Shown piece after piece: positions 1 through 34,818 of a DNA stretch of 34,818 bases. Position 1 is the first letter of the stretch, and each line of letters opens with the position of its first letter. The notes under the pieces were generated by a model. It worked only from the letters and a program-made list of their open reading frames with translations. It had not been told where the DNA came from and searched no databases. The DNA comes from Deltaproteobacteria bacterium (GTDB lineage: Bacteria; Myxococcota; Myxococcia; Myxococcales; JAHFDP01). Both the position numbers and the translations under genes were made by a program. The stretch covers positions 24,258 to 59,075 of the forward strand of contig JAHFDP010000016.1 of NCBI GenBank assembly GCA_023248955.1, in the 5' to 3' direction.

Positions 1-889
1 AGAGGTCGCCATTTTCGTTCAAGAAGGTGAGCGCCCAGGCGGCGTCGGCTTCCGTGAGCGCCCATCCAGGTGTGTGCGCGGCGTTATCGGCGGTGTCGAC
101 ATCCACCGCGTAAGGGTCGGTCACCGCTTCGGCGAGTTCGTGGCTGCCCGCGCCGGTCACCATGTCAATGCCAGAGAGGCCGCCAAAGTTCGCGCAGCGC
201 GGAATCACCGCGTAGGCCGCGCGAGTCGTGGAATCGAGCATGACGTAGGAATGGTAACCTCCGATGCCCTGGCAGAGCGTGGCGATGCTTCCTCCCGCGG
301 AGAGTGGAACGGTCACCGTAACGTCGGGTGCGGTGAAAACAGCGAACACTACCCGCGTCCAGTCGATCTGCTTGCTGGCCGTTCGTGCGTTCTGGAAAGC
401 GGTCTTGAGCGCGGTGCGGATCTGCGCGTCGCCGAAGTTGGTGCTCGTCGTTGGCGGCAACGCTTGTCCGAAATTTTCGACCGTGGCGTTACCGACGCCA
501 TATTGGCTGACCGCTGATGTCCAGTAGTCCGACGTTCCCAGTTTGGTAACAAACGACAGGATCTCGGTCGCCATGGGATCGTTGGGGACCAGCATCGGAA
601 CGAAAATCGGATCCTTCAAAAAGGGACCGCTGTTGGTGAGCTGGGGCGGCGCTGCGTGATCGGCTTCCACGAACGGAGGATTGCCGCCGTCAGTGGTGTT
701 GCCTGCATCGGTGTCGTTGCCGGCGTCTGTCTCCTTGCCAGCGTCGGCATTGGTGGTTCCGCCGTCGTCGAGCGTGCCGTTGCCGCCGTCGCTGATATCT
801 CCACCGCCGCCAGAGTTTCGACGATCGTCGGTGCTCGCGCAGGAAACAGTTAGGCAGGCAAATATAGTTAGTATCTTATTGATTCGCAT
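1..889 (-). CDS. Lipoprotein with low-complexity linker and HELAE zincin-like motif (3' end cut off)
   Basis: An open frame runs leftward from an ATG at 889 to the window edge, giving 296 codons with no stop. The N-terminus has a short basic-hydrophobic leader and a lipobox-like LTVSC (Cys17), so an exported lipoprotein is likely. Residues about 25-70 are a repetitive Asp/Gly/Asn/Thr linker. The folded part that follows contains HELAEAVTDP at residues 250-259. An H-E-x-x-E pattern followed by a DP is seen in secreted zincin-like proteins, so His250, Glu251 and Glu254 could bind metal, but the third ligand cannot be confirmed and the C-terminus is missing. No Shine-Dalgarno is visible. A TACAAA hexamer lies at 904-899, 9 nt before the ATG, so the transcript may be leaderless. 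The gene is divergent from the GT2 gene. The family is not recognised with certainty. Confidence 0.75.
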   Translation of the reverse strand, partial: MRINKILTIFACLTVSCASTDDRRNSGGGGDISDGGNGTLDDGGTTNADAGKETDAGNDTDAGNTTDGGNPPFVEADHAAPPQLTNSGPFLKDPIFVPMLVPNDPMATEILSFVTKLGTSDYWTSAVSQYGVGNATVENFGQALPPTTSTNFGDAQIRTALKTAFQNARTASKQIDWTRVVFAVFTAPDVTVTVPLSAGGSIATLCQGIGGYHSYVMLDSTTRAAYAVIPRCANFGGLSGIDMVTGAGSHELAEAVTDPYAVDVDTADNAAHTPGWALTEADAAWALTFLNENGDL

Positions 890-898
890 GGGGGATCG

Positions 899-904
899 TT
901 TGTA
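899..904 (-). promoter_or_regulatory. -10-like hexamer TACAAA close to the start of the left-edge lipoprotein gene
   Basis: TACAAA on the minus strand matches the TANNNT-type core loosely. It lies 9 nt before the ATG at 889. No -35 box stands out and there is no purine-rich ribosome-binding site between it and the start codon. Confidence 0.3.
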
Positions 905-958
905 AGGGTGGGCAACTTTTCAGAGGGGGAAGGTGTCGTATCGTGACAGGCCTGCGTT

Positions 959-972
959 TGGCCACGTGGCCA
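959..972. promoter_or_regulatory. Perfect 14-bp palindrome TGGCCACGTGGCCA, candidate operator
   Basis: A perfect inverted repeat lies in the 163-bp gap between two divergent genes (lipoprotein starting at 889 and GT2 starting at 1053). Its position 55-95 bp from both start codons fits a dimeric regulator's site that could control both genes. No regulator gene is adjacent. Confidence 0.35.
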
Positions 973-1036
973 CGATTAGCTAACGCCCAGGTCGGCCTAG
1001 CGTTACATGACTTCAAGGTGGCGCGGTCGCCGGTGT

Positions 1037-1042
1037 TACAAT
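1037..1042 (+). promoter_or_regulatory. -10-like hexamer TACAAT just before the GT2 gene
   Basis: TACAAT matches the sigma-70 -10 consensus at five of six positions and ends 10 nt before the ATG at 1053. No Shine-Dalgarno lies between, so transcription would start within a few bases of the start codon. No convincing -35 is seen. Confidence 0.35.
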
Positions 1043-1052
1043 CCACGGTTCC

Positions 1053-1994
1053 ATGCGCTACGTTTTTCTTACTGCCTGTCGCAACGAGTCGGCGATTCTC
1101 GAAAAATTTTTGGCGGAGTTCACAACGGTAGTAACGGCTGCCGGCATCGCGCAGCAATCGATGCTCCACGTCGTGGACGATCTCTCCACCGACTCTTCGC
1201 GCGATATTCTGGAGCGCTACCGCAAATCGCCCGGCGCGATTTCGATTCACGTCATCCGCGCGCCGACCAATTTCGGAAATCAAGGTGCGATGTTTTTCGG
1301 CTTGCTCAACATCGAAGTCGGCGCGGATGACGTGCTCATTACGTTCGATTGCGACGGCGAAGATGACGTGCGTCAATTCCAATCTATCCTCGAATTGGGC
1401 CGCGCCAACGCCGATAAACTTGTTCTCATTGAGCGTGGCCGCCGCGCGGAGTCGCTAGCCTTCAAGGTTTTTTTTGCCTGCTACAAATTGCTCTTTCGAT
1501 TTCTCACGCGGCAAACCATCGTTCCGAATAACTTCATGCTGATTCCCGGCGCCTATATTCCGTTTATTCGCCGCTCAGCGTTGGCGCCGCTTCATTTCGC
1601 TTATGCGGTTTTGAAATTGCGGCTGCCCTCGGTGGCCGTCGTTCGCGATCGGCGCCAGCGCTACGGCGGCCACACCAGCCAAGATCTCTTTTCGCTGGTG
1701 AGCCACGGCATGGTCGGGCTCATGGTTTTTTATGAAACGGTGATCGCCAAATTATTCTTTCTGCTTTTCTTGTTTGGCTTCGCCGCAACCGCTATTTTCG
1801 GTCTCGCGTTGCTTTTGCCCGACGGAGATTTCGCTGCCCAGCGCGCGCTGTTGTGGAGCGTGCTGGCCATGGGAATGGGCGCCGCTTGGCTCTTCGCGCT
1901 GCTCTTGTCCGCGGCACTGGCACTGCTTTTTAAGATGTCAGTGTTTAATCAGGCCGCCGACGAGCGATTAGCCACTGCGAATCATCCGCGTTAA
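1053..1994 (+). CDS. Family 2 glycosyltransferase with C-terminal membrane segments
   Basis: This 313-residue protein begins with a GT-A nucleotide-sugar-binding fold. The motif FLTACRNESAIL is at the N-terminus, VVDDLSTDSS follows at about residue 40, and DCDGEDD at about residue 93 would be the metal-binding acidic motif. Residues about 220-300 form two or three hydrophobic segments. This is the layout of polyprenyl-phosphate sugar transferases of the dolichol-phosphate mannosyltransferase/GtrB type, which load a sugar on undecaprenyl phosphate at the inner membrane. The donor and acceptor cannot be read from sequence. The central region contains RRQRYGGHTSQD, resembling the acceptor-side motif of such enzymes. 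The gene stands alone and ends in a strong hairpin. The start is chosen because the GT-A fold begins immediately there and a -10-like box lies just upstream. Confidence 0.85.
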   Translation: MRYVFLTACRNESAILEKFLAEFTTVVTAAGIAQQSMLHVVDDLSTDSSRDILERYRKSPGAISIHVIRAPTNFGNQGAMFFGLLNIEVGADDVLITFDCDGEDDVRQFQSILELGRANADKLVLIERGRRAESLAFKVFFACYKLLFRFLTRQTIVPNNFMLIPGAYIPFIRRSALAPLHFAYAVLKLRLPSVAVVRDRRQRYGGHTSQDLFSLVSHGMVGLMVFYETVIAKLFFLLFLFGFAATAIFGLALLLPDGDFAAQRALLWSVLAMGMGAAWLFALLLSAALALLFKMSVFNQAADERLATANHPR

Positions 1995-2029
1995 TCGGCG
2001 GTGCCGTCCCATTGCACGGCACCGCGATT
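1993..2029. terminator. Strong hairpin between convergent genes, probable bidirectional terminator
   Basis: GCGGTGCCGT (1998-2007) pairs perfectly with ACGGCACCGC (2016-2025) over an 8-nt loop. The stem extends by four A/T-rich pairs (AATC/GATT) across one bulged G. It overlaps the TAA stop of the GT2 gene and lies 11 nt from the stop of the facing lipoprotein gene. The plus-strand side continues into a T-rich stretch. Confidence 0.7.
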
Positions 2030-2039
2030 AAGTCGTTTC

Positions 2040-2861
2040 TTATTGCGGCATTCCGCAGCCAATCCAAGCTAGGACGCGTTGCTTGTCGCTGGCCGACAAC
2101 GAACCATTGGGTGGCATCGATCCCGACGAGATGGCCGAGCTGATGCGGGTGTTGGAGTGAACACCGCTGTAGCTCGACGCAAAACTGTGGCAACTGACGC
2201 AATCTTTGGCGAAGAAGCTAGACGCGAAATTCGCCCAAGTGTCGTTTGTGCAGGGAGGAGTGACACCGCCGGTCGTGCTGCCACTCCCTCCGCTGGTGCC
2301 GCTGCCGACGCCAGTTGTGCCAGTGCTGCCACTGGTCGTGCCTCCAGTGCTGCCACCAGTTGTGCCAGTGCTGCCGCCGGTCGTGCCTCCAGTGCTGCCA
2401 CCAGTTGTGCCACTGCCGCCGCTGGTCGTGCTGCCGGTGCTGCCACCGGTGGTGCCGCCGCTGGTCGCACTTCCGGCGCTACTTACCGTCGTGCTGCCGC
2501 CGCCGGTCGTCGTGTCCACGGTCGTGATCGGTGTCGTGGTACCGCCGGTCGAAGTTCCAGGCTCCGTACTCGAGATAGGGTCGCACAACCCGGTCTCTTC
2601 GTTGCATGCCGTTCCGCCAGCGCATGCCGCGCCTGACGTGCAGGCCAGCGTGCAGAAGCCGTCGGCGCACGTCTCTCCTCGGCTGCAATCGAAATGCGTT
2701 CGGCACGCCGCTGGGAATGCTTGGCAGACATCGGCCACGCAGTAGGTTCCGGGCGGGCAGCGGCTGTCGTCGGTGCAGGCCGGTGCTTCGGGCGCTCCCG
2801 TCTTGATGCTGGAGTTGCCGCACGCACTTATCAAAAACGCAAGAATGGCCGCGCGCTTCAT
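2040..2861 (-). CDS. Monoheme c-type cytochrome lipoprotein with Cys-rich module and Gly/Thr/Ser repeat linker
   Basis: The 273-residue protein has a lipoprotein signal (LISAC, Cys14). A Cys-rich module at about residues 28-95 has six or more CxxxxxC-type spacings (RCPPGTYC, CSRGETCADGFC) like those in myxobacterial surface lipoproteins. Residues about 100-200 are a Gly/Thr/Ser linker built on a tandem repeat. The C-terminal domain carries one heme c motif, CVSCH at 221-225, with Met249 in SGSMPP as probable axial ligand, the usual layout of a small class I cytochrome c. It would sit on the outer face of a membrane with the heme domain held out on a flexible stalk, passing electrons from the upstream gene products. 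Its ATG overlaps the YceI stop by 4 nt (ATGA), so it is the last gene of a coupled operon. Repeat length may vary between strains. Confidence 0.85.
   Translation of the reverse strand: MKRAAILAFLISACGNSSIKTGAPEAPACTDDSRCPPGTYCVADVCQAFPAACRTHFDCSRGETCADGFCTLACTSGAACAGGTACNEETGLCDPISSTEPGTSTGGTTTPITTVDTTTGGGSTTVSSAGSATSGGTTGGSTGSTTSGGSGTTGGSTGGTTGGSTGTTGGSTGGTTSGSTGTTGVGSGTSGGSGSTTGGVTPPCTNDTWANFASSFFAKDCVSCHSFASSYSGVHSNTRISSAISSGSMPPNGSLSASDKQRVLAWIGCGMPQ
2311..2445. repeat. Three tandem copies of a 45-bp unit inside the cytochrome lipoprotein gene
   Basis: Units 2311-2355, 2356-2400 and 2401-2445 each begin CCAGTTGTGCCA on the plus strand. The first two differ at about three positions and the third is more diverged. 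Each unit encodes 15 residues, so gain or loss of a unit keeps the frame. Shorter related motifs extend on both sides. Confidence 0.85.
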
Positions 2862-3424
2862 TGCGCCACCCCCACCGCGAGATTCACCGTCATGTCCATC
2901 GTGTCGTCAATGGGCACGAACAGGAGCGACGGCCGATCGACATTGAATGCCGTGAGGCTCAAGGCGAACTTGCCCTTCGCCGCCGCATGCTTGGCATCCG
3001 CGAACGTCACCATCAGCGGAACCTCCACGGGTCGCTTCACGCCGTGAAAGGTCAGCTCACCATTCAATTTCACCTCGCGGTGCGCGGGAAAGGGCCCCGC
3101 CATCGCCACGCCATTGGCCGTGCCTTTGAACTCGACCAGTGGATACTTATTCGCCTCCACGGTCTCCATCATGTGTTCATCGCGATTACCGTTGCCCGAA
3201 TCGAACGAGCTCACCGGTACGCGCACCATGGCCTGCAGCGTGCCATCGGTCAGCAGCCGCGCGCGCCCCTGAATCTGGTGCGAAACGCCGGTCATCTCGT
3301 GGAACTTGTGGACCACGTGGTAGGTGAGCGCGCTCTGAGGAGCGACGTCGAGGGTGGCGGTGGTGTCCGAGGCGATTGCCAACGGCGCACCGAGAAAGAA
3401 CAGAACTACGATTCGATTTAGCAT
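2858..3424 (-). CDS. YceI-family periplasmic lipocalin-like protein
   Basis: The 188-residue protein has a cleavable signal peptide (about residues 1-18). The rest is a YceI domain: SALTYHVVHKFHEMTGVSHQIQG near the start, FDSGNGNRDEHM in the middle and ELTFHGVKRPVEVPLMV near the end. The domain is a beta barrel that binds a polyprenyl chain or similar amphiphile. In Escherichia coli yceI is adjacent to yceJ, a cytochrome b561 homologue. Here it lies in the same operon as a four-helix protein with b561-like histidines and two c-type cytochromes, which supports a role in carrying or protecting a quinone-like lipid. AGAGG lies just upstream of the ATG at 3424 as ribosome-binding site. The stop overlaps the next gene by 4 nt. 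Confidence 0.9.
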   Translation of the reverse strand: MLNRIVVLFFLGAPLAIASDTTATLDVAPQSALTYHVVHKFHEMTGVSHQIQGRARLLTDGTLQAMVRVPVSSFDSGNGNRDEHMMETVEANKYPLVEFKGTANGVAMAGPFPAHREVKLNGELTFHGVKRPVEVPLMVTFADAKHAAAKGKFALSLTAFNVDRPSLLFVPIDDTMDMTVNLAVGVAQ

Positions 3425-3439
3425 CGGTCCTCTCGAGGG

Positions 3440-3862
3440 TTAGGGGACGAACAAACGGCCCGGCGCTTTTTCGGCGGGCACGGTGTGACAGCTGTTGCAA
3501 CTTCCACTGGCGGGTCGATCGACCATTTTCATCGTCTGGCTATTTTCGACTTGCACTTGAATTGGAAAGTGGAGGGCCTCGGCGGTGTAGAAATTGCCCG
3601 CGCCGTTGGTGCGTAGCGTGAGTGTGTTGCCCGCGGAGTCGGTGATCACGACGTTGGCATTGGCGACGCCTTCGTCGTGGTTCGCGTGAACATCGCCGAA
3701 AACAGTTCCCGCGGCGGTGAAGCGGCGGGCGCTGGCGCTTCCTCCGGCGCTGTGACAGGCCAGGCAATCTTCGCCGGGGCGCATGGTGGGCGTGCCGTCC
3801 CAGCCAGAGACGACCGCGCCGCAGCTCATCAGTAAAACGAGGGTTCCGACCCAGATTCGCAT
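3440..3862 (-). CDS. Small diheme c-type cytochrome lipoprotein
   Basis: The start chosen is the ATG at 3862, because GGAG lies five bases ahead of it and a lipoprotein signal follows (LLMSC, Cys14). A longer in-frame reading upstream is only the shadow of the previous gene. The 140-residue product has two heme c motifs, CLACH at 33-37 and CNSCH at 122-126. Between them, GTVFGDVHANHDEGVANANVV and LRTNGAGNFYT resemble the small beta-sandwich of carboxypeptidase-regulatory-like domains. Heme motifs flanking such a domain suggest a periplasmic electron carrier anchored in a membrane. It begins 2 nt after the four-helix protein and is followed 15 nt later by yceI, so all are probably one transcript. 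No axial ligand for the second heme can be assigned. Confidence 0.85.
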   Translation of the reverse strand: MRIWVGTLVLLMSCGAVVSGWDGTPTMRPGEDCLACHSAGGSASARRFTAAGTVFGDVHANHDEGVANANVVITDSAGNTLTLRTNGAGNFYTAEALHFPIQVQVENSQTMKMVDRPASGSCNSCHTVPAEKAPGRLFVP

Positions 3863-3864
3863 CG

Positions 3865-4515
3865 CTACTCCGACATGAAGACCAGCGCGAGCGCGCCGGT
3901 GACGAGAAGGCCCGCGGTGGCGTACCCGATCGCTAAATGGGTCTGCGCCAGCGCGACTTGATCGAGGCGGCCCTCGTGCAGTGTGGTCCAGAGGCCAAGG
4001 CCCATTTCGGTGGCCATGCCTACGGTGGCGCCCGCCATGCAGATTTTGTGGATCGTCAACGAGTCGAAACCGTGCGCGGTTTTCTTTTCGAAGGGCACCG
4101 GCGCGAGCCATGCGAGGACGCCCGCGGTCGCAAAGGCCACCGTGGTTCCCGTGGCGGCCGCTGCGTGGACCAACTCGAAACGTCCCGTGGAAAACCCGCC
4201 GCCGAAACGATCGTTGTAATTGAGCTGACCGAGCACGGTTGTGCCGATCATTCCGGCGGCGGTAACGAGTCCGAGTGTCTGGTGGAGCGTGAGCAGCTGG
4301 CGCCGCTTGGCGATGCGTGGATCCGGCGCGGCGAAGGCGGCCATCGGTGCGGGCGTGGCGCCGAAGAGATCGAAATCGCTTTTCGATTCCGATGCGCGCG
4401 GCTTGGACGATGCCGCGGACGGTTTTTTATTCTCGGCTACCGCTTCGCGCGGCAGAAAAAGAATCGATGCAACAGCTAGCGAGACGAGCGAACGAACGAC
4501 GACAACATGCTGCAT
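3865..4515 (-). CDS. Four-helix membrane protein with paired histidines, predicted diheme b561-like cytochrome
   Basis: The 216-residue protein has a signal-like segment (1-27), a charged linker, then four hydrophobic helices from about residue 74. Each helix carries one histidine near its N-terminal end: His78 (LTLHQTLG), His117 (ELVHAAAA), His156 (LTIHKICM) and His193 (AQTHLAIG). Since alternate helices run in opposite directions, His78/His156 would lie on one face of the membrane and His117/His193 on the other. That geometry can hold two b hemes, as in cytochrome b561. The b561 assignment is inference from this pattern and from the neighbours (two c-type cytochromes and YceI), not from overall similarity. 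As first gene of the operon it would pass electrons from a quinol or other reductant across the membrane to the exported cytochromes. No clear Shine-Dalgarno precedes the ATG at 4515. Confidence 0.7.
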   Translation of the reverse strand: MQHVVVVRSLVSLAVASILFLPREAVAENKKPSAASSKPRASESKSDFDLFGATPAPMAAFAAPDPRIAKRRQLLTLHQTLGLVTAAGMIGTTVLGQLNYNDRFGGGFSTGRFELVHAAAATGTTVAFATAGVLAWLAPVPFEKKTAHGFDSLTIHKICMAGATVGMATEMGLGLWTTLHEGRLDQVALAQTHLAIGYATAGLLVTGALALVFMSE

Positions 4516-4880
4516 TTGCGACCCGGCGGCGACTGGTGCGTGATGTGTTTTCTTTCGGGCATTGTTGGCTGAAAGACATCGTGAGGGCTGACCCGGAGGC
4601 TCGGCTATCGGTCAACTGACCGACCCCTAACTTAGCCGGAAAACCACAATTGCCGTTACCTGCGACGGCCGATCGCGGGCCGTCTACTTCGGTGCTTGCC
4701 GCGCATATTGAAAGCGCGGCCGGCCCGATTGGTGGCGCTGGAAGCGCCCGATCACATAGCGGGCTCCTCCGGTGCCTCCTCAGCGCACCGAAAAGTGCGC
4801 TTCCGGGGGCTCCTCGTGTGCGCCTCGTAGCCGACCCACGCTCGACCGTCTCGGTTCCACGGCAACTGTGGATTTCCGGC
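4516..4880. other. 365-bp intergenic region upstream of the cytochrome operon
   Basis: No gene or RNA gene is recognised between the DUF3105 gene (ending at 4881) and the cytochrome operon (starting at 4515), both leftward. It holds a 16-bp inverted repeat (4608-4623) and three short hairpins: gacggcc arms at 4664-4670/4678-4684, a 5-bp stem at 4746-4764 and agcgcac arms at 4782-4788/4795-4801. None is followed by a T-run, so none is a confident terminator. The operon promoter must lie here, but no clear -35/-10 pair was found. Confidence 0.5.
4608..4623. promoter_or_regulatory. Inverted repeat TCGGTCA-AC-TGACCGA, candidate operator of the cytochrome operon
   Basis: Two perfect 7-bp arms are separated by 2 bp, centred about 100 bp before the first gene of the redox operon. 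The size and symmetry suit a dimeric helix-turn-helix regulator. Nothing in the sequence identifies the protein. Confidence 0.35.
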
Positions 4881-5450
4881 TTAATCCGCCAGACCCGCAT
4901 CGGGCGCATACGACTGCGGACACGCGTTCGGCGAAGGATTCGCCGCTACATCCTCGGGCCCGTTTCCCTCGTGCGCCGCGATGAAACAGAGCAGCGCATT
5001 CGCGTCCACGTTGTCTTCGAGCAGCACGAAATCCCAGGCCACGGCTGCAAACGCGGACGGCAACGTGGGCGCGGCCGTTACCAAAAGTCGTCGTCCGCCG
5101 CCGAGTGCATCGGGCGCCCTCGCCAGCAAATCGTCGAGGGCTGCGCGCGCGGCGGGGCAGGAGGTCGCATCGGCGCAGCGGTACAAGAGCACCACGCCAC
5201 CATGCTCGAGGTTGTGCATCCAGCGCTCGGGCGGCACGACGACATTCGACGATCCCCACGGCGCCCAGCAGGGCCAATGCTTTCCGCTGGTCGGTGGATT
5301 TCCGACGTAGTCGACATGCAGCGGTTCATTGACGTGGCCGGTGCCTTGGTCCGAAACTTCGCGGCCCGCGCAGGCAGCATTGATTGCGGGAGATCGGTGG
5401 CAACCGAGGAGAGCGAATAAAACAAAAGACGGTGCGATTCTTTTAATCAA
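4881..5450 (-). CDS. DUF3105-family lipoprotein
   Basis: The start chosen is TTG at 5450, because it overlaps the methyltransferase stop by 4 nt (TTGA) and is followed at once by a lipoprotein signal, IKRIAPSFVLFALLGC (Cys17). An upstream in-frame ATG would add a non-signal stretch that only shadows the methyltransferase. The 189-residue product has the DUF3105 hallmarks: HVDYVGNPPTSGKHWPCWAPWG at about residues 45-65 and WMHNLEHGGVVLLYRC at about 77-92. The His-rich HNLEHGG block could bind a metal. The biochemical role of DUF3105 proteins is not known to me. Pairs of Cys residues (for example CADATSC) may form disulfides outside the cytoplasm. It is the last gene of the radical SAM/methyltransferase run. 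No terminator is clear downstream, only a weak hairpin at 4782-4801. Confidence 0.8.
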   Translation of the reverse strand: MIKRIAPSFVLFALLGCHRSPAINAACAGREVSDQGTGHVNEPLHVDYVGNPPTSGKHWPCWAPWGSSNVVVPPERWMHNLEHGGVVLLYRCADATSCPAARAALDDLLARAPDALGGGRRLLVTAAPTLPSAFAAVAWDFVLLEDNVDANALLCFIAAHEGNGPEDVAANPSPNACPQSYAPDAGLAD

Positions 5451-6208
5451 GCGTTGCGCTCGATTCGACGCGCGATCATGAGCAGAGAAACGCCGAACGG
5501 TATTTGAAGTCGCGCGATCCAATGGCGCTCCATTCGAAATATTCGAGTGAGGAGCCAATTGATCAGCGCGGGCGGAATACCCAAATGTGATCGAGGTGCC
5601 GTTGCGTGGTGACGAAAAATCCGCATGGCCCAGCGCGCGGCCAATATCGGCGCAAAGAGAAGCGCGTTGAATCCGGTGAGGTGAATGATTTCCAGCTCGG
5701 GCGGAACCGCGGCTGCGAGGCTTTGCGACGTGTAGCGGCGATGGTGATGAACCGCTTCGTCTTGATCGCTCCAGAGAAATCGGAACGCGGGAACGGTAAT
5801 CACAGCGATACCTCCAGGCGTGAGCTGCGCCGCGGCCCAGCGGAGCGCGCCGCGATCGTCGGCCACATGTTCGAGCACATCAAAAAGGCCGAGTACGTCC
5901 ACGCGATGCGGAAGAGGCTCGGGAATTCGATGGTGAATCGTTTGAAATCGATCGCCGTGTTTGCGTTTCAAATGATCAAGCGCCGCGGTCTCCATCTCCG
6001 CGCCGAGAACGGTTCCGAACGATTCGAGCATCGCCAAATTGCCGCCGCTGGCGCAGCCAATCTCGGCGATTTGCAAGGGGTCACCGCGCGGACGGAAACG
6101 ACGAATCGCCGCCGCGATGATTTCTCGCCGGGCACGCCACCACCAGTGGCGGTCTTCAACGTCGGCGTGAATATCGTATTGAGCAGCGTCCAATTGAGCA
6201 GCGTCCAA
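5447..6208 (-). CDS. Class I SAM-dependent methyltransferase
   Basis: The 253-residue protein opens with HWWWRARREIIAAAI, the entry motif of a family of small methyltransferases often found with glycosyltransferases. The SAM-binding motif I is IAEIGCASGGNLAML (about residues 47-61), and GLFDVLEHVADD follows at about residues 107-118 as motif IV. The C-terminal third is hydrophobic and basic and may touch the membrane. The substrate is unknown; lipid-linked sugars or a product of the adjacent radical SAM enzyme are possible. The start is a TTG at 6208, 1 nt after the radical SAM stop. A second TTG at 6193 results from a 15-bp tandem duplication, so the protein may begin at either (LDAAQ repeated). 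No strong ribosome-binding site is seen, so translation probably depends on the upstream gene. Confidence 0.82.
   Translation of the reverse strand: MDAAQLDAAQYDIHADVEDRHWWWRARREIIAAAIRRFRPRGDPLQIAEIGCASGGNLAMLESFGTVLGAEMETAALDHLKRKHGDRFQTIHHRIPEPLPHRVDVLGLFDVLEHVADDRGALRWAAAQLTPGGIAVITVPAFRFLWSDQDEAVHHHRRYTSQSLAAAVPPELEIIHLTGFNALLFAPILAARWAMRIFRHHATAPRSHLGIPPALINWLLTRIFRMERHWIARLQIPFGVSLLMIARRIERNA
6178..6207. repeat. 15-bp tandem duplication at the methyltransferase start
   Basis: The unit attgagcagcgtcca occurs twice, at 6178-6192 and 6193-6207. Read leftward it encodes LDAAQ twice and gives two in-frame TTG codons (6208 and 6193), both usable as start. Confidence 0.85.
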
Positions 6209-6209
6209 C

Positions 6210-7805
6210 TTATCCGTTTGGTTTGAAAGCCGAGGACCGGAGGACGAATGGCGGGAGCGTATTTAATCCCTGGCCCATGGAATGCTCGTAACGAATGGCC
6301 TGCTTGGAAGCGTTAAATGGAATGGCGAGTTTCGTGCGCACGTCGTTTTCGACCCAGCCGCGCAAGCGAACCAATTCTTCGCTCGAAAGCGCGTCCGTGA
6401 AAACGTAAGCGTGATAACCGCCGTCAGGATCGCCTTTGTAGTAGTCGGCCACTCGCGTGAAATCGACTTCCAGCGCGTGAAGCCGATCGCCCGAGCGTGC
6501 GCAGGAATAGGTCCATACCTCGGGGAGGGTCGGGTGCGGCAGTGCTTCGTCGTAATAAGGGGTGCCCGGATAGGTCGTAATCACCGTGCAATCGAAATCA
6601 TCGGGCCGCGCTTCTAAGAGCCAATCGTGCACGGCGCGCACCGATTCCTCGCTTTCGCCCGGATGGCCGATGGACATGAGCGCTTTGACTTTGAGACCGC
6701 GGCGTCGCGCGTGCTCCATGGCGCGGTTGTTGTCGTCCAGCGTGGCTTTCTTGTTGATGTTGAGCAGAATCTGCGGCGCCGCGGCTTCGAATCCACAGAG
6801 GAGCCAGCGGAATCCGGCGCGGTACATCGCTTCCGCTTGCGCGTCGGTAAACAGCTCGGCTTTCACGAAACCGCGCAGTCGAAATTCGACGCCCAGCCGC
6901 ATTTGCAGATCGGCGATGGCATTCATCAACTCGACCATGCTGGGGCTGACGTTCAATTCATCGTCATAGAACATGAAGCCGGTAAATCCGTAGGTTTTAT
7001 AAAGAAGCTCCAGTTCACGAATAATCGACGCGGTACTGCGGGTGCGGATTAATCGCAGCGATTTGGAATTTCGCCCGCCGCAAAAGCCGCAGCCAAACGG
7101 ACAACCGAGTTGCGCAATGAGGCTCGTCGCTCGATGGCCGTCGATGGCGTAGTGGTAGCTGCCGACGTCGACGAGGTGGCGCGCGGGGAAGGGGGTTTCG
7201 TCGTACGTGTCGTCGTCCATGAAGAGGCCGCCGTTGGGATCGTCGGCGTCAATGAAGGACGGCGCGTCGGAACGCAGCGCTTCGAAGATGGCGCGCTCGC
7301 CGTCCCCGGCCACCAAGACATCAAAATGTTCAGCAAGCCGTTTCCAGGCGGCATGCGCGCGCGCGGTGCGGCCACTCTTTTTTTCGAGCTTGACGGCCGA
7401 GTGCACCAGCGTCACATGCGGACCGCCGAGGATGAGCCGCGCGTCGGGACGTGCCGCGCGAATGGTCTGAGCGAGTTGCACGGCGGCTGGAAGATGCGGC
7501 GTGGTGGAGGTCAGTGCGACGGTGCGCGCGTGCGACGCGCGTAGATGCTGCTCGGCCACCGCGTTGTAATTTTCGATTCCAGAAAGATCGAGTAGCTCGA
7601 CCGGAACGCCGGCCTGTTCTAGCGATGCAGCGACGCGAAGAATCCCTAGGCTCATAAAAACGCGCTCGTCGAGGAGAAATCCCGAGGGCGGAATAATCAA
7701 ACAGACCGGATCGCCGCGGTGTTGAATAGGGCGCGTGGGATGCGCGATCGGTAGCGCGAAGGTGCTCAAGACGGGGCCGTGGTCTGAATATACCACTGGG
7801 CGCAT
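6210..7805 (-). CDS. B12-binding-domain radical SAM enzyme
   Basis: The 531-residue protein has an N-terminal Rossmann-like cobalamin-binding type domain (about residues 33-180), with DERVFMSLGILRVAASLEQAG at the entry and LILGGPHVTL later. The radical SAM domain follows, with the iron-sulfur triad Cys235, Cys239 and Cys242 in GCPFGCGFCGG. FMFYDDELNVS and GFEAAAPQILLNINKK are typical of the BchE/MiaB-like class B family. These enzymes do cobalamin-dependent methylations, ring closures or sulfur chemistry; the substrate cannot be told. GAGGAGAGGAA directly ahead of the ATG at 7805 is a strong ribosome-binding site, so this is the first gene of a leftward run with the methyltransferase (1 nt gap) and the DUF3105 lipoprotein. 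The combination suggests modification of a lipid or cell-envelope compound, but that is inference. Confidence 0.88.
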   Translation of the reverse strand: MRPVVYSDHGPVLSTFALPIAHPTRPIQHRGDPVCLIIPPSGFLLDERVFMSLGILRVAASLEQAGVPVELLDLSGIENYNAVAEQHLRASHARTVALTSTTPHLPAAVQLAQTIRAARPDARLILGGPHVTLVHSAVKLEKKSGRTARAHAAWKRLAEHFDVLVAGDGERAIFEALRSDAPSFIDADDPNGGLFMDDDTYDETPFPARHLVDVGSYHYAIDGHRATSLIAQLGCPFGCGFCGGRNSKSLRLIRTRSTASIIRELELLYKTYGFTGFMFYDDELNVSPSMVELMNAIADLQMRLGVEFRLRGFVKAELFTDAQAEAMYRAGFRWLLCGFEAAAPQILLNINKKATLDDNNRAMEHARRRGLKVKALMSIGHPGESEESVRAVHDWLLEARPDDFDCTVITTYPGTPYYDEALPHPTLPEVWTYSCARSGDRLHALEVDFTRVADYYKGDPDGGYHAYVFTDALSSEELVRLRGWVENDVRTKLAIPFNASKQAIRYEHSMGQGLNTLPPFVLRSSAFKPNG

Positions 7806-7835
7806 TTCCTCTCCTCGCGGCGGAGTACTAAGGCA

Positions 7836-7870
7836 CCCCCACCCTGACCCTCCCCCGTCAAGGGGGAGGG
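7836..7870. repeat. REP/MITE-like palindrome, copy 1
   Basis: Perfect 9-bp arms ccctccccc (7848-7856) and gggggaggg (7862-7870) enclose a gtcaa loop and are preceded by a cccccaccctga tail. The 35 nt are identical to 16131-16165. The TGA stop of the leftward 671-residue gene (7858-7860) lies inside the loop and right arm. Confidence 0.9.
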
Positions 7871-9873
7871 GAAAGCCGAGGTTGCGGACCGAGTAGGCCA
7901 GCCGGCGCCTTCTTCTCCCAAATCATCCAGCCGTGCTCCGTTCCTTGCGGTCGGTAGCTACCGGCGAGTTGTTGCTGCAAGCGGGCATAGAGCTGACGCT
8001 GCGGCGCGGAACCGGAAAGCGCTCCGTCCGGATCATCGAAATAGAGCCGCGGCGGTTTGATTTCGAGCACGCGCTGCAGTAGCCGTTGGACATCGTCCTC
8101 CGTCATGGCTTCACCGAAGGTATCCATTAAAGGCAATCGATTATTCAACCCGGTGATCAATGGAATCAGAAACGGATTGGCCGTGAAATAAATCGGCGCG
8201 GTTTCCTTTTCCCGGAGTGCTTGCGCTTTTTCGAGGAGCGCGAGCGCCGTCTCGTCGTGAAGCCAAACGCCCGAGATAAGCGTGAAGTGCGCAGGCGGCG
8301 TGCGCAGCGTGGCGAGGCCATCCTGAACGGCGCCAATCGCTTCGAGATGCAGGCTCAGCATGATCGGCAAAATCGCCAGCGCCAGGAATGCGGCCTGCGG
8401 CGGAAGAAAGCCGCGTTGAAATCGCCGCGCCATCAATCGCCAAGAATGGGGATTCAACCAGCGAATAATCAAGAAGCTATAGAGGAACCAATAGGTCCAA
8501 AGATTCCACGGTTCGGGGCGGTTGGCGTAGTAGGCGAACCAGACCAACAGGATGCCGGCAATGGCCGCGCGGAAACTTTCGTTCGCGTGGAGCGGCCGTT
8601 TGGCGCGAACAATCGTGGCGCCGAGAAGAATCGCACTGGCGTGAACGAACATCAGGAGCGCGGCGGGATCTGGATAAAAGGGTTCGCCGCCAAAGCCACC
8701 GGAGAAGTGGCGGAAAAGGATCAGCGCATCTTGGAATCCCGAAACGCCGTAGATACCGAGCGGAAGCGCGGTGCCGAGAATGAACAAAATGCCAAGTTTC
8801 AAGACCATCGACGGTGTTAGATTTTCGGATTTTCCGAGGAGAAAGATCACGCATCCGAAGGCGAGGCAGATGCCGGTTTCGAGATTGAGCAGCAGAAAGA
8901 GACCGGCGCAGACGCCCAGGAAAAACGTCGCTGGAAACGGCTTGATTTTGCGCGCGCTTAGAATCGCCAAGACCGCCAGCGGCAATCCGATGGATCTCCA
9001 CGCGGATTGATTTGGATAAAAAAGAGCGTCGTGGTTGTTGTGAATCCACGGTGCCAAGAGGAGAAAAGGCGCGGCCACGAAGAGCGCGCCGCGGCGATCC
9101 CAGAGCCGGTACGAGAGAAGCGCCAAGGCGCAAAAGAGGATTTGCGACACCTGGACCAAGCGAATGTGTGCGCCGAAATCGAGAATGCCGAGATGCCGTT
9201 CGGCGGTGGCAAGAAGCGAAGAGAGGAGAAGGCCGTAGTAGGGCGTGGCGCCGGAAAACCAGCGCTGGCCTTGCGCAACGCGCATCGCGCCGCCGAAAGC
9301 CAACGAATAGTGCTGCTCGATGGTGGTAACGGCGCCGCGCCAACTTGAGAGATCGGGTGTTTCGAAGAGGCCGGGCAGCATCAAGAACGCGGCATAGGCG
9401 CCGACGAAGAGCCAGAGGGATCCGTTCACGAGCCGCGATTTCCACTGCGTCGCGGTGGCCGCGAGAGCTGCGACGATTCCGATGCTCGCCAGCGTGAGCA
9501 GAATTTTGGGCGTGGAGAAGCCAGCTAGCAGCAGTGGCAAGAGCGCCGCGGAGATCAGCCAGCCGCCCGAGCGGCGGAAGATCCGAGCGAGACGAGCGAT
9601 GGCGGGAAGAGCGAGAAAGGCGACCCGCCCTCGCGTCGCCCAAGCGGTCAATCCGAAAAGCGCTAAAAAAAAGAGCGCGGCGCGGTGACCAAGCCGTTGC
9701 GCAGCGCTGTCGTAAACGTGGAAGTAGCGGATGAGCTCCGGCGTGAATTGATCAGCCGGAGCTTGGTGCGGCCAGGGGATTCGCGCGACCGCGCCGGCCA
9801 AAACCAGCGCCGCTATTGCTAGGAGAAACGCCAGGTCGCCTGGAGCGATCGCGCGCGAGCGTGGGGCCTTCAC
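7858..9873 (-). CDS. Large polytopic membrane protein, paralogue 1, GT-C-like
   Basis: The 671-residue protein starts with GTG at 9873. It has about ten to twelve hydrophobic helices and a soluble C-terminal region of about 130 residues. Shared with the gene at 11904-13937 are LPGLFE-x-DLS, EQHYSLAFGG, WFSGATPYYGLLL, PWIHNNHDALFYPNQSAWRSIG, RPEPWNLWT and a C-terminal YFTANPFLIPLITGLNNRLP block. An acidic DLS motif in a large non-cytoplasmic loop followed by many helices resembles GT-C glycosyltransferases that use polyprenyl-phosphate sugars. I do not recognise a named family, so this stays a hypothesis. The last residues (SPPP) and the stop codon are encoded by a REP-like palindrome, so the native C-terminus has been replaced or extended. 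It lies 47 bp downstream of the PilZ gene in the same direction and may be controlled with it. Confidence 0.75.
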   Translation of the reverse strand: MKAPRSRAIAPGDLAFLLAIAALVLAGAVARIPWPHQAPADQFTPELIRYFHVYDSAAQRLGHRAALFFLALFGLTAWATRGRVAFLALPAIARLARIFRRSGGWLISAALLPLLLAGFSTPKILLTLASIGIVAALAATATQWKSRLVNGSLWLFVGAYAAFLMLPGLFETPDLSSWRGAVTTIEQHYSLAFGGAMRVAQGQRWFSGATPYYGLLLSSLLATAERHLGILDFGAHIRLVQVSQILFCALALLSYRLWDRRGALFVAAPFLLLAPWIHNNHDALFYPNQSAWRSIGLPLAVLAILSARKIKPFPATFFLGVCAGLFLLLNLETGICLAFGCVIFLLGKSENLTPSMVLKLGILFILGTALPLGIYGVSGFQDALILFRHFSGGFGGEPFYPDPAALLMFVHASAILLGATIVRAKRPLHANESFRAAIAGILLVWFAYYANRPEPWNLWTYWFLYSFLIIRWLNPHSWRLMARRFQRGFLPPQAAFLALAILPIMLSLHLEAIGAVQDGLATLRTPPAHFTLISGVWLHDETALALLEKAQALREKETAPIYFTANPFLIPLITGLNNRLPLMDTFGEAMTEDDVQRLLQRVLEIKPPRLYFDDPDGALSGSAPQRQLYARLQQQLAGSYRPQGTEHGWMIWEKKAPAGLLGPQPRLSPPP

Positions 9874-9908
9874 GCCCCGACGCTAGTCGATTTGCGCGCG
9901 ACCCACTA

Positions 9909-9926
9909 CGGCTAAGCCGGCTAAGC
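9909..9926. repeat. 9-bp tandem duplication over the PilZ gene stop
   Basis: cggctaagc occurs twice in a row. Read leftward this gives two in-frame TAG stops, at 9923-9921 and 9914-9912. Confidence 0.7.
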
Positions 9927-10271
9927 GGCGCGCGAAGCGCGGGTCGGCGATCCCGATCCGACGAACGCCACGATGGCCGTGGCCGCAGCGGGATTGAGCT
10001 GCTCGAACCGCACGCCGTATCCAGGAACGTCGAGCCCGCGCGGCGCCACGACCTGCTGGCGAGCGACTAGGCCGGCCGCGTCGACGCTGGTGCCGTCGGG
10101 TAGGCCGATGGTTAGGTCGATGCGCTCCAGACCAGCTAGGCGAGCGTCGTCGAGCAGATAGAGTCCGCCGGCGCTGAGGTCGGTAGCGACCGCGTTTAGT
10201 CTCCGACCATTCGCGGAAATAGCGACTGGAAGAAGGACGCGGCGGCGGGGGTGAATGCGTTGGTCAGCCAT
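9921..10271 (-). CDS. PilZ-domain protein, predicted c-di-GMP receptor
   Basis: The start is ATG at 10271, with GGAG six bases ahead. Longer readings upstream only shadow clpX. The 116-residue product is a single PilZ domain. It has the RxxxR motif at residues 5-9 (RIHPR) and D-x-S-x-x-G at 31-36 (DLSAGG), the residues that grip cyclic di-GMP, so binding should be intact. There is no output domain, so it must act on a partner. It lies 47 bp ahead of the large membrane protein and in the same direction. By analogy with PilZ proteins that switch on membrane glycosyltransferases, that protein is a candidate target, but this is inference. Confidence 0.85.
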   Translation of the reverse strand: MADQRIHPRRRVLLPVAISANGRRLNAVATDLSAGGLYLLDDARLAGLERIDLTIGLPDGTSVDAAGLVARQQVVAPRGLDVPGYGVRFEQLNPAAATAIVAFVGSGSPTRASRAA

Positions 10272-10604
10272 GGGGTTCTCCGTTTGGTTGCTTCGTACTC
10301 TAAGCACGGGTTGTGCCAATGCACGTTCCGAGGCAAAGGGCGCGATTTTGGCGCTTGGTCCGCCGCCTCGAGGCTCCACATGGAGTGCGCTTAGTCCATC
10401 CATAACAATCATTTGTGGTCTCCAATTCGTAGCAAAATGGCGAGCGTTGGCAGCGTGTCGTATACTTAAAAGTAAAGAGCTACTCTGTAAGCGAGCGAGA
10501 GGCTTTTTCGTTTCATGGTGACTTAAGTGGGGCGGATCGGGTAAGCTTGTTGGGAGACGTCGGATGGGCAGGGAGGCATTTGTGAGCCGCGACCGGAGGT
10601 CTTT
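10272..10604. other. 333-bp divergent intergenic region between the PilZ gene and clpX
   Basis: No gene is recognised. A good -10-like TATACT is at 10461-10466 on the plus strand, with only a weak -35 upstream, and could drive clpX with a leader of about 130 nt. The last 35 bases hold a duplicated ribosome-binding site and start codon (10572-10620). Nothing recognisable as an RNA gene was seen. Confidence 0.5.
10461..10466 (+). promoter_or_regulatory. -10-like hexamer TATACT upstream of clpX
   Basis: Five of six positions match TATAAT. It lies about 140 bp ahead of the clpX start in an A/T-rich patch (tatacttaaaagta) that stands out from the GC-rich surroundings. No good -35 is spaced correctly. 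Confidence 0.3.
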
Positions 10605-10620
10605 GTGAGCAAGCGCGACC
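10572..10620 (+). repeat. Duplicated clpX translation start region with 8-codon leader ORF
   Basis: Copy 1 (10572-10594) and copy 2 (10595-10620) both read GGAGG, then ttTGTGAGC, then GCGACC. Copy 2 holds the real clpX GTG at 10605. The GTG of copy 1 (10582) opens an 8-codon frame, VSRDRRSL, whose TGA (10606-10608) overlaps the clpX start as GTGA. Confidence 0.65.
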
Positions 10621-11891
10621 ACCATCAGAACCTCTCTTGTTCGTTCTGTGGAAAAGGGCAGCGCGAGGTCCGCAAGCTTATCGCCGGGCCCACGGTTTAC
10701 ATCTGCGACGAGTGCATCAAGCTCTGCAACGACATCATTGCCGAAGAGTCCGATAGGGAAGAGGCGCGTCCAGCGGTTGCGCTGCCGACGCCCGTTGAAA
10801 TCAAGGGTTTTTTGGACGAGTACGTCATCGGCCAAGACCGCGCCAAGAAGACGCTGTCGGTCGCGGTTTATAATCATTATAAGCGCATCTATTCGCGCAA
10901 AGGGAAGGCGCGGCCGGGGCAGGTTTCGCGGAGCATCGCCAGCGGGCCCGAGGACGTCGAGCTTTCCAAGTCCAACATTCTTCTCTTGGGCCCGACGGGT
11001 AGCGGCAAGACGCTGCTGGCGCAGAGCCTGGCGCGGTTTCTCAACGTGCCGTTCACGATTGCCGATGCGACGAGCCTCACCGAGGCAGGGTATGTCGGCG
11101 AGGACGTCGAGAACATCGTTCAGAACCTTCTCCACGCCGCCGATTACGACGTCGAAAAGTGTTCGCGCGGCATCGTCTACATCGACGAGATCGACAAGAT
11201 TGCCCGCAAGGGCGACAGCCCGAGTCCCACGCGCGACGTCGGTGGCGAGGGCGTGCAGCAGGCGCTGCTCAAGATTATCGAAGGAACGCGCGCCAACGTC
11301 ACGCCGCGCGGTGGAAAAAAATACAACCAGCAAGAATACATTCAGGTCGATACTTCAAATATTCTATTCATTGTTGGCGGCGCTTTTCACGGAATCGAAA
11401 ATGCCGTGCGCCGGCGCGTGGGTGTGAAGCAGCTCGGTTTTGGTGCCAAGACTGAATCACGCGACGAGCGTGGCATCGGTGAGTTGCTCGCGCTGGTGGA
11501 GCCCGCAGATTTGACGAAGTTCGGCATGATCCCCGAATTCGTCGGCCGGCTTCCGATTATCGCCACGCTCGACGATTTGAAGGAAGACGATCTCGTCACT
11601 ATTCTGACGCAACCGAAGAACGCGCTGGTGAAGCAGTATCAGAAGCTCTTCGATTTGGAGCGCGTGAAGCTGACGTTTACCAAGGAAGCCCTGCGGGCGA
11701 TTGCGCATGAGGCGATGTTGCGTAAATCGGGTGCGCGCGGGCTTCGGGCCATTATGGAAAACGCCATGCTGGAGATTATGTACGACGTGCCGTATCGGGA
11801 ATCGATTAAGGAATGCAAGATTACCGAGGGCGTCATTGTGCGCGCGGAAGAGCCATCGCTCACTTTCGAGAAGAGCCGTCAATCAGCGTAG
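10605..11891 (+). CDS. clpX: ATP-dependent Clp protease ATP-binding subunit ClpX
   Basis: ClpX is the hexameric AAA+ unfoldase that feeds tagged proteins to ClpP in the cytoplasm. The 428-residue length is normal. The N-terminal zinc finger is CSFCGKGQ...CDEC (about residues 12-38). Walker A is GPTGSGKT (about 128-135), the pore loop GYVG follows, and Walker B is [23 protein letters not shown] and the LGFGA loop, which docks on ClpP, are present. The second region keeps [12 protein letters not shown]. The GTG start at 10605 is fixed by GGAGG five bases upstream and by the zinc finger. Usually clpX follows tig and clpP; neither is here, so it stands alone. It meets the gene at 11904 head-on with only 12 bp between the stops and no visible terminator. 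Confidence 0.97.
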
Positions 11892-11903
11892 CAGGCGGCC
11901 GGT

Positions 11904-13937
11904 CTACTCATTTCGCTCGAGAACTTCCCAACCGCGCGTGGTGCCCGTCGAGTGGTAGGCGCCCAGCAGGCTTTGTTTGAGCCGCACGTAGAACGTTCGC
12001 TCGTTATCGAAGCTGGTAATCGCCCCATCGATATCGTCGAAAAGAATGTGGCGTGGTTTGAGCGCCAGCGTTTTCGCAACCAGAATATCGAAATCGCGTC
12101 TGGTTAGTGTCTCCGCCATGGGATCGAGATACGGTAGCCGATTATCGACGCCGGACAGGAGCGGAATAAAATAGGAATTAATGGTGAAATAAATCGGCTG
12201 TTCGTCTTTGAGTGATTGCAGATATTCGCTTTTTTCCTGGAATGGGCCGGCCAAATAGGGCGACATCCATGTTCCGGAAACGAGTCCGGCGGCAGTGCGT
12301 GGGCCAAATAATGTGGGAAGATTTTGAGCCACGTCGCTCACCGCGCCAGCCTGCGCAGCGAGCGTCACCGGGCCCAGGAGAACAACCAAAATGAGAATGG
12401 GCCAAGGAAGAAACCCGGCTCGGCCATGGCGTCTTAACAACGTCCAATAGCGTGAATCAAAACAAGCGGAAATGAAATAGCCGTACAAATAGAGAAAGGT
12501 CCATAGATTCCAATTATCGGGACGGCCCACGTAGTAGGCGAGCCAAAAGAGCGTGAGGGCAGCGAGTGCCGCACGAAAGGATTCGCGCGGTTGAAGAACG
12601 GACTGGCTTCGGCGCAACGCTGCGTGGATGAGCACCTGCGCGGCATGGAGAAATATCGCCAGCGCCAGCGGATTGAAGTGCAAGGGAATGCCGCGTGCGT
12701 AAGCGCCGTAACGGCCCAGGAGATGAAAGGTGCCCGAGATTTTCGCGGCCAGATCCCAGTCTGAAAAAGCGATTCCGAACAATACCCAGAACAAGAAAAG
12801 CTGTGCGCCGGCGCCGAGAATAAAGGCCGCGCCCATTCTTGTGGCGTGGGAAAGAAAAGGCCGTTCGATTCGCGCAGCCAGAAAAACAAGATACGCAAGA
12901 ATGAAGCAGAAGCTCGTCTCAGGATTCAGCAGAAAGAGAAAACTGGCCAAGAAACCCAAGGCCAGTGCGCCGCGCACGCGTGGTTGGCGTCGAATCAAGA
13001 GGAGGCCGAGAACGCCCAGCGGAAAACCGATCATGCGCAGCGCCGACTGGTTGGGTTTGAAAACCGCTTCGTGGTTGTTGTGAATCCAGGGCAACACCAT
13101 CAGCAGCGCGAAGAGAATGGCGGCGTGGGACCGTCGATTCCAGAGGTAAAGGCCGGCCGCCGCGAGCAGTAGAAAAATGATTTGCAGGCCTTGAATGAGT
13201 CGCAGATGGCCCGCGAAATCGAGCATGCCGAAATGGCGTTCGAGAAAGGCCAGCACGGAGGGAAAGAGGAGGCCGTAATAGGGCGTGGCGCCGTCGAACC
13301 AGCCGCGGCCCTGCGCCAGCCGGTCACCAGCGCCGACCACCATGCTGTAGTGATGCTCGATGGCGACAATCCACCAGTCTTTGTAGATGCTGAGATCGGC
13401 GTGCTCGAAAAGGCCCGGGAGCATGAAGAAGAGCGCTTCCAATACCAGAATCGCGGTGAAGATTCGCGCGGCCATCGGGCGCCGCAGCGGGGTGAGAAAT
13501 ACGGCGGCGAGGATGGTTAGCGCGCAGCAGACGAAGGTTACCGCCGCTTGTTGTGCGGGGTACGCCAAGGCCACGAAGATGACCAGGCCCAGCGCCACCG
13601 CGATGCCTGCGCGACGACGAATTGCACGCAAGCCTTCCACGAGTTCCTGCGCCATCGCCGAAGCACGCGGGCGCACAAGCCGCGGCCAGACCAACGCGCC
13701 GCCCGCGCAAAACAGCGCGATACAGAGGAGCGCCGCACGGTGTGCCTGCTGTTGCGCGGTGGTGTCGACGGCCCGGATTCCCTCGATCTGCTCGGGGTTG
13801 AAGCGGCTGAGATCCGCCGGCGCGTGCGGCAATTTCAGCACTAGATACGCCACGGCCAGCACCACGAACGTCAGAAGCCACGCGGCATCCGCGGCCTGAA
13901 GCACGTGGCGCACAGAGGTACGAACGGAGCGGGGCAT
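11904..13937 (-). CDS. Large polytopic membrane protein, paralogue 2, GT-C-like
   Basis: The 677-residue protein is the clear paralogue of the 7858-9873 product, with the same plan and the same blocks. These are LPGLFEHADLS, EHHYSMVVGAGDRLAQG, WFDGATPYYGLLF, PWIHNNHEAVFKPNQSALRMIGFPL, RPDNWNLWT, YFTINSYFIPLLSGVDNRLPYLDP and ILFDDIDGAI. There are ten or more hydrophobic helices, a long loop after about residue 170 with conserved Asp, His and Trp residues, and a soluble C-terminal domain. A GT-C glycosyltransferase or polymer-handling role is possible but unproven. Unlike paralogue 1 it keeps a normal C-terminus (GWEVLERNE). A TATATT box at 13955-13950, 12 nt before the ATG and without a ribosome-binding site, is the likely promoter. 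The gene is divergent from the glycolipid cluster. Confidence 0.75.
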   Translation of the reverse strand: MPRSVRTSVRHVLQAADAAWLLTFVVLAVAYLVLKLPHAPADLSRFNPEQIEGIRAVDTTAQQQAHRAALLCIALFCAGGALVWPRLVRPRASAMAQELVEGLRAIRRRAGIAVALGLVIFVALAYPAQQAAVTFVCCALTILAAVFLTPLRRPMAARIFTAILVLEALFFMLPGLFEHADLSIYKDWWIVAIEHHYSMVVGAGDRLAQGRGWFDGATPYYGLLFPSVLAFLERHFGMLDFAGHLRLIQGLQIIFLLLAAAGLYLWNRRSHAAILFALLMVLPWIHNNHEAVFKPNQSALRMIGFPLGVLGLLLIRRQPRVRGALALGFLASFLFLLNPETSFCFILAYLVFLAARIERPFLSHATRMGAAFILGAGAQLFLFWVLFGIAFSDWDLAAKISGTFHLLGRYGAYARGIPLHFNPLALAIFLHAAQVLIHAALRRSQSVLQPRESFRAALAALTLFWLAYYVGRPDNWNLWTFLYLYGYFISACFDSRYWTLLRRHGRAGFLPWPILILVVLLGPVTLAAQAGAVSDVAQNLPTLFGPRTAAGLVSGTWMSPYLAGPFQEKSEYLQSLKDEQPIYFTINSYFIPLLSGVDNRLPYLDPMAETLTRRDFDILVAKTLALKPRHILFDDIDGAITSFDNERTFYVRLKQSLLGAYHSTGTTRGWEVLERNE

Positions 13938-13949
13938 GGAGAGGTTGTG

Positions 13950-13955
13950 AATATA
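13950..13955 (-). promoter_or_regulatory. -10-like hexamer TATATT ahead of paralogue 2
   Basis: TATATT on the minus strand matches five of six -10 positions. It lies 12 nt before the ATG at 13937, with no Shine-Dalgarno between. Confidence 0.35.
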
Positions 13956-14005
13956 TCAGGGTTTGCCAGCGTGCCGTCGCCGCGCCGGATGCTTAGTCTT
14001 GAGCC

Positions 14006-14170
14006 ATGTCGGTGCGTCTAAATTCCGCTTCGGCGCCATCGGTTTGGAACCAACGCTGGCGCGCCTGGCGTATGCGCTGGGCGTTTTTCGAAATGAACGT
14101 CGCGGCCATCTTCGGTGTCATCGTTTCACTCGCGGCCGCGTTGCTTGTCCCTCGGCGAGCCACGCCGTGA
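14006..14170 (+). CDS. Small single-span membrane protein (54 residues), coupled to the GT4 gene
   Basis: An ATG at 14006 opens a 54-residue frame, MSVRLNSASAPSVWNQRWRA and onward, ending PRRATP at 14170. A Trp/Arg-rich amphipathic stretch (residues about 14-25) precedes one transmembrane helix (about 31-48, FFEMNVAAIFGVIVSLAAALLV). The stop overlaps the GTG start of the glycosyltransferase by 4 nt (GTGA), as elsewhere in this cluster. A TAGTCT hexamer ends 6 nt before the ATG, where a leaderless -10 would be. The coding case rests on the coupling, the helix and the position at the head of the cluster; homologues cannot be checked here. The reading could instead be chance in the leader of the glycosyltransferase gene. 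Confidence 0.5.
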   Translation: MSVRLNSASAPSVWNQRWRAWRMRWAFFEMNVAAIFGVIVSLAAALLVPRRATP

Positions 14171-15267
14171 ACATCGCCCTGGTCACCGAGTATTACGCGC
14201 CAACGCTCGGGGGCATCCAGGAACACGTCTTCCATTTGCGGCGCGAGTTGGTACGGCTCGGGCATCGCGCGACGATCGTCACTGCCGAAGTGAATGATCC
14301 CGCGCTTCCTTTGTCGCCGCCCGAGCGGGAGTCGGGTGTGGTGCGGCTTTCCAAGAGCCGGCCGCTGATCATGAACGGATCGGTGGCCCGTGTTTCGGTG
14401 GGTGGTCACGTGGCGCGTTCACTGCGCGAGTTGGATGCCCGCGAGCATTTCGACGTGTTGCATCTGCACGCGCCGCTTTCGCCGACGTTGCCGCTGGTGG
14501 CGCTGCTGGCGCTCGACACGCCCGCGATCGGTACCTTCCACACCTATTTTACGCAGAGCGCGCTCTTGCGATTTCTGCGCCGGCCCTTGCAGCGCGTGAT
14601 GGATCGGTTGCGGGCACGCATCGCGGTGAGTCAGCTCGCGGCGGATGCGATTCACCGTTATTTCCGCGCCGAATTTTCGGTGATTCCCAACGGCGTCGAT
14701 TGCGCCAAGTTCGCCGCCGCGCCGCCGCTGGAGGTCTTCGCGGATGGAAGACCCAGCATTCTCTTCGTCGGTCGGCTCGAGCCGCGTTGCGGACTTGAGC
14801 CGTTGCTCGAGGCGATGAAACTCTTGCCGTCGCCACTGGATGCGCGACTCATCGTGGTTGGCGACGGTCCGTTGCGTGCGCGCTACGAGGCGGCGGCGGG
14901 GCCGTCCGTGGAATTTGCAGGGCCGCAGCTCGCCGCACTTCCAAGCTATTACGCCAGCGCGTCGGTGGTGTGCGTGCCTTTTTCGATCGCGTCGTTTGGG
15001 ATCACGCTGCTCGAAGCCATGGCCGCGGGCAAGCCGATCGTGGCCAGCGACATCCCCGGTTTTCGCTCGGTGATGCAGGACGGCGTACAAGGGCGGCTGG
15101 TCGATTCGCGATCGCCGCGCGCGTTGTCGTCTGCGCTGTCGCAAATCCTGCGCGATTCCGATCGACGTCAGCGCTATGGCGCGGCGGGCCGTCTCACGGT
15201 GCGCCAATACGATTGGTCGCTCATCACGCAGCGCATCGTGCAGGTCTACGAGCGAGCGGCCGGATGA
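14167..15267 (+). CDS. GT4 glycosyltransferase, PimA-like
   Basis: The GTG at 14167 is chosen because the GT-B fold begins there (NIALVTEYYAPTLGGIQEHV) and it overlaps the small ORF by 4 nt; longer in-frame readings have no signal or domain. The 366-residue protein has the retaining GT4 signature. This includes GGIQEHVFHLRRELVRLGH near the start, HAPLSPTLP and GTFHTYF in the N-domain, VIPNGVDCAKF at the hinge, FVGRLEPRCGLEPLLEAM in the C-domain and SFGITLLEAMAAGKPIVASD as the donor-binding E-x7-E region. Its nearest recognised type is the phosphatidylinositol mannosyltransferase PimA/MshA group, cytoplasmic and membrane-associated. The sugar and acceptor are not known. It overlaps the deacetylase by 4 nt (ATGA), so glycosyl transfer and N-deacetylation are likely successive steps. 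Confidence 0.9.
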   Translation: MNIALVTEYYAPTLGGIQEHVFHLRRELVRLGHRATIVTAEVNDPALPLSPPERESGVVRLSKSRPLIMNGSVARVSVGGHVARSLRELDAREHFDVLHLHAPLSPTLPLVALLALDTPAIGTFHTYFTQSALLRFLRRPLQRVMDRLRARIAVSQLAADAIHRYFRAEFSVIPNGVDCAKFAAAPPLEVFADGRPSILFVGRLEPRCGLEPLLEAMKLLPSPLDARLIVVGDGPLRARYEAAAGPSVEFAGPQLAALPSYYASASVVCVPFSIASFGITLLEAMAAGKPIVASDIPGFRSVMQDGVQGRLVDSRSPRALSSALSQILRDSDRRQRYGAAGRLTVRQYDWSLITQRIVQVYERAAG

Positions 15268-16142
15268 TCCCACCGCTTCGTCGCATCGGCCAAGTTGGCC
15301 TGTTGGCGGCGAGTTGGACGGGGGCCGCGGCGCTTGGCGCTAGGCTCTGCGTCACGTCGGATTCCCGCGCGATCGGCGGTGGCCTCTTGGCGCTGGCGGG
15401 CGGCGCCGGACTCTTCGCGCTCGATGCGCTGGTCGTTGATTTCGATCCCTTCGGTGACAGCGTGACGCATGGTTCGCGTGCCGGGAAAATGGCGGCGCTG
15501 ACATTCGACGACGGTCCGTCGCGCGACACGCCGCTGGTGCTCAACGCACTCGCGCGCGCGCAGGTGAGGGCGACCTTTTTCGTGGTGGGCGCGCAGGCCC
15601 AAGCACGTCCGTGGTTGATTCGCGCCATCTCGCGCCACGGCCATGCCATCGGCTTGCATACCTACAGCCATCGCGCGTTGGCGCTGGCCAGCCCGCGCAC
15701 GATCGCGCGCGAGATCGACGATGGACGCGCGGCGCTGCGCGCTTGCGGTGTGGAGCCCGCGCCGCTGTTTCGAGCGCCACGCGGTTGGAAGGGTCCACTG
15801 TTGCGCCGTGCCCTCGCCGAGCGGGGATTGCGACTCGTCGCTTGGACGCGCGGTGCATGGGACACCGAGCCGCGCACCGCTGCGCAAATCGCGTCGGCCG
15901 CGAGTGAAAATCCGCGCGCCGGAGACATTCTGCTGCTGCACGATGGTACGACCGCAGCACGGTCGCCGCGGCGGGTGGCGACCGCAGAAGCGATCGCGGA
16001 AATCGTGGCGCGGTATCGAGCGAAAGGTCTCGCGTTCATCACGCTGCCGGAGCTTTTGAGCTTGATCCCCTCCCCCTTTTTCGGGGGAGGGCTTGCGTGG
16101 GGTGATCGGGATCGAGAGCAAGTGCGTGTACCCCCACCCTGA
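15264..16142 (+). CDS. NodB-type polysaccharide deacetylase with repeat-derived tail
   Basis: The start is ATG at 15264, overlapping the GT4 stop by 4 nt. The 292-residue protein has one or two N-terminal hydrophobic segments (about 10-60), then a NodB domain. TFDDGP at 80-85 supplies the catalytic base and metal Asp, and HTYSH (His132, His136) supplies the metal histidines. RAPRGW follows as motif 3, and ILLLHDG near the C-terminus holds the catalytic His. All key residues are present, so it should remove N-acetyl groups from an amino sugar, outside or at the inner membrane. After the domain (ITLPELLSLI) the last 23 residues or so, from SPFFGGG to RVPPP, are encoded by a REP-like palindrome pair, whose second copy also gives the TGA. 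The original stop has evidently been lost. Confidence 0.9.
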   Translation: MIPPLRRIGQVGLLAASWTGAAALGARLCVTSDSRAIGGGLLALAGGAGLFALDALVVDFDPFGDSVTHGSRAGKMAALTFDDGPSRDTPLVLNALARAQVRATFFVVGAQAQARPWLIRAISRHGHAIGLHTYSHRALALASPRTIAREIDDGRAALRACGVEPAPLFRAPRGWKGPLLRRALAERGLRLVAWTRGAWDTEPRTAAQIASAASENPRAGDILLLHDGTTAARSPRRVATAEAIAEIVARYRAKGLAFITLPELLSLIPSPFFGGGLAWGDRDREQVRVPPP

Positions 16143-16165
16143 CCCTCCCCCGTCAAGGGGGAGGG
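16067..16165. repeat. REP/MITE-like palindrome pair, copies 2a and 2b in opposite orientation
   Basis: Copy 2a has arms ccctccccc (16068-16076) and gggggaggg (16083-16091), then a cttgcgtgggg tail. Copy 2b has a cccccaccctga tail, then the same arms at 16143-16151 and 16157-16165. The tails point at each other across about 40 bp. Copy 2b is identical to copy 1 over 35 nt. The deacetylase ends inside 2b and the next gene begins inside the pair. Confidence 0.9.
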
Positions 16166-17088
16166 AAAAATGGCGCCGCCGCTTTCTGTGGCTCGCTGCG
16201 ATCACGTTGCTGGTCATGCTTCTTTTACATGGCCTCGATTTCTCAATGCTTGCTCGATCGCTGACTCACGTTTCGATCCTCCCGCTGATCGTTGCCGCCG
16301 CGCTCAACGGTCTCGCGCTGCTGCTGCAAGCCGCGCGCTGGCAGGCGGTGCTTCAACCGGCCGGTCCCGCGCCGCGCTTTGCGTCCACATTTTTCGCGCT
16401 GCTGTCGGGATTCGCCGCGTCGCTGATCTTGCCCGCCCGCGGTGGCGAGTTTGTTCGCGTCGAATATTTGGCGCGCCGCTCCTCACTCGATCGCGGAACG
16501 TTGATTGGCTCGCTCGCCGCCGATCATCTCGTCAACGGCGTGACGCTGGTCCTCTTGTCGCTCGGACTTTTCGCGGTTCCCACGCCCGCCTGGATTCGTG
16601 CCAGTTTGGCCGCGCTGGTGCCGTTGCTTTTGGTCATGCTCGGCATCTCATTTCTGGTTGCGCGCGAACCGTCCACGGCGCCGACGCATGGCTGGCGCAC
16701 GATCTTGTTGCACCTCGCGGCGGGATTGATCGGTCTTCGCCGCCCGCGCACGTTGGCGATCGCAACAGTTTGGGCGCTGGCCGGATGGCTCGTGGAGCTG
16801 ACCACCACGGCGCTCGCGCTGAAGGCGTTTGGCGTCGACATTGGCGTCGCCGGAACGCTTATCGTGTTGCTCGCGCTCAACCTCGCGCTCATCGTGCCGT
16901 CGCCACCGGGAAACGTCGGCACCTTCGAAGTGGGAACGGTGTTGGCGCTGGTTTCGCTCGGTGTTCCGCGCGAGTCCGCGATCGCCGCCGCCGTGGGATT
17001 TCACCTCGTCCACGTGATTCCAGTGGCGCTGGCGGGGGCGTTGCTTTCGGTCGCCCCGACGCGGTCGCGCGATCCGATTCCGCTGTAG
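16093..17088 (+). CDS. UPF0104/flippase-like integral membrane protein, start within the repeat pair
   Basis: The protein has about seven or eight hydrophobic helices from WLAAITLLVMLLLHGLDF to the C-terminus. It carries the family pattern of lysylphosphatidylglycerol synthase N-domain/AglD-like proteins: LNGLALLLQAARWQAVL, ILPARGGEFVRVEYLARR and LNLALIVPSPPGNVGTFEVG. Such proteins move or modify lipid-linked sugars, which fits the adjacent GT4 and deacetylase. The first 25 or so residues depend on the start. TTG at 16093 and GTG at 16102 are possible, and both give a repeat-encoded stretch, YPHPDPPPSRGRE. Without the repeat no good upstream start remains, so the N-terminus was probably rebuilt by the insertion. 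It overlaps the deacetylase by about 40-50 bp, unlike the 4-nt overlaps before it. End coordinate is firm, start is not. Confidence 0.8.
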   Translation: MRGVIGIESKCVYPHPDPPPSRGREKWRRRFLWLAAITLLVMLLLHGLDFSMLARSLTHVSILPLIVAAALNGLALLLQAARWQAVLQPAGPAPRFASTFFALLSGFAASLILPARGGEFVRVEYLARRSSLDRGTLIGSLAADHLVNGVTLVLLSLGLFAVPTPAWIRASLAALVPLLLVMLGISFLVAREPSTAPTHGWRTILLHLAAGLIGLRRPRTLAIATVWALAGWLVELTTTALALKAFGVDIGVAGTLIVLLALNLALIVPSPPGNVGTFEVGTVLALVSLGVPRESAIAAAVGFHLVHVIPVALAGALLSVAPTRSRDPIPL

Positions 17089-17165
17089 GCGTTTATTTTG
17101 GGCCGCGGAAGCGAGGGCGGTAACCTTCCACCGCCTGCACCGTAGAATATCGCCGAGGAGAAATC

Positions 17166-17759
17166 ATGCATCGACTGCTTGCCATTGCGTTTCTGCTGAC
17201 CAGCGCTTCTGCGTTGGCCGATCGCGCCAAAGACACGCAACACTCAATATCGATCACGGTCGATCCGCTGCTAGCGATTCCGACCCATTCGGTCACTCCG
17301 GCAACACACGACGGAGCCCAGGTCGATGGTCCGACGGTGCAGCTCTTCGAGGTCACCGGCGAGTACCGCGTCCTCGATAAAGTTGGCGTCGTAGCGTACG
17401 GAGGTTGGGGTCCCTGGTCGGATCCCTCGGGCATGAAAGGTTCGAACTACGTGGTCGCAACGCAGGGGCTCTTCTATCCTTTCGGCTATTTCGAACACGG
17501 CATGCAGGCTGGTCTGGAGGCGGTCTACATCGGTACCACCGGCGGAACAGCCTCAGTGAAAGGGGGCGCGAGCACTTTCGGTGCTGGTCCGCTGTTGGGC
17601 TACAAAATTGCGACCAATGTCGGGTTTACATTCGAGGCACAGGCTGGCGCTGACTACTTGGCCGCGAGAGCATCCGCTTCCGATGGAACGATCAGCTCGA
17701 CCGCGTCATCTTCCCAATGGGTGCCTCGCCTACGGATCCAGCTAGGCTGGTCCTTCTAG
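17166..17759 (+). CDS. Outer-membrane beta-barrel protein of unknown function
   Basis: The 197-residue protein has a signal peptide (MHRLLAIAFLLTSASALA). The mature part has alternating polar and hydrophobic residues, many Gly/Tyr/Trp positions, and strand-turn-strand segments such as YRVLDKVGVVAYGGWGPW and GYKIATNVGFTFEAQAGADYL. It ends in LRIQLGWSF, the terminal Phe of outer-membrane barrels recognised by the Bam complex. Seven or eight strands are plausible for this size. GAGGAG just before the ATG at 17166 is a clear ribosome-binding site. A TAGAAT hexamer is at 17143-17148, and a 6-bp hairpin (17116-17135) lies between this gene and the one before. The function and ligand are unknown. 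Confidence 0.8.
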   Translation: MHRLLAIAFLLTSASALADRAKDTQHSISITVDPLLAIPTHSVTPATHDGAQVDGPTVQLFEVTGEYRVLDKVGVVAYGGWGPWSDPSGMKGSNYVVATQGLFYPFGYFEHGMQAGLEAVYIGTTGGTASVKGGASTFGAGPLLGYKIATNVGFTFEAQAGADYLAARASASDGTISSTASSSQWVPRLRIQLGWSF

Positions 17760-17793
17760 CCTCGGGTGGCGTTCCCACTCGAAGCCGTGCAAA

Positions 17794-19269
17794 ATGTTCG
17801 GCCTCATGACCACAGCCATCTTCCGCGTTTTTATTTTGTCGCTGGCTTTCGCTTGCACCCATTCTTCCAACTCCAACACGCCCGCTGACGGCGGCGTTTC
17901 GGACGGCGGCGGTGGCAAAACGGATGGCGGTGCCGACGCTGGCCCCAGCTGCACCGACGCTGCATGTGGTGCCAATCGCTACTGCGGATCGAGCGGAACT
18001 TGCCTCGCTGCTAAAGCCTGCACTTCGCAGTCTGATTGTGAATACCAACCCGACCCCGCGCATCCCGACTACTGCGACAGCCAGGGTTGCTTTTGCGATC
18101 CGGCCGATAGCGTTTGCCGCCCGCGCCACGCGTTCTGTATGCCCTGCGCGCGCGATGTGGAGTGCGGCAACATCACGGTTGCCTTCGATACGCCCGGTGC
18201 TTGCGGCACGGTTGGCAGCGGCAAATTTTGTTTGCCGGTCAAAGCGGGCGGTGGCTGCCCACGTGGCTACATCGCCACCAGCGATGCGGCTTGTCAGCCG
18301 GGCAGCGGGAGCTGCTCGTCCGTCGCGGCCTGTTCGAAAGATACTGAATGTGATCCCGCTTCGGCGCGGCCGATCTGCGACATCGCACGCGGTCTCTGTT
18401 CGGAGGCCTGCGACTTCGATCTGAAAACCGGCGCTTCGAATTGCCCCGCCGGCGGAGTGTGTCACCTCGATCCGCGCTTCACCACGGCCGGCGTACCCAA
18501 CTACAACCGTGGAAAATGCGGCTCGCCGTGTACCAGCACGAGTTGCCCGTCGAGCGAGACCTGCCGCAGCGAAGGCCAAGACAATCCCGTCCTGCGGTGC
18601 ACGTTGCCCGAAGGCCAGTGCCTCGGCGACGTGGAATGTCCCGCGGGAACCGCCGAGAACTCCAAAGGCTACTGTGATACATCCGCACACGCTTGTAAGA
18701 CAGACTGCCGTCCGCCACCGGCCAACGACTGCGCGCTCGGTTACGGTTGTCAGAGTGGAAAATGCGTGAAGTTGGGATGCGACGCCGCCGGTGGCGCGAA
18801 CTCCGACTGCACCTGCGGTCAGCTCTGCTGCGGCGAAAACGGAGCGCCGGCCTGTCCCTCGGGAACCGCACACGGCGCCTGCTACGACAGGCCGCAGGAG
18901 CAGTGGGACGCCACCTGCGCCAGCGATGATGACTGCAACAAGGACCCGTTGCCCAAGCGCAACAACAAGAACCTTTGCCTGCAAGTTTCTCCGACTCAAA
19001 CGTACTGCTTCGTGGGTTGCGACCTGGCGGCGCCACCTGGGCAGTGCCCGAGCCGTTTTCACTGCGGACCGATTTTGGCGCAGTGCCAAGTTGCGTCCGA
19101 CTGCGCGCCGGGCGTGACCTGCGCCGCACCAGACAAGGCGCATCCCGATCAGCTTTCGTGCGACTGCTCGAGCGGCGGCTGCCCGACGGGGACGCAGTGC
19201 GTGAGTTATTTGGGCGGGAAGTGGTGCGCGGCGTCTACGGTCTGTATGCGGGCGGCCTGCGCGAAATAG
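17794..19269 (+). CDS. Large Cys-rich lipoprotein
   Basis: Two in-frame starts exist, ATG at 17794 and ATG at 17806; the second gives the tidier signal, MTTAIFRVFILSLAFAC (Cys17). An Asp/Gly linker (about residues 20-45, DGGVSDGGGGKTDGGADAG) follows. The remaining 430 or so residues carry about 50 cysteines in repeated small units of the form C-x(4-6)-C-x(5-8)-C, such as ACGANRYCGSSGTC, QCLGDVECPAGT and CAPGVTCAAPD. Such disulfide-rich knots are common in myxobacterial surface lipoproteins and in adhesion or predation-related proteins, but no enzyme motif is visible. The gene has its own terminator-like hairpin (19294-19331). A 16-bp palindrome overlaps its stop codon (19262-19277). Confidence 0.8.
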   Translation: MFGLMTTAIFRVFILSLAFACTHSSNSNTPADGGVSDGGGGKTDGGADAGPSCTDAACGANRYCGSSGTCLAAKACTSQSDCEYQPDPAHPDYCDSQGCFCDPADSVCRPRHAFCMPCARDVECGNITVAFDTPGACGTVGSGKFCLPVKAGGGCPRGYIATSDAACQPGSGSCSSVAACSKDTECDPASARPICDIARGLCSEACDFDLKTGASNCPAGGVCHLDPRFTTAGVPNYNRGKCGSPCTSTSCPSSETCRSEGQDNPVLRCTLPEGQCLGDVECPAGTAENSKGYCDTSAHACKTDCRPPPANDCALGYGCQSGKCVKLGCDAAGGANSDCTCGQLCCGENGAPACPSGTAHGACYDRPQEQWDATCASDDDCNKDPLPKRNNKNLCLQVSPTQTYCFVGCDLAAPPGQCPSRFHCGPILAQCQVASDCAPGVTCAAPDKAHPDQLSCDCSSGGCPTGTQCVSYLGGKWCAASTVCMRAACAK

Positions 19270-19277
19270 CTATTTCG
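19262..19277. other. Perfect 16-bp palindrome across the stop of the Cys-rich lipoprotein
   Basis: CGAAATAGCTATTTCG is fully self-complementary and contains the TAG stop. It is AT-rich against a GC-rich background. It precedes the terminator hairpin by 17 bp. Confidence 0.4.
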
Positions 19278-19293
19278 AATCGTTCTGTCCGTT

Positions 19294-19331
19294 CGTCATG
19301 GCCGACTTTTCGGCCGGCCGTGACGATTTTT
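19294..19331 (+). terminator. Rho-independent-type terminator after the Cys-rich lipoprotein gene
   Basis: Arms 19294-19304 and 19315-19325 form an 11-bp stem (one G-T pair) with a 10-nt loop, followed by ATTTTT (19326-19331). It lies between two convergent genes and may stop both. Confidence 0.75.
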
Positions 19332-19351
19332 CGCGGGGCGCTGACGTTCAA

Positions 19352-20398
19352 CTACTTCCCTGTAATCACATGCGCCCAGCGCATGATGTCTCCGGCGCTG
19401 ACGATCACCACGAGGATCAAGAACATCGCGAATCCAGCGATGTGCACGGCGTTCTCGATCTTCGCTGGCACGCGGCGGCCTGCCACCATTTCGATCACCA
19501 GAAAAACGAGCCGTCCGCCATCGAGTGGCGGAATCGGCAGAAAATTAAAAATCGCCAGCGCCACCGACAGCAACGAAAGGGTGACCAAAAAACTCAGCGC
19601 GCCGCGCGAAGCCTGTTCGGCGGTTTCGCGAACGATGCCCAACGGGCCCGAGAGCTGGGCCTTCTCGCGACCGCGTACCATGCGGCCCAGCGAGCGAACG
19701 ATTTCGGCGTTGTTTTCCCAAACCCAGCGCGCCGCGGAGGTGAAAGCCGTGAGCGGCGGAAGTCCGGGTTCCGCGACAGCGCGTGGCCTGCCGACACCGA
19801 TGCGCGGTGTCCCGCCCTCGAGCGACGGGTGCAGCTCCAGCGAGAGTTTTTGATCGCCGCGTTCAACCACCATTGTTCCGCCGCGTGGACCGAGTGCTTC
19901 CACGGCCGGAGGAATGTCGGCCCAGCGTTTGGTGGTCCGATCGCCAATTGACAAAATGCGATCCCCCGGCTGCACGCCCGCCAGGGCCGCGGGTTTGCCG
20001 GGGACGATCTCATCCACGATGTTGCTCGGTGCCGGACGGCCAGCCATCAAGAGTCCGCACGCCAAGACGAACGCCGTGGCGTAGTTCATCAACGGCCCGG
20101 CGGCGATGGCGGCGAAGCGGCTCCAGGGCGGCTTGGCTGCGTAGCTGTCGGGATCCGACGCACCGGACGTGTCGCTCTCGCTTTCGGCCATCCCAGCGAT
20201 GCGGCAGTAGCCGCCGATGGGGACGATGCTAATGCGATATTCAGTACCGCTCTTGCCGACGCGGCTCCAAATCGCGCGGCCCCACCCGATGCTGTAGACC
20301 TCGACCCGCATGCCGAGCAGGCGCGCCGCGAAGAGATGCCCGGCCTCGTGAATGGCCACCAACATCCCGAGTCCCATGACGGCAAGGAGAATGTGCAC
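19352..20398 (-). CDS. rseP: RseP-type site-2 (M50) zinc protease
   Basis: The 348-residue protein is an intramembrane metalloprotease that cuts membrane-anchored regulators such as anti-sigma factors and cleared signal peptides. HEAGH at residues 17-21 in the first helix holds the zinc ligands and catalytic Glu. NFLPIPPLDGG near residue 295 supplies the Asp ligand. A single PDZ domain (about 115-190, VPGKPAALAGVQPGDRILSIGD) lies between, where Escherichia coli RseP has two. SVVPIGGY-like SIVPIGGYCRIAGM follows the first helix. The start is GTG at 20398; four helices are evident. Its frequent neighbours dxr, cdsA and bamA are absent, so it is alone here, divergent from the TPR/cNMP gene. The symbol is by family, not proven orthology. 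Confidence 0.92.
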   Translation of the reverse strand: MHILLAVMGLGMLVAIHEAGHLFAARLLGMRVEVYSIGWGRAIWSRVGKSGTEYRISIVPIGGYCRIAGMAESESDTSGASDPDSYAAKPPWSRFAAIAAGPLMNYATAFVLACGLLMAGRPAPSNIVDEIVPGKPAALAGVQPGDRILSIGDRTTKRWADIPPAVEALGPRGGTMVVERGDQKLSLELHPSLEGGTPRIGVGRPRAVAEPGLPPLTAFTSAARWVWENNAEIVRSLGRMVRGREKAQLSGPLGIVRETAEQASRGALSFLVTLSLLSVALAIFNFLPIPPLDGGRLVFLVIEMVAGRRVPAKIENAVHIAGFAMFLILVVIVSAGDIMRWAHVITGK

Positions 20399-20480
20399 GC
20401 TTGCGGGCTAGCACGAAATGGGAGCAGAAACCACCGCCGAGATTGCCTTCGAAATCTGAGCGTGCTGGCTTGGGATTTCG

Positions 20481-20486
20481 TATAGT
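20481..20486 (+). promoter_or_regulatory. -10-like hexamer TATAGT ahead of the TPR/cNMP gene
   Basis: TATAGT matches five of six -10 positions and ends 15 nt before the ATG at 20502. There is no Shine-Dalgarno between (gatcgatcgctcacc). Confidence 0.35.
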
Positions 20487-20501
20487 GATCGATCGCTCAC
20501 C

Positions 20502-22196
20502 ATGGCACGCGACGTCGACATACGAAGGCTGAAGGACGAGGCCGCGGAATATTTCCGCAAAGCCAAGTTCGATAAGGCGGCCAAGGCGCTCGAGGAAATC
20601 GTCGCGCTCGAGCCGAGGGACGTGCAGCATCGTTTGAAGCTTGGCGACGCGTACCGTCGGGATAATCAAAAGGAGAAGGCCATTGCGGCCTACCGAACGG
20701 CGGCCGATGCCTTTGCGCAGGACAACCAGGTCATTAAGGCCATTGCGGCGTGCAAACTGATTTTGGAAATCGATCCCAGCCATCATGAAGCGCAAACCTC
20801 GTTGGCGGATCTGGTTCTCCAGCGTTATGGCAAGCCGACTGGTGCTGCGCCGCGCGGGAAGCGGTCGCCCGCTCCTGGCGCGGTTTTTTCCCCGGTATCA
20901 TCGCCTGCGTCCGTTGCGCCGCGGCGGACTAGCCCTCCGTTAGACCCGTCCGCGGCCGCTGTGTTTCCACCGCCGATCCAGGTCGTGGTGCAGCCGACCA
21001 TCGTCGCCGAGCCGGTCTTCGATCTCGAAGAGGAACCACTTGTCCCGGAAACGCCGTCTGCGACTGCGCTAAAAATGGAGTCGCTCGATCCGATCTTTGA
21101 CCCGGCGAATCTAGAGCCGTTCGATCCGCCGCTGCCGCCACCGCCGGCGGCGCCGGTGCGCTCGCCTCTGACGATCAATCTCGATCTCGACGAACCGAGG
21201 TCCATGCCACCGGTGGCGCGGGCATCCGACCCCAATCTCGCGCTGGCCGACATTCTCTGCGGACCGCCGGCGGAGGACGACGAGATCGTCACGGCGCCGC
21301 CGACCGGGTCAATCGCTCTGCCGGGTCAAGAGTCAGGCAAAGCCAAGCCGCGCGTGGTCATCGATAAGTCGCGCGTTCCGCTTTTTAGCGATCTGTCGCG
21401 TGACGCGTTTATTCAGCTCACCAACAAGCTCGACTTTCGGCGCACGCACGCTGGCGAAAAGTTGATCACCGAAGGCGAAGCGGGGCGTTCGTTTTTCATT
21501 GTGGTGAGCGGCAAAGTGAAGGTGACCAAGGCCACGCTCGAGGGCGAGGTCACGCTCGCCACGCTCGGGGAAGGAACGTTTTTTGGCGAGATGGCCGTTC
21601 TGTCGAGCGCGCCACGTCTCGCCAATGTTGTTGCGATCGAGGAGAGCGAGCTGCTCGAAATCAGCGATGTGGTGCTGATGGATCTGGTCCGCGATCACGC
21701 CGGCGTCATCGTGGTGCTGAAGAAATTTTACCGTCAGCGGCTGCTCTCCAACGTGATGAACATGAGTCCGCTCTTCAAGGTTTATGATCGCGCCGAGCGG
21801 CGGTCGCTCATCGAGAAATTTCGGTTGCGCGAAATTCCGGCGGGGCAAGCGGCCATCACGGAAGGGACCAAGTCCGATGGGCTTTATGTCGTGATGCACG
21901 GCGCGCTCAAAGCGGTGAAGAAAACCGACGACGGAACGCTCGAGTTGGGGCGGCTGCGCGAAGGCGACATCTTCGGCGAGATGAGCTTGCTCACGCTGGA
22001 GCCGGCCATGGCGACGGTTCTTGCAGAGCGGCGATCGCTGGTGCTGCGGCTGGCGAAGTCGGATTTCGATCTGCTGAAGTTTACGCATCCGCAGATGTTG
22101 GAAGTGGTGAGCGATCTCACCGCGCAACGCAAATCGATCGCTGAGCACCTTCTCGCGGGCGAGCACGACAGCGAAGACGGAATTGTCATCATCTAA
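20502..22196 (+). CDS. TPR protein with two cyclic-nucleotide-binding-type domains
   Basis: Residues about 5-100 form two to three TPR helices (AEYFRKAKFDKAAKALEEIVALEP, GDAYRRDNQKEKAIAAYRTAAD, AIAACKLILEIDPSHHEAQTSLADL). A Pro-rich acidic linker (about 105-285) follows, then cNMP-type domains at about 292-410 and 422-550. Domain 1 has FFGEMAVLSSAPRLANVVA, retaining the Glu (in GEM) and Arg that bind the nucleotide phosphate. Domain 2 has FGEMSLLTLEPAMATVLA, where the Arg position is Ala/Met, so it is unlikely to bind cAMP or cGMP in the usual way. No DNA-binding or catalytic output domain is present. The TPR part should bind a protein partner, so this is probably a soluble ligand-responsive adaptor. 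Such TPR-cNMP architectures are familiar in myxobacterial genomes. It is the first gene of a run with greA 32 bp downstream. Confidence 0.85.
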   Translation: MARDVDIRRLKDEAAEYFRKAKFDKAAKALEEIVALEPRDVQHRLKLGDAYRRDNQKEKAIAAYRTAADAFAQDNQVIKAIAACKLILEIDPSHHEAQTSLADLVLQRYGKPTGAAPRGKRSPAPGAVFSPVSSPASVAPRRTSPPLDPSAAAVFPPPIQVVVQPTIVAEPVFDLEEEPLVPETPSATALKMESLDPIFDPANLEPFDPPLPPPPAAPVRSPLTINLDLDEPRSMPPVARASDPNLALADILCGPPAEDDEIVTAPPTGSIALPGQESGKAKPRVVIDKSRVPLFSDLSRDAFIQLTNKLDFRRTHAGEKLITEGEAGRSFFIVVSGKVKVTKATLEGEVTLATLGEGTFFGEMAVLSSAPRLANVVAIEESELLEISDVVLMDLVRDHAGVIVVLKKFYRQRLLSNVMNMSPLFKVYDRAERRSLIEKFRLREIPAGQAAITEGTKSDGLYVVMHGALKAVKKTDDGTLELGRLREGDIFGEMSLLTLEPAMATVLAERRSLVLRLAKSDFDLLKFTHPQMLEVVSDLTAQRKSIAEHLLAGEHDSEDGIVII

Positions 22197-22228
22197 TTTT
22201 TGACCCGAACGAACCGTAAGGAAAAGCC

Positions 22229-22750
22229 ATGCCCGCACCCATTCGCGTTCCCATCACTCGGCCCGGACATCTCGGCCTGCGCGTGGAGTTGAAGCGCCTC
22301 AAGTCGGTTGATCGCCCGCGCATCGTGCAGGAGATTTCGGTTGCGCGTGACCATGGCGACCTGAAGGAAAACGCCGAATACCATGCGGCCAAAGAGAAGC
22401 AGTCCTTCATCGAGGGCCGCATCCAGCAGGTCGAGGATCTCTTGTCGCGCGCGGAAGTGATCGACGTGCGCAACCTCTCCGGCGAACGCGTGGTGTTTGG
22501 CGCGACGGTGAAATTACGCGAAGTCGAGAGCGAGGCCGCGGTGGTCTATCGCATCGTCGGCGAGATGGAAGCGGACATGAAGAAGAACCGCATCTCCGTC
22601 ACATCGCCGATCGCGCGCGCGCTGGTCGGTCGCTCAGTGGGCGATTTCACGACGGTGCGCTCTCCGGGCGGCGAGAAGGAATTCGAAATTCTTAGCGTGT
22701 CGTTTATCGAGGATCCGCTCCCCGACGCGGCCGATCTCGACGATGCCTGA
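22229..22750 (+). CDS. greA: Transcription elongation factor GreA
   Basis: GreA enters the RNA polymerase secondary channel and stimulates cleavage of backtracked RNA. The coiled-coil hairpin carries the diagnostic RDHGDLKENAEYHAAKEKQSFIEGRI (residues about 41-66), including the acidic tip residues. The C-terminal globular domain has VVYRIVGEMEADMKKNRISVTSPIARALVGRSVGD. The length of 173 residues is slightly above the usual 158, because of N- and C-terminal extensions (ending PDAADLDDA). AAGGAA lies about 8 bases before the ATG at 22229. It overlaps recG by 8 bp, so the two are translated together. Confidence 0.95.
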   Translation: MPAPIRVPITRPGHLGLRVELKRLKSVDRPRIVQEISVARDHGDLKENAEYHAAKEKQSFIEGRIQQVEDLLSRAEVIDVRNLSGERVVFGATVKLREVESEAAVVYRIVGEMEADMKKNRISVTSPIARALVGRSVGDFTTVRSPGGEKEFEILSVSFIEDPLPDAADLDDA

Positions 22751-25157
22751 CCGTTGGGTCGATGCGCTTCGCACGCTCGAGGCGCCGCTGGCATTCGCGG
22801 CACGCGCGGATTTTAAGAACCTCGCCACGCTGCGCGGATTCGACGAAACGGTGCGCAGCGCGGTGGAGCGCGCGCGCGCGGATGGTGCGGCAAAACCGTT
22901 GCTCGATGCGCTGCTCAGCGAAGTCGATGGATTCGAATCGCGGTCGATCGCTGAACGAAAAAAACGGGTGCAGCGAATTGTCGCGTTGTTGAAATTCCCC
23001 GCTCCCTCAAAGGGCGAGGGCCAGAGTGAGGCCAAGCTCGCGGCCCATCCCGTTTCTCCGCTCACCACGTCGCTCGCCGCCCTCGGTGCCCGCTCCGACG
23101 CCGTCAAACTTTTCGCCGAACGTGGCCTCGCCACCGCCGGTGATCTTTTGCACTACCTCCCGCGGCGTTACGAAGATCGCCGCGACATCCAACCCATCGC
23201 GTCGTTGCAAGGCGGTGCGCACGCCGTGGCCATGGGCTCCATCTCCAAGCTGGGCCCCGTCTTCAAAGGCCGACGCCGCGCGTACGAAATGGTGATCGGC
23301 GACGCCACCGGCAGCGTGCGCGCGCAGTGGTGGCGTTTTCATCCCGGCATGTTCAAGCGCTACACACTCGGCGCGCGCGTGATTCTCTCGGGCGAGGTTC
23401 GCGACAACCCTCGTTTTGGCCGATCGATTTCGCATCCAGATTTGGAGTTGTTCGACGGCGACGCCGAAGTTACCAACGAATCTTTCGGGCGCATCGTGCC
23501 GTTCTACTCGGAGATCGTCGGCGTCTCGCAACGCACGATGCGGCGCCTCACGCAACGCGCGGTGGAGACGACGCGCGGCGCGATTGTCGATCCGCTTCCC
23601 GAATCGCTGCGCACCGCGCGGGCGCTGATGCCGCTTGGCGAAGCGCTTCCTGCGGCGCACTTTCCGGCTGACGATCTCGATCCGCGCACGCTCGACGCAC
23701 GCACATCGCCACCGCACCGCCGGCTTGCGTACGACGAGCTGTTTCTGATTCAGCTCGGGCTGGCGTTGAAAAAACGCGGCGTGAAAATCGAACGTGGCAT
23801 CGCTTTTCCGATCACCGATGCATCGATCGCGCGCGCGACGTCGCGGCTGCCGTTCAAGTTCACGCGCGCGCAGGCGCGAGCGTTGGCGCAAATCGCTGAG
23901 GACATGAAACGGCCGGAGCCGATGAGCCGTCTTCTTCAAGGCGACGTCGGCAGCGGGAAAACCGCCGTGGCGCTGTGCGCGGCGCTGCTTGCGATCGAAG
24001 GCGGCACGCAGGCCGCGCTCATGGCGCCGACGGAATTGCTGGCGGAGCAGCACTTCCGAAATCTGTCGCGCCTGCTCGAGGGCAGCGGCGTGCGCTGCGC
24101 GCTGGTGACGGGGTCGCAAAAGACGCAAGCACGTGCCGACGTGGCGCGCGCGCTTCGCACAGGTTACGTGCAGCTCGCCATCGGCACGCACGCGCTGGCC
24201 GAGGAGTCGACGCGGTTCGAGAAACTTGGCCTCGTGATCGTCGACGAGCAGCACCGCTTCGGCGTGTTGCAACGCGCCCGCCTCATCGAGAAAGGGGTGC
24301 GGCCGGATTCGCTGGTGATGACCGCCACGCCGATCCCGCGCACGCTGGCACTCACGCTCTACGGCGATCTCGATGTCACGGTGATCGACGAGCTGCCGCC
24401 GGGCCGCACGCCGATCGCCACCAAAGTTTTCAGCGAGAAGTCGCGCCCGCGTTGCTACGAGCTGGTGCGTCGCGAAATCGCCGCGGGACGGCAAGCCTAC
24501 GTGGTGCTGCCGCTGGTGGAAGAGTCGGAGTCCGAGCTCCTGGCCACGCTGCGAAACGCCGTGTCCGAGCACGCGCGGCTCTCGAAAGAAGTCTTTCCGG
24601 ACTGCGAAGTGGCGCTCGTGCACGGACGACTCGCGGCGGCAGAGCGGGACGCGGTGATGGAGCGGTTTCGCTCGGGGCGCGCGAAAATTTTGGTGGCCAC
24701 GACGGTGATCGAAGTCGGCGTCGACGTACCCAACGCTAGCGTGATGGTGGTCGAACACGCAGAGCGGTTTGGACTTTCGCAACTGCACCAGCTGCGCGGA
24801 CGTGTCGGCCGTGGCGCGGCGAAAAGCTACTGCCTGCTCGTCGCCGGGCATGCGCAGAGCGCGGTGGGGCGCGAGCGGCTCTCCGTGATGGAGTCGACCA
24901 CCGACGGGTTTCGCATCGCGGAGGAAGATCTGCGGCTGCGCGGCATGGGCGAGTTTTTGGGCACGCGGCAGAGTGGAATGCCCGATCTCGCGGTGGCGGA
25001 CCTGGCGCGCGATATTGATATTTTGTCAAGTGCGCGCGAGGACGCGTTCAAGTTGATTGGCGCCGATCCGGAGCTCGAGAAACCAGAGCATCGCCTGCTG
25101 CGCGAAGCGGTGCACACGCGCTGGGCGGGCCGTCTTTCGTTGTCGCGCGTGGGGTAG
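22743..25157 (+). CDS. recG: ATP-dependent DNA helicase RecG
   Basis: RecG reverses stalled replication forks and branch-migrates Holliday junctions. The 804-residue protein has an N-terminal extension of about 110 residues before the wedge/OB domain (LHYLPRRYEDRRDIQPI, about residues 135-150). The superfamily 2 helicase core follows: Walker A GDVGSGKT at 400-407, DEQH at 501-504, TATPIPRT in motif III and QLRGRVGRG in motif VI. All are intact. Residues about 85-96 (PAPSKGEGQSEA) come from a degenerate copy of a REP-like palindrome, inserted in frame in the linker between the extension and the OB domain. The ATG at 22743 lies inside greA. The gene ends 16 bp before pcm. Confidence 0.96.
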   Translation: MPDRWVDALRTLEAPLAFAARADFKNLATLRGFDETVRSAVERARADGAAKPLLDALLSEVDGFESRSIAERKKRVQRIVALLKFPAPSKGEGQSEAKLAAHPVSPLTTSLAALGARSDAVKLFAERGLATAGDLLHYLPRRYEDRRDIQPIASLQGGAHAVAMGSISKLGPVFKGRRRAYEMVIGDATGSVRAQWWRFHPGMFKRYTLGARVILSGEVRDNPRFGRSISHPDLELFDGDAEVTNESFGRIVPFYSEIVGVSQRTMRRLTQRAVETTRGAIVDPLPESLRTARALMPLGEALPAAHFPADDLDPRTLDARTSPPHRRLAYDELFLIQLGLALKKRGVKIERGIAFPITDASIARATSRLPFKFTRAQARALAQIAEDMKRPEPMSRLLQGDVGSGKTAVALCAALLAIEGGTQAALMAPTELLAEQHFRNLSRLLEGSGVRCALVTGSQKTQARADVARALRTGYVQLAIGTHALAEESTRFEKLGLVIVDEQHRFGVLQRARLIEKGVRPDSLVMTATPIPRTLALTLYGDLDVTVIDELPPGRTPIATKVFSEKSRPRCYELVRREIAAGRQAYVVLPLVEESESELLATLRNAVSEHARLSKEVFPDCEVALVHGRLAAAERDAVMERFRSGRAKILVATTVIEVGVDVPNASVMVVEHAERFGLSQLHQLRGRVGRGAAKSYCLLVAGHAQSAVGRERLSVMESTTDGFRIAEEDLRLRGMGEFLGTRQSGMPDLAVADLARDIDILSSAREDAFKLIGADPELEKPEHRLLREAVHTRWAGRLSLSRVG
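22997..23031. repeat. Degenerate REP-like palindrome inside recG
   Basis: Arms 22998-23007 and 23011-23020 pair at eight of ten positions. They are followed by ccagagtgagg, a tail like that of REP-type elements (ccagggtgagg). Its in-frame reading encodes PAPSKGEGQSEA in a linker region, as expected of a tolerated insertion that has since mutated. Confidence 0.55.
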
Positions 25158-25173
25158 GCGTTAACTTATTCGC

Positions 25174-25782
25174 GTGCGCTCATCACTTCTCGATCACCTG
25201 CGAGAAACCGGAATTCGCGACGAGCGCGTCCTTGCGGCGATGGCGCGGGTGTCGCGCGAAGCGTTCGTCCCAACGGAGTTGCGCGAGGAAGCCGCCTTCG
25301 ACGAAGCGCTCCCCATTGGCTTCGGCCAAACCATTTCTCAACCCTACGTCGTGGCGCTCATGACGAGCGTCGCTACGATCGATCACGGTGCGCGCGTGCT
25401 TGAGATCGGCACAGGCTCCGGCTTCCAGGCCGCCGTACTCTGCGCGTTGGGCGCGGAAGTCTATTCAATAGAGATCGTGCCGGAGCTTCACGCGCGTGCG
25501 AAGCAGGCGCTCGATACGCTCGGCTACCGCGTTCATCTGCGACAAGGCGATGGCTCGCTCGGATGGCCGGAAGCATCGCCGTTCGAATCGATTCTTGTCA
25601 CCGCCGCGCCGCGCGTCGTGCCTCCCGCGCTTTTCGAGCAGCTGGCGATCGGCGGCAGGCTGGTGGCGCCAGTGGGTAGCGACGCACAGGTCCTGCAACT
25701 CTGGACGCGCGAACCGTCGGGATTGCGCGTGAAAACGCTGCTCCCGGTCCGATTCGTTCCGCTAACCGGCGCGGGGGCGTAG
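25174..25782 (+). CDS. pcm: Protein-L-isoaspartate O-methyltransferase
   Basis: Pcm repairs isoaspartyl damage by methylating it with SAM. The 202-residue protein has the typical REAFVPTELREEAAFDEALPIGFGQTISQPYVVALM (residues about 28-63), which holds the substrate-binding Ser/Thr loop. VLEIGTGSGFQAAVL (about 73-87) is SAM motif I and ILVTAAPRVVPPALFEQLAIGGRLVAPVG is the post motif. The start is GTG at 25174, 16 bp after recG, without a visible ribosome-binding site. The last nine residues (FVPLTGAGA) and the stop lie in the first copy of a repeat that recurs twice downstream, so the C-terminal codons were themselves duplicated. Confidence 0.94.
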   Translation: MRSSLLDHLRETGIRDERVLAAMARVSREAFVPTELREEAAFDEALPIGFGQTISQPYVVALMTSVATIDHGARVLEIGTGSGFQAAVLCALGAEVYSIEIVPELHARAKQALDTLGYRVHLRQGDGSLGWPEASPFESILVTAAPRVVPPALFEQLAIGGRLVAPVGSDAQVLQLWTREPSGLRVKTLLPVRFVPLTGAGA

Positions 25783-25980
25783 ACCACGGAACGTTGAACG
25801 AATCGGACGCCAAAGGCGACCGCGGCGCGGAGTCGCGCCGAAGCAAGGTGGGGTCCCCGGCGAGCTTTGCTCGACGGGGAGGGGCGGCGAGTCCCTTCCG
25901 GAATCCCGCTCACCGGCGCGGGGGCGTAGACCACGGAACGTCCGGAATTCCGCTAACCGGCGCGGGGGCGTAAACTACGA
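25757..25980. repeat. Three copies of a 33-38 bp repeat from the 3' end of pcm, with a hairpin between
   Basis: Copies at 25757-25794, 25904-25941 and 25948-25980 share ccgct-accggcgcgggggcgta. Copies one and two also share gaccacggaacgt. Copies two and three are preceded by tccggaat, giving a 44-bp tandem unit. Between copies one and two, 25854-25865 pairs with 25869-25880 (11 of 12 pairs, TTT loop); it has no T-run. Confidence 0.75.
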
Positions 25981-25982
25981 GG

Positions 25983-26465
25983 GTGATTTGCGCCGTCTGC
26001 GAAACGGATCAGCCTCCCTCGTCGCTCTGCACGGTGTGCGGAATGGCGCTCGGTTCGCCGTCCGCGTTGATTGTGACGCCCGCGCCCATAGAGGGTTTTG
26101 CGCCCACCGCGCAGCCCAAGACCAGTGCCGCAGTTGTCGAGCGCGTACCCGATCTGGAACAGACCAGGTTGGCTGATCGTGCGCTTGCCGTGGCCCCCGA
26201 ACCGTTGCCCGACTTCGATTTGGGGCGTGAGGCGCCGAGCGAAGCACGGACGCCGGCATCCGCGCAAGAATTCTGTGCGGCCTGCGGTGCGCCGCTCGCT
26301 GGACGTGCGTGCGATCTCTGCGGCCGCGTCACGGGAAAAGTTGCGCCACCCGGGCGTCAACGCACGACACCCATCGTTGCTTGCCCAACGTGCCAGTCGC
26401 GCGTTCCGCACGCGGTGATCTGCGAAAAGTGTCACACGCCAATGCCGCTCCGGGAGCTCCCATGA
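25983..26465 (+). CDS. Zinc-ribbon protein of unknown function, coupled to thrC
   Basis: The start is GTG at 25983. The 160-residue protein has an N-terminal zinc ribbon (CAVCETDQPPSSLCTVCG, residues 3-20), then an Ala/Pro-rich acidic linker (about 25-90). Two more zinc ribbons follow: CAACGAPLAGRACDLCG (about 97-113) and CPTCQSRVPHAVICEKC (about 132-148). Each has two CxxC pairs, the pattern of a structural zinc site. It overlaps the threonine synthase start by 4 nt (ATGA). ThrC itself opens with Cys pairs of the same kind. No catalytic motif is seen; protein or nucleic-acid binding are both possible. The frame is supported by the regular Cys spacing, the coupling and the stop position. Confidence 0.75.
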   Translation: MICAVCETDQPPSSLCTVCGMALGSPSALIVTPAPIEGFAPTAQPKTSAAVVERVPDLEQTRLADRALAVAPEPLPDFDLGREAPSEARTPASAQEFCAACGAPLAGRACDLCGRVTGKVAPPGRQRTTPIVACPTCQSRVPHAVICEKCHTPMPLRELP

Positions 26466-27853
26466 CGTCGTGCGCGCTCGTTTGCGGTGCAGGTTGTGGC
26501 GAACGAATTCCGTGGCTCTCCACATCGCCGCGCACCACCTGCGCGCGTTGCGGCGAGCTCCTCGATGTCAAACAAGATCTGACCGCGGTGGCCGCCGAGC
26601 GCGCGGCGACGTGGCACACGCGTTTCGAAGCACGTTTGCGCGTTGGCGTTGGTGCTGATGCGAGCGGCGTTTGGTCGAAACGCGAGTGGGTTCTCCCTGG
26701 GCTGGCCGAAGAATCCATTGTCACGCTCGGCGAAGGCCGCACGCCGCTTGTTCCCGCACCGCGACTTGGCGCGATCTTGGGCGTGCCTGATCTTTGGATC
26801 AAGCAGTGCGGTCAGTCGCTGACGGGGAGCTTCAAAGATCTCGGAATGACGGTGTTGGTCTCCGCGGTGGTGGCGCTGCGCAGAGCGGGAGCGCCGATTC
26901 GCGCGGTGCTCTGCGCCTCGACGGGAGATACATCAGCGGCGCTTGCTGCCTATGCGGCAGCCGCGGATCTGCCGGCGATCGTCTTGCTGCCCAATGCGAA
27001 AATCACCACGGCGCAGTTGCTCCAGCCGCTCGCGCACGGCGCGCTGGTGCTGGCGCTGCAAACCGATTTCGACGGCTGCATGTCGGTCGTTCGCGAGCTG
27101 GTGGAACGTTCGCCGCTGGCGTCGCAGCTCTACTTGGCGAACTCGATGAATCCGTTGCGCATCGAGGGACAGAAGACCGCCGCGCTCGAAATTTGCGAGC
27201 AGCTCTCGTGGACCGCGCCAGATTGGATCGCGCTTCCGGGTGGAAATTTGGGCAACACCGCGGCAACCAGTGCGGGGCTTGAGATCGCGGAAGCTTCGGG
27301 TCTCATCGCCCGACACACGCGGCTACTCGTTGGTCAAGCGTCGGCGGCGGATCCGTTGGCGCGCGCGGCGGAGAGCGGTTTCGAGAAATTCGAAGCGCGC
27401 GAAGCAGGCGCCACCGCGGCCAGCGCGATTCGCATCGGTAATCCCGTCTCGGTACGGCGCGCGATTCGGGCGTTGCAACGTTGTGGCGGAACCGCGGAGA
27501 GCGTGACGGAAGATGAATTGGGAAGAGCCGCGGCGGAAGCGGATCGCACCGGGTTGTATGTGTGTCCGCAGACGGCGGTGGCGCTGGCGGCGGTGGGCAA
27601 GGCGGCGCGACGTGGTGTGGTTGGCGCGAAGGATCGCGTGGTGGTGTTGGCAACCGCGCACGGACTCAAGTTCAGCGAGTTCAAGGCGGCGTATCACGAG
27701 GGACGACTAGCGGGCGCTGCGTCGCGCCGCGCGAACGCGCCGATCGAGGTGACGGCCACGGTGGACGCCGCCCAAAGCGCCATCGCGCGTTATCTCGAGG
27801 CGAGCGACACTCGCCGCTTGTCCATTCCCTCCCCGCTGTCGAATTCGCTATAA
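26462..27853 (+). CDS. thrC: Threonine synthase with N-terminal zinc ribbon
   Basis: Converts O-phosphohomoserine to threonine with PLP. The ATG at 26462 overlaps the previous stop by 4 nt and starts at the zinc-ribbon-like part (Cys4, Cys8, Cys12, Cys27, Cys30), seen in some bacterial threonine synthases. The 463-residue PLP fold has TLGEGRTPLVPAPRLG, then SLTGSFKDLGMTV with Lys125 as Schiff-base lysine, ASTGDTSAALAAYAAAADLPAIVLLP as the phosphate-binding loop, and LPGGNLGNTAATSAG. The threonine synthase assignment over cysteate/tryptophan-synthase-like relatives rests on this order and on the NSMNPLRIEGQKTAALEI block. The aspartokinase of the same pathway is 6 kb downstream. The stop lies 6 bp before the next gene. 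Confidence 0.9.
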   Translation: MTSCALVCGAGCGERIPWLSTSPRTTCARCGELLDVKQDLTAVAAERAATWHTRFEARLRVGVGADASGVWSKREWVLPGLAEESIVTLGEGRTPLVPAPRLGAILGVPDLWIKQCGQSLTGSFKDLGMTVLVSAVVALRRAGAPIRAVLCASTGDTSAALAAYAAAADLPAIVLLPNAKITTAQLLQPLAHGALVLALQTDFDGCMSVVRELVERSPLASQLYLANSMNPLRIEGQKTAALEICEQLSWTAPDWIALPGGNLGNTAATSAGLEIAEASGLIARHTRLLVGQASAADPLARAAESGFEKFEAREAGATAASAIRIGNPVSVRRAIRALQRCGGTAESVTEDELGRAAAEADRTGLYVCPQTAVALAAVGKAARRGVVGAKDRVVVLATAHGLKFSEFKAAYHEGRLAGAASRRANAPIEVTATVDAAQSAIARYLEASDTRRLSIPSPLSNSL

Positions 27854-27859
27854 GCCGTC

Positions 27860-28210
27860 ATGGCCGATCGCGCCGCCGAGCTACGCTCTGAATTGTCGGA
27901 AGTTTCGAAGGCGGCCGCCGTGCGCACCTCCGTCGACGCTTACGCGCGCGCCTCCATTGAATTTTTCCTCTGGGCGACGCTCAGCGGCGTTTGCGGCAAA
28001 CTTCTCTATGACAGCGCGCGGCCGCCGTATGCCTGGTACCCGCTGGTGCTGCTCGATTTGCTGCTGATCGTGGATGTATTCGCTTGTTATACGCGGGCCA
28101 AGCGGCTTGCTGCCGCGGAAGCGCACGTTCAGGCGCGCATGGAAACGCTGCGCCGCGAGCTGCAGCTCGACGAGCCGTGGAGCGGTGGCGCGGCGGGAAC
28201 GCAACCGTGA
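27860..28210 (+). CDS. Small membrane protein of unknown function
   Basis: The 116-residue protein has a charged N-terminal helix (about 1-28), then two hydrophobic segments (about 31-50, FFLWATLSGVCGKLLY, and about 58-75, YPLVLLDLLLIVDVFACY), then a basic/acidic coiled-coil-like tail (RLAAAEAHVQARMETLRREL). The pattern suggests a membrane anchor with both ends in the cytoplasm. It starts 6 bp after thrC and its stop overlaps the dTMP kinase GTG by 4 nt, so it belongs to the transcript. I do not recognise a family. Confidence 0.7.
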   Translation: MADRAAELRSELSEVSKAAAVRTSVDAYARASIEFFLWATLSGVCGKLLYDSARPPYAWYPLVLLDLLLIVDVFACYTRAKRLAAAEAHVQARMETLRRELQLDEPWSGGAAGTQP

Positions 28211-28815
28211 GCGGCAAGCTCATCGCGCTCGAAGGCCTCGATGGCGCGGGAACTACAACGCAAACCGCGCGGCTCGTGGCGCGTCTCATTCGCGCCGGTC
28301 ACGCTGCGGCCGCCACGCGCGAGCCTAGCGATGGCACCATCGGTCGTTTCATTCGCCAAGCGCTTGCCGATCGCTCCGCACGCGCGTTGCCGCATGGCGC
28401 GCTGGCGCTGCTCTTCGCCGCCGATCGCGTGGACCATGTCGCCAATGAAGTGGCGCCAGAGGTAGGGGCCGGCTCCGTGGTGGTCAGCGATCGTTACGTC
28501 ATGTCGTCGCTTGCCTACCAGTCCACCGATCACGACATGAAATGGGTTGCGGAAATCAATCGCCTCGCGCCAAGGGCCGACCTGACCGTCTTCGTGCGTG
28601 TCAGCGCAAAGACAGCGTTGGCGCGGGTGTCCGCACGCGGAGGTCAGCCCGATCGCTTCGAAAAGCTCGACATCCAGGAGCACGTCGCGCGCCAATACGA
28701 GCAGGCGCTCAGCTGGATGTTGGAAGATGCGCAAGCCTGCGTGTCGGTGGATGGCGAGCGTCCCCCGGATGACGTAGAGGCGGCCATCTGGGCAGCGGTT
28801 TCGCCGGTGCTATGA
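28207..28815 (+). CDS. tmk: Thymidylate kinase with altered P-loop (Lys to Thr)
   Basis: Phosphorylates dTMP to dTDP. The GTG at 28207 overlaps the previous stop (GTGA) and puts the P-loop at residues 10-17; upstream readings only shadow the small membrane protein. Conserved parts are LEGLDGAG, VVSDRYVMSSLAYQS (the DRY motif that binds dTMP, about residues 97-111) and ARGGQPDRFEKLD (the lid region). The P-loop reads G-L-D-G-A-G-T-T-T, so the usual catalytic Lys is Thr16. A lid Arg may compensate, but whether this enzyme is fully active cannot be told. The length of 202 residues is normal. The start of the sigma-54 regulator gene lies 12 bp downstream. Confidence 0.88.
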   Translation: MSGKLIALEGLDGAGTTTQTARLVARLIRAGHAAAATREPSDGTIGRFIRQALADRSARALPHGALALLFAADRVDHVANEVAPEVGAGSVVVSDRYVMSSLAYQSTDHDMKWVAEINRLAPRADLTVFVRVSAKTALARVSARGGQPDRFEKLDIQEHVARQYEQALSWMLEDAQACVSVDGERPPDDVEAAIWAAVSPVL

Positions 28816-28816
28816 T
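28811..28816 (+). promoter_or_regulatory. -10-like hexamer TATGAT ahead of the sigma-54 activator gene
   Basis: TATGAT matches five of six -10 positions, ends 11 nt before the ATG at 28828, overlaps the tmk stop, and is not followed by a Shine-Dalgarno (ccgcggccgcg). Confidence 0.35.
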
Positions 28817-28827
28817 CCGCGGCCGCG

Positions 28828-30407
<1,580 letters not shown>

Positions 30408-30411
<4 letters not shown>

Positions 30412-30761
30412 TCGGCGTGCCTGTGTCGACCACGATAGCGGTGGCCTTGGCCGCATTCGGGATCGCGCTCGCTGTATTACAAGCGATCGCTTACAAGCAG
30501 CGGCTCGCTTTCATGCTCGGCTTCGTGGCGCTTTCGCCGCTCGTGGCCGCGCTTCTTTTTGCGAGCATCGGACGCAGCGTCAGCTTGCGCGTGCGCCACG
30601 GCGTCCATCCGTCACCCGAATGGGTAGCACAGGCCAATGCGCGATTTGTGGCGCATCTGCGGGACGGCGCGTGCGCAAGTGGCGTGGCCGGCGTGGCTGC
30701 GCTGTTCGCCGCTTGGTTGGCTCGGCAACGGCGCGGACGTGAAGATCAACCGGGAACCTAA
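30408..30761 (+). CDS. Small membrane protein of unknown function
   Basis: The 117-residue protein begins with GTG at 30408, overlapping the activator stop by 4 nt. It has two close hydrophobic segments (about residues 5-28 and 33-52) and a third near residues 88-104 (CASGVAGVAALFAAWLAR). Between them is a basic loop (IGRSVSLRVRHGVHPSPEWVAQANARFVAHL). No known family or motif is recognised. Its position between the regulator and the CinA-type gene, with 2 bp to the next start, supports it being real. Confidence 0.65.
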
Positions 30762-30763
30762 AG

Positions 30764-31489
30764 ATGTCCACCGCCGCCATCGTCATCATCGGCAACGAAA
30801 TTCTCTCTGCCAAAGTGCGCGACGAGAATGGTCCGTTTCTGGCGCGTGAATTGCGCGCGCTGGGCGTGGATCTGCGTCGCATCGAAACCGTGCCCGATGA
30901 AATCGATCTGATCGTCGACGCGCTTCGCCGCTGCCGGGCGGTTGCGCGTTGGGTTTTCACCTCCGGCGGCATTGGGCCGACGCACGACGATGTCACGGTT
31001 CCCGCGGTGGCCAAGGCGCTGGAGCGGCGCGTGGTACGTGATCCGGATCTCGAAGCGCGGTTGCGGGCGCACTACGGCACGCGGCTTAACGCCGCGCATT
31101 TGAGACTTGCGGAAATTCCCGAAGGCGCGCAGCTCCTCTCGCCGCCGGGTGCGCCGTTTCCGATTCTGGTCGCCGATAACGTGTACGTGTTTCCAGGCGT
31201 ACCGGAATTTCTGCGCGCGAAATTTACGGCGCTGCGCGAGACGTTTCGCCAGGCGCCCATCGTACTCAGCTCCCTTTTTCTCTCGGTGGGTGAGGGTGCT
31301 ATCGCTGAAGCGTTGAACGAAACGGTGGCCCGTTTTCCGGCGCTGGCGCTGGGGAGCTATCCGAAATTTGATGACAGTCCGTACCGCGTGAAGCTGACGC
31401 TCGAATCGCGCGACGCCGCGCTGGTGGCGGCGGCGCGGGCTTTTTTGACGGAACGGCTGCCCCCGGGTTCGATTCTGCGGGTGGAGTGA
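30764..31489 (+). CDS. CinA/MoeA-type molybdopterin-binding-fold protein
   Basis: The 241-residue protein has the MoCF-binding fold of CinA and related enzymes: IVIIGNEILSAKVRDENGPFLARELRALGVDLRRIETVPDE at the N-terminus and VFTSGGIGPTHDDVTVPAVAKAL (about 66-88) as the characteristic GGxGPTxDD loop. The later part (LLSPPGAPFPILVADNVYVFPGVPEFLRAKF) matches the C-terminal half of this domain. The C-terminal NMN deamidase domain of full CinA is absent, as in many standalone forms. Members hydrolyse ADP-ribose or nucleotide-like ligands, so a nucleotide-recycling role is possible. It starts 2 bp after the small membrane protein. Confidence 0.85.
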   Translation: MSTAAIVIIGNEILSAKVRDENGPFLARELRALGVDLRRIETVPDEIDLIVDALRRCRAVARWVFTSGGIGPTHDDVTVPAVAKALERRVVRDPDLEARLRAHYGTRLNAAHLRLAEIPEGAQLLSPPGAPFPILVADNVYVFPGVPEFLRAKFTALRETFRQAPIVLSSLFLSVGEGAIAEALNETVARFPALALGSYPKFDDSPYRVKLTLESRDAALVAAARAFLTERLPPGSILRVE

Positions 31490-31509
31490 ATGTCAGAAGG
31501 AGATCGGGA

Positions 31510-31734
31510 ATGCATTTTCGTGCGCGGCTAAAGTTGATTCCGATTATTGCCCTCGCGTCGTGTGCAACGCTGAACACCGCCGGAATGACGCCAGCGTGTC
31601 AGGGACTTTACAACGTTTGCCTTAACAAATGCCCACAGCCGAAGTCTGATCCGAAGCTGCCCGATTTTTGGGGCGGATGGAAAACTTCGGCCTGCGTCGA
31701 AAAATGCAACGGGGATGCCCACCTATGTAAGTAG
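31510..31734 (+). CDS. Small Cys-rich lipoprotein
   Basis: The ATG at 31510 is chosen over a GTG at 31486, because AAGGAG lies 8 bases before it and a lipoprotein signal follows directly (MHFRARLKLIPIIALASC, Cys18). The mature part of about 57 residues has CQGLYNVCLNKC and CVEKCNGDAHLC, a twin C-x3-C arrangement that probably forms disulfides in the periplasm. Twin Cx3C helical hairpins are usually small binding or assembly modules. Function is unknown. Its TAG stop and that of hutH lie in one 14-bp inverted repeat (31729-31742), so the two convergent genes share their end with no room for a terminator. Confidence 0.75.
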   Translation: MHFRARLKLIPIIALASCATLNTAGMTPACQGLYNVCLNKCPQPKSDPKLPDFWGGWKTSACVEKCNGDAHLCK

Positions 31735-31736
31735 AG

Positions 31737-33299
31737 CTACTTCACCTCAACTCCTGCTGCGCCGAGTGCGCGTTCCAGCGTCCCTGTCTCGATCATCTTC
31801 GCCACCGCCGCCATGTCGCGGTGAATCTCGCGATCGCTTTCCATCGGCGGCACCCCCGCACGCAGCGTCTCGTAAGCCGCACGCACGCCAACGCCGGGGA
31901 GCAGTGGCAACCGCAACCACAACGCCTGCGCCGCGGTGAGCAGTTCGATGGCGATCACCTGCGTGGCGAACTCGGTCACCGTTGCCGCTTTCAGGGCCGC
32001 GGTCATGCCCATCGACACGTGATCCTCGCGCCCCGCCGACGACGGAATGGTGTCCACGCATGCTGGATGCGCGAGGATTCGAGACTCCGCCACCAGCGCG
32101 GCGCTCGTTACTTGCGCGATCATGTAACCAGAATTGAGCCCGCTGTTCTTGGTGAGAAACGGAGGCAGGCCGCTGAGCGATGGATTCACCAACTGCTCCA
32201 TGCGTCGCTCGGAGATCGACATCAGCTGCACGCAGGCCATGGCCACCAGATCGAGCGCTTGCGACACGGGTTGTCCGTGGAAATTTCCGTTGGAAATAAT
32301 TTCGCCAGCATCGGCGAAGACGAGCGGATTGTCGGTGGCGGAATTGATTTCGATCTCGAGCGTACGGCGAGCAAAGGCCAGTGCGTCGCGCGCGCTGCCG
32401 TGAACTTGCGGCATGCAACGCAGCGAATAGGGATCCTGCACTTTGGCGCAGCCCGGTCCTTGGTGCGAGGCGTGAATCGGTGAATCGGCGAGCAGCGCGC
32501 GCAGGTTCGTGGCCACCAGGCGCTGACCTTCGTGCGGCCGGATGGCGTGGATGCGATCTTCGAATGGGTGGTGCGATCCCAGAAGGCCTTCGAGCGTGAA
32601 GGCGCCGGCGAGATCGGCCATGCGCGCGGTTCTCTCCGCATCGAGCAGTGCAAGTGTGCCGACGGCCTGCATGGCCTGCGTCCCGTTGACGAGCGCGAGC
32701 CCCTCCTTCGCCTCCAGAACGACTGGCGCGAGGCCGGCGCGCGAGAGTGCTTCGCGTCCGCTGACGCGACCACCGCCTAACTCCAGCGGCAAAAGCGCTT
32801 CGCCTTCGCCGATGAGGACGAGTGCCAGATGGGCCAGCGGCGCGAGATCCCCTGACGCTCCGACCGAGCCGCGCGACGGCACGATCGGCAAAATGTCTAG
32901 GTTGAGCAGACTCAACAAAAGATCAAGTGTGCTGGCGCGGATGCCCGAGTAGCCTTTGGCCAGCACATTGGCGCGGAGCAACATCAGCGCGCGTGTTTGC
33001 GGCGGTGTGAGCGGCGCGCCGACACCGCAAGCGTGGCTCAAGATGAGATTGCGCTGCAGCGTCCGCAGGTCGCCACGCGGAATGCGAATTTCCGCCAGTG
33101 TGCCGAAGCCGGTGTTGATGCCATAGACCGGCTCGGTCTTTTCCGCGAGACGATCCACGAGCGCGCGCGCGGCGTGAACACCTTCGCGTGCGGCGGGCGT
33201 GAGATCCACGTGCACGGCTGGCGTGCGGGCCACCACACGGGCAATTTCCTCGAGCGTAAGCGTATCGCCGTCGAGCAGAAGATGAGCGGAGCTGGTCAT
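31737..33299 (-). CDS. hutH: Histidine ammonia-lyase
   Basis: Removes ammonia from histidine to give urocanate. The 520-residue protein has the prosthetic-group motif ASG at 148-150 ([14 protein letters not shown]), from which the MIO group forms. Tyr59 lies in YGINTGFG, and SHACGVG follows at about residues 88-94. The C-terminal NNFHGQ-like [11 protein letters not shown] and [15 protein letters not shown]-like [15 protein letters not shown] are also conserved. This pattern fits histidine rather than phenylalanine ammonia-lyase, though a tyrosine or phenylalanine enzyme cannot be excluded. hutU, hutI and hutG are not in the window. It is convergent with the small lipoprotein gene and divergent from aspartokinase, 70 bp away. 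Confidence 0.93.
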
Positions 33300-33353
33300 G
33301 CGCTCGACTTATCATCGACCATCGAATGCACGCTACCGCCGGTGCTTTCGCGT

Positions 33354-33359
33354 TATAAA
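33354..33359 (+). promoter_or_regulatory. -10-like hexamer TATAAA ahead of the aspartokinase gene
   Basis: TATAAA ends 10 nt before the ATG at 33370 within gttataaat. No Shine-Dalgarno follows (tgcggcgctc). Matches five of six -10 positions. Confidence 0.4.
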
Positions 33360-33369
33360 TGCGGCGCTC

Positions 33370-34596
33370 ATGGCGCTGGTGGTCCAAAAATTCGGCGGCA
33401 CTTCCGTCGGCAACGTCGAACGGATCCGGAACGTGGCGAAGCGGGCGCTCGCGGCGCAGGCACGCGGCGATCAGATCGTCTTGGTGGTCAGCGCGATGTC
33501 CGGCGAGACCAACCGCTTGCTCAAACTCACGCGCGAAATTTCGGCGCGACCGGACGAGCGTGAGCAAGACGTGGTGATTGCCACTGGCGAGCAAGTCACG
33601 GTCGGACTCGTGGCGCTGGCGATTCAAGATCTCGGCGGAAAGTCGCGCAGCTTTTTGGGACATCAAGTTCGCATCACCACGGACTCTTCGTTTTCCAAAG
33701 CGCGCATTCGGTCCATCGACGGCGAGCAGGTCTTCGCGGCGCTCGCCCGCGGGGAGATCGCGGTGGTGGCGGGTTTCCAAGGTATCGATGCGGAAGGCAG
33801 CGTCACCACACTCGGTCGCGGTGGCAGTGACACGACAGCGGTGGCGGTGGCTGCAGCGCTCAAGGCGACGAGCTGCGAAATTTACACGGATGTCGACGGC
33901 GTCTACACCGCCGATCCGAACATCTGTAAAGCCGCGCGGAAGCTGGACCGCATCTCGTACGAAGAGATGCTCGAGCTGGCCAGTCTCGGCGCCAAGGTTT
34001 TACAAATTCGCTCGGTAGAATTTGCCATGAAGTACGCCGTCCCGTTGTGGGTGAAGTCGTCCTTCACCGACGATCCCGGGACGCTGGTGTGCGCGGAGGA
34101 TGCAGCGATGGAAGACGTGGTCGTCTCGGGAATTGCGCACGATCTCAACGAAGCGCGCGTGGCGGTGCGTCAGGTGCCCGACCGACCCGGCGTGGCGCGG
34201 CGCGTGTTTGGCGCGTTGGCTGCGGCCAACGTGGTGGTGGATATGATCGTGCAAAACGTCTCGGAGAGCGGGCATACGGATTTGACGTTCACCGTGGGGC
34301 GCGGAGATCTGGCGCGGGCGCGTGAAGTGATTCAGAGCCTCGTCGCCGAGATCGGAAACCCGCGCGTGGAAGCGGATGCCGGTATCGCCAAGGTGTCGAT
34401 CGTCGGTGTGGGTATGCGCAACCACGCGGGCGTGGCCGCGAAAATGTTCGACGTGTTGGCGGAAGAGGGAATCAACATTTTGATGATTTCCACCAGTGAG
34501 ATTCGGGTGAGCTGCGTGGTGCTCGAAAAATATGCAGAGCTGGCGGTGCGCGCGTTGCACACCGCGTTTGGCTTGGATGCCAAGGGGGCGGTGTGA
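33370..34596 (+). CDS. lysC: Aspartokinase
   Basis: Phosphorylates aspartate, the first step to lysine, threonine and methionine. The ATG at 33370 is chosen because KFGGTSV follows at once; the 24 codons upstream in frame carry no domain and overlap the promoter region. The 408-residue protein has the kinase domain ([49 protein letters not shown]). Two ACT domains follow from about residue 265 ([15 protein letters not shown] and [39 protein letters not shown]). These usually bind lysine or threonine for feedback control. The protein lacks a homoserine dehydrogenase, so it is the monofunctional type. It overlaps the next gene by 4 nt (GTGTGA). Confidence 0.95.
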
Positions 34597-34818
34597 AAAA
34601 GGTGGGGGCGTGGGTGGCGTTGGGCGTGCTGTGCGTGGTGCCGTCCGTGGTTCGTTCGAATCGGAAAGCGTCCGCGGAAATTTCCGCGATGTGCGATCTC
34701 GTCGAGCTGCGGGGAACACGATCGCGCGTGGTGTGTGCGGAGGAAGCAACGATGCTCGTGCGTGCGATGGCGCGCGCGTCGGGCTGCCCGGTGGAAGACT
34801 TCTCGGCGGTACGTGGTG
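34593..34818 (+). CDS. Exported protein of unknown function (3' end cut off)
   Basis: The GTG at 34593 overlaps the aspartokinase stop by 4 nt. The frame stays open for 75 codons to the window edge. The N-terminus is a signal-like segment ([20 protein letters not shown]), then [41 protein letters not shown]. Three Cys residues in the visible mature part (MCDL, VVCAE, SGCPV) may form disulfides. I cannot name a family from this fragment. Confidence 0.65.

Follow-up and report, generated by a model that had tools for sequence, protein, structure and literature searches.

Linkage of a b561-like four-helix membrane protein with a divergent YceI protein and exchangeable two-centre redox carriers in Myxococcota

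To our knowledge, the electron supply for undoing lipid oxidation in the Gram-negative envelope is hardly known, and LcoA-BcnA of Burkholderia cenocepacia is among the few systems. It consists of a cytochrome b561 and a YceI lipocalin, with mutants displaying raised lipid peroxidation (PMC9113575). LcoA is proposed to re-reduce a quinone held by the YceI protein BcnA (PMC9113575), an electron route that is itself a proposal. Genes for a small b-type cytochrome and a YceI protein are linked, and in some bacteria fused; YceI proteins bind isoprenoids, and ubiquinone-8 is bound in solved YceI structures (PMC9113575). The adjacency of Escherichia coli yceI to the b561 homologue yceJ, mentioned in an earlier note on this DNA, was confirmed. 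A different precedent for the combination of YceI with c hemes is Cbp2D from Cellvibrio japonicus, which carries a YceI-like X158 domain (also present in Cbp2E) with two single-heme c-type cytochrome domains, hinting at electron transfer, and whose heme domain CjX183 (+193 mV) is able to reduce LPMOs (PMC8981238). Cbp2D and Cbp2E are, in contrast to the proteins described here, multidomain secretome proteins with cellulose-binding modules, and the available part of that source describes no membrane b cytochrome with them (PMC8981238). Our literature search returned no paper that joins YceI with Rieske proteins as one system and none that has YceI, b561 and Rieske together; YceI and Rieske proteins co-occur in proteome- or genome-wide studies, as judged from the available portions of those texts.

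In the window (the whole stretch of DNA analysed, 34,818 nucleotides), a compact operon of four genes in the order B, C2, Y, C1 occupies positions 4515 to 2040 of the minus strand. The description of these as four leftward, overlapping or adjacent genes was accurate, with C2 starting 2 bp past the B stop codon, Y starting 15 bp past C2, and C1 and Y overlapping by ATGA. B (3865..4515) encodes a b561-like protein of the inner membrane that has four predicted helices and begins with a predicted signal peptide, C2 (3440..3862) a c-type lipoprotein with two CXXCH motifs, Y (2858..3424) a divergent member of the YceI family that bears a signal peptide, and C1 (2040..2861) a c-type lipoprotein with one CXXCH motif. 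The motifs across the operon (CLACH and CNSCH in C2, CVSCH in C1) amount to three potential c hemes. The window corresponds to positions 24258-59075 of contig C53, and the source genome is a 3.8-Mb draft (95.6% complete) that encodes cytochrome c assembly proteins (PF01578), which together with the conserved CXXCH motifs places both C2 and C1 among c-type cytochromes. The nearest relatives compared with this genome match it at the order level only.

Four histidines of B were invariant in an alignment of 35 homologues: His78 (codon 4282..4284, minus strand, as for those following; TM1), His117 (4165..4167; TM2), His156 (4048..4050; TM3) and His193 (3937..3939; TM4). R71, R72, L75, G82, G96, F128, P139, A163, G174 and G197 were also invariant and a DFDLL/F motif was conserved ahead of TM1. 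All four histidines were kept in 40 of the 41 proteins of a wider set; only the divergent L065 protein deviates, where H78R leaves His78 in 40/41 and the other three in 41/41. AlphaFold2 (with the 35 homologues) predicted helices at residues 66-104, 114-137, 152-179 and 186-213 with a bundle pLDDT of ~95, and each helix carries one histidine near the N-terminal end of its span, so that the histidines alternate between membrane sides. The earlier note had proposed exactly such a protein of four helices with one histidine each, and had named two findings that would speak against it, namely homologues lacking the histidines and histidines placed towards lipid. The first was not seen. As for the second, helical wheels placed His78, His117, His156 and His193 at 50, 19, 9 and 23 degrees, respectively, from the conservation moment of their own helix, that is on or near the conserved face, with the moment significant for TM3 and TM4 only, which argues against the histidines facing lipid. 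The alternating ends agree with the suggestion of two trans-bilayer pairs, and His78/His156 (side A) and His117/His193 (side B) are the likely pairs, judged from helix direction in the model, making these four residues candidate ligands of two putative heme sites.

The orientation of B is indicated differently by two features. The predicted signal peptide would leave the N-terminus outside and side A in the periplasm, whereas side A (the segment before TM1 and loop 2-3) holds ~7 Lys/Arg against ~3 on side B, as counted from the sequence, and by the positive-inside rule side A would be cytoplasmic, contradicting the signal-peptide topology. B homologues were present in 39 of 60 relatives and in 65 of 146 Myxococcota genomes. 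The contig scan for B worked with a profile built from a Myxococcaceae subset of homologues; with window B as the lone query sequence the same scan gave no match. Named loci carrying the module belong to Myxococcaceae and Archangium, which points to Myxococcales or its equivalent as the order, and include the culturable Myxococcus xanthus and Corallococcus, species in which gene removal is routine.

The b561 likeness that the earlier note saw in B did not extend to a Pfam family assignment. Window B had no match to PF01292 up to E = 1, and 12 of the 35 B members matched this family weakly and below cut-off (best E 0.0012; for example 17.5 versus 30.1 bits). Weak matches to PF03188 were likewise given by 12 of the 35 members, the best one displayed reaching 18.7 bits against a cut-off of 23, and a PF03188 search over 40 genomes gave no match, with none in the control genomes either. 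No PF01292 protein was found in the source genome. An alignment of E. coli YceJ with prokaryotic b561 proteins of the order to which the source genome belongs displayed invariant H18, H52, H145 and H159, which we take to lie singly on helices 1 and 2 and together on helix 4. The one-per-helix layout of B departs from this arrangement. In eukaryotic CYB561, four core helices carry one heme-ligating histidine each, forming two trans-bilayer pairs, and B likewise has one conserved histidine on each of four consecutive helices, although its sequence stays below the PF03188 cut-off and no significant Foldseek match was obtained. Alignment of B with the b561 alignment by hhalign gave a probability of 11% (E 0.0026), with H78 aligned to H52 and H156 to H145. 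Foldseek comparison of the B model with the PDB returned no match with E < 0.4 and no b561 among the 50 matches listed, PDB sequence searches with B and with the B profile returned no match, and no Pfam match of B to the bc-type cytochrome b family was found. The likeness to b561 thus comes down to the number of helices, the placing of the histidines and weak profile matches, and B is b561-like in design, yet is not established as a member of either b561 family.

Y belongs to the YceI family (PF04264, 69.5 bits, cut-off 23.7), as the earlier note had read it. The Y proteins linked to B score ~70 bits with PF04264, compared to 150-196 bits for most of the remaining YceI proteins listed for these genomes, and they group on the tree away from the canonical YceI proteins of those genomes, with a few long divergent rows near or among them. 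In the alignment of 56 B-linked members, His39 and His42 were present in 56/56 and His84 in 55/56 (full-length numbering; positions 26, 29 and 71 of the alignment), and the position of His42 was not histidine in the canonical YceI proteins aligned. By these sequence comparisons, the Y proteins beside B are a divergent and separate YceI subfamily.

Neighbourhoods of B were searched with profiles for Y, C2 and a Rieske partner at 66 loci in Myxococcota, which include close relatives, so that the counts are not independent. Y adjoins B in 55 of the 66 loci and a redox carrier adjoins B in 59, comprising a Rieske protein in 41, C2 in 14 and other CXXCH proteins in the remainder. After setting aside named Myxococcota records, 35 of the remaining 46 loci had Y and 39 had a carrier. 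Most of the operon recurs, with ten families each having at least one such locus, and a chance grouping of unrelated genes was ruled out by this recurrence in many families. A search of other genomes for the same gene order had been proposed, and the order recurs for B with Y and for B with a carrier; C2 itself is at 14 of the 66 loci and C1 at few.

The Rieske partner contains two Rieske domains (PF00355 twice), and 37 of 42 such partners have two full CxHxxC...CxCHxS motifs. Their best PDB matches are the Rieske subunits of b6f and bc1 complexes, and in many of them a Tat-type signal is combined with a lipobox-like Cys. Rieske and C2 genes were together on the strand of B at none of the 66 loci. 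C2 is one of two interchangeable carrier types, and most relatives bear the two-cluster Rieske protein instead, an exchange that is absent from the earlier note and is new here.

Carrier type follows the lineage of B. In a tree of 58 B proteins, the Rieske-linked proteins form a supported clade (SH-aLRT 97; 36 with Rieske, 4 without a carrier) and the C2-linked proteins fall mostly in another clade (support 90); five of the 58 rows have no recognised carrier nearby. Carrier type changes 8 times on this tree compared to a mean of 19.5 when shuffled, and 0 of 200 shuffles were as low; the shuffling takes no account of relatedness, and the tree has several long branches. The source genome spans both lineages with its three B genes: the one in the window belongs to the C2 lineage, those on contigs C11 and C23 to the Rieske lineage, and no Y gene adjoins either of the latter two. 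The best evidence here that B exchanges electrons with its carrier is this swap: since two-centre carriers of two unrelated kinds take the same place next to B, B would be expected to transfer electrons to or from them. Two non-homologous carriers on one membrane-YceI core point to an electron route and make the question testable.

The two heme lipoproteins differ in how widely they are kept. In C2 homologues both CXXCH motifs (CLACH, 3752..3766; CNSCH, 3485..3499; both minus strand) are invariant, as are Met27, directly ahead of the first, and Met113, ahead of the second, with no further invariant histidine, which suggests His/Met ligation of both putative hemes. A Cys is conserved at the expected lipobox position, in agreement with the diheme lipoprotein originally proposed. 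In a low-confidence model of C2 (pLDDT 64.6), a CnaB-like beta-sandwich is predicted between the motifs, with structural matches that are suggestive at most, and a PDB sequence search with C2 gave no meaningful match. C1 has a lipobox, a Cys-rich N-terminal part, a tandem-repeat stalk rich in Ser/Thr/Gly and a C-terminal heme domain, in keeping with the monoheme lipoprotein on a repeat stalk of the earlier note; its single CXXCH (CVSCH, 2187..2201, minus strand) is followed by GSMPP, which offers a candidate Met ligand. C1 homologues, with the single CXXCH kept, adjoin B in four loci (L041, L042, L045 and L074), and C1 is accessory, confined to few loci.

LcoA-BcnA is the closest described system. 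In LcoA-BcnA and E. coli yceJ-yceI, as here, the gene of a membrane protein of b type (putatively so for B) is linked to a periplasmic YceI gene. The myxobacterial module differs in that B scores below the b561 cut-off, is not placed in the LcoA/YceJ family and has one histidine per helix, its YceI protein is of a separate subfamily, and a diheme c protein or a two-cluster Rieske carrier is added, whereas PMC9113575 makes no mention of cytochrome c. The module had been put forward as possibly undescribed; the pairing of a b561-type protein with YceI was already known, and what goes beyond it is the added carriers. We regard it as a version of the b561-YceI module with dedicated carriers, probably of high potential.

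As the likeliest of the readings considered, we give an even chance to the one in which the operon encodes an inner-membrane electron-export module, with electrons flowing outward in protection of the envelope. B would be a diheme b-type cytochrome taking electrons from the quinol pool, which would cross the membrane via two bis-His hemes (His78/156 and His117/193) to the periplasmic face of B. There they would be received by a dedicated periplasmic two-centre carrier, probably of high potential: C2 here and the two-cluster Rieske protein in most relatives. The Y barrel may hold an isoprenoid quinone or similar lipid and swap electrons with B or the carrier, and C1 may carry the path on to the outer membrane. 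The module would probably serve to keep envelope quinones and lipids reduced, quenching lipid radicals in the way put forward for LcoA-BcnA, and the extra carriers could raise capacity or reach. The electron path through B, YceI and heme lipoproteins of the earlier note is in part supported by the conserved linkage, and modified in that C1 is accessory and C2 is often replaced by Rieske. Specific support for its suggestion of electron delivery to the cell surface was not found, and an outer-membrane porin-cytochrome conduit was dropped as the conserved cluster has no porin gene. In one locus (L060) genes for an ECF sigma factor and an RskA-type anti-sigma factor flank the module, and in another (L054) Y and B are separated by an ECF sigma gene and a possible anti-sigma gene, with stress-type genes present at only part of the B loci. 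Both these regulators and the described YceI system speak more for envelope stress than for surface delivery. A bolder extension would make the B proteins a new class of diheme cytochromes spanning the membrane; with swappable two-centre carriers (diheme c or double Rieske) and YceI as quinone carrier, they would form a minimal quinol-to-periplasm oxidoreductase for envelope lipid repair, unrelated to bc complexes. This seems to us unlikely.

The direction of flow could be the reverse, with B oxidising superoxide or radicals in the manner of E. coli CybB, the carriers gathering envelope electrons and B passing them to quinone. CybB is a superoxide:ubiquinone oxidoreductase (PMC9113575), B has the helix number of b561 and a weak motif resemblance to it, and the stress-type regulators near the module at some loci would fit such a role. 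Against this, CybB has no known need for a dedicated protein carrier and the prokaryotic b561 histidine layout is absent from B. His/Met hemes and bc-type Rieske clusters usually have higher potentials than quinones. The His/Met heme and bc-type Rieske motifs therefore suggest a high carrier potential, fit for accepting quinol electrons via B, and we consider inward flow improbable compared to electron export.

A respiratory role, in which a small bc-like quinol-to-carrier oxidoreductase feeds a terminal oxidase, a peroxidase or an extracellular acceptor, is likewise doubtful. The combination of Rieske with a diheme b protein resembles cytochrome bc complexes, where the closest PDB relatives of the Rieske domains are found and where two b hemes across the membrane are expected, as for B. 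The carriers are lipoproteins, and the C2 homologue at one locus (L061) has grown to ten CXXCH motifs and matches Geobacter-type heme motifs. The module nonetheless differs from bc1 and b6f complexes in having no bc-type cytochrome b and a two-domain Rieske protein, and the window operon has C2 and no Rieske gene. Genes for an oxidase, a peroxidase or a porin-cytochrome are missing from the conserved cluster, as is an outer-membrane conduit from the window operon, and a respiratory role would leave YceI without a clear task.

It is very improbable that B and the cytochromes power a step in lipid or quinone synthesis or transport on the YceI-bound lipid, such as desaturation or quinone modification, which the isoprenoid binding of YceI (PMC9113575) and the union of YceI with c-heme domains in Cbp2D and LPMO reduction by CjX183 (PMC8981238) would favour, as the module has no recurring neighbour that encodes an oxygenase, an LPMO or another catalytic protein.

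In keeping with the protective reading, a glutathione peroxidase gene lies near B at one locus (L057). Genes resembling those for ECF sigma and anti-sigma factors, as judged by sequence alone, were present at three further loci (L055, L059 and L078).

A gene for a DUF3105 protein (window 4881-5540, minus strand; DUF3105, 83.9 bits) lies upstream of the B operon and on the same strand, and no DUF3105 gene was seen adjoining B, the four-helix b561-like membrane protein, among the relatives' B loci examined. Between this gene and the operon lies a MITE-like repeat, about 250 bp long (window 4633-4881), which has the inverted ends TAGCCGGAAAACCACAATTGCC and GGCAACTGTGGATTTCCGGCTTA and folds into a single long hairpin. 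The source genome contains dozens of copies of this repeat, full-length or partial, and some of them have internal blocks missing or repeated.

Two more B paralogues were identified in the source genome, at loci L039 (G000:C11) and L040 (G000:C23). Both belong to the Rieske-linked lineage, and inspection of the two loci revealed no YceI gene adjoining B at either. A solitary YceI gene of the Y type (L129:4712-5347) was located on contig C19 of the source genome, away from the B operon, and is convergent with a gene encoding a 586-aa protein with two CXXCH motifs.

Further CXXCH proteins were encoded at the B loci of relatives. At L061, the position of the two-CXXCH lipoprotein C2 is occupied by a 522-aa protein (L061:3296-4864) with ten CXXCH motifs, apparently C2 with added Geobacter-type multiheme repeats. 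At L046, the gene upstream of B (L046:3986-5371), which adjoins that of a small c-type cytochrome, encodes a 461-aa protein that carries a single CXXCH close to the N-terminus. The 461-aa protein had no match in a Pfam search and, at the sequence level, resembles an outer-membrane barrel. Finally, the B of L076 (G056:C18) clusters with Myxococcus in the B tree. The L097 record, whose contig equals G056:C18 in length (162976), bears the organism name Comamonas sp. KCTC 72670, which is probably mistaken.
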